DNA of 64,000 bases from Phycisphaerae bacterium (GTDB lineage: Bacteria; Planctomycetota; Phycisphaerae; Phycisphaerales; UBA1924): positions 622,001-686,000 of the forward strand of contig JAUIES010000002.1 in the NCBI GenBank assembly GCA_030429705.1, given 5' to 3'. The position numbers and the translations under genes were made by a program. A model generated the notes under the pieces. The model saw nothing but the letters and a program-made list of their open reading frames with translations. It searched no databases and had not been told where the DNA came from. Positions 1 through 64,000 of this stretch are shown here, one piece after another (the first letter of the stretch is position 1; each line of letters opens with the position of its first letter).

Positions 1-132
1 TTGTTTATCGAAGCGGTGGTTGATCCGACGACGGGCAAGGCCTTGCCGCCCGGCGCATCGAAGGACAAGAAGCACAAGAAATCGAAACACGAGGCCGCCC
101 CGGCGGATGCTGGCAACGGGAGGGCGCACTAA
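1..132 (+). CDS. ABC transporter ATP-binding protein, C-terminal end (partial)
   Basis: Only the last 43 codons lie in the window; the reading frame is open from base 1 and stops at TAA 130-132. The residues begin LFIEAVVD, which resembles the closing helix of ABC ATPases (LEELFLEAV), followed by a Lys-rich tail and an Ala/Gly-rich end. The stop abuts the ATG of an ABC-2-like permease with no spacer, so the two are translationally coupled and this is most likely the ATPase partner. None of the Walker, signature or H-loop motifs are visible here, so the call rests on this short end and on the neighbour. Confidence 0.55.
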   Translation: MFIEAVVDPTTGKALPPGASKDKKHKKSKHEAAPADAGNGRAH

Positions 133-1326
133 ATGCTCATGCAGACCTGGGCGATGGTGATTGATGCGTACCGCGAGTTGTGCGCCCGCAAGTTGTTCTG
201 GATCACGATGGCGCTTTCGGGCCTGGTGGTGTTGATCTTTGCCGCAGTCGGAATCAGCAAAGAAGGGCTGACACTGCTGTGGTTCACCTTGCCCATTGAT
301 GGTATCAACACCGATATCCTGACCAAGAAGTTTTTCTATCAGAACCTGTTCCAAGGGCTCGGGATCGGCATCTGGCTTTCGTGGATCGCGTCAATTCTGG
401 CATTGGTGACAACCGCCGGGTTCTTCCCCAACCTCATCCAAGCCGGGTCGATTGAGATCCATCTCTCGAAGCCGATTGGCCGATTGCGTTTGTTCCTCAC
501 GCGCTACCTGACCGGCTTGCTGTTCGTGGCGCTGCAGGTGGCGGTGTTTACGACCGCGTCCTTCTTTGTGCTGGGCATCCGGGGGGGCGTGTGGATCCCC
601 ACAGTGTTTCTGGCGATCCCCATTGTGATCGTGTTTTTCAGTTACCTGTTCGCCTTTTGCGTGCTCATCGGCGTGATGACGCGCTCGGCGATGCCGGCGC
701 TCCTGCTGACGATGTTGTTCTGGTTCGCGCTGTACATCGTGAATGTCGGCGATGCCACACTGGTGGGCTTTCGTGAGGGGAATCAGGCGATCGTCGACCG
801 CAACACGCTCGCGCTTGAACGGCTCGAAGCCAACACACGCAAGATGGTCATCGAGATGAAGGCGTCAGAGGGGACTGAGAACTATGAGCCAACCGATGCC
901 GATCTGATCGCGGCGATGCCTCTTATCGAGCGACGACGCACTGATCTTGTGGAGGAGCAGGAAGATCTGGAATCGCTCAAGAAATGGGCGGGGCGTATCT
1001 ACGCGGTCAAGACCGTGCTGCCCAAGACCGCCGAGACCATCGGGCTGCTCGGGCGATGGATGATTCCACAGGAAGAGATTGATGCCACGCGGGCGCGTTC
1101 AGACGCGGCCGATGGCGATGATGACGAAACCACGCCCAAACCGGAAGCGACGGTTGAGATCACGCTCGACGACGAATCCGACGATGCCGGGCAGGGCATG
1201 GACCCTGAAGCCATCGAGCGTGAGTTCCGCAGCCGCTCGGTCGCGTGGATCGTCGGGACTTCGCTGGCGTTCGAAGCGTTCATCCTGGGTCTGGCCGGGT
1301 TCATCTTTGTCCGGCGTGACTATTGA
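133..1326 (+). CDS. ABC-2-like transporter permease
   Basis: This 397-residue membrane protein shows about six hydrophobic segments: near residues 20-40, 78-100, 125-147, 153-180, 185-203, and a last one at about 373-393. Between the fifth and sixth lies a ~165-residue charged soluble region (about 210-370) rich in Glu, Asp and Arg. This layout matches ABC-2 type permeases of the NosY/GldF kind, which pair with a separate ATPase to move substrates or assemble envelope components. The ATG directly follows the stop of the preceding ATPase-like gene, so the pair forms an operon. The substrate cannot be inferred. Family assignment is from topology and context, not from a diagnostic motif. Confidence 0.7.
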   Translation: MLMQTWAMVIDAYRELCARKLFWITMALSGLVVLIFAAVGISKEGLTLLWFTLPIDGINTDILTKKFFYQNLFQGLGIGIWLSWIASILALVTTAGFFPNLIQAGSIEIHLSKPIGRLRLFLTRYLTGLLFVALQVAVFTTASFFVLGIRGGVWIPTVFLAIPIVIVFFSYLFAFCVLIGVMTRSAMPALLLTMLFWFALYIVNVGDATLVGFREGNQAIVDRNTLALERLEANTRKMVIEMKASEGTENYEPTDADLIAAMPLIERRRTDLVEEQEDLESLKKWAGRIYAVKTVLPKTAETIGLLGRWMIPQEEIDATRARSDAADGDDDETTPKPEATVEITLDDESDDAGQGMDPEAIEREFRSRSVAWIVGTSLAFEAFILGLAGFIFVRRDY

Positions 1327-2033
1327 CCACGGGTTGCGTTGCCGAGGTCAAACCGGCCGTCCACCGAGATGGCGCCGCGATTGCTCGGTGGAGATGGAAC
1401 GGATCACGATGCGCGGCGCGCCATGGGCTCGGCGAGGGCGAGCCGGTTGGTTCGTACGATCGTTCGGGCCGCCGCTTGGATCGGGCGATGCCGATTCACG
1501 GGCACTCGGACACTCGTGTGGATCTGTGGCCCGGTTGTGTCGAGCCATGGCGTCCGGTGACTGACCCGTGCAACGGCTGAGCCGATCAATTGCACTGCAG
1601 CATCGTTCGATGCACGGTCAGATTGGATCGATGCAAGAACACAATTGAACGATGCAAGAGCAAATCTGATCCAAGCAAGCGTTGCGTCGATCAATTCAGG
1701 AACAGAATTGATCGATGCAAGAACAGAATTGATCGATGCAGGAACAGAATTGATCAATTCAGGAAGGGAATTGATCAATGCAAGAACAGAATTGATCAAT
1801 TCAGGAAGGGAATTGATCAATGCAAGAACAGAATTGATCAATTCAGGAAGGGAATTGATCAATGCAAGAACAGAATTGATCAATTCAGGAAGGGAATTGA
1901 TCAATTCAATCGTTGAATTCGTCGTTTTCCGCCTCCAAACGACGATCGGCACAAAGTGCGCGGTGGGTGGTTTCGAGCGGCCAACCCACGGCACCGGCAC
2001 CCCCTCGAATTCGGGACTGCGACATGAACACGG
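1327..2033. other. Non-coding interval of 707 bp carrying a tandem repeat
   Basis: This is the largest gene-free interval in the window. It lies between the 3' end of the ABC permease (+) and the 3' end of the third zinc-ribbon gene (-), so it separates convergent genes. Its middle (about 1622-1912) is the 21/42-bp tandem repeat described separately. The flanks (1327-1621 and 1913-2033) show no RNA gene and no convincing reading frame. All frames across the array are open simply because 21 is a multiple of three and the unit lacks stops in most frames. Confidence 0.7.
1622..1912. repeat. 21-bp (42-bp higher-order) tandem repeat with 14-bp palindromes
   Basis: About thirteen copies of a 21-bp unit run in register. 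The left third is degenerate. From about 1747 two versions alternate, GAATTGATCAATTCAGGAAG(G) and GAATTGATCAATGCAAGAAC(A), giving a 42-bp super-unit. The first contains GAATTGATCAATTC, a perfect 14-bp palindrome present at 1747, 1789, 1831, 1873 and 1894. Spacing is 42 bp except for the last step, which is 21 bp. In any frame the array reads as a heptad repeat, for example ELINART/ELINSGR on + or ELINSLP/ALINSVL on -. There are no variable spacers, so it is not a CRISPR array. It could be a protein-binding array, a structured RNA or a translated repeat; the sequence alone does not decide. Confidence 0.9.
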
Positions 2034-2765
2034 TCAAGCTCGTATCACCGACTTGCTGCCTTGGCTCGCCACCACCAACGGTCTTCCCCACCCACACTCC
2101 GGACAGCCGGAGGCCGGGTCGCCCCCGAGGTCGTACGCACACTTCGGGCACAACCCCCGCTTGCGGCGGCGGCGGGCTCGCACCAACGGAACGCCGAACA
2201 TAGGGATCGCCCAGATCGCTGCAAAGAACCCGGTGTCGAGCAGGAGGCCCCGCCAGATCGGAAGCACCGGCAGGGCGTGAGGTGGCACGGTGCTCAGCAT
2301 CGTCTCGCCGCCCCATGTGAGCGGCAACGGGATACCGGCTCGCGTAATCGTTCCGTCCATGTGCTCATCCTCATAAGTCCACAGCGCTGGTACCGGGATG
2401 CCGAATGCCCACTCTCGGGTGCTGTCGAAAGTCCGCGCATTACTACGGCTTATTCGATCCTGGTCGGACAACCCCCAAGATGTGTCGATTGGCAGCCACT
2501 GATCGGGTGGCGGTGTCGATCGCAACGGGTTGATCAACCGAGGAACCCAGAGCGACTCACGCTCCACGCCCACGAGCCCGTGTGCTTCGTACACAACCAC
2601 AAACAGCCGCTCATCCGGCACTACAAACTTACGCGGAGCCGATGCGGTCATCTCAGGCCCCACCGACCCCCAGGCCGCAAACCCCCACGCCACCGCGACC
2701 GTCGAGATCAGCCCGAGCAGCAGGCAGAGAGCGATGCGCGTGATGAACTTGCGTCGAGTCATCAT
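2034..2765 (-). CDS. Zinc-ribbon membrane protein, tandem copy 3
   Basis: This 243-residue protein has one N-terminal transmembrane or signal segment (about residues 10-33), an extracytoplasmic domain, a second hydrophobic segment (about 170-195), a basic RARRRRKRG stretch and a C-terminal zinc ribbon, CPKCAYDLGGD...GCPECGWG. That ribbon is common in planctomycetal membrane proteins of unknown function. It is the last of three tandem paralogues on this strand, starting 9 bp after the previous copy's stop. Its first ~36 residues are almost identical to copy 2, while its last ~17 residues after the ribbon differ from both other copies. Function is unknown. Confidence 0.75.
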   Translation of the reverse strand: MMTRRKFITRIALCLLLGLISTVAVAWGFAAWGSVGPEMTASAPRKFVVPDERLFVVVYEAHGLVGVERESLWVPRLINPLRSTPPPDQWLPIDTSWGLSDQDRISRSNARTFDSTREWAFGIPVPALWTYEDEHMDGTITRAGIPLPLTWGGETMLSTVPPHALPVLPIWRGLLLDTGFFAAIWAIPMFGVPLVRARRRRKRGLCPKCAYDLGGDPASGCPECGWGRPLVVASQGSKSVIRA

Positions 2766-2774
2766 CCATGCAGT

Positions 2775-3500
2775 CTATGCGATGCCGGCATCTGTCCCAA
2801 GCGTCTTCTTCCCATCCCGCCCCCACCCGCACTCCGGGCAGCCGCTCGCCAAATCGCCGCCGAGGTCGTACGCGCAATTCGGGCACAGCCCCCGCTTGCG
2901 GCGGTGGCGGGCTCGCACGGCCGGAACACCAAACATCGGGATCGCCCAGATCGCTGCAAAGAACCCGGTGTCGAGCAGGAGGCCCCGCCAGATGGGATAA
3001 ATCGGTAGAGCTTGAGGGGCCGTGGTGTAAAACGCACTATTCTCGTTGTAGACAAATGGGAGATCAATGCCGGCTCGCTTGATAGTCCCGTCCACAGCTT
3101 CATCTTGATAGGTCCACAACGCTGGGAATGGCCACCCAAACGCCCATTCAATCGTAAACGCACAATCGCGATCATCGACGCGACGAGCTCGCGCCTGATC
3201 TGAGAGTCCCCAATGTGAGGCCATCGGCTGTTTTGCTGTGAGTGAAGATGAGTGATTATATGAGCCGACGGGAATCATCATCCATGAACCCCCACGCTCG
3301 ATGCCTGCGATGCCGACTTTTTTCCACGCATGATTCCAGGTCGATGTGCCCGAGTCAGGATTTTCATACAACACGAGTTGGACTGACCAAACTCCAACCG
3401 ACCCCCGGGCCGCGAACCCCCACGCCACCGCGACCGTCGAGATCAGCCCGAGCAGCAGGCAGAGAGCGATGCGCGTGATGAACTTGCGTCGAGTCATCAT
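2775..3500 (-). CDS. Zinc-ribbon membrane protein, tandem copy 2
   Basis: This 241-residue paralogue has the same plan as its neighbours: an N-terminal membrane anchor, a ~130-residue outer domain with a shared STREWAFG/TIEWAFG-like segment and an ALWTYQDE motif, a second hydrophobic segment (GLLLDTGFFAAIWAIPMFGV) and a C-terminal CPNCAYDLGGD...GCPECGWG ribbon. It ends GKKTLGTDAGIA, nearly the same as copy 1 (GKKSLGADAGIA), whereas its N-terminus matches copy 3. This mosaic pattern suggests recent duplication with gene conversion. It lies 9 bp after copy 1 and 9 bp before copy 3, so the three are probably co-transcribed. Function is unknown. Confidence 0.75.
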   Translation of the reverse strand: MMTRRKFITRIALCLLLGLISTVAVAWGFAARGSVGVWSVQLVLYENPDSGTSTWNHAWKKVGIAGIERGGSWMMIPVGSYNHSSSLTAKQPMASHWGLSDQARARRVDDRDCAFTIEWAFGWPFPALWTYQDEAVDGTIKRAGIDLPFVYNENSAFYTTAPQALPIYPIWRGLLLDTGFFAAIWAIPMFGVPAVRARHRRKRGLCPNCAYDLGGDLASGCPECGWGRDGKKTLGTDAGIA

Positions 3501-3509
3501 CCATGCAGT

Positions 3510-4232
3510 CTATGCGATGCCGGCATCGGCCCCAAGCGACTTCTTCCCATCCCGCCCCCACCCACACTCCGGGCAGCCGCTGTCCAAATCGCCGATGAGG
3601 TCGTAGGTGCACTTCGGGCACAGGCCCTTGTCCATGCGTTGTTTGGCCCGGATCGCGGGCACGCCAAACAGCACGAACCACCAGAGCCCGCCGAAGACCA
3701 GCGTGTTGACGATCAACCCGAACCAGGCCGGCGAGAGCGGCAGAGCGCGCGGCGGGATGGTCCGCAGTTTCGTCCCTTTGTAGAATGCGATCGGCACCGG
3801 TATCCCGCTTTGCTCGATGGTGCCCGCGGGGCCAATGTCCTGGTGCAACCAGAGCGCCGGCATGGGAAAGCCGAACGCCCACTCACGCGTGAGTTCATGC
3901 GCGTCGCTGGTGACCCGTTCAGCACGATCGTTCGCGGACAAGCCCCACGACGAACGCAAAGGCCCGAACTGCTCGGGCGACATGAGCGCTGCGTGTTCGG
4001 CCGGTGCCGTGCCACGCCAGTAGTTAAACCGTTGAACACCGCCGATGCCCTTGGTGACGAATGCATGGCCCCACAACTCGGTCTTGGGCACCGTAAAAAT
4101 CACCGACCCGCGCGTGGTGGATCGCACCCCCACCGACCCCCAGGCTGCGAACGACCACGCCACAAGCACGGTCGTCACCAGACCGAGCATCGCGCACACG
4201 GCGGTTCGCTTGATGAGTCGTGATCGTGGCAT
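3510..4232 (-). CDS. Zinc-ribbon membrane protein, tandem copy 1
   Basis: This is the first copy in transcription order, 240 residues long and the most diverged of the three. It has an N-terminal hydrophobic segment (about residues 9-32, AVCAMLGLVTTVLVAWSFAA), an outer domain with TREWAFGFPMPALWLHQD, a second membrane segment (about 172-192) and a CPKCTYDLIGDLDSGCPECGWG zinc ribbon. In this family the ribbon probably sits in the cytoplasm behind the second membrane segment, by the positive-inside pattern of the preceding KQRMDKG stretch. The gene lies 36 bp downstream of the stop of the HtrA-like pair's second member on the same strand. Function is unknown. Confidence 0.72.
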   Translation of the reverse strand: MPRSRLIKRTAVCAMLGLVTTVLVAWSFAAWGSVGVRSTTRGSVIFTVPKTELWGHAFVTKGIGGVQRFNYWRGTAPAEHAALMSPEQFGPLRSSWGLSANDRAERVTSDAHELTREWAFGFPMPALWLHQDIGPAGTIEQSGIPVPIAFYKGTKLRTIPPRALPLSPAWFGLIVNTLVFGGLWWFVLFGVPAIRAKQRMDKGLCPKCTYDLIGDLDSGCPECGWGRDGKKSLGADAGIA

Positions 4233-4268
4233 GCGTCGGGTCTCTGGTCAGTAGCGCGACGGGCGCAC

Positions 4269-5057
4269 TCACTCTTCTTCATCTTCCAGACTGGCGAGAG
4301 CCGCAGCGGTGGCTTTGTGCACCTCGGCGGCGGGCAGCACGGTCTGTCCAAACACCATCTGCCCGAACATATTGGCTGAAATCGCTTCCATCTCTTCCTG
4401 CGTCGGTAGTTGCATCACAACCAGACCGAGCGGCTGACCTGACTCATTGAATACGGGCAGCCCCATGTTGACCTCGCCTGACGCGACGAACAGCGGCCGC
4501 GGCTTGGTGACGGTCGCTGCGACCTTGGCTTCACTGACATATGGGGCCCGGTCAAAGAATTTGTCGAGTTTCCAGACCTGCAGCATGGTCTGGCCGAGCG
4601 TCGCCTCGGCACCACTTGCAAAGTCGATCGACGGGAGGTCTTCTTCGACATCGTCCGTGATGCGCAGCCACGCCAGGTCGCGATCGCGGTCACGAACCAT
4701 CACTTCGGCAGCCATCCCTTCGGTGTCGTCACCGACGAAGACCTTGATATCACTCGGGCGCACCTGAAACCCCATGCCTTCGTAGCCGAACATGGAGGAA
4801 CTGGACAGAAGCACGATGCCGGACGCATCGATCAACACACCGGCCACTTCGTTCTCTTCGTTCATTTCTTCGCCGCCAAAGCCGCCATCGATACTCATGA
4901 CGAACTTGATATTGACGATGGCGGGGGCGGCTTTGGCCGCTACGAGTTCATACGGCGTCACCGGCCGCGCGAGAATGGTTTCCGCCTCGGTCGCAACGAA
5001 CGGGGTCTGGTTGTTCATGACGAGCGCGGCGGCGAGGGTCAGTGTTTGCAGAAACAT
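4269..5057 (-). CDS. HtrA-like protein lacking the catalytic triad (pseudoprotease)
   Basis: This 262-residue secreted protein has a short N-terminal hydrophobic segment and a trypsin/HtrA-type core without a PDZ domain. Against the active neighbour the core lines up as VLIDASGIVLL (80 region), DRDLAWLRI (127-133) and VNMGLPVFN (196-204). The catalytic His position is Ser (about S87), and the nucleophile Ser in GNSGGPL is Met (M198). Only the Asp of DLA remains. It is therefore predicted to be inactive as a protease. A strong ribosome site (AAGGA, 5-nt spacer) supports ATG 5057. It lies 81 bp after the HtrA stop on the same strand, which suggests co-expression and a regulatory or scaffold role, but that is inference. 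Confidence 0.75.
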   Translation of the reverse strand: MFLQTLTLAAALVMNNQTPFVATEAETILARPVTPYELVAAKAAPAIVNIKFVMSIDGGFGGEEMNEENEVAGVLIDASGIVLLSSSSMFGYEGMGFQVRPSDIKVFVGDDTEGMAAEVMVRDRDRDLAWLRITDDVEEDLPSIDFASGAEATLGQTMLQVWKLDKFFDRAPYVSEAKVAATVTKPRPLFVASGEVNMGLPVFNESGQPLGLVVMQLPTQEEMEAISANMFGQMVFGQTVLPAAEVHKATAAALASLEDEEE

Positions 5058-5138
5058 GGTATTCCTTCCTTGTTGAAGGCCCGCACAGCGCCAGGCCGGT
5101 TTGTACTTGAATCAATGCGACGCAGACAGACGAAGCCG

Positions 5139-7289
5139 TTACGGCGATGGGTCGTCCGTGTCGATCTGCGGCGACCACTCGGGCTCGACAAACTTGTACG
5201 ACACGCGGTTGCGGCGACGAACCTTGAACACCACGCGTTCGGACGCGGCCTCGGTGACCGCCTCCATCGCTTCGGTGTAACTCTTGGTCCCTTTCACCTC
5301 GTGCTCATCGATTGCGAGGATGATATCGCCATACGAGATCCCCCCCACCGATGCCCAGCCGCCTTCTTCGACCGATTCGACATACGCGCCCTTGAAATCA
5401 TCGTCGAGTTTCATGTTAACCCGATCGATGAAAGTCAGCGACCGTACGACCAGCCCGAAGTCTCGATTGCGGACACGGCGGGCCTGCTCGGGCGAAAGCG
5501 GGCTGCGCTCGAATGTCACGGGCAAGTCGATCGCTGCGCCATCCCGGTGGGCGGCCAGCGCGACTGTCTCGCCAATCGTCTGGAGTTTCACAGCCCGTTC
5601 GAAGGCGCCCGCCTGCTCGATCGCGTTCGGCTTGGTTTCAATATCACCAACCGCAGTAATGATGTCGCCAACCTGCAGGTCCGACATGGCCGCCATCGTC
5701 TGGGGATAGATGCGCGTCACGCGAAAACCGGTCGGGGTGCCGAGATGTTTGGCAAGTTCAGGGATGATCGGCTGCGTTTCGACACCCAGCCACGCCTTGG
5801 GTAGATCACGCGGCGGCGTGGCTGACTCGGGCGGCGTGGTATCGACAGCCGTCACCATCGCATCGCCCCAGCGGTCAAACTCGACGACGATGTATTCGGG
5901 TGCGTCGTCATCGCTCGAAATAGCGGTGTAGATCTCGACAAGTTCTCGAACGGTGGTCACCGCCGTGCCATGCACACTGTGGATAATGTCGCCGCCTTGC
6001 AGCGCGGGATCGGCCAGTTCGGCCGGCATGCCGCTGCGCGTTGAATCGATCCGCACGCCGTCACTCGAATCGAGCTGGTACATGCGAGCGGCATAAGGCG
6101 TGATATCAGACACGGTCAGCCCCCACTGCCGCAGCGAAACCGGGTCTGATTCATCGAGTTGGAGTTGATCGGTCGTGACCTCGATCGTGATCGAAGCGTC
6201 GCCGCGCCGGACGGCAAAGTTGACGAGCGTACCGACCGGCTGCGAAGCGATCGTGCGCAGAAGCGGCGGAATCTGCTCAGGAAACTTGATCGTGAGCGAC
6301 TGCCCGTTGACAGCGGTGACGAGGTCGCCCGCCTGCATGCCAGCCGCAGCCGCCGGGCCATCCGTATCGACCCAGTCTACGAAAACACCTTGGTCGTACC
6401 CGGTGCGTTCGAGATGCTTGAACCCGACACCGATCCAACTTCGGGCAACTTCGCCGTGTTCGCGCAGTTCTTCAGCCACGCCGCGGGCGATACTCGTTGG
6501 CGTGGCAAACCCATTGCCCTCGCCGCCGCGCGTGTTGACACCGATGACTTCGCCGGCCATATTGACCAACGGCCCGCCGGAGTTGCCTGGGTTGATCAAC
6601 GCATCATGTTGAATCCATGTCGTGAATAACCCCGTCCGCTGCATCGACCAGCCGAGATACAGTTGCTCGACCTGCCCTTCGCGTCCGCCGGTGAACACGC
6701 GATTCGGGTTGGAGACAATCCCCATCGTGACCGACCGATCAAGTGCAAAGGGCGAACCCATCGCCAGCACCATGTCGCCGGTCTGCACTTCGTCAGAGTT
6801 ACCGAGCACGGCTGTGGTGTACGGCCCTTCATCAGGATCAAGTTTGAGCAAAGCGAGATCGGTCCACGGGTCTTCGCCGATCAGTTTCGCTTCGACCCGC
6901 CGCTTGTCAGCGAGAATGCAATAAAACTTGCGTCCTTCATCGGTGACATGGGCGTTCGTCAGGACATGCCCGCTTGCATCGATGATGGTCCCCGACCCGG
7001 TTGACATGCTCTTGACTTCCTGCCCGTACATGTTCGACGCGGTGTGGACCTCGACATGCACGAGTGCTGGAAACACCGCATCGCGGGCACTGGCGACGAA
7101 CTGACGCATGTCGGCCCGCATTGTGGACAGATCCGCGTCCGCCGTCACTTGAGCGGTTGTCGATGACGACACGACCAATGAAGAAAGGACGAGGACAGCC
7201 GCTCCGAATCGATGACGGGTGGATCCAATCTGCCAGTTCCTCACAAACCCTCTGAACTGATTCCTGGAACTGGTTATCCTGTTGGTCAT
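5139..7289 (-). CDS. HtrA/Deg-family serine protease with four PDZ-like repeats
   Basis: This 716-residue periplasmic or envelope serine endoprotease starts at ATG 7289, preceded by AAAGG with a 5-nt spacer. The frame is open much further upstream but that part is antisense to the next gene. Residues about 28-50 are a signal peptide with a long basic N-region. The trypsin-like domain has an intact triad: H114 (TNAHV), D144 (TDLALL) and S237 (PGNSGGPL). Four PDZ-like units follow at about 284-375, 390-490, 510-610 and 630-710, each with a GD(I/L)I-type carboxylate-loop segment. DegP and DegQ have two, DegS one. Such proteases degrade or refold damaged envelope proteins. The following gene encodes an inactive paralogue. 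Its start overlaps that of the divergent + gene. Confidence 0.9.
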   Translation of the reverse strand: MTNRITSSRNQFRGFVRNWQIGSTRHRFGAAVLVLSSLVVSSSTTAQVTADADLSTMRADMRQFVASARDAVFPALVHVEVHTASNMYGQEVKSMSTGSGTIIDASGHVLTNAHVTDEGRKFYCILADKRRVEAKLIGEDPWTDLALLKLDPDEGPYTTAVLGNSDEVQTGDMVLAMGSPFALDRSVTMGIVSNPNRVFTGGREGQVEQLYLGWSMQRTGLFTTWIQHDALINPGNSGGPLVNMAGEVIGVNTRGGEGNGFATPTSIARGVAEELREHGEVARSWIGVGFKHLERTGYDQGVFVDWVDTDGPAAAAGMQAGDLVTAVNGQSLTIKFPEQIPPLLRTIASQPVGTLVNFAVRRGDASITIEVTTDQLQLDESDPVSLRQWGLTVSDITPYAARMYQLDSSDGVRIDSTRSGMPAELADPALQGGDIIHSVHGTAVTTVRELVEIYTAISSDDDAPEYIVVEFDRWGDAMVTAVDTTPPESATPPRDLPKAWLGVETQPIIPELAKHLGTPTGFRVTRIYPQTMAAMSDLQVGDIITAVGDIETKPNAIEQAGAFERAVKLQTIGETVALAAHRDGAAIDLPVTFERSPLSPEQARRVRNRDFGLVVRSLTFIDRVNMKLDDDFKGAYVESVEEGGWASVGGISYGDIILAIDEHEVKGTKSYTEAMEAVTEAASERVVFKVRRRNRVSYKFVEPEWSPQIDTDDPSP

Positions 7290-9996
7290 GTTGACCTTTC
7301 TTTCTGCGTGTTTGCTTTCAATAGCCGCTTGTGCATCATCGATCCCGCCCGGATACGAACAGGGGGCAACCCTACGAGTGTACGAGATCGGGCTCCCACT
7401 GCAAGCGATTCCTGAACTCGTGCCAGACCAGACACCCAATGTGGACTTGTTGGTCGATGCCATCAACTTCCAGAACGCCGCCGACTTTGGCGGACAAGCC
7501 CAACGGTTCTTCGCCGAGGTCATCGGTTCATTCTGGATCGAAACCCCCGGGCAGTACACCTTTGCGCTCACCAGCGACGACGGTTCGCGGCTCACCATTA
7601 ATGGCGAGCAGATCATCGACAACGACGGCGTGCACCCACCGGAACGGGTTGATGGCAAGGTCAACCTCAAAGCGGGCGCCCATCCGTTCAAAATCGAGTT
7701 CTTTGAACACGAGGGTGGAGAGATGCTGCGGCTCGAGTGGCGACCGCCAGGCGCAGACCAATTCTCCATCGTTCCGACGACAGCGCTACTCACCGAAGCG
7801 GGCGTGACACGCGTTGTCGCACCTGGATACAAGCGTATCACTGGCGCAGCGGGCGTGCTGCGACCTGGGTGGGGCATGCCGCTTGACACGGTCCATCCTG
7901 CGTTCGAGGTCACCACGATCCGTCCAGAAGAATTCAAGCCACAAGTCGGAGGCATGACACTGTCACCGGGTGGCACGCTGTATTTCACAACATTCAAGCC
8001 AAACCAGAACGGTTGGCAGGACGGCTTGCGCGAGCTGCCTGATGGCGTCGTGTGGCGCGTCAAAAACCCGAAAGCACCTCGCGATGAGATCGTCATTGAG
8101 CGTGCATCAAGCAGTTCCTATTACGAACCCGCCGGACTGGCATGGATGGATGGAAGCCTGTTCCTCTCGACACGCAACGAGATCACACAGCTGCTTGACT
8201 CCAACAACGATGGCTCGTTCAACACGAGGATTCGCGTCGCCCAGGGTTGGATCTCGGACAACTATCATCATTTCACTTTCGGCCTCACGCCTCGCAACGG
8301 CAAGTTGTACGCTGCACTCTCCACAGCAATCGCACTCGATGGACAAGAACGACAGAAGTACGGCTATGTCGGTCTCAATGGCCCGAATCCTCCCAATCGC
8401 GGCACACTCGTTGAGATTGAACCGAAGACGGGGGCCGTGAACCATTTGGCAGGCGGTTTCCGCACGCCAAATGGCATCGGCATCGGACCGAACGACGAGA
8501 TTCTTGTTTCTGACAATCAGGGTTCCTGGAATCCGTCCAACAGCCTGTACGCTGTCAAACCCGGTCGTTTTTACGGGCACTACAACTCGACCAAGAAGGG
8601 CGTACGGTATCCAGAGGGGGGCAATCCAGGCCCGTTTGAAGATCAGCCGGTGTCGCCTCCTGCAATTATCCTGCCGCAGTCGGAAGTCGCCAACTCACCG
8701 ACCACGCCGGCTGTCATCCCCACCGGTCCGTTCGCGGGTCAGGTCTATCTCGGTGAACTCACCGCCGGCGGTATTCGACGCGTTTTTCTAGAACAGGTCA
8801 ATGGTGAAACCCAGGGCGCGGTGTTCCGTTTCACACAGGGTCTTGAGTGCGGCGTAAACCGACTCGTTGTCGCGCCCGATGGCACGATTTACATCGGTGG
8901 TACAGGAGCCAACGGAAACTGGAACTGGCGCGGCACAACCTACGGGTTGCAACGACTCGACCCCAAGCCTGATGCCGACTGGCCGTTCGAGATGCACCGC
9001 ATCGAAGCCATCCCAGGCGGATTCCGCATCACCATGACCGAACCGGCGAACGCAGACCAACTGAGCGACCCCGAGACCTATCGCGTGCGACAGTGGTACG
9101 AAACCCCGACTGAAGAATATGGCGGGGCCAAACGCGAACTCGAGTCCATCGCCGTCGAGTCGGTGTCAGTCAGTCAAGACGGGCGATCGGTCGAGCTGCT
9201 CATGCCCGACCTCAGGCCCGGCCGCGTGGTCCATATCACGCTCGATCTTGAGTCGGCAACTGGCGATGAACTTTGGTCCAACGAAGCGTGGTACACACTC
9301 AACCAAATGCCGATCGCCGAGAGCCATCCCGATTTCGCCTCGCGTGTACTCGTTTTTTCAAAGACCGCCGGCTTTCGGCACGGCTCGATCGGTGCGGGTG
9401 TGGCTGCTGTGCAATCACTCGGCGACATTCACGAATTCGATGTGCACGCGACCGAGGATGCCTCATATTTTAACGATTCGGTCCTCTCCCGATACGACGC
9501 GGTTGTTTTCCTCAACACCACCGGTGATGTGCTCAATGACGAACAACAAGCGTCTTTCGAACGCTACATTCGCAGCGGCGGCGGATTCGTCGGCATTCAT
9601 TCAGCGACCGACACCGAGTACGACTGGCCTTGGTACGGCCGCCTCGTCGGTGCCTACTTCAAGGGTCACCCCCCCGTTCAGAACGCCACCATTCATGTCA
9701 TCGACTGCGACCATCCGTCAACCGCACATCTCGACGAAACATGGCAGCGACGCGACGAGTGGTACAACTTTCGAGACCAGCCCAAAGGTGTTCGGGTCCT
9801 CGCAGAGTTGGACGGCGACTCCTACAACGGCAACACCATGGACCCACACCCGATCGTGTGGTGCCACGAGTTTGATGGAGGCCGGGCGTTCTACACGGTC
9901 GGCGGCCATACCAGCGAATCGTTCGCCGAACCGGCGTTCCTGCAACATCTGCTTGGAGCGATCAAGTGGGCAATGGGAGGCGATGTTCAGCCTTGA
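7288..9996 (+). CDS. Secreted PA14 / beta-propeller / ThuA-domain protein
   Basis: This 902-residue protein starts at ATG 7288; a TTG two codons earlier is possible. The N-terminus is hydrophobic with an SIAAC lipobox-like site at residue ~15, so it is probably an exported lipoprotein. Domains in order are PA14 (about 60-155, with FALTSDDGSRL and the closing RLEWRPPG), a glucose/sorbosone-dehydrogenase-like beta-propeller (about 165-560, with GGMTLSPGGTLYFTTF, GFRTPNGIGIG and LVVAPDGTIYIGG), an Ig-like linker, and a ThuA-type glutamine-amidotransferase-like domain (about 675-900, with FSKTAGFRHGS, GGGFVGIHSATD and the late HPIVWCHEF). PA14 and ThuA domains are associated with carbohydrate binding or sugar metabolism in planctomycetes; the exact substrate is unknown. 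It converges on the DUF1501 gene with a 17-bp gap. Confidence 0.85.
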   Translation: MLTFLSACLLSIAACASSIPPGYEQGATLRVYEIGLPLQAIPELVPDQTPNVDLLVDAINFQNAADFGGQAQRFFAEVIGSFWIETPGQYTFALTSDDGSRLTINGEQIIDNDGVHPPERVDGKVNLKAGAHPFKIEFFEHEGGEMLRLEWRPPGADQFSIVPTTALLTEAGVTRVVAPGYKRITGAAGVLRPGWGMPLDTVHPAFEVTTIRPEEFKPQVGGMTLSPGGTLYFTTFKPNQNGWQDGLRELPDGVVWRVKNPKAPRDEIVIERASSSSYYEPAGLAWMDGSLFLSTRNEITQLLDSNNDGSFNTRIRVAQGWISDNYHHFTFGLTPRNGKLYAALSTAIALDGQERQKYGYVGLNGPNPPNRGTLVEIEPKTGAVNHLAGGFRTPNGIGIGPNDEILVSDNQGSWNPSNSLYAVKPGRFYGHYNSTKKGVRYPEGGNPGPFEDQPVSPPAIILPQSEVANSPTTPAVIPTGPFAGQVYLGELTAGGIRRVFLEQVNGETQGAVFRFTQGLECGVNRLVVAPDGTIYIGGTGANGNWNWRGTTYGLQRLDPKPDADWPFEMHRIEAIPGGFRITMTEPANADQLSDPETYRVRQWYETPTEEYGGAKRELESIAVESVSVSQDGRSVELLMPDLRPGRVVHITLDLESATGDELWSNEAWYTLNQMPIAESHPDFASRVLVFSKTAGFRHGSIGAGVAAVQSLGDIHEFDVHATEDASYFNDSVLSRYDAVVFLNTTGDVLNDEQQASFERYIRSGGGFVGIHSATDTEYDWPWYGRLVGAYFKGHPPVQNATIHVIDCDHPSTAHLDETWQRRDEWYNFRDQPKGVRVLAELDGDSYNGNTMDPHPIVWCHEFDGGRAFYTVGGHTSESFAEPAFLQHLLGAIKWAMGGDVQP

Positions 9997-10013
9997 GCCA
10001 ATCAATTGGCTTT

Positions 10014-11462
10014 TCAGGCCAGCAACTCGTGGCAAACGCGACCATGAACATCGGTGAGTCTCATGCGACGGCCCTGGTGTTTGACAAAGAGCCGCTCGTG
10101 GTCCATGCCCATGAGATGCAGGATGGTGGCGTTCAAATCGTGCACATGAATCCCGCCATCGACGATGTTGTATCCATATTCGTCCGTCTGACCGTGAACC
10201 AGCCCCTGCTTGACACCGCCGCCTGCCATCCAGACCGTAAAGCACCGCGGATGGTGGTCGCGACCAAATCGGTTCGGCGTCAGAGGACCCTGGCAATAAG
10301 AGGTTCGTCCGAACTCGCCGCCCCATATCACCAGCGTGTCATCGAGTAACCCGCGCTGGCGAAGGTCTTTGACCAACCCTGCCGAAGCCTGGTCTGTCTC
10401 GCCGCACTGTGTTCGAAGCCCGCCGAGAAGCCCGCCGTGCTGGTCCCACCCCTGATGATACAACTGGATGAAACGCACGCCGCGTTCTGCGAGTCGACGA
10501 GCCAACAGGCAGTTGGCAGCAAATGTACCGGGCTTCTTCGCATCTTCGCCATACAGGTCGTATGTTGAAGCAGGCTCATCCGACAGATCGGTCACCTCGG
10601 GGACTGAGGTCTGCATGCGATACGCCATCTCGTACTGCGCGATACGCGATTCGATCTCAGGATCGAGTTCATGCTCGAACTGCGATTGGTTCAGTTCGCG
10701 CATGGTATCAAGCATCGCTCGTCGCCCAGATCGGCAGAGACCATCAGGGTCGCTCAGATACAGGACTGGCTCGGCGCCGGCTCGCAGTTGCACGCCCTGA
10801 TGGCGGGAATCGAGGAATCCCGATCCCCATAATCTCGCATAGAGCGGCTGCCCCCCCTTGTTGGCAGTCACCAAAACGATAAACGCTGGCAAGTTCTGGT
10901 TGCTGCTCCCGAGCCCGTAGTTGATCCAGGCGCCCATCGAGGGCCTGCCCGCGATCTGTGAACCAGTTTGAAAAAAGGTAATCGCTGGATCATGGTTAAT
11001 GGCTTCGGTATAGAGCGAACGAACCACACACAACTCATCCGCAATCTGAGCCGTGTGCGGAAGCAGATCACTAAACCACCCACCACTCTGCCCATGCTGA
11101 GCAAACTTGAACGGCGAGCCCGCGACCGGAATCGACGACTGGTGTGCCGACATGCCGGTCAGCCTCTGCCCCTGGCGAATCGATGCCGGCAGCTGCTCGC
11201 CGTGCTCTGCATTGAGCCTTGGCTTGTGGTCAAACAGGTCCTGCTGCGCCGGGCCGCCGGACTGAAACAGGTAAATGATTCGTTTCGCCCGCGGCTTGAA
11301 GTGCGGCACGCCGAATGAAGCACCTTGAACATCCGCGCCCGCCTTCGCCGTCCCAACGCCCGGCAAGAGTGACGCCAGGGCTACTCCACCAAGCCCGGCT
11401 GCGGACTTCCCGAAGAAATGCCTCCGGGTCATGGCTGCGAGTGTGATCGGATCATTCGACAT
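10014..11462 (-). CDS. DUF1501 family protein (Tat-exported, sulfatase-like fold)
   Basis: This 482-residue protein has an N-terminal Tat-type signal: [13 protein letters not shown] followed by a hydrophobic run and an Ala-rich cleavage region (about residues 12-42). The body matches the planctomycetal DUF1501 family, related to alkaline phosphatase/sulfatase folds. Recognisable motifs are [63 protein letters not shown] and NRFGRDHHP. Start ATG 11462 is chosen because AGGAG lies 5 nt ahead of it, 10 bp after the stop of the DUF1553 gene. DUF1501 and DUF1553 genes are routinely paired in this phylum, but their biochemical role is not established. Confidence 0.92.
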
Positions 11463-11472
11463 CGCAACTCCT

Positions 11473-14400
11473 CTACCGAAGCCAAACCGTCGCGTCAAGA
11501 TTCATGATCGTGTGCATCACAATCGTCATTGCTGCGTGGTCGATCTCATCGAGTTCTTCATCATGGGTCCAAGCTCCTTGACCGAGCAATGCAGACGCAT
11601 CGGCCTCGCCCGAAGCATAGATTGCACGCTGCACCGACCAGAGTTTGACCAGACTGTCCAGATCGGTCGCTGAAGGTTGCTGCCCCGTCAGAAGCCGAAA
11701 CCCGGTTGCAATCTGTTCCACTTCTCCATTCTCGCTGGTCATGACGCGGGCTGCCAGAACCCGGGCCGCCTCGACAAACTGGACATCGTTCAATATCACG
11801 AGTGCTTGCAATGGCGTGTTCGTTTGTGACCGCTGCGGCGTACACGACTCACGGGTGGGGGCATCGAACGCCATCATGTTTGGTGCAGGGACAGACCGCT
11901 TCCACACGGTGTACATCGACCGCCGATACAGGTCTTCACCGGTACCCACCGTATACGCTGCCCCGTTGACCTCTTCCCAGAGCCGCGACGGCTGGTACGG
12001 ATGGACGGACCGACCACCGATCTTCTCCACCATGAGCCCGGACGCAGCCAGAGCGCAATCTCGAATCATCTCGGCATCAAGCCGACGGGATGGACCACGC
12101 GCCAGAAGCGCATTATCTGGGTCGTCCTGCCAGCGTGCTCTGGTCGTTGCAGAATCCTGTCGATAGGTGGCAGAAAGAACAATCCGTCGAACCATGGCTT
12201 TGGTGTCCCACCCGCTTTCGATGAACGAACGCGCCAACGCGTCGAGCAGTTCAGGGTGTGTCGGCCAAGCACCTTGCAAACCAAAGTTGTCAGTCGATGC
12301 AACGAGACCTCGACCAAAACACAAGGCCCAGAGCCGATTGACCGCAACGCGTGCGGTCAAGGGATGGTCGGGTTCCATCAGCCACGCACTCAACCCCAAC
12401 CGATCACGCGGCTGATCTGCCGGCCATCCCAGGATCGAATCCGGCACACGCCGATCGACACGATTGCCATCATGGCGTTCAGCATCGTACAACCCCCGAG
12501 CAAGCACATGAGCCTCTCGCGGCGTGCGCATCTCACGCATCACAGAAATCTCGGCGATGCTTTCTTCATGTTCAATGAGCTCCTTCCGCCTCGCGCTCAG
12601 GTTCTCCATTGCAGCGCGGACGGATTCACTAACCGCAGAAAAATAGTACCGCCGCATGTCTTCAACTGATGCGCTGGTGACCGCCTTTGACTGATCGTCA
12701 TCGCTGAAGAGTTGCAGGGCTTCGAGTGGCGAAACCGCGCGCCGAACCACCGCAACCTCGCTGACAACCCCCCCCGCTAGCCCTCGATCTCGAAACCGCT
12801 GGCCGATGACCAGATCGTGCCCGCCGGGCCCGTACGGGTGCCCGCCTCCGATCTTCTTGACCATCGGACCATCACGCTCTGTCTGCAGTTCGACCTGTTC
12901 GCCGTTCACCCAAAGCGTGAGCCCTGCTGCTGTACTCGAACCGTCGTATCGCCATACCACATGCGCCCATTCCTTCGGCGAAATGACATCGTGTGTTCGT
13001 ACACCAATGCCGTTACCCGGCCAATGCCGATACGCACGGGCAACCAACTGGGAGCCGTCAAGAACAAGATCAAACCCGAACGGCCCGACATCAGTCCCCG
13101 AGGTACGATGCACGATGACGCGCGCTTGCCCATCGTCCACCTCATCAACTTTGAATCTCACCGCAATCGTGAATGGCGTCCATCGGTCAAGGTCCGAAAC
13201 GCCTGGTATATGAATGAGGTTGTCGCCGTCCAGCCGGATTCCGCTTCGGCCTTCAAACGCTTCCACAACCGGCAGCACAGCCGACTCGTGCTGAACAACA
13301 TGCCCGGGCGGCCCACTCTCGACCAGATTGACCAGTATGCCATCTTCACCAATTGCATCCAACTGATAGCGCCCGACTAGGTCGGCAATCGCAACCTGAG
13401 GTGACGACCCAATCCACGCCTTGAACGCGGGTTCTGCTTCGGCCTGCCGCAATGCCAGCGTTTGCACCGCACGCTCAACTTCCTCTTGCAGAGCGTTCAC
13501 TCGATCCGTCTGCGCCGCGTCCGCCAAAAGCAGCGATGGTGGCGGCACGATGTCCGCTCGCTGAAACTCGGTCGTGCCCGATTCATCGATGCTGTTGAAG
13601 AACGCGAACATCTCGTAGTAATTGCGTTGCGTAATTGGATCGTAACGATGGTCGTGACATCGAGCACACTCAAGTGTTAAACCGAGAAACGCGGTCCCAA
13701 AGGTGTGCAGTCGATCGGCCACATATTCATTTCGCCACTCTTCGCGGATCGATCCCCCCTCTGCATTCATGCGATGTAAACGGTTGAAAGTCGTGGCCAG
13801 AATCTGATCGCGTGTTGCGTCTGGCAACAGGTCACCCGCGATCATCTGAGTGACCATCTCGTCGTATGGCATGTTGTCATTCAGTGCCCCGATAAGCCAG
13901 TCACGCCAGGGCCACACCGCTCGCATCCCGTCCACCGAATAGCCGTAGGTGTCTGCATAGCGTGCCAGATCGAGCCATGGCACCGCCATGCGTTCGCCGT
14001 AACGAGGCGATGCCAGCAGACGATCGACCACCCGCTCATGCGCCGTCGTTGACGCATCAGCGACGAACGACTCGATCTCTTCGATCGTTGGTGGCAACCC
14101 GGTCAGATCAAAGGTCACCCGTCGCAGCCATCGTTCGCGCGATGCTTCTCGCGTTGGGTGCAAGTCGCGCGATTCGAGATCGGCAAGCACAAAGTGGTCA
14201 ATCGCATCACGAACCCAACTCAACTGCTCGACTTCCGGCAGGTCAATCGATCTTGGGAGGGGCTCAAAAGACCAGTGCTGTTCGTACACCGCCCCCTCAG
14301 AAATCCACTGCCGCAGGATCGACTTCTCCGCTGCCGTCAGCGCCAACTTCGATTCTGGCGGTGGCATGACATGCCTGGGATTCGTCGACTCAATGCGTGA

Positions 14401-14751
14401 GATCAGTTCACTCGAGTCCGGGCTCCCGGGCACAATGACGGCGTACGCTCCATCAACCGACTCATCCGCCTCAGATCGATCCAGTCTCAAGTCCGCCTCA
14501 CGAGCGGCACCATCAGGGCCATGGCACTGAAAGCAGGCATCAGCAAGAATTGGGCGGACATCGCGGTTGTAACTGATCGACCTGCGGCTGACCTGCGGCG
14601 TGCCTGCGAAATGCGACGCAGGGACAGCCGACGCAACAGAATCGCCATCTTCAAAATCCACGAAGAATGTGAGCGACACGCCAATCGCTGCGATGGTGCC
14701 TACCCAGAGGAACGAACGAACCCCGGCTTCTGGAACGAGACCCTTGTTCAT
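11473..14751 (-). CDS. Planctomycete cytochrome c / DUF1549 / LamG / DUF1553 protein
   Basis: This 1092-residue exported protein has an N-terminal hydrophobic anchor (about residues 12-32). A PSCyt1 heme-binding segment follows, with CFQCH and GPDG, then the PSCyt2/DUF1549 domain with a second CARCH heme motif and [14 protein letters not shown]. Next come a laminin-G-like domain (central, with [12 protein letters not shown] and [16 protein letters not shown]) and the C-terminal DUF1553 domain ([53 protein letters not shown]). The start is ATG 14751; the upstream part of the open frame lacks a signal and overlaps the divergent ogt promoter region. It heads a two-gene operon with DUF1501. It is probably an electron-transfer or oxidation component at the envelope; substrate unknown. 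Confidence 0.92.
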
Positions 14752-14925
14752 ACTTCTGGCATCCTCATCAATCAGCTGCGTGCTGCAACGACGCGTTGCA
14801 CTCCAGCGTATCGAAAAACGCTGCACGATGCCCGGTTTTTTCGATTCGAAGCCAGCATCGCGACCTGTCGCCGTCAATGAAGTTGTGGATGCGCCACAGA
14901 TTGCCATTGCTGGTACACTGAGCCC

Positions 14926-15435
14926 ATGGATACGCATCTGACCCAAAACTTTGGTCCGCCGTTTGGTACATTCACCGTCACCATCTCCGATACGCGTGAC
15001 GGGCCCGCATTATCCAAGCTTGACTTCGGCACCACGCCTCAAGCCCAGGAAGCGACCGGTGGTCCGAGCATTTTCGCGCACCACGAACTCGCTGAACGCG
15101 TGTGGAGTGTTCTTCGCCAGTATTTCGCGGGCGAGGGTCTGGAGACCTTGGGCGTTCCGCTGACTTATTCCGCCCCGCCGTTTACAGCCAAAGTGCTCGA
15201 AGCCATGCGAAAAATTCCTTTTGGACAAACGCGGACCTATGGCGAGATCGCAGCCGATCTGGATAATCCGGGCGGGGCTCGTGCGGTCGGTCAGGCATGC
15301 AACACCAATCCAATACCGATCTTCATCCCATGCCATCGTGTGCTCGATTCTGCTGGCAAACTGCACGGCTACGCAGGTGGACTCGAACTCAAGCGAGCGT
15401 TGCTTGCAGCCGAAAACTGCATGGTCTCGACCTGA
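14926..15435 (+). CDS. ogt: Methylated-DNA--[protein]-cysteine S-methyltransferase
   Basis: This 169-residue suicide methyltransferase removes O6-methyl groups from guanine by transferring them to its own cysteine. The acceptor is C136 in the signature IPCHRVL. The DNA-binding helix and Arg-finger region show as IPFGQTRTYGEIA (97-109) followed by GGARAVGQACNTNPI. The N-terminal half is less conserved, as in Ogt/AdaB proteins generally. It is divergent from the DUF1553 gene with a 174-bp gap, and an unrecognised gene follows 29 bp downstream on the same strand, so the two may be co-transcribed. No Ada-type regulator domain is present. Confidence 0.95.
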   Translation: MDTHLTQNFGPPFGTFTVTISDTRDGPALSKLDFGTTPQAQEATGGPSIFAHHELAERVWSVLRQYFAGEGLETLGVPLTYSAPPFTAKVLEAMRKIPFGQTRTYGEIAADLDNPGGARAVGQACNTNPIPIFIPCHRVLDSAGKLHGYAGGLELKRALLAAENCMVST

Positions 15436-15464
15436 TCGCAGGCACGACCGGAGATCGCACATCC

Positions 15465-16409
15465 ATGAGCTTGGATACTTCGCCGAACAAACCGTCTGAC
15501 CGTTCTCCCGGCCCGCTCGAACAACGATTGCGAGCAGCCTCTGCCGAATCGAGGAAAACCTATCTGACCACAGGTTTTTCTCGTGATGGGTACGCTGAGT
15601 TGCACACCCGAGGCGAGGCTCTAGCCAGTTCACTTTCGAAATTGGGCGTGCACAAAGATGCGCTATGTGTTGTTCGAGACATGACCAACATCCTCAGTGC
15701 GGTCGTTCAGTTGCTCGATAACCCCAAAGCCCAAGTCGTGGCGCCGTCCAACGAAGAGGTGTACCGAGCCGGCCTCCTCATCGCGCGTTTGCGACTCGCA
15801 GTCGAGAATCTCAAGGGTGCCCCCAGAGCATGGGCCGACCAGTTTGACCAACTCCTCACCGAGATTTCGAACGACTCACCCAACGCACCGCGAAGAATGG
15901 CACTTGTCGAATTTGCAGGGACATGTCGATCGAAGAAGATTCCGTGCCGTCCGCATGACAGTTTGATCGCAGCCACCATCGAAGTCGATGAATGGGCCCT
16001 TGCAATCGCACCGGCGTTGGCGGACACACCGTCGTCCTTGATCGCTGCTGCAACGCGTGCTTGTGACACACTTCGACAGATGCGCCGACCAGGTCTCATT
16101 CTGCTCGATGCAGCAGGCGCCATGCCCGATGCCCCGTCTTTACACCGCGTTGGCAATGATGCCACAGCCATGATCGAAATGCGTCGGCATGTCGATCAAT
16201 TTATCGTCGATCACCACGAAGAACTCGTTGATGCAGTCGACATCGACTTTGCGTTCGGTGCCATCATCTCGGCGGTTCTGCACGGCGTGAATGTCAGCTC
16301 CGGACGAATTGCGTTTGCTTCGTGCTCGCGAGCGGTCAACCTGTGCGATACGGATGATCCGCGAACTCCACATCTCGCAGCGTTTATGAACCGATTTGGC
16401 GGCTCATGA
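15465..16409 (+). CDS. Uncharacterised protein downstream of ogt
   Basis: I do not recognise this 314-residue protein. The chosen start ATG 15465 has GGAG 11 nt upstream; the open frame extends into ogt but that part is a shadow. It has no signal peptide or membrane segment. The C-terminal half contains a hydrophobic, nuclease-like or Rossmann-like stretch, RPGLILLDAAGAM, then DATAMIEMRRHVDQFI and a late GRIAFASCSRAVNLCD. The middle has CRSKKIPCRPHDSL. Its position directly after a DNA-repair gene makes a nucleic-acid role possible, but there is no motif evidence for this. Confidence 0.7.
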   Translation: MSLDTSPNKPSDRSPGPLEQRLRAASAESRKTYLTTGFSRDGYAELHTRGEALASSLSKLGVHKDALCVVRDMTNILSAVVQLLDNPKAQVVAPSNEEVYRAGLLIARLRLAVENLKGAPRAWADQFDQLLTEISNDSPNAPRRMALVEFAGTCRSKKIPCRPHDSLIAATIEVDEWALAIAPALADTPSSLIAAATRACDTLRQMRRPGLILLDAAGAMPDAPSLHRVGNDATAMIEMRRHVDQFIVDHHEELVDAVDIDFAFGAIISAVLHGVNVSSGRIAFASCSRAVNLCDTDDPRTPHLAAFMNRFGGS

Positions 16410-16419
16410 ACACACCCGT

Positions 16420-18297
16420 TCAGCGTCGAAGCCGTGGTTCACCGCCATCAGAGCCGAATCGCGCGAGCCACGACAGATTGTTCGCCGGACCAAGTTCACT
16501 GGACACTTCGACAAGAAGTTGGTGATGCACATCGACAAACCCAGCGGGGATGTTGAAGATCTGTTCTCGTGCCGCAGCCGACCCCGTCAGCGTGCGTTGA
16601 CAGACTACCGCTTTTTCTCGATCATCGGACCAACTCGAAACTCGAAAACACGCAGACATCCCCGCAGGGAGAGGTGTTCCATCTGTCAAGGCAATGCCCG
16701 GCACACGCATTTCGAAAGCCTGCTGCATCGGGACATGAAACGCGGCCCGCTCAGCGGATCGCGGCAATACACCGGCGAGACCTGCAATCCCGATCTCAGT
16801 CCAGCCCAGCCCTTCGCAGTCCATTCGCATGACACGATGTTGATCCGTATCCACGATAAACAAGCACGGCTCTTCCGTTCGACTTGCAAGTGCCCCGGCC
16901 AGCGTGATATCACACGCCCCCCCAAAAATCTGATCAACTTGCAGCGTTGTTGCTTCACCCGACCTCGTATCAACAACACGCAGCCTGGCATTGCCATAAT
17001 CGGCAATGATGACCTCATCGTACCCATCAACATGCCGCCGTACCGTCATGCCGAGCGGGCGAGCAAACTGTGCCCCAAGCCCGTCGCGATCTCCAAAGGC
17101 ATCAAGTGCTGATACGCCCCCCTCTCCTTTCCCGCCTGCAACCGTGCGAACGGCTCGCGTTTTGAGCTCCACAGCCCGCAGTGCAGAGCCCTCCGCATCA
17201 ACGACATAAAGAGTCTGACGATCGGTCGACAAGGCTATCCCGACTGGCTGCGCGAATGAGGCATTTGATCCTTGCCCATCGACGATCCCTTCATGCCCTG
17301 ACCCAACAATGGACCGAGCCACCATTGTGCTTAGATCAACGGACCAGATCTGATGCACCCCCGTCATCGCGATGAACAATCGACGAGACCTGGCATCCAG
17401 CGACAAGTCCATCGGTGTGTGCAGTGCTTGATTGGTCCCCGTCGCCCCGCCAACCGTTCCATGTCCCCGCTCAGATCGTCCAAGGATCGTGCGCACCGTC
17501 TGCTCATTCAGGTCGAGCAATCGAACAGCGTGATTGCCTGTATCCGCAACATAGATGAGTCCTCGCTCGGCATCGATGGCCATCCCGCGCGGCTGCCGAA
17601 AACGCGCCTCGAGCGCTGGACCATCAGTTCGACCAGGCTCGAGACTTCCAAAAACACACTGAATCGGCGCACTCCCGTTTTCATTCGGCCATCCAGTGAC
17701 CAGCACGCGATTGTTCGCGGTATCCGCAACCGCCATCACTCCAGGCCGACCGATGCTTGGGGTCTGGGCGACCACTTTCTCCGGGCCGCGCAGTCCCGAC
17801 GCACCCAAGGAAACAGGTGCTTTCTGAATCGCTACTCGGCCCGTCGCAAGTGTCCCCAACGATCGGTGCTCTTCGAGCACGCGTGCGATCGTTCGCTCGA
17901 GCAACTCTCGATTCCCTTCGCCAGAGGCTCGTGCGGCAACCTCGCCGCGCGGGTCTACGACCACAACCGTTGGACTCGATCGAATCGTGTATTTGCGCCA
18001 TACGGTATACGCCTGGTCGACTGCGACTGGAAATGTCAAACCTGCTCGTTCGATCGCTCTCCTCGTGGCTTCTGCCCCCCCGCACTTGGGAAACCGGGTG
18101 TCATGAACCCCAACAAGAACCACGGGCTCGTGGGCAAAGCGCCTCGCCGCAGCCTCCGCTTCAGCAACCGCTGCTGTACATGACACACGACCAACATCCC
18201 AAAAAAGCAACAGCACAACTTGCCCTTGCAGTTCGCCATTCAAGAGAAGCGGCTTCGCGGTGTTCACCCATCCAACAACCGGATCAATCTCGATCAT
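16420..18297 (-). CDS. Thioredoxin-like / NHL-repeat protein (NHLRC2-like)
   Basis: This 625-residue protein starts at ATG 18297, with AGGTGG about 7 nt upstream. Residues about 1-140 form a thioredoxin-like domain (GELQGQVVLLLFWDV at the first strand, SSPTVVVVDPRGEVAARASG near its end). The redox motif has a single Cys, DVGRVSC, rather than CxxC, so it may not be a classical oxidoreductase. Residues about 190-490 contain repeated NHL-type units such as RQPRGMAIDAERGLIYVADTG and AQPVGIALSTDRQTLYVVDA, which predict a beta-propeller. A C-terminal beta-rich domain follows. The domain order resembles NHLRC2. It lies 11 bp after the DUF389 gene, so the two are co-transcribed. Confidence 0.82.
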   Translation of the reverse strand: MIEIDPVVGWVNTAKPLLLNGELQGQVVLLLFWDVGRVSCTAAVAEAEAAARRFAHEPVVLVGVHDTRFPKCGGAEATRRAIERAGLTFPVAVDQAYTVWRKYTIRSSPTVVVVDPRGEVAARASGEGNRELLERTIARVLEEHRSLGTLATGRVAIQKAPVSLGASGLRGPEKVVAQTPSIGRPGVMAVADTANNRVLVTGWPNENGSAPIQCVFGSLEPGRTDGPALEARFRQPRGMAIDAERGLIYVADTGNHAVRLLDLNEQTVRTILGRSERGHGTVGGATGTNQALHTPMDLSLDARSRRLFIAMTGVHQIWSVDLSTMVARSIVGSGHEGIVDGQGSNASFAQPVGIALSTDRQTLYVVDAEGSALRAVELKTRAVRTVAGGKGEGGVSALDAFGDRDGLGAQFARPLGMTVRRHVDGYDEVIIADYGNARLRVVDTRSGEATTLQVDQIFGGACDITLAGALASRTEEPCLFIVDTDQHRVMRMDCEGLGWTEIGIAGLAGVLPRSAERAAFHVPMQQAFEMRVPGIALTDGTPLPAGMSACFRVSSWSDDREKAVVCQRTLTGSAAAREQIFNIPAGFVDVHHQLLVEVSSELGPANNLSWLARFGSDGGEPRLRR

Positions 18298-18308
18298 GAA
18301 CGCACCAC

Positions 18309-19343
18309 CTACGAACTTCGAACAAAAGTGCGGAAAAAGACCAGCATGATCAAACCGACAAACAGCACAACACAAATCATGATTGATCGTTGCGTTGCTT
18401 TCCTGGCCTTCTTCGCTTCCCACCATCTCGACGGTTTGATGCCCTGGATCACAAATGTTCCCACGGCTGCAAGGTGAACACAAATCACATTGGAAACAAC
18501 CAGCATGAGCGCACCCAGACCTGATTCCCATTCCCCGCGGCCCAACATCAATCCCGCGACCACGGTCGGCGGCAAAAGCGCCACCGCAACCATCACACCG
18601 ATCAAAGACGACGGAGCGCCCGTTGAGTAGGCCAAGGTCCCCGCAACACCTGCCGCCAGTGAGAGCACCAGATCACTGGCTCCAAATCCGGTCCGAGCAA
18701 TAATCTCGCCGCCCTCGTCTGGCAGATATCCAACGGTGCCATAGCCGATCGCCAGCACCAACGCCAGAGCAAATCCTGCTGAAGCCGCCTTGGCACTGCG
18801 GCGAATCATGGAGGTATCGCCCAGCGTGGTCCCAAGCGCGAGCGCCATGTTGGGACCGAGCAATGGTGCGATCACCATCGCTGCCAGCACGATCACGCTC
18901 GAATCTTGAATCAGACCCACAGTGACGACCACCGTCGCCAGGGTCACCATCACGACAAACCGGATGTCAAACGCAGACTCGGCAGCAATGTCTTCATAGA
19001 GTTCAGACCGGCTGATGCGAAATGCCTTACCTTGAGCGACTTCGCCTTTGTTATTCAGACCCTCCGCGTCGTCTTCCCCATTCTCAGATGGAGCAGGCAC
19101 CACCGCTTCGACGGCTTGCATGATGACGCGGAAAGCACTGAGATGTCCGAACCGGTTCTCAAGACGGTCAAGCACGGGCTCGACTCGTTCGGCATCAACC
19201 AACGCCCGCCAGATCACCAATTCATCAGATCGCTCAGTGCACCACAGGTGATGGAACGAAAACTCATCAAGCGCAGATTCGACCTGCGGTGCCTTCTCGG
19301 TCGGGGTCACAATTTCGAGTATCCGCAGCGCCATTGCAGGCAA
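18309..19343 (-). CDS. DUF389 / TIGR00341 family membrane protein
   Basis: This 344-residue protein has a cytoplasmic N-terminal alpha/beta domain (about residues 1-90, MALRILEIVTPTEKA), a low-complexity acidic linker, then about six membrane segments from residue 130 on. The core includes SSVIVLAAMVIAPLLGPNMALALGT and GVMVAVALLPPTVVAGLMLG, which are typical of the DUF389 family. The function of that family is unknown. TTG 19343 has GAGGA at a good 7-nt spacing; ATG 19334 three codons later is the alternative start. It precedes the thioredoxin-NHL gene in an apparent two-gene operon and is divergent from the glycosyltransferase gene. Confidence 0.88.
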   Translation of the reverse strand: MPAMALRILEIVTPTEKAPQVESALDEFSFHHLWCTERSDELVIWRALVDAERVEPVLDRLENRFGHLSAFRVIMQAVEAVVPAPSENGEDDAEGLNNKGEVAQGKAFRISRSELYEDIAAESAFDIRFVVMVTLATVVVTVGLIQDSSVIVLAAMVIAPLLGPNMALALGTTLGDTSMIRRSAKAASAGFALALVLAIGYGTVGYLPDEGGEIIARTGFGASDLVLSLAAGVAGTLAYSTGAPSSLIGVMVAVALLPPTVVAGLMLGRGEWESGLGALMLVVSNVICVHLAAVGTFVIQGIKPSRWWEAKKARKATQRSIMICVVLFVGLIMLVFFRTFVRSS

Positions 19344-19461
19344 ACTACCATCCTCAGCCGAGTTGTGCGCACCAACGGAGACGAGAAGTCCACAGCGAGC
19401 CGTTGAACAGGCACCTCTGTTTCAATGTTCTCCGCTTGTTTTGGTCGATCGGACCAGTACC

Positions 19462-20835
19462 ATGACCGCTTCAGATTCACCAACGCGCCCGATTATCCTG
19501 CTCAATCCAGGCCGACAGAGCCGAAACTACATGCTCGGCCTGCTCAAAGCAGCCCAGTCCCTCGGGCTCTCTCCGGGCAATATCGAAATCGGTCCGATTC
19601 GCGAGCAGCTCGGTCGGGTGTCTGATGGAACGCTCTCCGTCGACGGTGTTTTCGAACGGCTCCGCAAGACCGTCGAAATCGGTGCGTTCACCGACATCAT
19701 CACATACGCCAATGTTGGCGGTCCGGAACTCGGTATCTGGAACACGAACGAGGGCATCGGCCCGATCTGGGCTGCACTTGGCTTGCGGCATCACATCCTG
19801 TGGACCGACCACCCGGAGTGGGCCGCTCTCGGACTGGCTCTTCATCCCGAGGCCGGCCGCGTTTACAACCACCCGCAGGTTTTCCACTACCTGAAATCGG
19901 ATGCGTCCACAGCCGAGGCTCGAGACATCTTGGAATGGCCAAACATCATTTCCATGCCCGTCGCCGAGGCGTATGACACGACTGAGGTCAATGGAGCAAT
20001 TGAAACCCCGCGCCACGACGCGGTTGTCATCGCCGGGTCAGTCGCAGCGATTCCTGAAGAACTCGTACCGATGCTGAGTCATCGCGACCCCGATCCGGCG
20101 GCGCTCGACCGCATGATGATTCCACGAACCATTGGTCTGTGCGAAGAGCTCGCCACCAATCAAGATGATACCCCACCAGACTGCGATGAACTTCGACGAT
20201 TTGTCGCCAATCTACTCGAATCCAAAGCCTCGCAGCCATTCATGACTGTCTGGCAGCACACCATGCAACTGCAGCCATCCTATCCCGACACAGTCAAATG
20301 GTTGCGAGCCGATCCCCAGCGTTGGTACGCAGCGCAACGGCGCCTGCGCCAGTCCAGTGCCTGGCGCCGTTCATTCTGGCTCGCATGGCTTGCTCGCCGC
20401 GTCGACCTTGGAATCTATGGCTGCGACGCATCTGCGATTGGAGTGCCACAATCCGATGACGCTACTGCATGGGTCAACTATGAGAGCCAATCAGAGGTCT
20501 ACGCACGCGGACGATGCGCCATCAACATCAACCAATCGCACGATGAATCAGGCGTCACACACAAGCCGTTCCAGATCGCGGCAGCGGGCGTTCCCATGAT
20601 TCACCACGCGGTCGCCGAACTCACCGACTTGTTCGTACCTGATCGCGAAATCTGTATATTTTCCCGCGGCCCGGAACTGCTGCACACCATCGACAATATC
20701 TGTGCAGACGACACTCGCGGCCCTGCGCTCGCCAAGCACATGCAAGAGCGTGCAACCCGGGAGCACGCTTGGACCAATCGAGTCGAATCCATGCTTACCG
20801 CGACGAATCAGGCGGGGCTGCGCATCGCTGCGTGA
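19462..20835 (+). CDS. Glycosyltransferase, CgeB-like
   Basis: This 457-residue protein probably transfers a sugar from a nucleotide donor. The start is ATG 19462; the open frame extends 33 codons upstream into the divergent promoter region without a good start. The N-terminal half has a Rossmann-like opening (PIILLNPGRQSRNYMLGLL). The C-terminal half carries the CgeB/glycosyltransferase-1 type segment NINQSHDESGVTHKPFQIAAAGVP followed by DLFVPDREICIF, where the Glu of such E-x7-E-like regions would sit. It converges on pheS with a 12-bp gap and has no other glycan genes beside it. Donor and acceptor are unknown. Confidence 0.68.
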   Translation: MTASDSPTRPIILLNPGRQSRNYMLGLLKAAQSLGLSPGNIEIGPIREQLGRVSDGTLSVDGVFERLRKTVEIGAFTDIITYANVGGPELGIWNTNEGIGPIWAALGLRHHILWTDHPEWAALGLALHPEAGRVYNHPQVFHYLKSDASTAEARDILEWPNIISMPVAEAYDTTEVNGAIETPRHDAVVIAGSVAAIPEELVPMLSHRDPDPAALDRMMIPRTIGLCEELATNQDDTPPDCDELRRFVANLLESKASQPFMTVWQHTMQLQPSYPDTVKWLRADPQRWYAAQRRLRQSSAWRRSFWLAWLARRVDLGIYGCDASAIGVPQSDDATAWVNYESQSEVYARGRCAININQSHDESGVTHKPFQIAAAGVPMIHHAVAELTDLFVPDREICIFSRGPELLHTIDNICADDTRGPALAKHMQERATREHAWTNRVESMLTATNQAGLRIAA

Positions 20836-20847
20836 TGCCATCTCGAA

Positions 20848-21876
20848 TCAGATCTGCTCAAGGAATCGCAAGTCGTTTTCATACAACATGCGGATGTCAG
20901 GTACGCCGTATTTACCCATGGCGATGCGCTCGATCCCAAACCCGAAAGCGAAACCGGTCCATTCTTCGGCATCGATCCCGCAGGCTTCAAGCACGCTCGG
21001 ATCAACCATGCCGCACCCACCGAGTTCAATCCACTTGGCGGGTTCATCGGGCTTGAGAGCAATCATCATGTCGAACTCAGCGCTTGGCTCGGTAAACGGG
21101 AAAAAACTGGGACGCAAACGAACCTCTGCATCTTCGCTGAAAAACGCGCGAGCGAACTGCATCAGGGTGCTCTTGAGATCGATCATGGACACGCCTCGAT
21201 CGATGTACAGCCCCTCGATCTGATGAAACATAAAACTGTGCGTCGCGTCGACCGTATCCGGACGGTAGACACGCCCCGGTGAAACGATTTTCATCGGGGG
21301 CCCCCACCCCTTCTTCGCGGCATCGACCATGGTCCGAATCTGTACGGTCGAGGTCTGCGTCCGCAGCATGCGAGGCCGCTCCGTTGTCATCGGATCATCG
21401 ACATAAAAATTGTCAATCGGTTCACGCGCCGGGTGCTCTGGCGGAATGTTGAGATTGACGAAGTTATGCTCGTCGTCTTCCAACTCAGGACCGTGCGCAA
21501 CATCGAAACCCATCCGCCCGAAGACATCAACCAGTTCGTCGCGCACACGCGTGATGATATGTTGCCGTCCAATCGCGTGCGATTCCACAATCCCCGGCTC
21601 GGTCATGTCGAGCAGCAAACGATCACCACTCGAAGCGGCCCCACTCGCTTGCTTGGCTTCAAAAGCAGACTCGAGCGCCTGCTTGACAGCGTTGACCAAC
21701 TGCCCGACCGCAGGCTTTTCAGCCTTGGGCACATCCTTCATGCCGCCCATGACCGCCTTCAGCCGCCCCTTCGACCCGAGGTACGCAACACGCCAACGCT
21801 CCAGGTCTTCGCCAGATGTCAGACTCGCAAGTTCGGCAAGCCCCGCTTCTTGTATCTGTTCCAGTTCTTCACGCAT
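20848..21876 (-). CDS. pheS: Phenylalanine--tRNA ligase alpha subunit
   Basis: This 342-residue protein is the catalytic alpha chain of the heterotetrameric class II enzyme that charges tRNA-Phe. It has an N-terminal coiled-coil (REELEQIQEAGLAELASL), motif 2 region (TRPRMLRTQTSTVQIRTM... in this lineage PRMLRTQTSTVQI), motif 2 arm VYRPDTVDATHSFMFHQIEGL, and motif 3 FGFGIERIAMGKYGVPDIR. ATG 21876 is preferred over the GTG at 21921 because the family begins with this helix. The beta subunit gene pheT, usually immediately downstream, is not here: the next gene is on the opposite strand. The infC-rpmI-rplT cluster often found upstream is also absent. Confidence 0.96.
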   Translation of the reverse strand: MREELEQIQEAGLAELASLTSGEDLERWRVAYLGSKGRLKAVMGGMKDVPKAEKPAVGQLVNAVKQALESAFEAKQASGAASSGDRLLLDMTEPGIVESHAIGRQHIITRVRDELVDVFGRMGFDVAHGPELEDDEHNFVNLNIPPEHPAREPIDNFYVDDPMTTERPRMLRTQTSTVQIRTMVDAAKKGWGPPMKIVSPGRVYRPDTVDATHSFMFHQIEGLYIDRGVSMIDLKSTLMQFARAFFSEDAEVRLRPSFFPFTEPSAEFDMMIALKPDEPAKWIELGGCGMVDPSVLEACGIDAEEWTGFAFGFGIERIAMGKYGVPDIRMLYENDLRFLEQI

Positions 21877-21943
21877 GAGCGGATCATAGATGCAATTGTG
21901 TTCGAGCGAAGCGCCGAACACGCACGATCAGTATTGCTGCTTG

Positions 21944-22645
21944 TCAATCCTCCGCGGCGTCGCGCACCGGAAGCGTGGTCGTCGTCACTTGCATGAAGAT
22001 CGCTCCCCCAAGATCATTCGATGAACTGAGTGAACGGGACCCAAGGACCGTTGCCCCTGACGCAAAACGAACTGAAAGATCGATCAACGCTCTATCGCCG
22101 ACAGGCAAGCCGATTTTCGCAGCTGCATGTTCGAGTTCGCCGGTCTCCTGTGTTGCAAGCAAGCGATATCGCCCGTCCACAAAGCCATCAGAATCAACGG
22201 CACAAGTGACTTCAAACTGGTCAGTTCGCGTCACCTGCTGCGTCGTCGCTGTGGCGGGCGTTGATCGAATGATGTCGATTGTGCCTGCCTGACCAGCGAG
22301 CACAATCATGCTCGGCTGTGAAACAACTTGCGCCTGCCCCGCTGCAATCAACGCGGCTTGATCAGTAGCGATCTTTTGCAATTCCTGATCTGACAGCACC
22401 CGGCCCGCTGCAGCATCGGCAAGGTTTAACAGCCTTGTGCCCTCGTCAGACTGCACCCCCGCTTCGTCAAGCAGCACAATCGAGGCTCGCACAAGCAGTT
22501 GCGGCGATTCGAAAGACTGAGCAGTCGGCTCTGCTTCATCGACCTGCGACTCAACGGGTTGCTCACTCGCTGCTCTGGAACATCCCAAGATGCCAGCGAA
22601 CGATGCCACCCCCACCACCAACGCCGCCATTCTCAACATGGACAT
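21944..22645 (-). CDS. Predicted lipoprotein, weakly secretin-like
   Basis: This 233-residue protein starts at ATG 22645, which has AGAGG 5 nt upstream. The signal peptide ends in a lipobox, AGILGC (Cys at residue ~22), so it is a predicted lipoprotein. An acidic linker follows, then a beta-rich domain with LVRASIVLLDEAGVQ, QVVSQPSMIVLAGQAGTIDI and GRYRLLATQETGELEHAA. The middle of this (sensible order: bad-value string, then LAGQAGTI) weakly resembles the C-terminal region of type II/III secretins, where a similar APKLTTLNGQ... pattern occurs. No pore domain is present. Function is not assigned. Confidence 0.7.
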   Translation of the reverse strand: MSMLRMAALVVGVASFAGILGCSRAASEQPVESQVDEAEPTAQSFESPQLLVRASIVLLDEAGVQSDEGTRLLNLADAAAGRVLSDQELQKIATDQAALIAAGQAQVVSQPSMIVLAGQAGTIDIIRSTPATATTQQVTRTDQFEVTCAVDSDGFVDGRYRLLATQETGELEHAAAKIGLPVGDRALIDLSVRFASGATVLGSRSLSSSNDLGGAIFMQVTTTTLPVRDAAED

Positions 22646-22690
22646 GGTGACCTCTCGGACAATGCAAGCCGGTGTGCCAACGCACAAGGT

Positions 22691-23986
22691 TCAGGACAAT
22701 TTGTATTGCCCTGGCTGCGGCATACCCGGGCTCTTAATCGGAGTGTCGAGCGTTATTGCCCCTTCGTCAGCCATGAGATCCTCTTGTGAATTCGTCACAA
22801 AATCCCATGTAATCTCGCGGCCCGAATACGCAGCCATTCGGCCCATTACGGCTGTCAACGAACTGTCAGCCGTCGCCTCAAGTTCCGCTCGAGGGGCACC
22901 GCTGCGAATCGAGTCGATTAACTCGGCGTGTTCTTGGACATACGGGTTGATCCCGCCATGCTTGAGCCGGAAGGTCTCATTTCCGCTCGCGTCAGCGATG
23001 TGCGATCCGCCGGGATTCACATACGCGGTCCCTTCGGTCCCGACAATGGTGTTAATCACCCGCGAGGTGGAACCCGGAATCTGCCGACACTTGAAACTGA
23101 CAATGGCGCCGTTCGGATAGTGATAGTCGACATCAATATGGTCATAGATCTCAGAATCGGCAGGACGGGTCATCGCCCCCCCTGACCCAAACGCTGCTTT
23201 GGGCGGGCCGCCCATGATCCAGTTGATCGCGTCAATATTGTGTACAGCCTGCTCGACAATCTGATCGCCGCTGAGCCAGGTAAAGTGATACCAGTTGTAC
23301 AACTGGTACTGCATGTCCGTCATTTCGGGCTGGCGATTGCGATACCAGATCCCGGTCGAACAGTAATACGCCAATCCACCAGTGATTCGGCCGATATCTC
23401 CACGATGGATCCGTTCGACCGCCTGAATATATGAAGGCTGACGGCGATACATGGTGCCGGTCACAATCGAAAGCCCCTTCTCGCGGGCCTTGGCAGCAGA
23501 CTCCATACACGAGCGATACCCCGCAGGATCAACGCATACCGGTTTTTCGGTGAACACATGCTTACCTGCGCGGATGGCTTCGGCGATATGAGCCGGACGG
23601 AACCCGGGCGAAGTTGTCAAAATCACGAGATCGACTTCTGGGTGATTGATCACACGTTTGTAGGCTTGCAAACCTGCAAAAAGATTCTCATCCTTCACAT
23701 CGACCTGAGTACCGACCGCAGTCCCACTCAGCGTGTCGCGGGCGTTCCGGGTGATATCGAAAGTCAGATCACCAATCGCAACAAGCCGGACACCCTCAGA
23801 ACTCGAAAGACAATCGACACATGCGCCTTTGCCGCGCCCGCCAGCACCGACCACACCCACTCGAATCTCGTCTGATCCGGCGACCGGTGCGATGGGTTTC
23901 ATTTTTCCAAGGGCCATCGAAGAAAGACCGGCTGCTCCGGCAACAGCGGCAGTCGTCTGAATGAACTCACGGCGTGTGTGTGACAT
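22691..23986 (-). CDS. Gfo/Idh/MocA family oxidoreductase, Tat-exported
   Basis: This 431-residue protein has a Tat signal (HTRREFIQTTAAVAGAAG, about residues 3-32). The NAD(P)-binding Rossmann motif VGVVGAGGRGKGACVD follows, then the family signature GKHVFTEKPVCVDPAG with the catalytic-type Lys of EKP. The C-terminal alpha/beta domain has WYHFTWLSGDQIVEQAVHNIDAINW, which contains the His/Asp pair of the active site. Such exported oxidoreductases are numerous in planctomycetes and act on sugars or related polyols; the substrate is unknown. ATG 23986 has GGAG about 9 nt upstream, better than the TTG five codons earlier. It lies 45 bp ahead of the lipoprotein gene on the same strand. Confidence 0.92.
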   Translation of the reverse strand: MSHTRREFIQTTAAVAGAAGLSSMALGKMKPIAPVAGSDEIRVGVVGAGGRGKGACVDCLSSSEGVRLVAIGDLTFDITRNARDTLSGTAVGTQVDVKDENLFAGLQAYKRVINHPEVDLVILTTSPGFRPAHIAEAIRAGKHVFTEKPVCVDPAGYRSCMESAAKAREKGLSIVTGTMYRRQPSYIQAVERIHRGDIGRITGGLAYYCSTGIWYRNRQPEMTDMQYQLYNWYHFTWLSGDQIVEQAVHNIDAINWIMGGPPKAAFGSGGAMTRPADSEIYDHIDVDYHYPNGAIVSFKCRQIPGSTSRVINTIVGTEGTAYVNPGGSHIADASGNETFRLKHGGINPYVQEHAELIDSIRSGAPRAELEATADSSLTAVMGRMAAYSGREITWDFVTNSQEDLMADEGAITLDTPIKSPGMPQPGQYKLS

Positions 23987-24063
23987 GGTTGTACTCTCCA
24001 ATCAAAGTGAATCTGAGTCTAACGACTTCGATCCGAAGAAGCGGACGATTTCTGCGACAGCCA

Positions 24064-24090
24064 TAAAAAAAGACCGGCTCAAGCCGGTCT
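24064..24090 (-). terminator. Rho-independent terminator of the ribosomal cluster
   Basis: A perfect 8-bp stem, AGACCGGC/GCCGGTCT with a 4-nt loop (24071-24090), is followed in the minus direction by a run of seven U (24065-24071). It lies 31 bp after the rplQ stop and closes the S10-spc-alpha transcription unit. Confidence 0.92.
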
Positions 24091-24121
24091 GTTGGAAACT
24101 GTTTGCAAACATGTCTCTGAT

Positions 24122-24784
24122 CTAGTCTTCAGACTCTTCCGCGGGTGCCTCGGCTGCCGGGGCTGCGGCTTCGCTGCTCTTGGCTTTGCGAAGTTTGGCT
24201 GCATATGCCGTACGACGATCGGCCTGACGACGACGGGTGCTCGGGTTGCCACCAATCTCCGGGCCTTCTTCATTACCGACAAACTGAATCACGACCAACT
24301 CGGCTGCATCACCCAATCGGTGACGACCCAACTTGACGATGCGGGTGTATCCACCGGCACGGTCTTCAAATCGTGGCGCGACATTCTCGAAAATATGCTT
24401 GATCAACTGCGGAGCCTTGCGAAGTTCGCCATAGCGATTTCGCTCGACACCTTCTGATGAAGGAATATCAAAGAACCCTTCTACGAAGTCGCGTTTCTCT
24501 TCGATCGCTTCGCGGTCTGCATCCGAAACATTCTTGGGCATGTACGCCCAGGCGAATGCATTCCGATCGCCGCCGAGCATCGACTCGACACGACGACGAG
24601 CAGGCAAATCCTTCCGCCGAGCGTGCGTGATGATCTTCTCGACGAATGGCTGCAGCGCCTTCGCCTTGGGAAGTGTCGTGGTGATCTGTCCATGTTCAAA
24701 CAGGCTTGCTGCCATATTGCGCAGCATGGCCTGACGATGGGCAGAGGTACGATTCAGTTTATATCCGGCCTTGCGGTGACGCAT
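24122..24784 (-). CDS. rplQ: 50S ribosomal protein L17, with a ~50-residue internal insertion
   Basis: This 220-residue protein is much longer than the usual ~120-130. Residues 1-70 and ~124-170 align with standard L17 (MRHRKAGYKLNRTSAHRQAM, ITTTLPKAKAL, APRFEDRAGGYTRIVKLG). Between them, about 71-123, sits an insertion with FAWAYMPKNVSDADREAIEE and FFDIPSSEGVERNRYGE. An Ala/Glu-rich tail (about 200-220) closes it. L17 binds near the peptide exit tunnel, so the insertion should project from the ribosome surface there. It is the last gene of the cluster, 57 bp after rpoA, and ends just before the terminator. Confidence 0.97.
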   Translation of the reverse strand: MRHRKAGYKLNRTSAHRQAMLRNMAASLFEHGQITTTLPKAKALQPFVEKIITHARRKDLPARRRVESMLGGDRNAFAWAYMPKNVSDADREAIEEKRDFVEGFFDIPSSEGVERNRYGELRKAPQLIKHIFENVAPRFEDRAGGYTRIVKLGRHRLGDAAELVVIQFVGNEEGPEIGGNPSTRRRQADRRTAYAAKLRKAKSSEAAAPAAEAPAEESED

Positions 24785-24841
24785 GACTCACTCCGTGACT
24801 GCCCACCCGCTCAAAGCGAGACAGGCGATATCTAATCCGTC

Positions 24842-25849
24842 TTACGAAATCGACGGAACCTGGTACCCCTCGGGCAACTCAGTTCCAAGATCCATATTGA
24901 TGTCCAACAACTTCCGCTTCACTTCACGCAGCGAAGTACGACCAAACGAACGAAGTTTGAGCAACTCCTGCTCACTCATCGTCACCAACTGAGCCACCGT
25001 GTCGATACGGGCAGACTCAAGGCAGTTGCTCGCACGAACTGAAAGATCAAGATCGGTGATCGGCATGTTCAACTTGCGAATCAACTCTTCATCCACTCCG
25101 GCAGCAGCAGCCGCTTCTTCAGATACACGCTCTTCACCAAGATCAAAGTACTGCACAAACGGGTTGAGGTGCTTGCGAAGAATCTTGGCGGCTTCGACCA
25201 TCGCCATCTCGGGTGTCACAGTGGCATCAGTCCAGACTTCGAGCGTCAACTTGTCAAAGTTGGTGCGTTGACCGACGCGGGTGTCTTCCACCTTGTAGCG
25301 AACACGCGTCACAGGCGAGTAGATCGAGTCAACCGGAATCAACCCGATTTCCTGTTCTTCGGAGTCCTGCACCTGATCTGACGCCGGGACATATCCGCGA
25401 CCCTTGTCCACGCGGAACTCCATCTCAAGCGTCACTTCATCGGTCAAAGTCGCCAAGACCAGATCCGGATTCTTGATCGTGATTGAGGTGTCCGCTTCGA
25501 TGAGATCAGCGGTCACTTCACCCGGTCCCTGGGCTGCAAGATGCATGGTCCGAGGCCCATCGCCTTCCATCTCGACGACAAGGCTCTTGACATTCAGAAC
25601 AATGTCAGTCATGTCTTCGAGAACGCCGGGCAGGGTCGTAAACTCGTGCTCAGCACCCTTAATCTTCACACCAGTGACCGCAGCACCTTCGAGCGAACCC
25701 AAAAGCACACGACGAAGTGAGTTGCCAATCGTCGTTCCAAACCCACGCTCAAACGGCTCAACCACAAATCGACCAAAAGTGTTGGTCTTGAACTTCGGGT
25801 CAGGCGACACACGAGCGGGTAATTCGAATCCTCTCCAACGAACGCGCAT
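24842..25849 (-). CDS. rpoA: DNA-directed RNA polymerase alpha subunit
   Basis: This 335-residue subunit nucleates core RNA polymerase assembly. The N-terminal domain (about 1-230) has FVVEPFERGFGTTIGNSLRRVLL and the dimerisation region. The C-terminal domain (about 255-325) has ITDLDLSVRASNCLESARI and LRSFGRTSLREVKRKL. The Arg, Asn and Cys used for UP-element contact are kept (VRASNC), as are the Gly and Ser of the second helix-hairpin; the Lys beside them is Thr. ATG 25849 has AAGGA 6 nt upstream. rpsD, normally just before rpoA, is missing: rpsK directly precedes it with a 123-bp gap. Confidence 0.98.
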   Translation of the reverse strand: MRVRWRGFELPARVSPDPKFKTNTFGRFVVEPFERGFGTTIGNSLRRVLLGSLEGAAVTGVKIKGAEHEFTTLPGVLEDMTDIVLNVKSLVVEMEGDGPRTMHLAAQGPGEVTADLIEADTSITIKNPDLVLATLTDEVTLEMEFRVDKGRGYVPASDQVQDSEEQEIGLIPVDSIYSPVTRVRYKVEDTRVGQRTNFDKLTLEVWTDATVTPEMAMVEAAKILRKHLNPFVQYFDLGEERVSEEAAAAAGVDEELIRKLNMPITDLDLSVRASNCLESARIDTVAQLVTMSEQELLKLRSFGRTSLREVKRKLLDINMDLGTELPEGYQVPSIS

Positions 25850-25972
25850 GGTGAAATCCTTTTTCGCAGTGTTCTCAAACAGAACCTTCCGTTTCGCGTC
25901 TGTCGGCTTGCTGAGGCTGCGAAACCCTCAACCGGCCTGCTTCACGCGAACGGGACAACTCGAATCGATGAA

Positions 25973-26350
25973 CTACACGCGACGCTTCTTCGGCGGGCGG
26001 CAGCCATTATGCGGAACCGGGGTGTGGTCTTCAATCGCCGTCACACGGATGCCCGTCGAAACGAGCCCCTGCACCGCCGACTCGCGACCAGCGCCGGTGC
26101 CCTTGATCAGCACCTCGACCTCAGAAAGCCCCATCTTGCGGACTTTATGCCCAACCTGCTCACCAGCGCGAGTTGCGGCAAATGGGGTCGCCTTACGCGC
26201 GCCCTTGAAGCCGATTGTGCCCGCCGAATCCCAGGCGAGTGTTTCGCCATTGGCATCGGTGATGGTGATGATGGTGTTGTTCTGGGTCGCCTTCACATGG
26301 GCGATCCCGCGAACGACATTCTTGCGAATTTTCTTGATCTTCTTTGCCAT
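25973..26350 (-). CDS. rpsK: 30S ribosomal protein S11
   Basis: This 125-residue protein of the 30S platform is of standard length. Diagnostic segments are [38 protein letters not shown] and the C-terminal [18 protein letters not shown]. It lies between rpsM (117-bp gap) and rpoA. The order rpmJ-rpsM-rpsK is the usual alpha operon order with rpsD deleted. Confidence 0.98.
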
Positions 26351-26467
26351 ATCGGCTCGCTCCTATCGCATCCACATGCTCCCGTCGCCGGGCTGGATGC
26401 TTGCGAGGTTTCCAGTTGTCGTCGACATCGACCGCTCGCCAATCGACGAAACGATCCATGACTCCAT

Positions 26468-26845
26468 TTAACCCTTGACGCCCTTCTTCCCGGCCACGGT
26501 CTTCTTACGACCCTTGCGCGTACGAGCGTTACAACGCGTGCGTTGACCGTGCACAGGCAGACCGCGGCGATGTCGCTCGCCTCGGTACGCACGAATATCA
26601 CGCAAACGCTGGATATTCTGTTGCACCTGACGACGCAAACCACCTTCCACGATGTAATTCGTGTCAATGATCTGGTTGATCTGTGCGATCTGCTGTTCGG
26701 TCAGTTCGTTCGCCCGGACATCGCCATCAATCTGAGCTTCCGCCAACAAGTCGGCGGCAAACTTCGGACCGATCCCGTGAATGTACTGCAATGCGTACAG
26801 GATCTTCTTGCGATCGGGGACATCATTACCCGCAATTCGTGGCAC
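26468..26845 (-). CDS. rpsM: 30S ribosomal protein S13
   Basis: This 125-residue protein of the 30S head contacts the P-site tRNA and the 50S bridge. It opens with RIAGNDVPDRKKILYALQYIHGIG, has the helical RLRDIRAYRGERHRRGLPVHGQRT region, and ends in the basic NARTRKGRKKTVAGKKGVKG tail. It follows rpmJ by 12 bp, so the two are probably translated from one message. Confidence 0.98.
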   Translation of the reverse strand: MPRIAGNDVPDRKKILYALQYIHGIGPKFAADLLAEAQIDGDVRANELTEQQIAQINQIIDTNYIVEGGLRRQVQQNIQRLRDIRAYRGERHRRGLPVHGQRTRCNARTRKGRKKTVAGKKGVKG

Positions 26846-26857
26846 GATTGACGCTCC

Positions 26858-26974
26858 TCAGCCCTGGCGCTGCTTAAACCTGGGGTTCTTCTTGTTAATC
26901 ACAAAGACCTTGCCGCGCCGACGCACGATCTGGCAGTCTTTGGTTCTTCGTTTGACACTCGACTTGACTTTCAT
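26858..26974 (-). CDS. rpmJ: 50S ribosomal protein L36, zinc-free form
   Basis: A 38-codon gene reads [10 protein letters not shown]...NPRFKQRQG. Compared with the zinc form (Cys11, Cys14, Cys27, His32), it has Thr11, Cys14, Asn27 and Phe at the His place, so the zinc site is gone (a C- type L36). The ending KQRQG is diagnostic. It sits at the canonical place between secY and rpsM, 12 bp ahead of rpsM. It is below usual ORF-length cut-offs and is easily missed. Confidence 0.95.
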
Positions 26975-27098
26975 CACGGACCTCCGGGGGCTTCCGTTCA
27001 CTCAACGAACTGTTCCGGATCGCCGCTTATGTTGCGGGCCGGTCTGAATCCTATCCACCAAGGACCGAACGGTCATCCTCTGACCGTGTCCTGAATCA

Positions 27099-28499
27099 CT
27101 AAAAACCGCCCGGCCCACGCAGTTTCGGGCTCTTACTCTCATCCCCGCCGCCGAGGAACCCTTGATAATTCCGCATGAGCAGGCTCGCCTCGACACGCTG
27201 GAGGAAGTCGAGTGCCACAGAAACAACGATCAACAGCCCGGTACCACCGAGGAACTGCGTCACCGCGAAGTCGATGTTCAGGCTTCGGTTCACCACCATT
27301 GGCATGACCGCGATCACGGAAAGGAATGCTGCACCCACATAGGTGATCCGCTCCATGACCGTTTCGAGATACTCCGCCGTCCGAGGCCCAGGACGCAACC
27401 CGGGGATAAACGAGCCGTGGTCGCGCAACTGCTTGGACATTTCCTCCGGATTGAACTGCACCGTAATCCAGAAGTAACTGAAGAAGTACACCATGATGAT
27501 GTACAGAATCACATACGGAAACTCACCCATCGCAAATGCATCATTCAGCCACCCGACGGTACTGATAAGCATCGGGCTCACATCCTGGCCCTTCAGACTC
27601 GTGTACAGCGTCGAGAACACAATCGACGGGAACATCATGAGTGAACTGGCAAAGATTATCGGCATGACGCCGCCGTGGTTCACGCGTAGAGGCAGATAAC
27701 TGCGCTGCCCGCCGAAGACCTTGCGACCACGCGTGTGTTTGGCTTGCTGGATTGGTATCCGTCGCTGTGCGACGGTGATAACCACAGAACCTGCGACGAC
27801 GAGCGCGAAACCACCTGCGAGCAGAATAATGCCAAGCCAGCCCATCTTGTCAGGGTCACCCGGATCAAAGTTGCCGACCACCGTCATGATGGCGCCCGGC
27901 ATACCAGTCAGAATGCCGGCCATAATGATGAGAGAAACACCGTTACCGATGCCGAACCGGTCGATCTGCTCGCCCAGCCACATCAGGAACACTGTGCCAG
28001 CGGTCAAGGCGCTGATCGCCATGAGCCACCACAACGGATTGGTTGCCCACGCTGGGTACACCATGCCCGCTTGACGCATGAACACCAACCACCCGGCACC
28101 CTGCACAATACAAAGTGCAATGGTCACATACCGTGTCCATTCCTGAATCTTCTGTTGACCAGTCGGGCCTTCTTCCTTCAACTGCTTAAGTACGGGAACC
28201 ACGCCACCAAGCAACTGGAAGACAATCGCTGCCGAAATGTAAGGCATGATCCCGAGGCCGAAAATCGTACTCTGTCCGAACGAACCTCCCGAGAAAATCG
28301 CGACATAAGACGCAATTCGGCTCGCGGCTCCACCTTCGGCTGCGACCTGCTGAAAGTAATCAGACAACTCGGATTGATTCACACCGGGCAGCGGAATCCA
28401 AAAACCGATTCGATAGACGATGAGCATACCGAGCGTGAACATGATCTTGTTCCGCAGCTCATCGACTTTGAACACATTGGTGATGGTCTGAATCAGCAT
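27099..28499 (-). CDS. secY: Preprotein translocase subunit SecY
   Basis: This 466-residue protein is the central pore of the Sec translocon. It has ten membrane segments, the opening KVDELRNKIMFTLGMLIVYRIGFWIPLPG, the plug/pore region TIFGLGIMPYISAAIVFQLL and the cytosolic C5 loop with PGLRPGPRTAEYLETVMERIT that contacts SecA and the ribosome. Its order after rplO is standard. No adk, map or infA follows; the next gene is rpmJ after a 124-bp gap that holds only a weak CGGTCA/TGACCG hairpin. Confidence 0.98.
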   Translation of the reverse strand: MLIQTITNVFKVDELRNKIMFTLGMLIVYRIGFWIPLPGVNQSELSDYFQQVAAEGGAASRIASYVAIFSGGSFGQSTIFGLGIMPYISAAIVFQLLGGVVPVLKQLKEEGPTGQQKIQEWTRYVTIALCIVQGAGWLVFMRQAGMVYPAWATNPLWWLMAISALTAGTVFLMWLGEQIDRFGIGNGVSLIIMAGILTGMPGAIMTVVGNFDPGDPDKMGWLGIILLAGGFALVVAGSVVITVAQRRIPIQQAKHTRGRKVFGGQRSYLPLRVNHGGVMPIIFASSLMMFPSIVFSTLYTSLKGQDVSPMLISTVGWLNDAFAMGEFPYVILYIIMVYFFSYFWITVQFNPEEMSKQLRDHGSFIPGLRPGPRTAEYLETVMERITYVGAAFLSVIAVMPMVVNRSLNIDFAVTQFLGGTGLLIVVSVALDFLQRVEASLLMRNYQGFLGGGDESKSPKLRGPGGF

Positions 28500-28529
28500 A
28501 CGAACCAGATGCTCCCGCCCAGATCGGTA

Positions 28530-29141
28530 TCAGGACTTCTTCTTGAGGACTTCCCCGCGAGATGACGCTTCAGCCTTGGCGACCTGGAATGCACGACGCT
28601 TGGCCTTCTTGGTCTGACTCTTGGGAGAATGATCATCCGAGTTGCGATCAACCCCGCGCACCTTGTCACGACGGGTGCCGGTTTCGTTGACACTGCCACC
28701 CGCGGCTTCGATCGCCTGACGAGCAGAAGCAGTCAACCGGTTCACGGTGACATCAAACTTGGCGGAGACGGTCTGGCCTTCTTCGAGAGCGCCCAGAATC
28801 TTGATATTGCGCGACTCGTCACGCACCAAGCCAGCAGCAATCAGCGTTTCCGCATTGACCGTGCCACCGTTCTTGAACGCCTCTGACTTGAGCAGATCCG
28901 ACAGATTGATCGTCCAGAATGCCACACGGAAGTTCGCGTTGGTAAATCCCATCTTCGGCAGGCGACGGAAGTATGGCATCTGGCCACCCTCAAACGCGTA
29001 CCGAGCTGAATTACCCGAGCGCGACCCCGCGCCCTTTTGGCCGCGACCTGATCGCTTGCCCACACCACTACCCGGGCCTCGCCCGATGCGCTTCCGGGCC
29101 TTGTACTTGCCCGCTTTCGCTGTTACTTCGTGAATCATCAT
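28530..29141 (-). CDS. rplO: 50S ribosomal protein L15, with extended C-terminus
   Basis: This 203-residue protein is longer than the usual ~145. Residues 1-145 carry standard L15 features (GRGPGSGVGKRSGRGQKGAGSRSG, FEGGQMPYFRRLPKMGF). The extra ~55 residues at the end are Lys/Arg/Ser-rich (SPKSQTKKAKRRAFQVAKAE). GGAGG lies 9 nt ahead of ATG 29141; a second ATG follows directly. rpmD (L30), normally between rpsE and rplO, is absent: only 30 bp separate the two genes. Confidence 0.97.
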   Translation of the reverse strand: MMIHEVTAKAGKYKARKRIGRGPGSGVGKRSGRGQKGAGSRSGNSARYAFEGGQMPYFRRLPKMGFTNANFRVAFWTINLSDLLKSEAFKNGGTVNAETLIAAGLVRDESRNIKILGALEEGQTVSAKFDVTVNRLTASARQAIEAAGGSVNETGTRRDKVRGVDRNSDDHSPKSQTKKAKRRAFQVAKAEASSRGEVLKKKS

Positions 29142-29171
29142 GTCCGGGGTCCTCCGGTCAATTGTCTGTGT

Positions 29172-29909
29172 TTACTTCGAGGCTTCCGCATCGCCCGCCG
29201 GGGGTGCATCCGTCGTCGGTGCGGCCGCTGGTGCCTGTTGTTCGCTGAAACCACCACGACCGCGGCCACCGCCGCCGCCACGACCACCACGACCACCGCC
29301 ACGACCACCACGGCCGCCACGACGCTCCTGACCGATCGTGTTCACCGGAGCAGCCATCTTTTCACCCGTGGTCTTGGGCATGAATCGCTGACCGCGTTCA
29401 GTGCGTTCTTCGATATCAGTTGTTGTGATTTCAATGCCGCGCAACTCTGCGATCTGCTCACGCGTTTGCAGGCGGGCAATGCCGTCGAACACAGCCTTGA
29501 TTACATTGATCTTGTTGTTCGAGCCGTAGCACTTGGTCAAGCAGTCAGTGATCCCTGCCATCTCAAGGACGGTACGAACCGTGCCGCCTGCAACAACACC
29601 CGTACCAGGCGATGCCGGGATGAGCCGCACACGCGAAGAACCAAATCGTCCTTCGACCTCGTGCGGGATGGTCTTACCCGTCATCAAGATTGTTGACAGG
29701 TCGCGCCGTGCGTACTTCTGTGCCTTCTCGATTGCGGTCGGCACTTCGTTGGACTTGCCGTAACCGTAACCAACCTTGCCACGCCGGTCACCAACGACCA
29801 CGAGCGCACCAAAACTGAATCGGCGTCCACCCTTCACCGTTGCAGCGGTGCGGTAGATATTGACCGTGTTAGATTCGAGTTGACTGGATTCGTCGAGCAT
29901 TTCTGCCAT
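29172..29909 (-). CDS. rpsE: 30S ribosomal protein S5, with RG-rich C-terminal tail
   Basis: This 245-residue protein is about 80 residues longer than standard S5 (~165). The core is intact (VVGDRRGKVGYGYGKSNEVPTAIEKA, RLIPASPGTGVVAGGTVRTVLE, GSNNKINVIKAV). The tail (about 165-245) includes an RGG/RG stretch at 196-220 and an Ala/Pro/Asp-rich end. RG-rich segments bind RNA in other proteins, so the tail may contact rRNA or mRNA near the entry channel, where S5 sits. The DNA for this stretch is a GCC/GGC-rich low-complexity run. Confidence 0.97.
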   Translation of the reverse strand: MAEMLDESSQLESNTVNIYRTAATVKGGRRFSFGALVVVGDRRGKVGYGYGKSNEVPTAIEKAQKYARRDLSTILMTGKTIPHEVEGRFGSSRVRLIPASPGTGVVAGGTVRTVLEMAGITDCLTKCYGSNNKINVIKAVFDGIARLQTREQIAELRGIEITTTDIEERTERGQRFMPKTTGEKMAAPVNTIGQERRGGRGGRGGGRGGRGGGGGRGRGGFSEQQAPAAAPTTDAPPAGDAEASK

Positions 29910-29937
29910 GAGATTTCTCGTTTGGTCTGTGGTGTGT

Positions 29938-30300
29938 TCAGAACTGAAGTCCGCCTTCGCGTGCGGCGTCGGCCAATGCCTTCACCCGCCCGTGATAGCG
30001 GAAACCGCCGCGATCGAACGCGACTTTTGATACCCCGGCAGCCTTGGCTTTCTCGGCGAGCTTCTTGCCCACTTCGGTCGCCGCGTTGGTGTCGCCACCA
30101 GCGCTCAGACTGACATCTTTATCGCGTGATGATGCAGAACAGATCGTGCGCCCCGCCAGATCGTCGATGACCTGCACATAGATGTGCTGCAGCGAACGAT
30201 AGACCGCCATGCGTGGTTGATCGGGCGTTCCGATGACACGCTTGCGAATGCCTGTGACGCGCCGCGAACGCCTGACTGCCTTTTTCTTTTGCTTGTCCAT
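29938..30300 (-). CDS. rplR: 50S ribosomal protein L18
   Basis: This 120-residue 5S rRNA-binding protein is of standard length. It shows [34 protein letters not shown] and the closing [29 protein letters not shown]. It lies between rplF (27-bp gap) and rpsE (28-bp gap), as usual. Confidence 0.98.
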
Positions 30301-30327
30301 GATCGCGTTTCCTCTACGCCGAAGCCA

Positions 30328-30879
30328 TTAGCTGCCGAACTGCTTCCCTTGCTTGCGAACGATCACTTCGTCCGCATACTTGATACCCTTGCCGTTGTAT
30401 GGTTCCGGCGGACGCTTCGATCGAATCTTCGCGGCAAGTTGACCAATCGCCTGCTTGTCGGCACCGGTTAGCGTGATCATCTGCTTTTCAACCGCAACAT
30501 TGAGACCCGTTGGAATCGCCACTTCGACAGCGTTGGCAAAACCCACATTCAACTTCAGTGTCTGCCCGGAGTGCACAGCCGTCCAACCCACACCGATGAT
30601 CTCGAGTTTCTTCGTGTACCCCTCGGTTACGCCCACGATCATGTTATTGATGATCGCGCGAGTCGTGCCCCACAAGGCGCGGACCTGACGGTTGGCAAGG
30701 CCTGCTTCGTTGATCGAAACAGCAATCGACTTCTCACTTTCATCCCAAACCACTTTGACGGATGGACTGAAGGTAAAGTCGAGCGATCCTTGTTTGCCTT
30801 CGATCTGAATCGTGTTGCCATTCAGCGAGACTTTGACCCCGGCTGGTACGGCGACGGGTTGTTTACCAATTCTTGACAT
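30328..30879 (-). CDS. rplF: 50S ribosomal protein L6
   Basis: This 183-residue protein near the factor-binding centre is of standard length. It opens MSRIGKQPVAVPAGVKVSLNG, carries the duplicated domain, and ends with PPEPYNGKGIKYADEVIVRKQGK. It follows rpsH after 79 bp, which hold no obvious element. Confidence 0.98.
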   Translation of the reverse strand: MSRIGKQPVAVPAGVKVSLNGNTIQIEGKQGSLDFTFSPSVKVVWDESEKSIAVSINEAGLANRQVRALWGTTRAIINNMIVGVTEGYTKKLEIIGVGWTAVHSGQTLKLNVGFANAVEVAIPTGLNVAVEKQMITLTGADKQAIGQLAAKIRSKRPPEPYNGKGIKYADEVIVRKQGKQFGS

Positions 30880-30958
30880 CGGCCTGTCCTCTTCTTCTGC
30901 CGCTCTTCGCGACCCGGCAGGGATTCCATTGCCCCAAAAGTCTGTCTACGAAACGCGG

Positions 30959-31357
30959 TCAGATAACCGTGCAAAGTAACTCGCCACCAACCCGCTTCTC
31001 GCGGCACGCACGGTCGCTCATCACCCCACTACTCGTCGAGATGATCGAAATGCCCAACCCCTGGCGGATCGGATCCAGTTCTTCAACCTTTCGATACACG
31101 CGGCATCCAGGCTTGCTCTCACGCTTGAGCGTGTGCAGGATCGTTTCACCCCGCGGTCCATACCGCAGGGAAATATTGATCTTGCCCTGGCGATCGTCTT
31201 CCACCACTTCAAAACCTGCGATGTAGCCCTCCGCCTGAAGCGTCTCCGCGATCCCGCGGCAGACCTTTGAGTTCAGGCAGATGACTTCCTTGCTTCGATT
31301 CCGGGCCGCGTTGCGTATCCGGGTAAGCATGTCGGCGATAGGGTCGTTCAATGACAT
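30959..31357 (-). CDS. rpsH: 30S ribosomal protein S8
   Basis: This 132-residue 16S rRNA-binding protein is of standard length. It opens NDPIADMLTRIRNAARNRS and ends with the S8 motif STSSGVMSDRACREKRVGGELLC. In enterobacteria S8 represses the spc operon; no matching RNA target was recognised here. It lies 35 bp after rpsN. Confidence 0.98.
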   Translation of the reverse strand: MSLNDPIADMLTRIRNAARNRSKEVICLNSKVCRGIAETLQAEGYIAGFEVVEDDRQGKINISLRYGPRGETILHTLKRESKPGCRVYRKVEELDPIRQGLGISIISTSSGVMSDRACREKRVGGELLCTVI

Positions 31358-31392
31358 TCTGATTCCTCAGTGCGTACGAGCAGCAGTTTGAT

Positions 31393-31578
31393 TTACCAAG
31401 ACGCTTTGCGCATGCCCGGGATCTTCCCCTCGAGCGCCAACTTGCGAAGCATGATGCGGCTGATGCGGAACTTGCGATACACCGAACGCGAACGCCCCGT
31501 CAACTCACAACGACGAACGATGCGCGAAGAATACTTCGGTGTCTTCTTGCTCTTGGCGACCTGTGCTTTCGTAGCCAT
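31393..31578 (-). CDS. rpsN: 30S ribosomal protein S14, short form without zinc ligands
   Basis: This 61-residue protein has the length and end ([10 protein letters not shown]) of the type Z S14, which normally binds zinc through Cys24, Cys27, Cys40 and Cys43. Here these are Cys24, Thr27, Ser40 and Met43, so three of four ligands are gone. It therefore keeps the short backbone but should fold without zinc. The rest ([18 protein letters not shown]) is conserved. It lies between rplE (23-bp gap) and rpsH. Confidence 0.97.
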
Positions 31579-31601
31579 TCAAATCCTCTCCGTCGAAACA
31601 A

Positions 31602-32249
31602 TCAGTTGCGATCAGTCTCAGGCTTGCGGAACGGCATACCCAATTCACCAAGCACGAAACGGCTCAGATCAGGTGTCGAATTCGCAAAGCAGAAGTTAAT
31701 GTTCATGCCGTGGGTGAAGTTCACCTCGGCCATATTAATCTCAGGAAACACACCCTGTTCGGTCAACCCGATCGAGTAACTCCCCTGTCGGTCAAATGCC
31801 TTGTCACTCAGGCCACGGAAGTCCTTGATACGAGGTGTGGCAATGTGAATCAGGCGATCAAGGAAATGCCACATCCGCTCGCGGCGAAGGGTGACCATCG
31901 CAGCAGTTTCGTAGCCAGCACGAACCTTGAAGTTCGAAACAGACTTCTTGGCTGCAATCATCAGAGGCTTTTGCCCTGAGATCGTCGAGAGCGTATCGAG
32001 AACGGTTGACTTCACATTCGGAGGCAGCTTCGTGCCGTCCAGATGACGCCCCATGTTCACATTGATCACAATCTTGTTCAAGCGTGGCATTTGCATCGGG
32101 TTCTTGATCCCGAACTCGCTCGCCACCTTTTCACAGATCGTGTCCTGGTACATCGCCTGCAAGCGAGGCGTGCCAGAAGGCTGAAGTGCCGCCTCGACGA
32201 TTGCCGGGTCGCTGCCGTGTGATTTGCTTTTGTTCTTGTCTTTAGCCAT
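31602..32249 (-). CDS. rplE: 50S ribosomal protein L5, with N-terminal extension
   Basis: This 215-residue protein has about 30 extra residues at the start (Lys/Ser/Gly-rich) compared with the usual ~180. The core shows RLQAMYQDTICEKVASEFG, MPRLNKIVINVNMG, KPLMIAAKKSVSNFKVRAG and MAEVNFTHGMNINFCFAN. L5 binds 5S rRNA and contacts the P-site tRNA. It follows rplX by 42 bp. Confidence 0.98.
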   Translation of the reverse strand: MAKDKNKSKSHGSDPAIVEAALQPSGTPRLQAMYQDTICEKVASEFGIKNPMQMPRLNKIVINVNMGRHLDGTKLPPNVKSTVLDTLSTISGQKPLMIAAKKSVSNFKVRAGYETAAMVTLRRERMWHFLDRLIHIATPRIKDFRGLSDKAFDRQGSYSIGLTEQGVFPEINMAEVNFTHGMNINFCFANSTPDLSRFVLGELGMPFRKPETDRN

Positions 32250-32291
32250 GACTTGATCTCGATGAGTTTGATCTCGATGTAGATATCTCGA

Positions 32292-32651
32292 TCAGAGCGT
32301 GTCGGTCTTCGTCCGCTCACCCTTGCGCTTGCGAACCATCGTCGGAATCGGTTGGCCGGTCTTGACAGCCACTCGCACCTTCGATCCGTCTTTCTTGGTT
32401 TCGAAGCGGACACGCGTCGGCTTCCCGTCAACCACCACATTCACATTTGACATGTGAATGGAGGCTTCTCGTTCAATCTTGCCACCCTGCGGACTCTGCT
32501 GAGTCGGCTTGATGTGCTTGGTCTTCAGGTTGACTCCTTTGACAATCACAGCATCTTTCGCGGTGAGCACCGAAGTGACCTCGCCGGTTTTGCCCTTGTG
32601 ATCGCCCGAAAGCACCATCACCGTATCACCTGTTCGAATATGCCTTGGCAT
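32292..32651 (-). CDS. rplX: 50S ribosomal protein L24
   Basis: This 119-residue assembly-initiator protein has the KOW motif in RTGDTVMVLSGDHKGKTGEVTSVLTAKDAVIVKGVN and the conserved KHIKPTQQSPQGGKIEREASIHMSNV. Its ATG follows the rplN stop with one base between (TGACATG), so translation is coupled. Confidence 0.98.
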   Translation of the reverse strand: MPRHIRTGDTVMVLSGDHKGKTGEVTSVLTAKDAVIVKGVNLKTKHIKPTQQSPQGGKIEREASIHMSNVNVVVDGKPTRVRFETKKDGSKVRVAVKTGQPIPTMVRKRKGERTKTDTL

Positions 32652-32652
32652 G

Positions 32653-33039
32653 TCAGATCACCTCCGAAGCGAGTGAAACGATCTTCATGTAATTCTTGTC
32701 ACGCAACTCGCGAGCGACAGCGCCAAAGATGCGTGTCCCGCGCGGGTTGCCGTCGTCGTTGATCAACACCACCGCGTTCGAGTCAAACTTGACATATGAC
32801 CCGTCGGGACGCCGCGTTGACTTCTTCGTCCGTACGATCACAGCCTTGGACATTTCGCCTGGCTTGATGTCCGATCCGGGCAGTGCTTTCTTGATGCTCA
32901 CCAACACACGATCACCCACTCCGGCGTTCTGCCGTGTGTAGTTACCTCGCTTGGTTGATCCGCCATACTTGCGGATCACATAAGCGATTTTGGCACCCGA
33001 GTTGTCTGCAACATCACATCTGGATTCTTGTTGGAGCAT
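32653..33039 (-). CDS. rplN: 50S ribosomal protein L14
   Basis: This 128-residue protein is close to the usual 122. It opens [17 protein letters not shown] and has [21 protein letters not shown] and the closing [19 protein letters not shown]. It lies between rpsQ (49-bp gap) and rplX. Confidence 0.98.
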
Positions 33040-33088
33040 GGCTCAAACCGTCCTGCTTCTGGCCGAGGGTTCGTGCCCTCGGATGCAA

Positions 33089-33367
33089 TCACACCACTTC
33101 AGTCGATCGTTGTTCCACGATCCGCATCAGACGCCACGACTTGGTCTTGCTGATCGGGCGGCAAGGTGCCACCTCCACAACATCGCCAGTGTGCGACTCG
33201 TTGTTTTCATCGTGAACATGCAGCACCGACCGCTTGCTCACATACTTCCCGTACTTCGGATGCGGAGAGCGATAGTGGATCACAACCCGGCGCGTCTTGT
33301 CACGCCCGTCAGAGTCCACAACCCCAATCCGTGTCCCAGTCACATGTCCCGCTGATGATTCAGTCAT
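33089..33367 (-). CDS. rpsQ: 30S ribosomal protein S17
   Basis: This 92-residue protein has the OB-fold motif GVVDSDGRDKTRRVVIHYRSPHPKYGKYV and the closing ETRPISKTKSW-type segment (here CRPISKTKSWRLMRIVE). The length is standard. It follows rpmC by 23 bp. Confidence 0.97.
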   Translation of the reverse strand: MTESSAGHVTGTRIGVVDSDGRDKTRRVVIHYRSPHPKYGKYVSKRSVLHVHDENNESHTGDVVEVAPCRPISKTKSWRLMRIVEQRSTEVV

Positions 33368-33390
33368 GACTCATGTTCCTCGCAAACCGC

Positions 33391-33594
33391 TCAGCCCTGC
33401 TCCGACGCCAGCTCACGCGAGCGACGCTCTGTCAACAGTCGAGCGATGTCGCGCTTGACCTTTTCAAACCGTGATACATCTTCAACCTTCTCGGTCACAC
33501 TCGATGAGCGAAGCGAGAACAGCTTTGCACGAAGCTTGCCTAACTCGTGCTGAATCTCTTCATCCTTCAGCGCTCGTACTTCTTTACCAGTCAT
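33391..33594 (-). CDS. rpmC: 50S ribosomal protein L29
   Basis: This 67-residue two-helix protein sits near the tunnel exit. ATG 33594 is chosen because GGAG lies 6 nt upstream; the GTG at 33606 directly after the rplP stop would overlap that ribosome site. It shows MTGKEVRALKDEEIQHELGKL and EKVKRDIARLLTERRSREL, which are L29 signatures. Confidence 0.95.
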   Translation of the reverse strand: MTGKEVRALKDEEIQHELGKLRAKLFSLRSSSVTEKVEDVSRFEKVKRDIARLLTERRSRELASEQG

Positions 33595-33606
33595 TGCACG
33601 CTCCAC

Positions 33607-34032
33607 TTACACTGAAAGACGACGCTTGATGAAACGACACCGCACCGGCATCTTCATCGCAACTCGAACCATCGCTTCTTTGGCACGAGCCTCAGAAACA
33701 CCCGCAAGCTCAAACAACACCGTGCCTTCACGCACGCGAGCTGCCCAATAATCAATGTCGGCCTTGCCCTTACCCATGCGCGTTTCAAGCGGCTTCTTCG
33801 AAACCGGCTTATCCGGGAAAACGCGGATAAACAACTTGCCTTCACGCTTCAGGTAGTGCTGGGCGGCAATTCGCCCGGCTTCAATACAGTTGCTCTTCAG
33901 CCAGCACTGCTCGAGTGACTGCAACCCAAACTCGCCAAACGCAACGAAGTTCCCCTTCGTGGCTTTGCGGTCGCGGGCGCGACGAAACTCTTTACGATGC
34001 TTAACACGCTTTGGAATCTTATAAGGGGGCAT
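33607..34032 (-). CDS. rplP: 50S ribosomal protein L16
   Basis: This 141-residue protein of the 50S central protuberance/A-site region shows [20 protein letters not shown], the [41 protein letters not shown] region and [15 protein letters not shown] few family-conserved residues differ ([10 protein letters not shown] for the usual AARIAMTRHI), but all segments are present. It follows rpsC by 38 bp. Confidence 0.97.
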
Positions 34033-34070
34033 TACTCAATATCCCTATTCTGGTCTTCAATCCGTTTCGC

Positions 34071-34772
34071 TTACCGACGCCCGCGAGCACGCGCCTGTGC
34101 GCCAGCTGCCCGTGACTGTTCTTCTTCCGCTTGCTCGGTGTACTCGCCCTTATAAATCCAGGCCTTCACACCGATGATGCCATAGGTTGTCCGCGCTTCG
34201 GCAAACCCGTAGTCAATGTTCGCCTGCAGCGTGCTCAACGGCAGCGAGCCCAAACGAACATCCAAACGACGGCTCATTTCAGCACCACCAAGGCGGCCAC
34301 TGATCTGAATCTTTACGCCCTGAGCGCCCGCCTGCATGACGGCCTCGGCGCGATTCTTTACAACACGACGGAAACTCATACGCTTGTTCAACTGCTCGGA
34401 AACACTCTCCGCGAGCAACTGGGCATTCATGTCCGGGTTCCGAATCTCGATAATCGAGATCGAAACCTTACGACCGGTCATGTACTGCAACTCTTCCGTC
34501 ATACGGTCGACTTCGGCACCCTTCGGACCGATCACCAACCCAGGACGAGCCGACTTGAGAATCACCTTCAACTCTTCACGAGTTCGTTCGATGATGATCT
34601 CGCTGACCGCAGCATTCGGCGGCGTGCGATTGAGTCGGCGGTCGAGGAACTGACGAATCTTTTCGTCCTCGATCAACAACTCACCGTACAACGCCTTCGG
34701 AGCGTACCACCGACTGCGATGCGCTTCAGTAATACCAAGACGGAATCCAAATGGATGTGTTTTCTGTCCCAT
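34071..34772 (-). CDS. rpsC: 30S ribosomal protein S3
   Basis: This 233-residue protein at the mRNA entry channel opens MGQKTHPFGFRLGITEAHRSRWYA, has the KH-type loop VIGPKGAEVDRM and the C-terminal GAQGVKIQISGRLGGAEMSR and YGIIGVKAWIYKGEY. The Arg-rich tail (about 215-233) is common. Its ATG overlaps the rplV stop by one base (TGATG). Confidence 0.98.
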   Translation of the reverse strand: MGQKTHPFGFRLGITEAHRSRWYAPKALYGELLIEDEKIRQFLDRRLNRTPPNAAVSEIIIERTREELKVILKSARPGLVIGPKGAEVDRMTEELQYMTGRKVSISIIEIRNPDMNAQLLAESVSEQLNKRMSFRRVVKNRAEAVMQAGAQGVKIQISGRLGGAEMSRRLDVRLGSLPLSTLQANIDYGFAEARTTYGIIGVKAWIYKGEYTEQAEEEQSRAAGAQARARGRR

Positions 34773-35317
34773 CAGGCTCGTTCCTCCACGCCGATGGTGA
34801 TATGGCTGGTTCGTTTCAAAATCGGATGTGCACGACCACGGTCTTTCGGCTGGAACCGCTTGATGTGCGGCCCCTCGTCAACCCGGCTTTCAACGACGAC
34901 AAGTGCATCTTCACTGACACCAACGGTCTCGGCATCGGCCATCGCTGCTTTCAGCGCCTTGCGAACATTGACCGCAGCACGCTTCGTACTGAACGCCAAC
35001 ATATCGTCCGCATCGCGACACGATTTACCTCGAATCATGTCAACGACCAGGCGAGCCTTGCGCGGGCTGCCGCGGTGGTGGCGGACCTGGCTGTCGAACC
35101 GGGCAATCTCGCCCAGTGAACATCCAAGTGCCGATGCCATCGCGTTCATGTCGGTCATCGAGCAACGCGGGTGGTTGTTCCCGCGCACCCAGTTGCCGAC
35201 AGCGCTGAGGGCCTTCGCACCCTTCAACCCGTCGCGTTCGACGGCTTCGGCCAACTGTTCGACTGACATGCCCTGGTCGGCCAGTTTCTTCTTTACTTGT
35301 TCGTGTCGCAGCTTCAC
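34772..35317 (-). CDS. rplV: XRE-type helix-turn-helix domain fused to 50S ribosomal protein L22
   Basis: This 181-residue protein is about 70 residues longer than standard L22 (~110). Residues ~74-181 are L22: SPRKARLVVDMIRGK, STKRAAVNVRKALKAAMADAE, PHIKRFQPKDRGRAHPILKRTSHITI. Residues ~1-73 do not match L22 but follow the Cro/XRE helix-turn-helix pattern: VKKKLADQGMSVEQLAEAV, then GNWVRGNNHP (W43, G46, P50), then MASALGCSLGEI. GTG 35317 has GGGAG at a 7-nt spacing, so the long form is the translated one. The same operon order, rpsS-rplV-rpsC, is kept. L22 lines the exit tunnel, so the fusion could add DNA or RNA binding or autoregulation; this is inference. Confidence 0.93.
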   Translation of the reverse strand: MKLRHEQVKKKLADQGMSVEQLAEAVERDGLKGAKALSAVGNWVRGNNHPRCSMTDMNAMASALGCSLGEIARFDSQVRHHRGSPRKARLVVDMIRGKSCRDADDMLAFSTKRAAVNVRKALKAAMADAETVGVSEDALVVVESRVDEGPHIKRFQPKDRGRAHPILKRTSHITIGVEERA

Positions 35318-35345
35318 AGCGTGACTCCCAAAGCATCAGCCGGTC

Positions 35346-35630
35346 TTAGCGACCTGACCGGATGCCTTCTTTCTTGTTCGTATGCCCGCGGAAGGTACGC
35401 GTCGCTGAAAACTCGCCGAGCTTGTGCCCCACCATGTCTTCAGTGATGAATACATCCATAAACACGCGTCCGTTGTGCACTTGAAAAGTGTGGCCAACGA
35501 ACTCCGGAACGATCGTGCACGCACGAGCCCAGGTCTTGATCGGTGTGCGCCGACCACCCTCACTCTGCTTCTCAACCTTCCGGTAGAGTTTCTCGTCCAC
35601 GAACGGACCTTTTTTCAGACTTCTTCCCAT
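35346..35630 (-). CDS. rpsS: 30S ribosomal protein S19
   Basis: This 94-residue protein of the 30S head is of standard length. It opens [20 protein letters not shown] and has [24 protein letters not shown] and [16 protein letters not shown]. It lies between rplB and the fused rplV. Confidence 0.98.
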
Positions 35631-35657
35631 TGGAACTGTCCTCGATTGCTCGACTGT

Positions 35658-36515
35658 TTACCGAAGCTGCCCGTAACGCTTGCTCTTACGACGACGGATG
35701 ATCAAATCTTGCGAGTGCTGCTTGCGATTTCTCGTGCCACCACCCTTGGACAACACACCAGATTTACTCACCGGTGCACGACCACCCTTACTACGACCTT
35801 CGCCACCACCCAACGGGTGCGCGTGGTGACTCATCGCCATACCACGAACCTTGGGCCGGCGACCAAGTTTGCGGTTGAGACCCGCCTTCCCGACACGACG
35901 GTTCTGATGATCCGCATTGCCGACTTGCCCAATCACCGCTCGGCAATCAATCGGAACACGGCGTGTTTCGCCCGAAGGCATCACGAGTGTCGCATAACGA
36001 CCTTCACGGTTCGTCAAACGAGCGTAAGAACCGGCTGAACGACACATCTGCCCGCCCTTGCCAGGAAGCAACTCAATGCAGTGCAGGTTCATACCCGTCG
36101 GGATATGACGCAATGACATCATGTTGCCTACCTGCGGCTCGATCGGCTCGTCCTTGCTCGACTCAACCGTCGCACCGTCGGTCAGACCGACAGGGGCAAG
36201 AATGTACCGCTTCTGCCCATCTTCATACTCAACCAGAGCAATATGGCAGGTGCGATTGGGGTCATACTCGATCCCCACAACCGTCCCTTTGATGCCATCA
36301 CGATCGCTACGACGGAAGTCGATCTTGCGATACAGGTTCTTGACACCTCCGCCGCGACCACGCACCGTGATCTTGCCGTGGTGGTTGCGACCACCTTTGC
36401 GGTTGAGCGGCGCCAAGAGGCTTTTTTCCGGAGTCTTCTTAGTCACTTCGACATGCAGGTTCACCGACGCATTGCGGCGGCCTGGACTTGTCGGTTTGTA
36501 GACGCGAATCGCCAT
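35658..36515 (-). CDS. rplB: 50S ribosomal protein L2
   Basis: This 285-residue protein supports subunit joining and the peptidyl-transferase centre. It shows GRNHHGKITVRGRGGGVKN, SYARLTNREGRYATLVMPSGE and the C-terminal MSHHAHPLGGGEGRSKGG that contains the functionally important His. The length is near the usual ~275. It follows rplW by 16 bp. Confidence 0.98.
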   Translation of the reverse strand: MAIRVYKPTSPGRRNASVNLHVEVTKKTPEKSLLAPLNRKGGRNHHGKITVRGRGGGVKNLYRKIDFRRSDRDGIKGTVVGIEYDPNRTCHIALVEYEDGQKRYILAPVGLTDGATVESSKDEPIEPQVGNMMSLRHIPTGMNLHCIELLPGKGGQMCRSAGSYARLTNREGRYATLVMPSGETRRVPIDCRAVIGQVGNADHQNRRVGKAGLNRKLGRRPKVRGMAMSHHAHPLGGGEGRSKGGRAPVSKSGVLSKGGGTRNRKQHSQDLIIRRRKSKRYGQLR

Positions 36516-36531
36516 CGTTTCTCGTCCTTCC

Positions 36532-36807
36532 TCAGAACAGTTCGATTACATCACCGTCACGAAGACGGACAGTGGCCTTCTTGGTCGGAGCAGGCTTGAC
36601 ATACCCATACCGCGTGCGGCGTTCGGCACGCTTGCGTACCTGGGTTTCCAGACCGACGACCTTGACGCCGTACAACGATTCAACCGCAGCCTTGATATCC
36701 GTCTTCGTCGCATGACGATCGACTTCAAATGCATACCGGCCGATTTCCATGCCCTCGGTGCTCTTTTCAGTCAGCAGAGGACGCTTGATGACATAACTGT
36801 GATCCAT
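36532..36807 (-). CDS. rplW: 50S ribosomal protein L23
   Basis: This 91-residue exit-tunnel protein opens VIKRPLLTEKSTEGMEIGRYAFEVDRHATKTDIKAAVE and has VVGLETQVRKRAERRTRYG. Its ATG overlaps the rplD stop by one base (TAATG), so the two are coupled. Confidence 0.97.
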   Translation of the reverse strand: MDHSYVIKRPLLTEKSTEGMEIGRYAFEVDRHATKTDIKAAVESLYGVKVVGLETQVRKRAERRTRYGYVKPAPTKKATVRLRDGDVIELF

Positions 36808-37508
36808 TACGCACCCTCCCCATCTGTCGAGTCACGACCCATAGGGGCAACTTTTGCTTCCTTGTCCGTCTGTGAGCTCGGGCCGCTCAGCCACGCTTCA
36901 AGATCCGCTTTATCAATCACCAAGAAGCGATTGTTCAGCATCTCGAAACAGGTCAACTGATCCGCACGGCACATGGCGACGCTATCGATATTCCGACCAC
37001 TCAAGCGAGCGTTCTCGCTTTTCTCAGGATCAGGCGAAAGCGCAACCAATGCGGACTTGTCAACGCCCAGACCGGCCAGCATGTCAACGAACGGCCTGGT
37101 CTTGGGTGTGTCAAACGACAGCCCATCAACAATCTTGACTTCGTTGTCAATCAACTTCGCCAGGAATGCATTGCGGTTGGCTTTGCGGCGCATCTTCTTC
37201 GGCATGTCCTGCCGATAGTCCTCGCGCGAACGACGCTTTGCAAAAGAGTGTCCACCACCACGGAAGTGCGGCGGCTTCTTGTTGCCGTGACGAGCACGAC
37301 CAGTACCCTTTTGCTTGTACATCTTGCGGGTGGTGCCGGTCACTTCGGCACGCGTCAGCGTCCGCGCCGAACCCTGCCGAAGATTGGCATGGTACCGCAC
37401 ATACGCCTGCTTGATCAGCACGGGGTTAATCGTGCCGCCAAGACTCTGTTCATCGATCGACATTGTGCCGACCGATTCACCCTTGATATTGAAGACGGGG
37501 ACATCCAT
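36807..37508 (-). CDS. rplD: 50S ribosomal protein L4
   Basis: This 233-residue protein starts at ATG 37508, where the family's MDVPVFNIKGESVGT begins; the frame is open to 37667 without a family match. It has GTTRKMYKQKGTGRARHGNKKPPHFRGGGHSFAKRRSREDYRQDMPKKMRRKA, the tunnel loop. In E. coli L4 represses its own operon through the S10 leader. Here it lies after an unusual 251-bp gap from rplC. Confidence 0.97.
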   Translation of the reverse strand: MDVPVFNIKGESVGTMSIDEQSLGGTINPVLIKQAYVRYHANLRQGSARTLTRAEVTGTTRKMYKQKGTGRARHGNKKPPHFRGGGHSFAKRRSREDYRQDMPKKMRRKANRNAFLAKLIDNEVKIVDGLSFDTPKTRPFVDMLAGLGVDKSALVALSPDPEKSENARLSGRNIDSVAMCRADQLTCFEMLNNRFLVIDKADLEAWLSGPSSQTDKEAKVAPMGRDSTDGEGA

Positions 37509-37759
37509 GGTGTCTACTACCTCGCCTGACGCCTCTGCTCTGACCGGAACCATTTCCGATCCAACGCTTTGCCTATTCGGCCCGCACGCTCTTGCCAGTG
37601 TCCTGGCCCCGGTTTCCCGGTGCGGCGACCCGAAATCGACTCGGCCGTCCAAAGCCCCGAAGGGCACGCTTGTCGTCGCTCGCCGGTTTCTTTACCAGAC
37701 CTCGCGAGCAGGCCGTCAGGAAAACTGTCCCTGGCGACCTCAGATACACTCGAAAACGA
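37509..37759. other. Unusually long rplC-rplD gap (251 bp)
   Basis: Most gaps in this cluster are under 50 bp; this one is 251 bp. It holds no RNA gene or convincing extra gene. The minus frame ahead of rplD is open but shows no L4 or other family match. I saw no clear promoter or terminator hairpin. It could carry an RNA regulatory element or simply be relic sequence. Confidence 0.6.
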
Positions 37760-38443
37760 TCACTCGGCCGAAGCCAACTTCTTCGTCTTACTACGATTCA
37801 ACCGGATCGCCGGCCGAATCTGAACCATTGCCTTGTTGTGACCCGGAACCGGACCCTTCACAAGCAACAGCCCACGCTCTTCATCGATACGAACCACATC
37901 CAGGCTTCGCGTGGTAATGCGCACATTACCCATCTGCCCGGCCATTTTCTTACCCTTCTTCAAACGACCGGACTTACCGGCGTTCAAAGCGTGGCCACCA
38001 ATCGAACCCGGGGAGCGGTGCTTGCGCTCAACGCCGTGCGTCGCCTGCTGACCCTTGAAGTTGTGCCGCTTGATGCCGCCCTGAAAACCCTTGCCCTTGC
38101 TGGTGCCGATGACATCGACATACGCAACATCAGCAAGACTTGCGACGGTCAACGACTGACCCAGTTCGTACTCGCCAGCCTCTTTGCTGGTGCAACGGAA
38201 CTCGCGATGGAATCGCTTGGCATCTGAACCGGCCTTGGCATCGTGACCGATCATCGGAATGGTCGAGTTACGAGGCTTCATATCGCCGTATGCAATCTGA
38301 ACCGCCGAGTAGCCATCCTTGTCTTCATCACGAATCTGCGTCACAACGCACGATCCGATTTCGATGACAGTGACGGGCGTACTGACACCGTTGTCATCGA
38401 AGACGCGAGTCATACCGAGTTTGGTTCCCATCAGGAGAGCCAT
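37760..38443 (-). CDS. rplC: 50S ribosomal protein L3
   Basis: This 227-residue protein is near the usual ~210. It opens MALLMGTKLGMTRVFDDNGVSTPVTVIEIG and has the GKGFQGGIKRHNFKGQQATHGVERKHRSPGSIG loop that reaches toward the peptidyl-transferase centre. AGGA lies 7 nt ahead of its ATG. It is preceded by the hairpin-rich spacer after rpsJ. Confidence 0.97.
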   Translation of the reverse strand: MALLMGTKLGMTRVFDDNGVSTPVTVIEIGSCVVTQIRDEDKDGYSAVQIAYGDMKPRNSTIPMIGHDAKAGSDAKRFHREFRCTSKEAGEYELGQSLTVASLADVAYVDVIGTSKGKGFQGGIKRHNFKGQQATHGVERKHRSPGSIGGHALNAGKSGRLKKGKKMAGQMGNVRITTRSLDVVRIDEERGLLLVKGPVPGHNKAMVQIRPAIRLNRSKTKKLASAE

Positions 38444-38459
38444 GAGTCATTCCTATTCT

Positions 38460-38529
38460 CCCGCACTCGCGGGCCGCTTCATGCAGTCATCGCTGCAGGG
38501 GAAGTCTTACCTCGCTCCGCCATCGGAGC
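38460..38529 (-). promoter_or_regulatory. Structured leader of rplC (three hairpins)
   Basis: Three perfect short hairpins occur in the 134-bp rpsJ-rplC gap: GCTCCG/CGGAGC (38514-38529), TGCAG/CTGCA (38482-38497) and CCCGC/GCGGG (38460-38473). The last lies just upstream of the rplC ribosome site. Together with the terminator-like hairpin after rpsJ they suggest a regulatory leader for the genes from rplC on. Confidence 0.55.
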
Positions 38530-38537
38530 CTGTAACG

Positions 38538-38568
38538 AAAAAGCCGCATGCCTCCTCGAGCACGCGGC
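38538..38568 (-). terminator. Terminator-like hairpin just after rpsJ (attenuator)
   Basis: Stem GCCGCGTGC/GCATGCGGC (one G-U pair, 8-nt loop, 38543-38568) is followed in the minus direction by UUUUU (38538-38542). It begins 9 bp after the rpsJ stop, in the middle of an operon, so it probably acts as a partial terminator or attenuator. Confidence 0.7.
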
Positions 38569-38577
38569 CAATCACTT

Positions 38578-38886
38578 CTACGCCTTGATCCGCACGAAAA
38601 CACCCGCGGGGACCACCAGTCGATTCAATGCTTCAACAGTACGAGCATTGGGTTCGACAATATCAATGACGCGTTTGTGCGTCCTGATTTCAAACTGTTC
38701 ACGACTCTTCTTATCAACGAACGGACCGCGCAACACCGTGTAACGCTCAATGCGGGTCGGCAAAGGGATCGGCCCTTTGACGCGTGCATTGGTTCGCTTG
38801 GCGTGGTCAACGATTTCACGCGCGGACGCATCCAGCGCGATGTGGTCGTAAGCTTCCATTCGGATTCGGATCTTGCCACCGGTCAT
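38578..38886 (-). CDS. rpsJ: 30S ribosomal protein S10
   Basis: This 102-residue protein, also the NusE transcription factor in antitermination, is of standard length. It shows [62 protein letters not shown] in sequence order. It is the first gene of the S10 cluster here; rpsL, rpsG, fusA and tuf, often ahead of it, are not present. Confidence 0.98.
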
Positions 38887-39277
38887 GTGCGAATTCGCCC
38901 TTTATGCTCACCCGATTCGTTCGGGCCGCAACACTAGGCCCGCACACAGGCGGGGTCCATAAAAAACCGCCGAACAGAGGGACTCCAATGCCCCAATGCC
39001 CATAATTGGCGAAGAAATTGTCCGTCGGAACGGCCCGAACGGAACCCACCTCGCTCCGAAACGCAATCGGCGAATCGAAACGAACTCACGATCAGGCATC
39101 GAACCGCCCGCACATGAGCCCCGAAGAGTAGAACATGGGCACCATATGTCAATACTTCAATGTCCCTGCACCGAAAAAAATGATGTCTCAGTCTCTTCCC
39201 ACACACGAAACCGCAAAAACCGAAGGGTGCCTCATCACCCTGCCACAAAGCGAGTTTCCAGAATTGGAGTGTCCTCG
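38887..39277. other. Divergent intergenic region of 391 bp with the S10-cluster leader
   Basis: This lies between rpsJ (-) and a secreted-protein gene (+). It holds the candidate S10 promoter (39125-39152) and a hairpin, CCCGC/GCGGG with a 6-nt loop (38939-38954), in the ~235-nt leader. The + gene's ribosome site (GGAG) is at its right end. I see no gene in it. Confidence 0.7.
39125..39152 (-). promoter_or_regulatory. Candidate sigma-70-type promoter for the S10 cluster
   Basis: In the minus direction a perfect -35 TTGACA (39147-39152) is 16 bp from TACTCT (39125-39130), a fair -10. It would give a leader of about 235 nt before rpsJ, which is plausible for a regulated ribosomal operon. Confidence 0.55.
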
Positions 39278-40753
39278 ATGATCCATCGCTTCACCGCCAT
39301 CTTCTCACTGGCGCTCTGCACACTCGGCACCCTCGCACAGCCGACTCCGACCCCTCAAGATTGGGGGGTCGAACTGGCATCCGATCCCATCCACATCGAA
39401 AGCGTCGGCGTGTCGATACACATTCCAGTTGGGTCCATCACCGAGAACGCCGTTTACCAGAAGGTCGCATCGACCAAAATCCAACTTCCAAACGGCCTGG
39501 GTGCCGTCGTTTTACAGGAACGCCGAAGCAAACAGCTCGATCTCGAAACCGAGGAAGTCGCTGATGGCATCATCACGCAACTTCTTGCGCTCGCCCCCAA
39601 ATACGGCTTCGAGACAGACCCGAACAACATCAAAGAAACCGATGGCGATGTCAAAATTGTCGGCACAAGTGCGGCTGTCCTCGAACGCGACAAAGCAAAA
39701 AAGATCGACACATACATCGCAGATCACGCGTATGTCGCGATTCCAAGAGAAGGCACGCCGGAAATGACCATCCGCGGAGCAACACTCATCAAGACCGGCC
39801 CTGGACGGTTCATTCTCATCGAGCTCTTCACATCGTTCTCCAAGCTTGAAAAGGCGCGGCAGGCCTACGAAGTCATGCTCGCCACCGTTCGTATCGCCGA
39901 CCCGAGTGAAGCCTCATCACGACGGGCAGCTGCGATCGCAACCGGCATTCGCGTACTTGATCGTTTGACCGAATCAGATTACCGCGAAGTCTTCGAATCA
40001 ACCGACGAACGATGGGAACGCCTCTACACCGAAGCACCAAGCGGCGCAACCTCAGATGACGAAGAAATCGGTTACCGCCGTGTTCGTGCGCACATCGGCC
40101 AACGCGGCGAAATGAGCCCCAACAAGTCCAAAGACCTGTGGTCCGACGCAGAACGCGAAGAAGGATACATCGTCCGTATTGATGCCCGCATCCTCGACCT
40201 CGGCGGCATCATCGACACTCGCGCGACTTACTTCCTCACTCCAGACTTCAACGAAGAAGCATGGGTCGTCAACATGTCTATCCGCAAGGGTCCAGATCAG
40301 TTCGGTACCCCAGGTTCGACCAGTCGTTGGCAGGAAATCGGGGCCCGCCGCGGCACCGACATGAGCGTGCGCATTGTGCCGCAGTCTTCGGCCTCCACAC
40401 GCATCCGTCCGCAGATCGAAGGCGAAGGGTACATTTCGATGGTGCAGAGCTTCATGCTGCCGCAACTGCTCGCACAAGCAGCGATCCCCGGCGATATGGC
40501 GTTCTATACCTACCAGACCACCGCGGGCACCATCCGCATGCGAACCGACAGCCTCGATGCCGCCAAGAAGGGATCGCGGGCTGCATGGAATCTCACGACA
40601 CGACTCAATGCAGATGCCGAGCCGCAGGTCACAGCGGTCTCGCAGGACGGCCAGATCTTGCGGACCACTTTCGCCGACGGTCGCCGCTGGGAGGTCGTTC
40701 CCCTCCAGCAACTCGTTCGCATCTGGAAAAACAAGGGTCTTCCGATGGATTGA
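39278..40753 (+). CDS. Secreted protein of unknown function
   Basis: This 491-residue protein starts at ATG 39278, with GGAG 8 nt upstream. It has a classical signal peptide (residues 1-20, ending TLAQP). I do not recognise a family. The first half has a beta-rich domain (GVELASDPIHIESVGVSIHIPVGS), reminiscent of proteins that handle large numerical payloads in envelope stress, and a segment GRFILIELFTSFSKLEKARQAYE. The second half has REEGYIVRIDARILDLGGIIDTRATYFLT and ends with WEVVPLQQLVRIWKNKG. It lies ahead of ruvB by 36 bp, but that is probably incidental. Confidence 0.75.
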   Translation: MIHRFTAIFSLALCTLGTLAQPTPTPQDWGVELASDPIHIESVGVSIHIPVGSITENAVYQKVASTKIQLPNGLGAVVLQERRSKQLDLETEEVADGIITQLLALAPKYGFETDPNNIKETDGDVKIVGTSAAVLERDKAKKIDTYIADHAYVAIPREGTPEMTIRGATLIKTGPGRFILIELFTSFSKLEKARQAYEVMLATVRIADPSEASSRRAAAIATGIRVLDRLTESDYREVFESTDERWERLYTEAPSGATSDDEEIGYRRVRAHIGQRGEMSPNKSKDLWSDAEREEGYIVRIDARILDLGGIIDTRATYFLTPDFNEEAWVVNMSIRKGPDQFGTPGSTSRWQEIGARRGTDMSVRIVPQSSASTRIRPQIEGEGYISMVQSFMLPQLLAQAAIPGDMAFYTYQTTAGTIRMRTDSLDAAKKGSRAAWNLTTRLNADAEPQVTAVSQDGQILRTTFADGRRWEVVPLQQLVRIWKNKGLPMD

Positions 40754-40789
40754 TCCGTCTCGCCCGGCACAGCCGATACACTGCTATGT

Positions 40790-41833
40790 ATGGCAACTGA
40801 TCGCATTATCTCGCCGGGTCCGAGCACCAACATCGAGGAAGAGACCATCAACTGGTCGCTGCGCCCGCAGCGCATCGACGAGTACATCGGTCAGGCCGAC
40901 CTGATCGAACGCCTCTCGATCTCCATCGAGGCCGTCACACAGCGTGACGAGCCGCTCGACCATGTCCTGTTGCACGGCCCCCCCGGTCTCGGTAAAACCA
41001 CGCTCGCCCATGTCATCTCAAACGAGATGCAATCAAAGGTCCACACCACCAGCGGCCCGGCACTGGCGCGCGGCACCGATCTCGTCGCGGCGTTGACGCG
41101 TCTACAAAAAGGCGACATCCTGTTCATTGACGAGATTCATCGGCTTCCGGTCGCTGTGGAAGAGTTCATCTATCCCGCGATGGAAGATTTTCGTATTGAT
41201 ATCTGCCTCGACACCGGACTCAACGCTCGCACGGTGCAGATCAACTGTCAGCCGTTCACACTCATCGGCGCGACGACCCGGGCCGGGCTGCTCTCCTCCC
41301 CCCTTCGGTCTCGCTTCGGCATCGCTCATCATCTGCGCTATTACAACACGGACGAACTGTTGACCATCCTCCTGCGCAGCGCCGACTTGCTCGCCATGAA
41401 GCCGGATCGTGATGCCCTGACTGCGATCGCAGATCGTTCACGCGGGACACCTCGCATCGCCAACCGTTTGCTTCGCCGCGTGCGCGACTATGCCCAGGTT
41501 CGTGCGGACGGCAAATGCACGAGCGAAGTAGTCGCCCAGGCGCTCAGCCTCGAAGGCGTCGATGAACTCGGGCTCGATGAACTCGACCGTGCCTTTCTCC
41601 GCATCATCGCGACGACCTACGACGGCGGCCCGGTCGGGCTCGAAACCATTGCCGCCACGATGAACGAGGACGCGGGCACCATCGAAGATGTCGTCGAGCC
41701 GTACCTGCTGCAGATCGGGTTCTTGTCGCGCACCAAGCGCGGACGATCGCTGACATCAGCCGCCCACACCCATCTGGGCGTCTCCCCCACCACAAGCGAC
41801 CATAGCACCCTGTTCAAGTTTCGCAACGCCTGA
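40790..41833 (+). CDS. ruvB: Holliday junction branch migration helicase RuvB
   Basis: This 347-residue AAA+ motor drives branch migration with RuvA. It shows RPQRIDEYIGQ, Walker A HGPPGLGKTTLAH, Walker B GDILFIDEIHRLP, the sensor segment GATTRAGLLSSPLRSRFG and the C-terminal winged-helix (GGPVGLETIAATMNEDAGTIEDVVEPYLLQIGFLSRTKRGR). The length is standard. ruvA and ruvC are not adjacent. Confidence 0.98.
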   Translation: MATDRIISPGPSTNIEEETINWSLRPQRIDEYIGQADLIERLSISIEAVTQRDEPLDHVLLHGPPGLGKTTLAHVISNEMQSKVHTTSGPALARGTDLVAALTRLQKGDILFIDEIHRLPVAVEEFIYPAMEDFRIDICLDTGLNARTVQINCQPFTLIGATTRAGLLSSPLRSRFGIAHHLRYYNTDELLTILLRSADLLAMKPDRDALTAIADRSRGTPRIANRLLRRVRDYAQVRADGKCTSEVVAQALSLEGVDELGLDELDRAFLRIIATTYDGGPVGLETIAATMNEDAGTIEDVVEPYLLQIGFLSRTKRGRSLTSAAHTHLGVSPTTSDHSTLFKFRNA

Positions 41834-41872
41834 TCGTGTCGAACTGTTCATGTATCGAATGCAAGGATAAGC

Positions 41873-41900
41873 AAAAAGCCCCGTCTTCGCAGACAGGGCT
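41873..41900 (-). terminator. Terminator between ruvB and the DUF164-type gene
   Basis: Stem AGCCCTGTCT/AGACGGGGCT (one mismatch-free except an A-C, 41877-41900, 4-nt loop) is followed in the minus direction by UUUUU (41873-41877). It serves the minus-strand gene ending at 41976 and may also stop ruvB transcription from the other side. Confidence 0.72.
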
Positions 41901-41975
41901 CGATGTGTTTTGAGATTCCCCGCTCCGGTGCAGAGTGGTCGCAGCAACTGATAAATGGGCGCGTAATCTGGACCG

Positions 41976-42743
41976 TTATCGCTTCGACTTGACCGCGAGC
42001 GACTCTTCCATTTCTTCGGTCAGATACAAGATGCACCCGTCGTTCGGGCTCAGTGTCAGTTTGCCCGACATCAGCGACATCGCTGTTTCCATCGGCACCG
42101 ACATCATTGTTGAACCACAGATGTACTCGTGTCGCTTGCGGTCAACGATCTCGAGCGGCGCCATTGCGTCTTCGCCGCGTTCTTCGAGAAGTTCGCAGTA
42201 AATCGCCAACGCATCGGCTGGCACATCGCTCACGAGCGATTCGCGCTCGCTCTGCAACTCAGCGAGTCGTTCTTTGATCTCGTCAGCCCGCTTTGCACGA
42301 TCACCGTCGGCAACACTACGCATCTTCTCGCGCTCTGCAAATGCTTCGTCGAGTTCAGCGAGTTCTTTCTCAAGCGTCTCGATCTTTTCAAGATGCTCGA
42401 TCGCCGACTCGTCCAGGCCGCTCTTGCGCTCTTTGAAGGTATTGACCTCGGTCAACACCGCCTTGTATTCCTTGTTGGTCTTGGATGTCCCCATCCGTTC
42501 GCGCAACTCGTCAATATGCTCGCTCACCTGCGCGGACTCGCCCTCAAGATTGGCGACGCTGACCTTCAGTTGCCGGAGTTGTCCGCGAATGTTCGTTCGC
42601 TGCGCTTCAATGCCGTCGAGTTGTTTGACCTGTTCGTCAAAGAACCGTTCGGCCGATCGGAGACGGCTCTGGAGTCCGCGGATCTGTTGATCCACTCGGA
42701 ACACCCTGAGCAGTTTGCGGGTCACATGCATCCAGTACTCCAT
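41976..42743 (-). CDS. DUF164/CT398-like coiled-coil protein with degenerate zinc ribbon
   Basis: This 255-residue protein has a long coiled-coil (about residues 15-190) with the family segment MGTSKTNKEYKAVLTEVNTFKERKSGLDE, typical of the DUF164 zinc-ribbon family. In that family the C-terminus has two CxxC pairs. Here the corresponding part is YICGSTMM...SPNDGCILYL, so only one of the four cysteines is in place and zinc binding is unlikely. The precise role of the family is unclear. It ends just before a terminator and lies 24 bp after cdsA. Confidence 0.78.
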   Translation of the reverse strand: MEYWMHVTRKLLRVFRVDQQIRGLQSRLRSAERFFDEQVKQLDGIEAQRTNIRGQLRQLKVSVANLEGESAQVSEHIDELRERMGTSKTNKEYKAVLTEVNTFKERKSGLDESAIEHLEKIETLEKELAELDEAFAEREKMRSVADGDRAKRADEIKERLAELQSERESLVSDVPADALAIYCELLEERGEDAMAPLEIVDRKRHEYICGSTMMSVPMETAMSLMSGKLTLSPNDGCILYLTEEMEESLAVKSKR

Positions 42744-42767
42744 AGCCCATCGTGTATCATCATCACC

Positions 42768-43694
42768 CTATTCTAGCAAGTTCAAAGCGTCCGGTGTGGC
42801 TTGAACCGCCAAACGGAGCAACCAAAAAGCAACCGGCGCAACCAACAGCACCGAATCGAGCACATCCAGCACTCCGCCGAACCCGGGCAACGACTTGCCC
42901 GCGTCCTTCACACCGGCATCGCGCTTGAGCAGGCTCATCACCAAATCGCCCGCAGTTCCGACGACTGCGAACGCAACGCCCATCAAAGCGGCGATGACAA
43001 AACCCGGTGCAGGCACAGAACTTTCGCGCATCAACACCGCAAGTCCGCCGCCGACGAGTCCTGAAAAAACCATACCCCCAAAAAGACCTTCCCAGGTCTT
43101 GCCCGGGCTCAGCCATGGAATCAACTTGTGCTTGCCTATCGCTCGACCGACGAAATATGCACCGATGTCACTCGCTTTGGTGGTCACCAAGACCCACAGC
43201 AGGATCCACGCTGAGTTTTCCCGGCGAATGAGCAAAAGAAATCCGAACATGATCCCGAGATAGACCATCGCCAAGAGCGCTCCACCCGCCTGCATGATGG
43301 CGCCGTCCACCTGCTTGTGACGCGAATGGAACATGAGCGTCCCGACGAGAATGACGGTAAACACCGAGTTGACCAGTGCGGCCCCCGCCACGCCATCAAG
43401 CCCTTTGGGGATAAACGCGACCATCGCCAGGCTGACCAAGACCAGCGTGACAACCACCCGGCGCGACACCGCCATGCCCGCAGCATCATAAATCCGTTTC
43501 AGTTCGATCGCGCCGAGCACTGCAAGAGCGCTCACAACCGGCCACACCACCATGCCTGGAGGCCAAGTCAAACGCCCGGTCAAGTTGGTAAACCACGCGA
43601 ATGCCTCTTGTGCGTCGAGCCATTGATCAAACCATGAGCCCAGAATGATGCCCAGTATGAGAAACGGCCCTAGAAGCAATCGGTGTCGCAGCAC
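42768..43694 (-). CDS. cdsA: Phosphatidate cytidylyltransferase
   Basis: This 308-residue membrane enzyme makes CDP-diacylglycerol, the branch point of phospholipid synthesis. It has about eight membrane segments and the C-terminal signature SLLKRDAGVKDAGKSLPGFGGVLDVLDS. In the usual signature the two positions before GG and after LD are His and Arg (HGG, LDR); here they are Phe and Val. The Asp residues that bind Mg remain. It follows uppS by 17 bp, in the common uppS-cdsA order. Confidence 0.93.
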   Translation of the reverse strand: MLRHRLLLGPFLILGIILGSWFDQWLDAQEAFAWFTNLTGRLTWPPGMVVWPVVSALAVLGAIELKRIYDAAGMAVSRRVVVTLVLVSLAMVAFIPKGLDGVAGAALVNSVFTVILVGTLMFHSRHKQVDGAIMQAGGALLAMVYLGIMFGFLLLIRRENSAWILLWVLVTTKASDIGAYFVGRAIGKHKLIPWLSPGKTWEGLFGGMVFSGLVGGGLAVLMRESSVPAPGFVIAALMGVAFAVVGTAGDLVMSLLKRDAGVKDAGKSLPGFGGVLDVLDSVLLVAPVAFWLLRLAVQATPDALNLLE

Positions 43695-43711
43695 GCCGAC
43701 ACCATAGCCGA

Positions 43712-44572
43712 TCAGCCATCCTTGTGACGAGCGGATGTCGACAAACCGCCGTATCGGCGGTCTCGAGTCGCATAATCGCGAACCGCATTCTTGAACGACG
43801 CCGTGTCAAAATCTGGCCAATACTGCTCGGTCACATGCAACTCGGCATAACTGATCTGCCACAGCAAATAGTTGCTCACGCGCATCTGACCAGCGGTTCG
43901 GATCAATAGATCGGGATCGGGCATGTCCGCGGTGTAAAGCCGCGACGAGATCATCGCTTCATCGATCTGCTCGGGGTCAATGTGACCGGCGGCCACATCG
44001 CTTGCTATGGACCGCATCGCATCGGTGATCTCCGCCCGCGAGCCATAGTTGATCGCAAGACACAGCGTCGGTCCGGTGCATGCAGCCGTGTGCGCTTCGA
44101 GTCCATCTAGTGCGTCGCACACTTCGGCCGGGAGTCCCTGCCGACGCCCGAGGACGCGCACCCGGACATTGCGCTGTCGAAGTGCCTCCTGTTCACCTTC
44201 GCAATAGGCAACGCACAGCAGCATCAGCGCTTCGATTTCTTCCTTGGGCCGGTTCCAGTTCTCACTCGAAAAAGAGAACACCGTCAAAAACTCGACACCC
44301 AGATGCCCACAGTTTTCCACGAGCGTTCGCAGCGCGATCGCGCCATTACGGTGCCCAAAGATGCGTGGGAAACCGTGCTCAGCAGCCCAACGACCGTTGC
44401 CGTCCATGATGACCGCAATGTGCCTAGGAATACACGCCGGGTGAACCTCCGGCAGAAACCCCTTCGGATCTGCGGCAGGGTTAACACGACGAATCCGCTC
44501 AAGCGCAGCGGTGGCTGCTTCATTGGACTCCATCGAACGCCCATTATCTGTCTGCGATTCAACCATTGACAC
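43712..44572 (-). CDS. uppS: Isoprenyl transferase (undecaprenyl diphosphate synthase type)
   Basis: This 286-residue cis-prenyltransferase makes the lipid carrier for wall polymers. It has a ~45-residue N-terminal extension, then RHIAVIMDGNGRWAAEHG with the catalytic Asp, GVEFLTVFSFSSENWNRP and the C-terminal DPDLLIRTAGQMRVSNYLLWQISYAELHVTEQYWPDF. GTG 44572 has GAGG at a 6-nt spacing; ATG 44566 is the alternative. It is followed by cdsA. Confidence 0.96.
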   Translation of the reverse strand: MSMVESQTDNGRSMESNEAATAALERIRRVNPAADPKGFLPEVHPACIPRHIAVIMDGNGRWAAEHGFPRIFGHRNGAIALRTLVENCGHLGVEFLTVFSFSSENWNRPKEEIEALMLLCVAYCEGEQEALRQRNVRVRVLGRRQGLPAEVCDALDGLEAHTAACTGPTLCLAINYGSRAEITDAMRSIASDVAAGHIDPEQIDEAMISSRLYTADMPDPDLLIRTAGQMRVSNYLLWQISYAELHVTEQYWPDFDTASFKNAVRDYATRDRRYGGLSTSARHKDG

Positions 44573-44656
44573 CCAACCTCATCAACACCACAAACGAAAT
44601 GCACGCATCATCCTCTCCCGAGGACAACAGTGATTAGGAATTGCAGACTTCACTTC

Positions 44657-46048
44657 TCACCGCGCCGCGCAGCCGCACCGTTCACTGACATGAATGATCT
44701 GGCTTCGTTCCGGCCCGACACTGACAAGCCCGATCGGTACGCCGCAGTAACTCGATATCCGATCGAGATACGCCTGCGCAGCAGCCGGAAGTTCACTCAA
44801 AGTGCGAATCCCGCTGATATCGCCTGAAAAACCTTCCATGGACTCATACACAGGCTCGACGCGGCCGAGCGACGGGCCATCCGGCAGGAATCGTTCGGTG
44901 ATCTCTCCATTCAAGCGGTATCCAATACACACCTTCAGTTCATCGAGACCCGCAAGCACATCAAGAAGCGTTATCGCGAGGTGCGTGGTGCCGTTAATCG
45001 CCGCAGCATATCGCAGAGCCACCAGATCAATCCAACCGACGCGACGCGGTCGCCCCGTCGTCGTGCCAAACTCGCGTCCGCGCGTTCGAATGCCATCGCC
45101 TATCTCATCAAACAGTTCGGTCGGCATCGGCCCTGCGCCAACACGCGTGCTGTAGGCCTTCGCCACGCCGATGATCGAGCCAACATTGGACATCGGGACG
45201 CCCGAACCGGCAGCGATGCCAAGCGCACACGCATTCGAAGCCGTCGCGTATGGGTAAGTTCCGTGATCCACATCGAGCAGCGTGGCGTTCGCTCCTTCAA
45301 ACAAGATCGAGCCGCCATCGTCCAGTATATCGTGCAACAGGTATGTTGAATCAACGATCCGATCACGCAACACGCGTCCATACTCGACCAAACGCTCGCC
45401 GAGAACCGCGGCATCTGTCTCTGGAACATTGCCAAGAAACCGTTGTTTCAAACGGCAAGCCTCGGCGACCCGCCGACGAACCAAGTCGGCATCCAACAGG
45501 TCGCCCATTCGTATCGCCCCGCGCCGCTGAGCCTTGTCGGCATACGCCGGCCCGATACCTCGGCGTGTCGTTCCGATGGAGTTTTCTCCACCTTCACAAG
45601 CGAGTTCCTCGCGCACCGCGTCTTCCAGTTTGTGATAAGGCATCACCACATGGGCCCGACTGGAAATCATGAGACCAGAAAGATCGACGCCGCGTGATTC
45701 GAGATCGCTGATTTCCTTGAGCAACTGCTCGGGGTCAACCACGACGCCGTTGCCGATGATCGACTTGACACCGGGGATGAGAACCCCAACAGGCACAAGA
45801 TGAACCGCATAGCGCTCGTCGCCGACAACGATGGAGTGTCCCGCGTTTGCCCCGCCATTGAAGCGGACGACCGCGTCATGCTCGCCAGCAAGGACATCAA
45901 CGAGTTTGCCTTTGCCTTCGTCACCCCATTGCAGCCCTACAACGGCAACACTCTTGCCCGTCGGCAGTCCACACGCGCGTTCTTGATCGGACACACCTAA
46001 CTCCTCACTCTTATCGGACAATAATTCGGTGTTGTTCACGCCCTGCAC
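44657..46048 (-). CDS. purA: Adenylosuccinate synthetase
   Basis: This 463-residue enzyme makes adenylosuccinate from IMP and aspartate with GTP. It has GLQWGDEGKGKLVDVLA (the catalytic Asp and P-loop), the NGGANAGHS loop, STRVGAGPMPTEL, GTTTGRPRRVGW and the IMP-binding segments. An N-terminal extension of about 30 residues precedes the usual start; GTG 46048 is the farthest start and a later in-frame GTG is possible. It lies 84 bp ahead of uppS. Confidence 0.96.
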   Translation of the reverse strand: MQGVNNTELLSDKSEELGVSDQERACGLPTGKSVAVVGLQWGDEGKGKLVDVLAGEHDAVVRFNGGANAGHSIVVGDERYAVHLVPVGVLIPGVKSIIGNGVVVDPEQLLKEISDLESRGVDLSGLMISSRAHVVMPYHKLEDAVREELACEGGENSIGTTRRGIGPAYADKAQRRGAIRMGDLLDADLVRRRVAEACRLKQRFLGNVPETDAAVLGERLVEYGRVLRDRIVDSTYLLHDILDDGGSILFEGANATLLDVDHGTYPYATASNACALGIAAGSGVPMSNVGSIIGVAKAYSTRVGAGPMPTELFDEIGDGIRTRGREFGTTTGRPRRVGWIDLVALRYAAAINGTTHLAITLLDVLAGLDELKVCIGYRLNGEITERFLPDGPSLGRVEPVYESMEGFSGDISGIRTLSELPAAAQAYLDRISSYCGVPIGLVSVGPERSQIIHVSERCGCAAR

Positions 46049-46169
46049 AATAGCAACTTCACCTCATAGTGAACCCAAATCGCCCGAATCCTCCGGTCAA
46101 CACGCTGTCGGCCCGAGACCGTCATGAAGTTCGACTTGCACAATGCCGATAGCGATTGCGGAGATACTC

Positions 46170-46343
46170 ATGTCGACGAAAAACACCGTGCGCATCATGT
46201 GTCCGAGCCTGACCTGCCGGACAGTCCTTGCTGTCCCTGAGTCAGCACGAGGTAAAACAGTGCGTTGTAAAGCGTGCGGCGTGACGGTGCTCATTCCACA
46301 GGCTGCAACGACCGCCGCAGATCCCAACAAGAAGGCCGGTTGA
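46170..46343 (+). CDS. Small zinc-ribbon protein
   Basis: A 57-codon gene starts at ATG 46170, with GGAG 6 nt upstream; an earlier in-frame ATG at 46143 lacks a ribosome site. It reads MSTKNTVRIMCPSLTCRTVLAVPESARGKTVRCKACGVTVLIP in order, with a CxxxxC...CxxC ribbon of the type often found at the N-terminus of larger planctomycetal proteins. Here it stands alone. It converges on the FHA gene with a 10-bp gap. Function is unknown. Confidence 0.7.
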   Translation: MSTKNTVRIMCPSLTCRTVLAVPESARGKTVRCKACGVTVLIPQAATTAADPNKKAG

Positions 46344-46353
46344 GTCAACCACC

Positions 46354-46857
46354 CTACAGCGGTGGCTGATCGTCATCATCGTCGCTCATATCAAAATCAA
46401 ACTCGATGATCGAACTGCCTTCCGGATCGAGCAGCGAAGGTCTCGTCGTCAGAGGTTCACTCGAATTGCTCGCAGGCTTCGAGGCTGCACTATCGACACC
46501 TGGCGTATCTTCGACGCGCGGCCGACCCTGCTCATACAACAACACCGGATCGATCGACGCGGGTTCGTTATTCACGCGAATCACGAAAACCATCGGGCCG
46601 ACTGAAATCAGGTCCCCGGCTTTCAAGTTCGATTCGGATACACGCTCTGCATTCACCCAGGTTCCGTTACTCGAACCCAGATCTCGAACAAACACGCGCG
46701 CATCCGAAATCTCGAAAACGCAGTGTTTGCGAGACACCTGACCGCTGGGTACACGCAATGCGCACCCGCGGTCTCGACCCAAAATATGCTCACCGATTGG
46801 GAGGGTCTTCGGCTCAACGCGCCCGCTCACACTGATATGAACCAATTCCACTTGCAC
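46354..46857 (-). CDS. FHA-domain protein
   Basis: This 167-residue protein has an FHA domain (about residues 20-95) with GRDRGCALRVPSGQVSRKHCVFE, DLGSSNGTWVNAERV and the conserved Arg, Ser, His and Asn that bind phosphothreonine. The rest is an acidic, low-complexity tail ending in FDFDMSDDDDDQPPL. GTG 46857 is the start. It is divergent from hemW with a 76-bp gap. It is a likely reader of phosphorylated partners; these are unknown. Confidence 0.87.
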   Translation of the reverse strand: MQVELVHISVSGRVEPKTLPIGEHILGRDRGCALRVPSGQVSRKHCVFEISDARVFVRDLGSSNGTWVNAERVSESNLKAGDLISVGPMVFVIRVNNEPASIDPVLLYEQGRPRVEDTPGVDSAASKPASNSSEPLTTRPSLLDPEGSSIIEFDFDMSDDDDDQPPL

Positions 46858-46933
46858 GCCTTGTCTATCCTTTCGGATTCACATTCCGACACGCCCGCAC
46901 ACCGCGAGGACACCCCTCATCAGTAAGCCTTCT

Positions 46934-48166
46934 ATGCCGGACAATACAGTGTCTATACCGATTCGGCAACGCCCCACCCAATTCGCGGGCCAACCTCTCG
47001 CAGATTGTGCACCAAAAACGATCAACTCTCTTTACCTTCATATCCCCTTTTGTGCCCACAAGTGTCACTACTGCGATTTCTATAGCCTCGTCGATCGTCA
47101 GGACCGTCAAGAAGCGTTTTTGAACCGATTGATCGAAGAATTGCGTGCAGTTGCTCCCCTCGCCGGACCGCTCGATACGGTGTTCGTTGGGGGCGGAACA
47201 CCAACTTTGCTGGCGACACATCTGTGGGGCCGACTTGGCGCTGCACTTCATCAGTTCTTCGATATTTGTGACGAAACGACCGAATTCACCGTCGAATGCA
47301 ACCCCGAGACTGCGTCAGAATCGCTCTTTCATAGTCTGCGACACGCAGGGGTTAATCGGCTCAGTGTCGGCATGCAGTCTTTTAACCGCACGCATCTCAA
47401 AACACTTGAACGCGAACACAATCCTGAAAATGTGCCCCGAACATTCGAACAGGCTCGCTGTGTGGGCATCGCGAATATCTCGGGCGATCTGATCTTTGCC
47501 ATTCCCGGGCAAACGCTCGATGACTGGGATCAAGATCTCGATCAAGCAATGTCGCTCGGTCTCAATCACTTGTCAGCGTACAACCTCACCTACGAACCGG
47601 CGACCGCGATGACCGCTCGCCTCGAGACCGGCCAGTTCACGCCATGCCCGGAAGAACTCGAAATCGAGATGTTCAATCACGCGGCTGCTCGACTCGCCAA
47701 TGACAACTTCGAGCGTTACGAAGTCAGCAACTACGCCCAACCCGGACACGCATGTCGTCACAATCTTGCGTATTGGCGCCAACATGATTGGCTGGCATGC
47801 GGCCCGAGCGCCAGCGGACACGCTGCCGGTCATCGATGGAAAAACATCGGTCGCCTCGACACCTATCTCAACAACACTCAAAACGGCTTCGCCCCGATCA
47901 CAGATCATGAAGAGCCTGACCCCGCCCGGGCTGTTCGTGAGTCCATCATGACCGGACTTCGTCTCGCCGAAGGTCTCGACAAGAGTCTCGTTCTCCTCCA
48001 ATCCGAGAACGCTCTCACAGGTAGTGCCGCTCGGCTTGAATCTGAAATTCGCCAAGCGAACGAGGAAGGCCTGCTCACTGACACGCAATCACGACTCGTC
48101 TTGACTGAGCGTGGGATTCTCTTCGCTGACGGCCTCGCCGGTCGGCTGATGACCTGCGTCCTTTGA
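46934..48166 (+). CDS. hemW: Radical SAM heme chaperone HemW
   Basis: This 410-residue protein has the radical SAM cluster motif HIPFCAHKCHYCDFYS (Cys40, Cys44, Cys47), the glycine-rich VFVGGGTPT, FTVECNPE, RLSVGMQSFN, ISGDLIFAIPGQT and the C-terminal HNLAYWRQHDWLACGPSASGH. HemW binds heme and is thought to deliver it to respiratory proteins. The HNxxYW segment separates it from true HemN. It overlaps the convergent RluA-type gene by 78 bp at the 3' end. Confidence 0.94.
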   Translation: MPDNTVSIPIRQRPTQFAGQPLADCAPKTINSLYLHIPFCAHKCHYCDFYSLVDRQDRQEAFLNRLIEELRAVAPLAGPLDTVFVGGGTPTLLATHLWGRLGAALHQFFDICDETTEFTVECNPETASESLFHSLRHAGVNRLSVGMQSFNRTHLKTLEREHNPENVPRTFEQARCVGIANISGDLIFAIPGQTLDDWDQDLDQAMSLGLNHLSAYNLTYEPATAMTARLETGQFTPCPEELEIEMFNHAAARLANDNFERYEVSNYAQPGHACRHNLAYWRQHDWLACGPSASGHAAGHRWKNIGRLDTYLNNTQNGFAPITDHEEPDPARAVRESIMTGLRLAEGLDKSLVLLQSENALTGSAARLESEIRQANEEGLLTDTQSRLVLTERGILFADGLAGRLMTCVL

Positions 48167-48913
48167 CCTCGGTGCCAAGTCCGGGCGACGCAGACTGAGT
48201 CGATTGAGAACCTTGCGCAGGTCGCTCGGCCATCCACACGACAGATCCAAGCGATCGCCGGTGGTTGGATGATCAAACTGAATGCGATGTGCATGCAATG
48301 CCAGACGAGGAGCCGCCTCACTCGTCGCTCGCGGGCCATAGATCTGATCACCCAGAATACCGCAGCCGATCGCATCAAGATGCACACGAACCTGATGCAA
48401 GCGCCCGGTCACCGGCCTCGCTTCGATCAACGCCGCGATCTCGTTGGCTTCGATGACGCGGTATGCGGTCAGTGACGCGGCTCCGGATTTTGAAATTCGC
48501 GCCTGCTTCATCGTCGACCATCGACTCACTCGATTCTGAAACTCCTCAATCGGGAATCGAATCACGCCCTTGGGCTCTCTGGGCGCCTTGAACGACAACG
48601 CCCAGTAGTACTTCCCGATCGTGCGTTGTTTGAACTGTTCATACAAACTGTCGTACGCGTCCTGTGTGAGTGCCACGATCATGAGCCCACTTGTCTGCGC
48701 ATCCAGTCGGTGCATCAACCCGTACGAACGGTCTTTCCCGAGCCGCGACAGTTGCGACGCATGGGTCGCAAAGAGCCCATTGAGCAGCGTGTCGTGTTCG
48801 TGCCCGAGCCCGGGCATACTGACCACCCGTGGCATTTTCTCGACGACAAGCACCGCATCATCTTCATGCGCAATACGAAATGTCACCCGAGCATTCGGCT
48901 GAATCGGTTGCAT
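48089..48913 (-). CDS. RluA-family pseudouridine synthase
   Basis: This 274-residue enzyme isomerises uridine in rRNA or tRNA. It has the catalytic motif LMHRLDAQTSGLMIVAL (D71) and the RluA signature PVTGRLHQVRVHLDAIGCGILGDQIYG. There is no S4 domain at the N-terminus, unlike RluD. Its ATG directly follows the stop of the 6-phosphogluconolactonase-like gene. Which base it modifies cannot be told. Its 3' end overlaps hemW by 78 bp on the opposite strand. Confidence 0.92.
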   Translation of the reverse strand: MQPIQPNARVTFRIAHEDDAVLVVEKMPRVVSMPGLGHEHDTLLNGLFATHASQLSRLGKDRSYGLMHRLDAQTSGLMIVALTQDAYDSLYEQFKQRTIGKYYWALSFKAPREPKGVIRFPIEEFQNRVSRWSTMKQARISKSGAASLTAYRVIEANEIAALIEARPVTGRLHQVRVHLDAIGCGILGDQIYGPRATSEAAPRLALHAHRIQFDHPTTGDRLDLSCGWPSDLRKVLNRLSLRRPDLAPRSKDAGHQPTGEAVSEENPTLSQDES

Positions 48914-49648
48914 TCAACCACTCTCCTCTATGGACGCGAGGTCCAGGTACCATTTTGCAATCCCGCCGACAGGGTCGACCAGAAATCCTTCACCATTCGT
49001 CGCAGCACGGATGATCGACTTGCAGTCTTCTCCGCTTGCGAGCAAGGCAACAAATCGAGACCCACTGACAAACCAAGGGGTCATCGATACGCGTCCCGCC
49101 CCCCCGGCAGTCAGATATTTGGAAACCACGCGTCCGCCTGCAAGGTCTTCACTCTTGCCGAATGCCGGTTCCTCGTCGTTGACACCGAGGACGACAAAGT
49201 CGAGCCGATCGTGCCCCTTCTCTCGCCATCCCAGAGTCTCAAGAATCTCCCGCTCGTAGGACGCGTGCGCATCCGGCGCGTCGGCATCGGTTGTATGGAT
49301 CTGCGTCAACGGAATGCCGGCGTGGTGCCGAAGAACCTCGTCGATGATCGTCGCACCCGACTGCGTCGTGTCATCCGCCGATGCAGCAGCGACCCAGAGC
49401 TGTGTCCTGGTCCAAGGCAAGCCGCGATAGATCGGATCGACCATCAGACGCAAAAACAACTGCTCGATCATCGCCCCGCCCGCAATAGCCAGGTGAAAAT
49501 CGCCGAACTCGCGCACACACGCGTTGGCCTGCACGAACAGGTCGGCTGCGACCGCATCCACGATCTCCTCGACCCCAACGCACACCCGCACTTCGCCAGG
49601 AAGGTCGGGTTTGATCGGATCTGGTTCAATATCATAAGGATCGGCCAT
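48914..49648 (-). CDS. 6-phosphogluconolactonase-like protein with degenerate active site
   Basis: This 244-residue protein has the fold-defining parts of the Pgl/NagB family: VREFGDFHLAIAGGAMIEQLF, RVSMTPWFVSGSRFVALLASGEDCKSII and PVGGIAKWYLD. The two catalytic motifs are altered. The usual SDERxV is AAASADD (87-93), and the usual GMGxDGHTASLFP is GVNDEEPAFG (155-164), so the Asp, Glu and His are lost. It may be a regulatory relic or an enzyme of changed specificity. It precedes the RluA-type gene with no spacer. Confidence 0.78.
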   Translation of the reverse strand: MADPYDIEPDPIKPDLPGEVRVCVGVEEIVDAVAADLFVQANACVREFGDFHLAIAGGAMIEQLFLRLMVDPIYRGLPWTRTQLWVAAASADDTTQSGATIIDEVLRHHAGIPLTQIHTTDADAPDAHASYEREILETLGWREKGHDRLDFVVLGVNDEEPAFGKSEDLAGGRVVSKYLTAGGAGRVSMTPWFVSGSRFVALLASGEDCKSIIRAATNGEGFLVDPVGGIAKWYLDLASIEESG

Positions 49649-49675
49649 CGCCTATTCTGGACATGTACCACGCCC

Positions 49676-50758
49676 ATGACCACCCCGACGCAAAGAACAC
49701 TGCGAATCGTCGATGCAGGGCTCAACAGAGCCCGTGAGGGCTTGCGTGTCCTCGAAGACCTCGCTCGATTCGCCCTCGACGACCCCAAGAGCAGCGCCGA
49801 TGCCAAGGATCTAAGGCACGAACTGGCTCTGGCGGGACAGAACTTGCCTGTATCAACAGCCGCTCGACTGCACGCCAGAGACACACCGGGCGATGTCGGA
49901 ACGGTGATCGCGACCGAACTCGAGGGCACGCGACCATCACAAGACGCCGTGGCTGCAGCCGCAGCCGGCCGCACAGCCGAAGCCCTGCGTTCGCTCGAAG
50001 AAGCCGCCAAGGTTCTCGGGGTGTCCGGTCAGCCGTTCGAGCAACTTCGCTATCGCACCTACACGCTCGAAAAACAGATTCGACTTCAACTATGTCGCCC
50101 CGTCTGCGACTGGAAGTTGTGCGTCCTGATCACCGCATCACTATGCAGGCTGCCTTGGCAACAGGTGGTTGACGAAGCCATTGCAGGCGGAGCCGATTGC
50201 ATTCAACTGCGCGAAAAAGACCTCGATGATCGCACCCTCCTCGACCGTGCGACAGAACTCGTTAAGATCACAAAACAACAATCAGCCGTCATCATCAACG
50301 ATCGACCCGACATCGCGCTGCTTGCTGGTGCGACTGGTGTTCACCTGGGTCAGACCGATCTCGAGGCTTCTGGCGTGATCAAAATGTTTGGCCGCGATCT
50401 CATCGTCGGTGTGTCCTGTTCGTCCGTTGAACAAGCCCGAATCGCGATCAAAGCAGGCGCTGATTACCTCGGCCTTGGTCCGATGTTCGAAACGACCACC
50501 AAGCACAAGCCACATATCGCCGGACCGACCCTCATCGCAGATTGTCTCAACGATCCTCTCCTCTCACACGCTCCTCATCTGGCGATCGGCGGAATCACGC
50601 CTGACAATGTGTCCCATCTGCGCGATCGCGGCTGTCGAGGTGTCGCGGTCTGTTCGAGCGTTTGCAAGGCTGAAGATCCACAACGCATCTGTAAAGCGCT
50701 TCGTGCGTATATTGACAAGACCGCCGTTGATACCCCCACAGGTGAGGAACACGCATGA
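49676..50758 (+). CDS. thiE: ThiD2-ThiE fusion, thiamine-phosphate synthase
   Basis: This 360-residue protein starts at ATG 49676; the open frame extends upstream but is antisense to the neighbour. Residues about 8-125 match the ThiD2 family seen ahead of ThiE in cyanobacteria (RIVDAGLNRAREGLRVLEDLARFAL). Residues about 140-350 are ThiE: CIQLREKDLDDR, INDRPDIALLAGATGVHLGQTDL, GVSCSSVEQA, GADYLGLGPMFETTTKHKP, AIGGITPDN. ThiE joins the pyrimidine and thiazole to make thiamine phosphate. The stop overlaps the next ATG (ATGA). No TPP riboswitch is visible upstream. Confidence 0.94.
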   Translation: MTTPTQRTLRIVDAGLNRAREGLRVLEDLARFALDDPKSSADAKDLRHELALAGQNLPVSTAARLHARDTPGDVGTVIATELEGTRPSQDAVAAAAAGRTAEALRSLEEAAKVLGVSGQPFEQLRYRTYTLEKQIRLQLCRPVCDWKLCVLITASLCRLPWQQVVDEAIAGGADCIQLREKDLDDRTLLDRATELVKITKQQSAVIINDRPDIALLAGATGVHLGQTDLEASGVIKMFGRDLIVGVSCSSVEQARIAIKAGADYLGLGPMFETTTKHKPHIAGPTLIADCLNDPLLSHAPHLAIGGITPDNVSHLRDRGCRGVAVCSSVCKAEDPQRICKALRAYIDKTAVDTPTGEEHA

Positions 50759-52695
50759 AAACGCGACTCTTTTGCATTTGTCTCACTCTACTGACGAGTC
50801 TTGCTCACGCAGTTCCCCCAAGCCAATCTGAACTTGATCGCCAGCAACTCGCACGCATGAAGCCCGACGACCGGAACGCTCTCGAACAGCGCATCGGCAT
50901 CAGTTTCTCCGGATTCACAACCGGCGGCGTGCTTCTCGGCGGAACCCAGACCGACATCGAATCATTCAAGGGTGATGTCGTCATTCTGCAACCTTGGTCT
51001 TTTCGAGACATCACTTCCGCTCGTACCGTCGAAACACTCAACACCGATCTCGAAGGTGTCGATGGCGTGCGTGTCATCGCGCTTCATGCGCCCGAAGAGT
51101 TTGAGAAGATCAAACGCGTGCTTGATCGCAAGCCCTTACCGGGCATCCTGGTGCTGGACGATACCGACACTTATGCAAATCCACTTGCGCTGACCACGCG
51201 CGGAGCGAACTTGATCGTTGACCGTGCTGGCATCATCCGGTATGCGGGTATCGACCCAAGCGCCGTTCGCCCCCTTGTCCTCGAACTGCTGGAAGAACCC
51301 GTAGACGAAAACCGACAGCCAACGATGACCCTCGCAGCGTTTGCAGCGCAGTTGGCTCAGGGCGAACAGATGACCGCCGACCTCGAAGAAGCGTGGAACG
51401 CGGGCGACGCGCGGTCCGCTGAACGATTGCTTCATGATTTCTGGACTTCAGCGCCTGCAGCAGCGCTCCCAGTCACCATGAACCTCCTCACTAATCGCAA
51501 CACGATTCAGCGGCCGCTCGCGATCAGTCTGCTCAGAGAGCACGCAGCGCGCGACACAATCCTCGACGCGATCGGTCTTCTTGACGAACGACGCGACGGA
51601 CCTGAGATCGCCATTCTTGTGCGCGCACTCGGCGGCGAAGACCTCGAAGAACCAGAGCAACTGCTCGCACCGTTCCTCGAATCACGCGACCTCGGCGTGC
51701 AACAGGCCGCTCTGTATGCCCTTGCCGATTCGGCAACACCCGAAGTCCTCCGCGCATTCACGCGCCAGATGAGCAACTCGCCGGTCGCCTCCAACGCGTG
51801 GAGCACGAGCGATCGCGAGCGCATCCTCGGCGCTCAGTTCGGGATTGCTAAGCACCTGACCGGATTTCGCGCTTCGACCGGCCGCGAGTATGACGAGTGG
51901 CTTGATGTCTACGAACGGGACAAGGAAGAAGCACAGCGCGTCAGCAAACGATCGCTTGAAGATGATCAAGGGAATCCGGTTTTCATCTCCTATTCGAGTG
52001 ATCAGTTTCGCGCCTACCCCATGTTCGATCTCACCGTCCGAAGCCAATCGCTCGGAAATCAACTGCCCTCAGAAAACACTCCGACCCTACTGATGAACGC
52101 ATCCACGCAGGCAGCCCAGCGGGCAGAGTCCGTTCTGGGCAAAATCTATCTCGCACCAATACGGGTCTATCTGGCCGATGATCGTGCGTTCAGTTCACTC
52201 GCGAGTAACTCGTTCATGGGTGGGCAGACAGAAGTAAATCGAGTCTATCTGCGCATCACACGCGACGGACCGATGGCTGAGGTCATGGGACACGAATGGG
52301 CACATGTCCTGCATATGGCCGTTTTCGACAAAACCCCGCGTTGGCTGGCGGAGGGCTTTGCCGAATCCATCGAAACCGACGATCACACCATCACGCTGTC
52401 TGACCTGCGCGATCAGGAGTTGGATGAGGTTGTCGAGCGAGGTCTGTTCAGCAGACTCCTGACATGGCAGTCAGGTGCATCATCCGACAGCCGCGAGGGT
52501 CAAAACTACGCCGCGGCTCGCGTCGGTGTCATGTTTCTGCGATCCGGTCCATTCTCAGCGGGCGATGTCCGACTCAATCTCCTCTTCGCTCATATCTCAC
52601 GCGGGCGATCTGAGCGCGACGCACTGCAGCGTTCGTTCGGACTTTCTGACCGTGAGCTTGATCAGACACTGATTGATTGGCTCTCACGCCCGTGA
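50755..52695 (+). CDS. Secreted thioredoxin-like / HEAT-type / zinc metallopeptidase protein
   Basis: This 646-residue protein has a signal peptide (1-19). A thioredoxin-like region (about 60-180, FKGDVVILQPWSFRDI) lacks a CxxC. A helical HEAT-like region follows (about 205-360, ALPVTMNLLTNRNTIQRPLAISLLREHA, QLLAPFLESRDLGVQQAALYALADS). The C-terminal half is a peptidase MA-type domain with VMGHEWAHVLHM (H513, E514, H517) and, 15 residues on, WLAEGFAE (E533), a gluzincin-type active site. It is therefore an active-looking exported metalloprotease. The ATG overlaps the thiE stop (ATGA). Its partner may be the M16 peptidase 21 bp downstream. Substrate is unknown. Confidence 0.82.
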   Translation: MKTRLFCICLTLLTSLAHAVPPSQSELDRQQLARMKPDDRNALEQRIGISFSGFTTGGVLLGGTQTDIESFKGDVVILQPWSFRDITSARTVETLNTDLEGVDGVRVIALHAPEEFEKIKRVLDRKPLPGILVLDDTDTYANPLALTTRGANLIVDRAGIIRYAGIDPSAVRPLVLELLEEPVDENRQPTMTLAAFAAQLAQGEQMTADLEEAWNAGDARSAERLLHDFWTSAPAAALPVTMNLLTNRNTIQRPLAISLLREHAARDTILDAIGLLDERRDGPEIAILVRALGGEDLEEPEQLLAPFLESRDLGVQQAALYALADSATPEVLRAFTRQMSNSPVASNAWSTSDRERILGAQFGIAKHLTGFRASTGREYDEWLDVYERDKEEAQRVSKRSLEDDQGNPVFISYSSDQFRAYPMFDLTVRSQSLGNQLPSENTPTLLMNASTQAAQRAESVLGKIYLAPIRVYLADDRAFSSLASNSFMGGQTEVNRVYLRITRDGPMAEVMGHEWAHVLHMAVFDKTPRWLAEGFAESIETDDHTITLSDLRDQELDEVVERGLFSRLLTWQSGASSDSREGQNYAAARVGVMFLRSGPFSAGDVRLNLLFAHISRGRSERDALQRSFGLSDRELDQTLIDWLSRP

Positions 52696-52716
52696 TCGAA
52701 CCGATACACTGTCTTC

Positions 52717-53937
52717 ATGCCAGTGACCTTTCAAAAACACACACTCCCCAACGGCCTTCGCATTCTCGGTGAGATTGACCCCGATGCGCATTCGTCAGCG
52801 GTTGGGTTCTTCGTTGATACCGGTGCCCGCGATGAAGATCCGGCGATCATGGGGGTCAGTCATTACCTCGAACACATGATGTTCAAAGGCACGGAAGAGA
52901 TCTCGGCTGAAGAAATCAATCGTCGGTTTGATGCCATGGGCGCGCGCAACAATGCGTACACAACATCCGAATCGACCTGCTTTCATGCCCAGGTGCTACC
53001 AGAACATTTTGATGATGCCACCACACTACTGGCGCGAATGCTTCGACCCGCGCTTCGTCAATCCGATTTTGATCTCGAGAAAAATGTCATTCTCGAAGAA
53101 ATCGCGATGTACAAAGACAATCCGTTCTGGGTACTGTACGAAGCAACGGTTGAACGCCACTTCGGCTCGCACCCACTTGGGCACCGCGTGCTGGGCACTG
53201 ATCAAACTGTCGCTGCCATGACCAGCACGCAAATGAACGACTACTTCACACAGCGTTATTCCCCGGATAACACCGTCGTCAGTATCGCCGGCCGTGTTGA
53301 CTTCGACGAAGCCTGCACATTGATCGACAACGAGACATCGGCCTGGACACCGACCGGTACCCAACGCACCCTCGTCAAACCGACCCATTCCGGCGATGCA
53401 TTCACGATCAAAGATGAACGGGTCAATCGTGGATACCTCATCGCGGTCTCCGACGCTCCTGAGTTTGCCGATGAGCGTCGGTATGCTGCCGGCATGCTGA
53501 TGCAGGTCCTCGGGGGTTCAGATAACGCCCGCCTGCACTGGGCACTCATCGAAACAGGTATCGCTGAAGAGGCTCAATCTGCATACGACCCCCACCACGG
53601 CGTTGGCGATTACTTTGTCTACGCGTCCGGGGAACCAGATCGGCTGGACACCATCCTTAAAACCATCGATCAGGAAATTGAGACGCTCGCTGATTCCATC
53701 ATCGAATCTGATCTTGAACGCATCAGGGCCCGCATGGCGACCGCTGCAACACTTGGCGGGGAACGACCGAACGATCGCATGCAGCGCGTTGGGCGACATT
53801 GGCTCGCACACAACGCCTATCGCTCACTTGAGGATGAGCTTGATCGTATTCGCTCGGTTCGTGTCAAAGACCTCAAGGAGGTCGCAGCCGCATTCCCACT
53901 CGGCCAACGCACGCTCGGCCAACTTGTCCCAGCGTGA
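52717..53937 (+). CDS. M16-family zinc peptidase (processing-peptidase-like)
   Basis: This 406-residue protein has the inverted zinc motif HYLEHMMFKG (H49, E52, H53) and the third ligand in NVILEEIAMYKD. The N-terminus (HTLPNGLRILGE, VGFFVDTGARDED) and the C-terminal half (GYLIAVSDAPEFADERRYAAGMLMQVLGGSDNARL) match the M16B family, which includes mitochondrial processing peptidase. No signal peptide is seen, so it acts in the cytoplasm. It follows the metallopeptidase gene by 21 bp and converges on the HDOD gene with a 1-bp gap. Confidence 0.94.
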   Translation: MPVTFQKHTLPNGLRILGEIDPDAHSSAVGFFVDTGARDEDPAIMGVSHYLEHMMFKGTEEISAEEINRRFDAMGARNNAYTTSESTCFHAQVLPEHFDDATTLLARMLRPALRQSDFDLEKNVILEEIAMYKDNPFWVLYEATVERHFGSHPLGHRVLGTDQTVAAMTSTQMNDYFTQRYSPDNTVVSIAGRVDFDEACTLIDNETSAWTPTGTQRTLVKPTHSGDAFTIKDERVNRGYLIAVSDAPEFADERRYAAGMLMQVLGGSDNARLHWALIETGIAEEAQSAYDPHHGVGDYFVYASGEPDRLDTILKTIDQEIETLADSIIESDLERIRARMATAATLGGERPNDRMQRVGRHWLAHNAYRSLEDELDRIRSVRVKDLKEVAAAFPLGQRTLGQLVPA

Positions 53938-53938
53938 C

Positions 53939-55459
53939 TCAAGCGGCTTTCTTGTTCGCCTTGGGTACAAATGCCCGGACACAGTTACCGCCCGACGCTC
54001 GAGCCGCCTGTGTCGCGCGAGCAGAAGCGCCGACCAAAAGCTTGTCATTTGTGAAAACCGATCGGGTCTCTGGCTCGACCGATGCAACCCCCGCACAGAT
54101 CGTGATTGGCATCGGCTCGTTGTTCGTATCAGGTGACCACATGGCAGATGCAGTCACAATCTGTTCACGCATGTTCTCGATCGCTCGAGCGACATCGCGC
54201 CGACCAACATCTGGAAGTACGACCGCGAACACGGCTTCACCAACTCGACAGACCAAACCGCCCATTGGCTCAAATGAACGATTAAAAGTGGTCGCAAGTC
54301 CGAGTAAAGCCTCGTCGCGCGCCACATCGCCGAACGCGGATCTGACCTGTTCGAGTCCTTCGACCGCAATATGCACAATGGTCGCGATTCGCGACTCGTC
54401 TTCGCTTGCGATTTCAAACGCCCTTCGAGAAGCCACGATAAATCCTTCTCGACCCACAGCACCCGTCAATGGGTCGTGCGGAACCGTCGCAAACGCCTCG
54501 TCGCCGCCGCCAAGAATCGCAGCTCCTGGTCCCACCCCCTCTTTCGAGAGTTCGACGAGGCTGCGTGCCGCCTGTGCCAAAATGTCCTCAGCGCTGACTG
54601 TTGTCCCTGTCGACACGCTGAAAAGAGAAGACATCTCGCGAGCATGCGACGAAACATGCTTGAGCACTTCATCGCAAATCATCGGCTCGGCACCGCACAT
54701 TGACTTGGCCTTCTCATAGAGGCGACGCAGTGCCTGCGCTGGCTCAGTCTCAGTCAATACATCGTGCACCATCGTTCCGATGTGAGCAAGGCGAGCGAGT
54801 TCCGCTTCAGAACCTGGTGCGGCCGTGGGCTTTTCGTGGAAACGAATTGGAATGACCAGTTGAGCAGGCAGCCTCCACTTCGTCGCGAGCAAGGCACCAA
54901 CTTCCGCGTGGTTGAGGTCGAGCGCTTCGATCTCGTGCCGAATCAGGACATGGTGATTGCCGTTGGTTGATTTGATGATTCCAATGTACTCGTCGCCGAG
55001 TGTTTCTTTGATCGCCACCATCCCGATGTCTTGCATCAGTGCAGCAAGAAACGCTTCGTCAGCGACGGACTCGCGACCAATCGCTTCTGCCATGCATCGT
55101 GCTGCCAACGCCGAGTACAGTCCCCGACGCCAATACTCTTCCCAGTTGAACCCATCATCGGACAATGATTCAAAACTGCCAACAAGTGAAAACCCGAGCG
55201 CGAGTGTCTTGACAGGACCGAGCCCGAGCATGACAAGTGCTTTGCGAACATTGGCGCACGGCTGACGAAGCCCATAGAAGCTGGAGTTGACCGTTCGGAC
55301 GATCTTCGCAGCCAGTGCTTGATCGAGTTGAATGCGTTCGGCGAGTTCATCCATCGAGACATTGGGATCGCTGGTCAACTCGATCACTTCCATCGCGACT
55401 GCGGGAAGCGACGGAAGCGTGGGACAAGCCAATATCTCTTGTAATAGATCGGGGTTCAT
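53939..55459 (-). CDS. HDOD-domain protein with a degenerate GGDEF-like domain
   Basis: This 506-residue protein starts at ATG 55459. The N-terminal HDOD domain (about 5-210) shows LPSLPAVAMEVIELTSDPNVS, LDQALAAKIVRTVNSSFYGLRQP and AFLAALMQDIGMVAIKETLG. The C-terminal part (about 320-500) begins HDPLTGAVGREGF like a diguanylate cyclase, but the catalytic GGDEF place reads RVGEAVFAVVL, so it is predicted to be inactive. It may sense or bind a nucleotide. HDOD proteins act in signalling and stress pathways; the target is unknown. Codon use is like its neighbours. Confidence 0.85.
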   Translation of the reverse strand: MNPDLLQEILACPTLPSLPAVAMEVIELTSDPNVSMDELAERIQLDQALAAKIVRTVNSSFYGLRQPCANVRKALVMLGLGPVKTLALGFSLVGSFESLSDDGFNWEEYWRRGLYSALAARCMAEAIGRESVADEAFLAALMQDIGMVAIKETLGDEYIGIIKSTNGNHHVLIRHEIEALDLNHAEVGALLATKWRLPAQLVIPIRFHEKPTAAPGSEAELARLAHIGTMVHDVLTETEPAQALRRLYEKAKSMCGAEPMICDEVLKHVSSHAREMSSLFSVSTGTTVSAEDILAQAARSLVELSKEGVGPGAAILGGGDEAFATVPHDPLTGAVGREGFIVASRRAFEIASEDESRIATIVHIAVEGLEQVRSAFGDVARDEALLGLATTFNRSFEPMGGLVCRVGEAVFAVVLPDVGRRDVARAIENMREQIVTASAMWSPDTNNEPMPITICAGVASVEPETRSVFTNDKLLVGASARATQAARASGGNCVRAFVPKANKKAA

Positions 55460-55554
55460 CGCTGCGACCACAAGACAGACAACCAGCGGCTCGAATCAAG
55501 CCTGACACGAATTCGACTTGATTCAACATCGACCTATTCACCCGCCCGATTGAG

Positions 55555-56328
55555 TCATTTGCTGTTGGAACGACGACCAATCACCTGCAACAAGGGAGCG
55601 AGCGTCGCAAACGATCGGCCTGTCATGTGTTCAATGTACGCTCCGAGCAAACGAATTGACCGTTCTAGGCAAACACCCCCATCACCCGTCACGACGCCGT
55701 CGTCCATATCGGACCCAGTTCGAAGCATGCGGATTAGTTTCAATGTCTCTCGCCGCACGCGCCAGCCATCGCCGCAATCGCGTGTGAAGCCGCCGTGCCC
55801 GGGTATGAACGCCACAACATCATCGTTCGCCAAAGGCCCGCCCGAACGAATATCTGCATCGAGGTCAGGATTTGTCCCGGTCTCTTCGAGAAGCGTCCAC
55901 TGTGCCGTCGCCACGGTGAGCGAGATTCTGTTGTGACTGCATTCATCCGTGGCAAGTGCGTAGAGGCTCGCATCCAATTGCTGATACACGCGCGGGTGCG
56001 GATCCTGATCAGAAATCAAACCGAGGATGAGGTCGGCAAGGTACATGCCGGCATAGAACGAACCCAGTTGTCCACGAAGGCCTCGATACGGCTCTTGCAA
56101 ATCCCATGCGGTGAGTGTGACGAGTTCAGATCGAGGTTTAACCAAACCGACTATTTCGCCGCGCGTCAGGAGTTCGATGCCGCCGCTGAAAGCTCCTTTC
56201 TCGCGGCGTGAGCCTTTCGCGAGTCCTCGGATGAGACCGTTGTTTTGCGTGAGGACGGAGACCGTTTGGCTGGTCTCGGACCAGTCCCAATGACGAACAC
56301 AGATTCCATCGTCCTGCAAGTTGGCCAC
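55555..56328 (-). CDS. recO: DNA repair protein RecO
   Basis: This 257-residue recombination mediator loads RecA with RecR. It has the N-terminal OB-like part (DDGICVRHWDWSETSQTVSVLTQNNGLIRGLAKGSRREK, GGIELLTRGEIVG), and the helical FYAGMYLADLILGLISDQDPHPRVYQQL. The C-terminal Cys pairs found in some RecO proteins are not present. GTG 56328 is the only suitable start. It is divergent from the fabZ-like gene with an 82-bp gap. Confidence 0.88.
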   Translation of the reverse strand: MANLQDDGICVRHWDWSETSQTVSVLTQNNGLIRGLAKGSRREKGAFSGGIELLTRGEIVGLVKPRSELVTLTAWDLQEPYRGLRGQLGSFYAGMYLADLILGLISDQDPHPRVYQQLDASLYALATDECSHNRISLTVATAQWTLLEETGTNPDLDADIRSGGPLANDDVVAFIPGHGGFTRDCGDGWRVRRETLKLIRMLRTGSDMDDGVVTGDGGVCLERSIRLLGAYIEHMTGRSFATLAPLLQVIGRRSNSK

Positions 56329-56410
56329 GGAATCACATTAGGTCCGGTCGATGCCGAAACGCTGTCGCGAGGTTCGCGCCGTCGCCCATTGCTCGCGCTA
56401 TTCTCGACCA

Positions 56411-56833
56411 ATGCACTTTTCACTCATCGATCGTGTTTTGGAGCGCGATGACAACCTGATCAGAACGATCAAGCATGTCTCGGCTGCAGAAGAGTACCTG
56501 CAAGATCATTTTCCGACCTATCCGGTGCTGCCTGGCGTGATGATGCTCGAAGCGATGGTGCAGGCAGCACGGGAACTCGCTCCGGCCCGGTCCATGCCAC
56601 TCGTCCTCGGCAAGGTCGCTGCACTCAAATATGGAGCCATGGTGCGACCTGGGGATTCGATTGTCGTAGAGGTTTCGTCTGCAGATCTCAATACTGAGGA
56701 ACCCACATTCAAGGGGGAGGTTCGCCTCATGCCACCCGGCTCATTGCCGGATGATGACCTCGTCCGATCTGCGTCTGGAAAACTGACGCTTCGACCATTT
56801 CGAAGGCAACTCGAGGCGACAAACTTGGCATAA
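56411..56833 (+). CDS. 3-hydroxyacyl-ACP dehydratase, FabZ-like (first copy)
   Basis: This 140-residue hotdog-fold enzyme has the FabZ active site: DHFPTYPVLPGVMMLEAMVQAA with the His and Glu. The start is ATG 56411; the open frame extends upstream without a ribosome site. It removes water from 3-hydroxyacyl-ACP in an acyl-chain elongation cycle. It stands 81 bp ahead of an acyl carrier protein gene and a second FabZ-like gene. Being separate from a fabD-fabH-fabG set, it may serve a specialised acyl chain. Confidence 0.87.
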   Translation: MHFSLIDRVLERDDNLIRTIKHVSAAEEYLQDHFPTYPVLPGVMMLEAMVQAARELAPARSMPLVLGKVAALKYGAMVRPGDSIVVEVSSADLNTEEPTFKGEVRLMPPGSLPDDDLVRSASGKLTLRPFRRQLEATNLA

Positions 56834-56914
56834 TGTCCCGTCAATTGCCTAGACTATCGACCCAACGACGGACTTACACTTTCGGCCCACAGGCCGATGC
56901 AACAGGGATCAGAT

Positions 56915-57307
56915 ATGCAACGAGATGAGATCTTCGAAAAAGTTCAGGGTGTCCTCGTCGAAGCCCTCGCGGTCGACGAAGATGTCGTCACGCCCGAAGC
57001 CACCCTTTTTGGGGATCTTGGCGCGGAATCCATTGATGTCCTCGACATCACATTCCAGCTCGAACGCAGTTTCGACATCAAGATCAACCAAGGCGAGTTG
57101 TTCCCCGAGGGAGTCGGTCAAGACCCCGAGTATGTCCAGGACGGCAACATCACTGACAAAGGTCTCGAAGCACTCAGCGAAAAACTGCCTCACTTCGATT
57201 TTTCCGGCCTGAACGACAATCGTTCTGTTCAGAATCTCGTCGATATGTTCACGGTCAACTCACTGGTCAACTTCGTGGAACAGAAGAAGGCAGAAGCGTC
57301 CGCGTGA
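56915..57307 (+). CDS. Acyl carrier protein with enlarged helix III region
   Basis: This 130-residue protein is longer than the usual ~80. ATG 56915 has AGGGA 6 nt upstream. The phosphopantetheine site is DLGAESIDVLDITFQLERSFDIKI, with the Ser of ESID. After this an extra ~40 residues (about 63-105, rich in Asp, Glu and Leu) come before the last helix (SVQNLVDMFTVNSLVNFVEQKK). The enlarged segment is unusual. It stands between two FabZ-like genes, so it probably carries the chain for them. Confidence 0.88.
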   Translation: MQRDEIFEKVQGVLVEALAVDEDVVTPEATLFGDLGAESIDVLDITFQLERSFDIKINQGELFPEGVGQDPEYVQDGNITDKGLEALSEKLPHFDFSGLNDNRSVQNLVDMFTVNSLVNFVEQKKAEASA

Positions 57308-57342
57308 AACGCCGATTAAACGACCATCGAGGAGATTGAACG

Positions 57343-57852
57343 ATGCGATGGATGTGGATCGACCGCGTCGTTGAACTGGTTCCGAAAGAGCGCCTGGTTG
57401 CAATCAAACATATCAGCGCATCTGAAGATCACATGGCGGACCACTTTCCGGCAGGTGATGGGCATCCGCCGTGTCCGGTCATGCCTGCATCGCTCATCGT
57501 CGAGGGGATGGCGCAGACCGCCGGGATCCTCGTCGGGCACGCAGGCGCTTTTCAAGAAAAGGTCATCTTGGCAAAAGTCTCGCGCGCTGAACTTGCGCTC
57601 GACGCTGTGCCCGGAGACACACTTCGCTACACCGCGGTGATGGATCGGCTCAGTGCACAGGGTGCTGCAACCAAGGGGACCGTCGAAAGGATCGACCCAT
57701 GTTGCCCGGGCACAATAGAACCGTTCGGGGAAATCGACCTTGTGTTCAGTCATGTCGACAATAACATGGCCGGCATGGAATTCCCAGAAGGGAACTTCGT
57801 CTTTGGCGAACAGTTCAAGACGCTGCTCCGCACCAGCGGCATCAATGCTTGA
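57343..57852 (+). CDS. 3-hydroxyacyl-ACP dehydratase, FabA/FabZ-like (second copy)
   Basis: This 169-residue hotdog-fold protein begins MRWMWIDRVVELVPKERLVAIKHIS. It has the active-site His in MADHFPAGDG and the Glu in MPASLIVEGMAQTAGILVGH. Compared with the first copy it has a few extra residues (the GDGHPPCP segment) and a longer C-terminus. It lies 35 bp after the acyl carrier protein gene in the same operon. The two dehydratases may act on different chain lengths or hydroxy positions. Confidence 0.85.
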   Translation: MRWMWIDRVVELVPKERLVAIKHISASEDHMADHFPAGDGHPPCPVMPASLIVEGMAQTAGILVGHAGAFQEKVILAKVSRAELALDAVPGDTLRYTAVMDRLSAQGAATKGTVERIDPCCPGTIEPFGEIDLVFSHVDNNMAGMEFPEGNFVFGEQFKTLLRTSGINA

Positions 57853-57913
57853 CTCGGCGCAACGCGAGAACATGACTGCTCGTGGTTCAGCCTGTCGGTC
57901 GGTTGTTTCTCAA

Positions 57914-58657
57914 TCAAATCGAAGATAAACTCTTGACCCCGAGGCTGACTTCGACGCGCTTCAACTCAGCGTCCTGCACACGAAGTCCAGCCATGGAAGC
58001 AAGCCGCGCCAGTTCGAGTCGATCAGTTGCTTCCAATTTTCGGCCGATCGATGCGCGATGATTGTCGATCGTCTTGAATGATCGGTGCAGGCGTTCAGCG
58101 ATCTCTTTCAAAGTCATACCTTGACCGAGCAGCGCCAGGACGACCAACTCGCGAGGTGTCAGCACACTCAAACTTCCCAACTCAATAAACTCTGACTCAG
58201 CCATGATCGGAAACTCTGCATTGCTATCAAGCGTTTGCGTCGGGCGTGTGAGCATGAGGATGTTGGTGACCTGGTCATTGCAATCGATGATCGGCCGAAT
58301 GACCATGCACATCTGCACTCCGCGCCATACCTGGCGAATCGCCATGGGTTTGCGCGATTCCACAACTTGCTTGATGTACGCAAGCCGCTCGTTGGCCCAT
58401 TCCTTGGGGAAGAGATCTGTCAGGCTTCTTCCAACCGTTTCGATAGTCGGATCGTCCAGATAGATACGCAACGCTTCAGGGCTCGAATGCACGCAGGTTC
58501 CTTCAGCCGTCAAAACACAAACACCAATTCCAGGTGTGGCGGAAAGCGCTTGCCAAATCGCGCTTGGTTCGATTGGCACGGGGATGCTCTCATCGCTCGA
58601 AACTGTCGTTTTGTTGTCGTTCGGAATGCTTGTCGCTTTGTGAGTCATGCCGGTCAT
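57914..58657 (-). CDS. PAS-domain LuxR/NarL-type transcription regulator
   Basis: This 247-residue protein has a PAS-like sensor domain (about 30-150, GIGVCVLTAEGTCVHSSPEAL) and a C-terminal LuxR-type helix-turn-helix (about 165-225, LTPRELVVLALLGQGMTLKEIAERLHRSFKTIDNHRASIGRKL). No receiver domain is present, so it does not depend on phosphorylation by a standard kinase. ATG 58657 has AGGAG at a 7-nt spacing. An inverted repeat lies just upstream of this site. It converges on the second fabZ-like gene with a 61-bp gap. Confidence 0.92.
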   Translation of the reverse strand: MTGMTHKATSIPNDNKTTVSSDESIPVPIEPSAIWQALSATPGIGVCVLTAEGTCVHSSPEALRIYLDDPTIETVGRSLTDLFPKEWANERLAYIKQVVESRKPMAIRQVWRGVQMCMVIRPIIDCNDQVTNILMLTRPTQTLDSNAEFPIMAESEFIELGSLSVLTPRELVVLALLGQGMTLKEIAERLHRSFKTIDNHRASIGRKLEATDRLELARLASMAGLRVQDAELKRVEVSLGVKSLSSI

Positions 58658-58672
58658 TGGCGTACTCCTATC

Positions 58673-58689
58673 GGTATCGTCCAGATACC
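58673..58689. promoter_or_regulatory. Inverted repeat next to the LuxR-type gene's ribosome site
   Basis: GGTATC and GATACC flank a 5-bp spacer. The repeat lies 3 bp ahead of the AGGAG of the regulator. It may be an operator for autoregulation or a small hairpin that controls translation. Confidence 0.5.
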
Positions 58690-58780
58690 TCTACCCCGGA
58701 AAAATATGAGCGAACACCTGAGTCTACACGAAAACACGATTCCTTGCATAATCACAGAAAACTGAACGAACAAAGCCATA

Positions 58781-58806
58781 GTGGAAACAACTCATGTTGT
58801 TTCCAC
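58781..58806. repeat. Perfect 11-bp inverted repeat with 4-bp loop
   Basis: GTGGAAACAAC and GTTGTTTCCAC are separated by TCAT. It has no U-run, so it is a poor terminator for the ATPase gene ending at 59012. An operator or RNA structure upstream of the LuxR-type gene is equally possible. Confidence 0.75.
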
Positions 58807-59011
58807 ACACGAACGACCAAACCGAATCTGGTAGACAGACACGCCTACGCGGAGCCGGAGAGCATTCAGTGACCTAATGCCTTAATTGGAGTTGATCTCG
58901 AAACAAAATCAACTGGTCCCAGTCTGAGTGATGGCTCACTCAAACACCCGGAAAACGATACGCGGAACCGGACCAAGTTCCGCAGCATGATATCCACCAT
59001 CTCCGTCAACT

Positions 59012-61069
59012 TCATGCGGGTACGGAAGAAAGATTCCGCGCACTCGCTTCACGAATTGTTCGGACACGACCGGCCTCGGTCTTGGCAGCATGCTCGGCTT
59101 CGAGGAACTCTTCACCAAATCGGAACAACCTGAAACTGTTGCCGATGACAAAGACATCGGGCAAGAAGTGATACAAGGCTGCAAACCCAACACCGAGTTC
59201 GCCGGCGCGACTGAACTGCCCGGTTGCTGCGAGTATCAACCCGATGATGGCCATTAAGATCGAAACCGCAATGTTCTGAGCGATGATGCCCTTCGTGCGC
59301 CGCGATAGTTCGATCAGGAACGGCAAGCGATTCAACTCGTCCGTCATCAGCGCAATACCAGCACTATTCGTGGCAATGTCAGAACCAGACAAGCCCATGG
59401 CGACACCGACATCGGCCTCGGCAAGCGCTGGACCATCGTTGATGCCGTCCCCCACCATCATCACGCGGTACCCTTGGCCGACCATCTCGCGAATCAACTG
59501 GTGCTTCTCTTCCGGCAGGCACTCTGCTTCGACGAGGTCAGCACCCACACTGACCCCCACCCGGCGGGCAACTTCGAACCGATCGCCGGTAAAAATCGCT
59601 GCCGTCCGCACACCGAGTTCGCGAAGCCGCTCAAGCACGCCACGAGCGTTCGGTCGCACCTTGTCTTCGAGCCCGACCGCACCCAGATACTTGCCATCGC
59701 ACGCAACATGCACCGTCGACATGCCATCAACACGCTTCTCGGCTTCTTCGATGGCGCTGGTCGCCGCAGGGACGATTTCGCGCATCCAACTACCTCGCCC
59801 GACATGAATCTCGCCCAGACTGGTCCGTGCGCGTACACCTCGCCCGTGGAGTTCTTCGACATCGTCACTGCCGTCTATGTTGACGCGTGCCGCTCGTGCG
59901 GTCGCAAGAATTGACTGTGCGAGCGGGTGGTTGGAATGTTGCTCACCGTTCGCGGCTGCTTCAAGCAGTGTGGATCCTTCCACGCCTTCAGCGGGCACCA
60001 ATCGAGAAACACCGAACTTACCAGTGGTGATGGTCCCGGTCTTGTCAAGAACGACGGCATCCACCGACGCTGCTGCTTCGATGTAGTCCGGGCGTTTGAC
60101 CATGATGCCGAGTCGAGCAGCCGCGGCAAAGGCCCCAACCATCGCGCTCGGGCTCGACAACAAAAGGGCGGTCGGACAAGTCACGACCAAAACCGTGACA
60201 GCGGTCAAACCAGCAGATTCACGCGTCGCCGGATTCTTCGCTGCGAGGAAGAAGACGAGGGCTGCAACGGACACAGCAACCGGGACGAAGAATCGGGCGA
60301 CCTGTTCGATCAACAACTGCCGTGGGCTTTTCATCGACTCAGCTTCACGGATCAACTCTGAGACCTTGCCGATCGTGGTGTCAGCACCCACCTGGGTGAC
60401 GCGGATGTCCACGCCACCCGTCAGGTTGGTTGTGCCTGCGTAGACATCTGTCCCAACTTCAACTTCGACAGGCATCGCTTCACCAGTCAACGAAGCCTGG
60501 TTCACAGTCGATCGGCCAGACACAACTCGGCCATCGACAGGCAGGTTTTCACCGGGTCGAACACGAACGACCTGGCCGACTTTGACATCGGCGATCGACA
60601 TCGTTTGCTCGCCATCATCACCTACAACTCGGGCAACATCCGGTGTCAGATTGACCAACTGTTCGATGGCGCGTTGGGCGCCGAATGCCGTCCGCTGTAA
60701 GATCTGATCCGCAACGAGCAAGATGAACGCGAGAAAGGCAGCCGTCACGAACTCCCCGATCACCATCGACGCAAGGATGGCCAGCGCGGCGAGTGACGAA
60801 GAACTGAACCGTGCCCGCAGAATCTCAAGGAACGCCGCTTTGAACAGCGTGCTGCCGAGCAAAATCGCACCGATCAGCGCGGGCAGTGCAGCCACCAACG
60901 GGTCCGTGAAATCGAGCAGTTGGGCAATCCAACTCACGCCCGCCAGAACGCCACCAATCAGATAGATCAGCAGGTATCGTTCGATTTCCATCTCGTGATG
61001 TGAACAACACACCATGCCGTCGTCATCGTGAGTGTGATCGTGCGGCTCGTGTGCATGTGCGTCAGCCAT
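59012..61069 (-). CDS. Heavy-metal P1B-type ATPase with CPT motif
   Basis: This 685-residue transporter moves a metal ion across the membrane. Motifs in order: a His-rich N-terminus (HAHEPHDHTH, CCSHH), TGE at 195-197, the membrane metal site VVTCPTALLL (298-300), DKTGT (D342), the HP motif NHPLA and GDGINDGPALAEADVGVAMG. The membrane motif is CPT rather than the common CPC, SPC or CPH, so the metal is not obvious. No separate CxxC metal-binding domain is present. It is divergent from gpsA with a 157-bp gap. Zinc, cobalt or another divalent metal is possible; this is inference. Confidence 0.92.
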   Translation of the reverse strand: MADAHAHEPHDHTHDDDGMVCCSHHEMEIERYLLIYLIGGVLAGVSWIAQLLDFTDPLVAALPALIGAILLGSTLFKAAFLEILRARFSSSSLAALAILASMVIGEFVTAAFLAFILLVADQILQRTAFGAQRAIEQLVNLTPDVARVVGDDGEQTMSIADVKVGQVVRVRPGENLPVDGRVVSGRSTVNQASLTGEAMPVEVEVGTDVYAGTTNLTGGVDIRVTQVGADTTIGKVSELIREAESMKSPRQLLIEQVARFFVPVAVSVAALVFFLAAKNPATRESAGLTAVTVLVVTCPTALLLSSPSAMVGAFAAAARLGIMVKRPDYIEAAASVDAVVLDKTGTITTGKFGVSRLVPAEGVEGSTLLEAAANGEQHSNHPLAQSILATARAARVNIDGSDDVEELHGRGVRARTSLGEIHVGRGSWMREIVPAATSAIEEAEKRVDGMSTVHVACDGKYLGAVGLEDKVRPNARGVLERLRELGVRTAAIFTGDRFEVARRVGVSVGADLVEAECLPEEKHQLIREMVGQGYRVMMVGDGINDGPALAEADVGVAMGLSGSDIATNSAGIALMTDELNRLPFLIELSRRTKGIIAQNIAVSILMAIIGLILAATGQFSRAGELGVGFAALYHFLPDVFVIGNSFRLFRFGEEFLEAEHAAKTEAGRVRTIREASARNLSSVPA

Positions 61070-61226
61070 GTGCCTACCTCTGCATTAAGAGTGTCCCTGC
61101 CCATGTGACCGAGCGGTCTGGGCATCGTTCCGGGATGGTAGGCCTCGCACCGTGGCTCTTGCCGTCAATCCACCCGCATACGCTTACGAACCAAACCTGA
61201 GCATGGTTGTGCCTTGAGGAGACAAA

Positions 61227-62297
61227 ATGGTCCTTTCTGATCCAAATTCTCTACCTTCTTTGCCGCTCGACTCGGTCTGTGTGCTTGGACTTGGTCAGAT
61301 GGGGCTCGTGTGCGCCGGAATTTTGGCCGGTGGACCGCTGCGGGAAGCAACGCCGAAGGTCAAAATGTGGGGCCATCACGAAGATGAATCCGGTCAACTC
61401 ACACAAACGAGGTCGAGTGACCGCTTGCCTGGGTTTGTCCTTCCTGAGTCCGTCACGGTTGCCATTTCAGATGATGCGGCCCTTGCCGATGTGGATCTGA
61501 TCGTGACAGCCATTCCTGTGCAGTTCATGCGTTCAGCATTTGAGCGGCTTCGAGACTACATTCCCTCGAACGCCGCCATTGTCAGCGTCTCGAAAGGCAT
61601 TGAGAACGACACCCTGCTACGACCGACACAAATCATGGCAGATGTTCTGCAAGACGACCCCGATGCCGCGCCGAGACCGATGGGCGTTCTCAGCGGCCCG
61701 ACGATCGCTGGCGAACTGGCGAAGTGCCTCCCAGCGACCATGGTCGCAGCCAGCGATCAACCACAATTGAGCGACGGCCTGCAGCGTCTTTTCTCCACAA
61801 GTTGGTTGCGGGTGTACACCAACGATGACATGCTCGGGGTCGAACTTGCCGGTGCAACCAAGAATGTCATCGCTATCGCAGCGGGGATCATCGACGGCCT
61901 CGCAGCTGGCGCAAACGCGAAGAGTGCGCTTCTCGCTCGCGGTTTGGCGGAAATCACACGACTCGGAACGGCAATGGGAGCCTCGTCAAACACATTTTTC
62001 GGTATCGCTGGTGTCGGCGACCTCGCAACCACCTGCTTCAGTCCTGAAGGACGCAATCGATCGCTCGGTGAAGCGCTCGGACGCGGAGCAAAACTGCAAG
62101 ACTACCTGGCATCGTCGCCGTTCGTCGTTGAAGGCGTCGCAACGACGATCTCCGTCATGGATCTCGCAACGCGATATAAGGTCGAAATGCCGATCACAGA
62201 AGCTGTCCACGCTGTCCTGTTCGAAAACATGGACCCGATCGATGCAATCGGCATGTTGATGAATCGGGATCTCAAAAGCGAACATCGACACGGATGA
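61227..62297 (+). CDS. gpsA: Glycerol-3-phosphate dehydrogenase [NAD(P)+]
   Basis: This 356-residue enzyme makes sn-glycerol 3-phosphate for phospholipids. It has the dinucleotide fold VCVLGLGQMGLVCAGILA, SVSKGIENDT with the catalytic Lys, SGPTIAGELAKCLPATMV, GVELAGATKNVIAIAAGIIDGL and GVGDLATTCFSPEGRNRSLG. The first Gly-rich motif is GLGQMG in place of GAGSWG. GAGGAG lies 5 nt ahead of the ATG. It converges on trxB with a 57-bp gap. Confidence 0.95.
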   Translation: MVLSDPNSLPSLPLDSVCVLGLGQMGLVCAGILAGGPLREATPKVKMWGHHEDESGQLTQTRSSDRLPGFVLPESVTVAISDDAALADVDLIVTAIPVQFMRSAFERLRDYIPSNAAIVSVSKGIENDTLLRPTQIMADVLQDDPDAAPRPMGVLSGPTIAGELAKCLPATMVAASDQPQLSDGLQRLFSTSWLRVYTNDDMLGVELAGATKNVIAIAAGIIDGLAAGANAKSALLARGLAEITRLGTAMGASSNTFFGIAGVGDLATTCFSPEGRNRSLGEALGRGAKLQDYLASSPFVVEGVATTISVMDLATRYKVEMPITEAVHAVLFENMDPIDAIGMLMNRDLKSEHRHG

Positions 62298-62354
62298 ACC
62301 CCCGCCGATAGGCGTGGTTCAAGAACGACGAGAAAAACAGGGCTCGCTCTTTGG

Positions 62355-63338
62355 TCAGATCAAGCCCGCTTCACCGAGCCAATGTTCAGCATCAAGAGCA
62401 GCCTGGCAACCCATGCCAGCGGCTGTAATCGCCTGTCGATATCGCGGGTCCGCCACATCACCCGCGGCGAACACGCCGGGGATATTGGTCTTGCTGCTGC
62501 GATCATTCAGCACGATGTATTTTTTGTCATCCATCGCAAGGTTGGAATCGCTGAGGAACCCGGTCGTCGGTGTGTGACCGATCGCCACAAAGAGCCCTTT
62601 GACCTCCAACCGACTGACTTCACCCGTCACAGTGTCTTCCAGTTCCACAGCTTCGATTGAGGTCTCGCCGATGACATCGCGAACAACCTTGTTCCACATC
62701 ACCTTGGCGTTGGGCTTCGACAAGAACCGTTCCTGCATGATTCGGCTCGCGCGGAGTGCATCTCGTCGGTGAATAACGATCACTTCGCTTGCAAACTTGG
62801 TGAGGTAGGTCGCTTCTTCCATCGCCGAATCGCCGCCACCCACGACGGCGAGCGGTTGATCTCGAAACACTGGGAGCGCGCCATCGCAGACGGCACAAGC
62901 GGAGACGCCCCCACCTGCCATCGCTAGACGAAGTTCATTCTCAAGCCCCATCCAATTCGCGGTCGCACCCGTCGCAACGACGACTGTGTGCGCTCGAATG
63001 ACATCACCCTTGGATGTGTGCAGTACATGCGGGCCAGAATCACTAAACTCAACGCTGGTGATATCTTCGCCCACGACCCTCGTCCCGAACCGCTCGGCCT
63101 GCTGTTGAAATGCGTCCATCATTTCAGGACCAGCGATGCCGGATGGAAAGCCTGGATAGTTTTCGACATCCGTCGTGAGCATCAACTGACCACCAGGTAA
63201 CATTGGTGCCGGGTTCTGCTTCGGAACCCCGATGTAGCAGACCGGTTCCATTTGAGCGCGAGCGGCGTAGATGGCGGCAGTCCACCCGGCCGGGCCGGAC
63301 CCGATGATTACGATTTTCTCAATCTTGTCAGTCGTCAC
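62355..63338 (-). CDS. trxB: Thioredoxin reductase
   Basis: This 327-residue flavoenzyme reduces thioredoxin with NADPH. It has the FAD motif VIIGSGPAGWTAAIYAARA, the redox-active SACAVCDGALPVF, the NADPH motif VVGGGDSAMEEATYL and the closing GVFAAGDVADPRYRQAITAAGMGCQAALDAEHWL. The length is standard. There is no thioredoxin gene alongside. Confidence 0.97.
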   Translation of the reverse strand: MTTDKIEKIVIIGSGPAGWTAAIYAARAQMEPVCYIGVPKQNPAPMLPGGQLMLTTDVENYPGFPSGIAGPEMMDAFQQQAERFGTRVVGEDITSVEFSDSGPHVLHTSKGDVIRAHTVVVATGATANWMGLENELRLAMAGGGVSACAVCDGALPVFRDQPLAVVGGGDSAMEEATYLTKFASEVIVIHRRDALRASRIMQERFLSKPNAKVMWNKVVRDVIGETSIEAVELEDTVTGEVSRLEVKGLFVAIGHTPTTGFLSDSNLAMDDKKYIVLNDRSSKTNIPGVFAAGDVADPRYRQAITAAGMGCQAALDAEHWLGEAGLI

Positions 63339-63407
63339 GAATCAATTCTCCTCACACCCCCACTGTGAGGGCTTCAAAGCAAACGCCGCGATGTGAACGG
63401 CTATTCC

Positions 63408-64000
63408 CTATGGAAGCCGGTTGGTTTCCGAAAGGTGCGTGCGATAGAGCGAGAGCATCGGGGGCCAGATCAAGTAGTCGCCGGTGACGGCTTCAGGATC
63501 GATCGAGACATCTTCCGCCAGGCTCTTCACGCCATCACGCCCAACCGAGTACATGACGAATTGATCATCGCGAAGCATGATCGAGAAGTTCTCGCCGCCC
63601 GGAGCGTACACATTCATCTGGTGCGGCTGAGCTGTGTCATGTTCGTCGGCGACATAGTCATCACGCACCGGCACGAAATACTCCAAAGCCGGGATACGGC
63701 CGACCGCACGGTTCGGGTTGAACGGATCCGCTTCGATCTGCTGCATCCAGCGCGGACGGATCGAACTAATCGCCGGGGGGAACTCGTTGAGTTCGTAGTA
63801 GTAGCCAAGAAGTGACAACGCAGCACGCGTACCGACGATTTCTGTTTCATAGACTCGGCGTAGTTGATACAACACGCTCATGTCTTGAGTCGACGCAGTA
63901 ATAACCGCAAACCGACTCTTGTCCAAATCGTCAAATGCATATGGCAGGGATAACTGGCGATCGAATGGGTTCAGTGTCCAGCGTGAAGACCAGCCATCAA
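63408..64000 (-). CDS. Uncharacterised protein, N-terminus beyond the window
   Basis: The reading frame is open from the right edge (64000) to the stop at 63408, so at least the last 196 residues are visible and the start is outside. The visible part reads WSSRWTLNPFDRQL near the edge, then LGYYYELNEFPPAISSIRP, DPFNPNRAVG and FVMYSVGRDGVKS. The order Y-x-x-N-x-x-P-P, D-P-F, Y-S-V-G-x-D-G resembles the C-terminal end of GspG-like or other planctomycetal proteins with a type II pseudopilin-like pattern. This is weak. No membrane segment is visible in this part. Confidence 0.7.
   Translation of the reverse strand, partial: DGWSSRWTLNPFDRQLSLPYAFDDLDKSRFAVITASTQDMSVLYQLRRVYETEIVGTRAALSLLGYYYELNEFPPAISSIRPRWMQQIEADPFNPNRAVGRIPALEYFVPVRDDYVADEHDTAQPHQMNVYAPGGENFSIMLRDDQFVMYSVGRDGVKSLAEDVSIDPEAVTGDYLIWPPMLSLYRTHLSETNRLP

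Follow-up and report, generated by a model that had tools for sequence, protein, structure and literature searches.

A catalytically dead HtrA paralogue conserved with an active HtrA in Planctomycetota and Acidobacteriota

Introduction

HtrA proteases are usually treated as homo-oligomers under the control of their own PDZ domains. Why, then, would a genome carry a protease of this fold without its catalytic residues directly behind an intact one? The question is raised by a stretch of 64,000 nucleotides (hereafter the window) from a bacterium of the Phycisphaerales (Planctomycetota), in which a gene for an active HtrA (hereafter A) is followed by a gene for an inactive paralogue (hereafter P). 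An initial annotation, made from the window's sequence alone, proposed that selection keeps P as a non-enzymatic partner, inhibitor or sensor. Here, we examine the locus, its relatives and the readings that they allow.

Results

P is an uninterrupted open reading frame on the minus strand (4269..5057), with an ATG start and a product of 262 amino acids, a catalytically dead HtrA-type protease domain without PDZ domains. A lies immediately upstream on the same strand (5139..7289) and encodes, from the chosen ATG, 716 amino acids comprising a protease domain with intact His, Asp and Ser and four PDZ domains. The two genes are 81 bp apart (5058..5138, minus strand; the stop of A is at 5139), as annotated, and the strong ribosome site ascribed to P is likewise present as a Shine-Dalgarno-like AAGGAAGGA (5063..5071, minus strand) just before its ATG. 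A consensus scan of the 81-bp gap found no sigma-70-type promoter or intrinsic terminator, which is compatible with a single transcript, and A and P are probably cotranscribed. The annotated signal sequence stood only in part: P has a signal-like N-terminus, but the copy in the window lacks the N-terminal positive charge, and the signals of its homologues are more typical.

Several other features surround the pair. Directly downstream of P lie three tandem paralogues on the minus strand (2034-2765, 2775-3500 and 3510-4232, within 2034-4232; 243, 241 and 240 amino acids) with a hydrophobic N-terminal segment and a zinc-ribbon-like CPxC...CPEC motif at the C-terminus, and beyond them a tandem repeat (1619-1909; 14 copies of 21 bp, or 5.3 of 42 bp at 94%) whose frames are open on both strands. 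A large plus-strand reading frame of 904 amino acids (7282-9996), PA14-/ThuA-like by eye, adjoins A divergently, and a similar divergent frame accompanies the A-P pair at locus L041. Elsewhere in the same genome are two further trypsin-fold proteins (L004, G000:C4:1038223-1041498; L005, 1005072-1008572) with motifs TAAHV/NDSGGP and TAGHC/GGDSGAP, apparently active and unrelated to the A-P pair.

The AlphaFold2 model of P, built with 52 sequences as input, had a mean pLDDT of 89.7. In a Foldseek comparison of this model with the PDB, the protease domains of DegS, HtrA1 and DegP ranked first (E 3e-11), with query TM-scores of about 0.5-0.6, and a profile of P orthologues matched HtrA structures by sequence (E 6e-8); a PDB search with the single P sequence returned nothing related. 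As modelled, P has the chymotrypsin/HtrA protease fold of family S1C. Against the Trypsin_2 profile (PF13365) the window's P scores 23.0 bits, below the cut-off of 27.6, and 46 of 52 P orthologues match the profile at E<=0.01. P falls far short of the NCBIfam model degP_htrA_DO (TIGR02037; 15.2 bits against a cut-off of 416.2), and no other Pfam domain in it exceeds its cut-off.

P lacks the GNSGG-type His-Asp-Ser triad of active S1C proteases. Alignment with A and 51 orthologues places S87 (4797..4799, minus strand) at the position of the catalytic His; by alignment, M198 (4464..4466, minus strand) replaces the catalytic Ser and D127 (4677..4679, minus strand) retains the Asp position, where 80 of 136 segments of P have D. 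These are the substitutions that had been read from the window. The accompanying statement that the fold-defining segments remain needs qualification: the HtrA fold is kept, but P is missing about 25 residues corresponding to the L3 loop of A and its strand into GNSGG, and judging from HtrA structures its oxyanion hole would be unable to form in the usual way. A conserved FF in P (residues 167-168) falls in the region aligned with the SPF segment of A, which is no more than suggestive of trimeric assembly. P also stops at the end of its protease domain, where active HtrA proteases continue into C-terminal PDZ domains.

The loss of catalytic residues extends well beyond the window. In 136 segments of P, drawn from Planctomycetota and Acidobacteriota, His and Ser never occur together, whereas His, Asp and Ser are all present in 110 of 110 segments of active partners, and the His and Ser columns of P each hold more than 10 residue types. 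Since MAFFT misplaced the His column in divergent P proteins, the sequences were also read directly. Three P proteins with Ser in the catalytic column have neither a GxSGG motif nor the His.

We searched 163 genomes of the window's family for both genes. P matched at E<=0.001 in 54 of the 163, one of which (G130) proved to be an ordinary HtrA and was excluded, leaving 53 genomes with P. Two of these matches are cut by contig ends, P is intact in most of the 53, and all the orthologues are inactive where readable, which excludes chance. Both catalytic losses recur across relatives that carry the pair, a check that the initial annotation had proposed; no frame-breaking mutation was found in sister genomes and no alignment restored an intact triad.

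A full-length, four-PDZ A is present in 54 of the 163 genomes. In the survey, 52 genomes have both genes, 2 have A only, 1 has P only and 108 have neither (Fisher p 5e-39, uncorrected for phylogeny and inflated by shared ancestry). Many genomes in the survey are incomplete drafts. The three exceptions to pairing are G108 (A only), in which about 320 bp of contig follow A, and the incomplete assemblies G178 and G097. In genera g62 and g33, A and P are jointly present or jointly absent. In about 35 of the 53 genomes P follows A directly on the same strand, with gaps of 20-296 bp in the linked loci that were read; in 18 it is placed otherwise. Some 17 genomes keep both genes though unlinked; where these were read, an intact A lies elsewhere in the genome. 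No third gene recurs next to the pair among the neighbours compared, and the conserved unit is A and P alone. Long reading frames covering A and P at L061 and L079 were rejected as fusions, being overlaps in different frames.

Selection on P resembles that on its partner. Across 14 close pairs the dN/dS of P was 0.07-0.30 (Nei-Gojobori), well below 1 and close to the 0.07-0.24 obtained for A in 12 of the same pairs, in agreement with the proposal that selection keeps P. Nine residues are invariant in P (K51, E70, G80, R122, D123, W130, P186, R187 and G211), and they mostly differ from the invariants of active HtrA. That P has invariant residues of its own suggests that it has taken on a new function and is not drifting under relaxed constraint.

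Comparison of loci revealed two types of pair, one in which A has four PDZ domains and P none (A4-P0, as in the window) and one in which each has two (A2-P2). The latter, with A2 followed by a dead P2, occurs in some families of the Phycisphaerae and elsewhere in the phylum; its 14 loci were located via P2 and are not an unbiased count. Both types occur together in several genomes (G655, G683, G569 and G539). A reading frame of 1210 amino acids at L197 was rejected as an A2-P2 fusion: A2 seems to be frame-shifted near its end, and P2 has its own start and signal peptide. At loci L232 and L233 an active HtrA neighbours a weakly scoring P2-like gene in another gene order; these loci may represent a remoter form of the pair.

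The A-P pair extends to other families of the class and widely through Planctomycetota, and it is also found in Acidobacteriota/Thermoanaerobaculia (L130, L148 and L149); at L141, also from Acidobacteriota, the stretch examined includes P but not A. A contig scan with the single P protein found no relatives, and an alignment query found them. Outside the class, P0 lies immediately downstream at 16 of 16 A4 loci read, all of them located via PDZ3-4 of A and not via P. Some loci carry more than one P after a single A, namely two at L059/L134, L123 and L200 and four at L209, where the four P0 genes stand in a row behind one A4 (L209:2530-8498); here the dead partner has expanded in tandem.

In a tree of protease domains, P0 and P2 form one clade (100/100) with long branches, and A4 and A2 form another (100/98). 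The PDZ domains follow a different pattern. PDZ-pair trees relate PDZ1-2 of A (5802..6443, minus strand) to the pair of the active A2, and PDZ3-4 (5142..5801, minus strand) to the pair of the dead P2. Without DegP, A4 PDZ3-4 group with the P2 pair (100/100) and A4 PDZ1-2 with A2 rather than with PDZ3-4. With canonical DegP outgroups, A-type pairs split from the rest at 99/98, and P2 joins A4 PDZ3-4 at 97/80 if one long DegP row is included, the strict group receiving 78/74. On these trees, which fit a move in either direction, a PDZ pair seems to have changed sides between P and A; given the 78/74 of the strict group, the pattern could also have arisen if a DegP-type PDZ pair was gained independently. 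A switch of partners by a PDZ pair would make little sense if the two proteins worked apart, and it argues for a common assembly.

Discussion

We consider it probable that P serves A specifically, as a subunit without catalysis of its own or as a regulator. The two proteins would be made from neighbouring genes, exported, and act jointly in the cell envelope. Having kept the HtrA fold and lost the His, the Ser and the L3/oxyanion segment, P would be unable to cut; most likely it would join A in mixed oligomers, or dock on it, and set A's choice of substrate or its activity. We infer physical contact between A and P in a mixed envelope complex in which P modulates A, and its effect could be activating, inhibiting or recruiting. 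Among the roles first proposed, that of partner has better support than that of inhibitor or sensor, given that the two genes occur together without linkage as well and that a PDZ pair apparently moved between the proteins.

Other explanations account for parts of these data. P might be a free-standing envelope protein that binds a metal, a peptide or a cell-wall ligand and is required in the same stress response as A without touching it. Such a binder would fit the invariants K51, E70, R122, D123, W130, P186, R187 and G211, which are mostly not those of active HtrA, the roughly 17 genomes in which P is unlinked from A, and the finding that metal binding by MamO is independent of its effect on MamE (PMC4794232). 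We regard it as unlikely, however: co-occurrence holds without linkage, P is tied to A4 and A2 and not to other HtrAs, and the apparent PDZ exchange runs between these very proteins. Less likely again is a dedicated inhibitor that, for example, blocks assembly of the A trimer or fills subunit positions in it. The L3 loop and oxyanion segment that P lacks are used in cross-activation between HtrA subunits, so that P would presumably be unable to relay activation in a mixed trimer; but MamO, the known bacterial case, promotes proteolysis, and the two to four P genes behind one A at some loci are more easily explained as alternative adaptors.

An enzymatically active P, its catalytic apparatus moved elsewhere or of another kind, seems very unlikely. 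Several invariant residues of P are polar (K51, E70, R122, D123 and R187), which speaks for this reading, yet the His and Ser positions vary freely among more than 10 residue types each and the oxyanion segment is deleted. We reject the reading of P as a pseudogene, a copy of A in decay: although its catalytic residues are lost, P is intact in most of the 53 family genomes and in another phylum, its dN/dS is well below 1, and it forms one ancient clade. Returning to P as a non-catalytic partner of A, we tentatively go one step further, to a possibility that we hold at somewhat less than even: A and P may together form an ancient HtrA machine of two subunits, an active and a dead one, that divide catalysis and regulation between them; it would be widespread in Planctomycetota and extend to Acidobacteriota. 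PDZ domains would have been redistributed as 2+2 or 4+0 with the total of four kept, so that the conserved unit would be the assembled complex.

Such a pair would make it possible to test whether HtrA quality control in some phyla works through mixed oligomers, and the exchanged PDZ pair yields a specific prediction for the position of the additional PDZ domains within the complex. Many proteins in these phyla that automatic annotation may name 'trypsin-like peptidase' are not peptidases. Many PDZ proteins have been reported from planctomycetes (PMC6411480), and a text search of that paper found no mention of 'inactive' or 'four PDZ'. We found no description of the A-P pair in the open-access papers searched, a search outside which most subscription papers fall.

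Compared with known HtrA proteases, P shares its fold with the protease domains of DegS, DegP and HtrA1 (MEROPS S1C) and differs in having neither the triad His and Ser nor a PDZ domain. Members of the family have 0-3 PDZ domains, Deg5 having none (PMC3640471), whereas A has four, of which PDZ3-4 group with the pair of the dead paralogue. Arabidopsis Deg5 resembles P as a PDZ-less HtrA that shares a compartment with the PDZ-bearing Deg8 (PMC3640471). Deg5 keeps its triad and P does not. Deg5 and Deg8 are not known to be encoded as a gene pair or to have exchanged PDZ domains. Soluble pseudoproteases also occur outside this family, such as CspC and CspA of Clostridioides difficile, which have a subtilisin-type fold. 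Like the role proposed for P, theirs is regulatory, and unlike P they are germination regulators from outside the HtrA family (PMC12880746).

The closest parallel is MamE/MamO, where a single gene cluster likewise encodes an active HtrA and a pseudoprotease of the HtrA fold, and where the inactive MamO is reported to be required for MamE-dependent proteolysis; according to the same study, such pairing evolved separately in three magnetotactic groups (PMC4794232). P shares with MamO the pairing of an inactive with an active HtrA. MamO has a C-terminal transporter domain, a surface di-histidine metal motif and a role in magnetite formation, whereas P ends at its protease domain or carries two PDZ domains, has no further Pfam domain over the cut-off and, in the window, contains one His in 262 residues (H247). 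P also belongs to its own Planctomycetota/Acidobacteriota clade, in a tree built without MamO, and its L3/oxyanion segment is deleted. The principle is known from MamE/MamO, and we believe the present pair, with its deep conservation and its exchange of domains, to be undescribed; a dead subunit kept for so long with one active partner would be a further case beside it.
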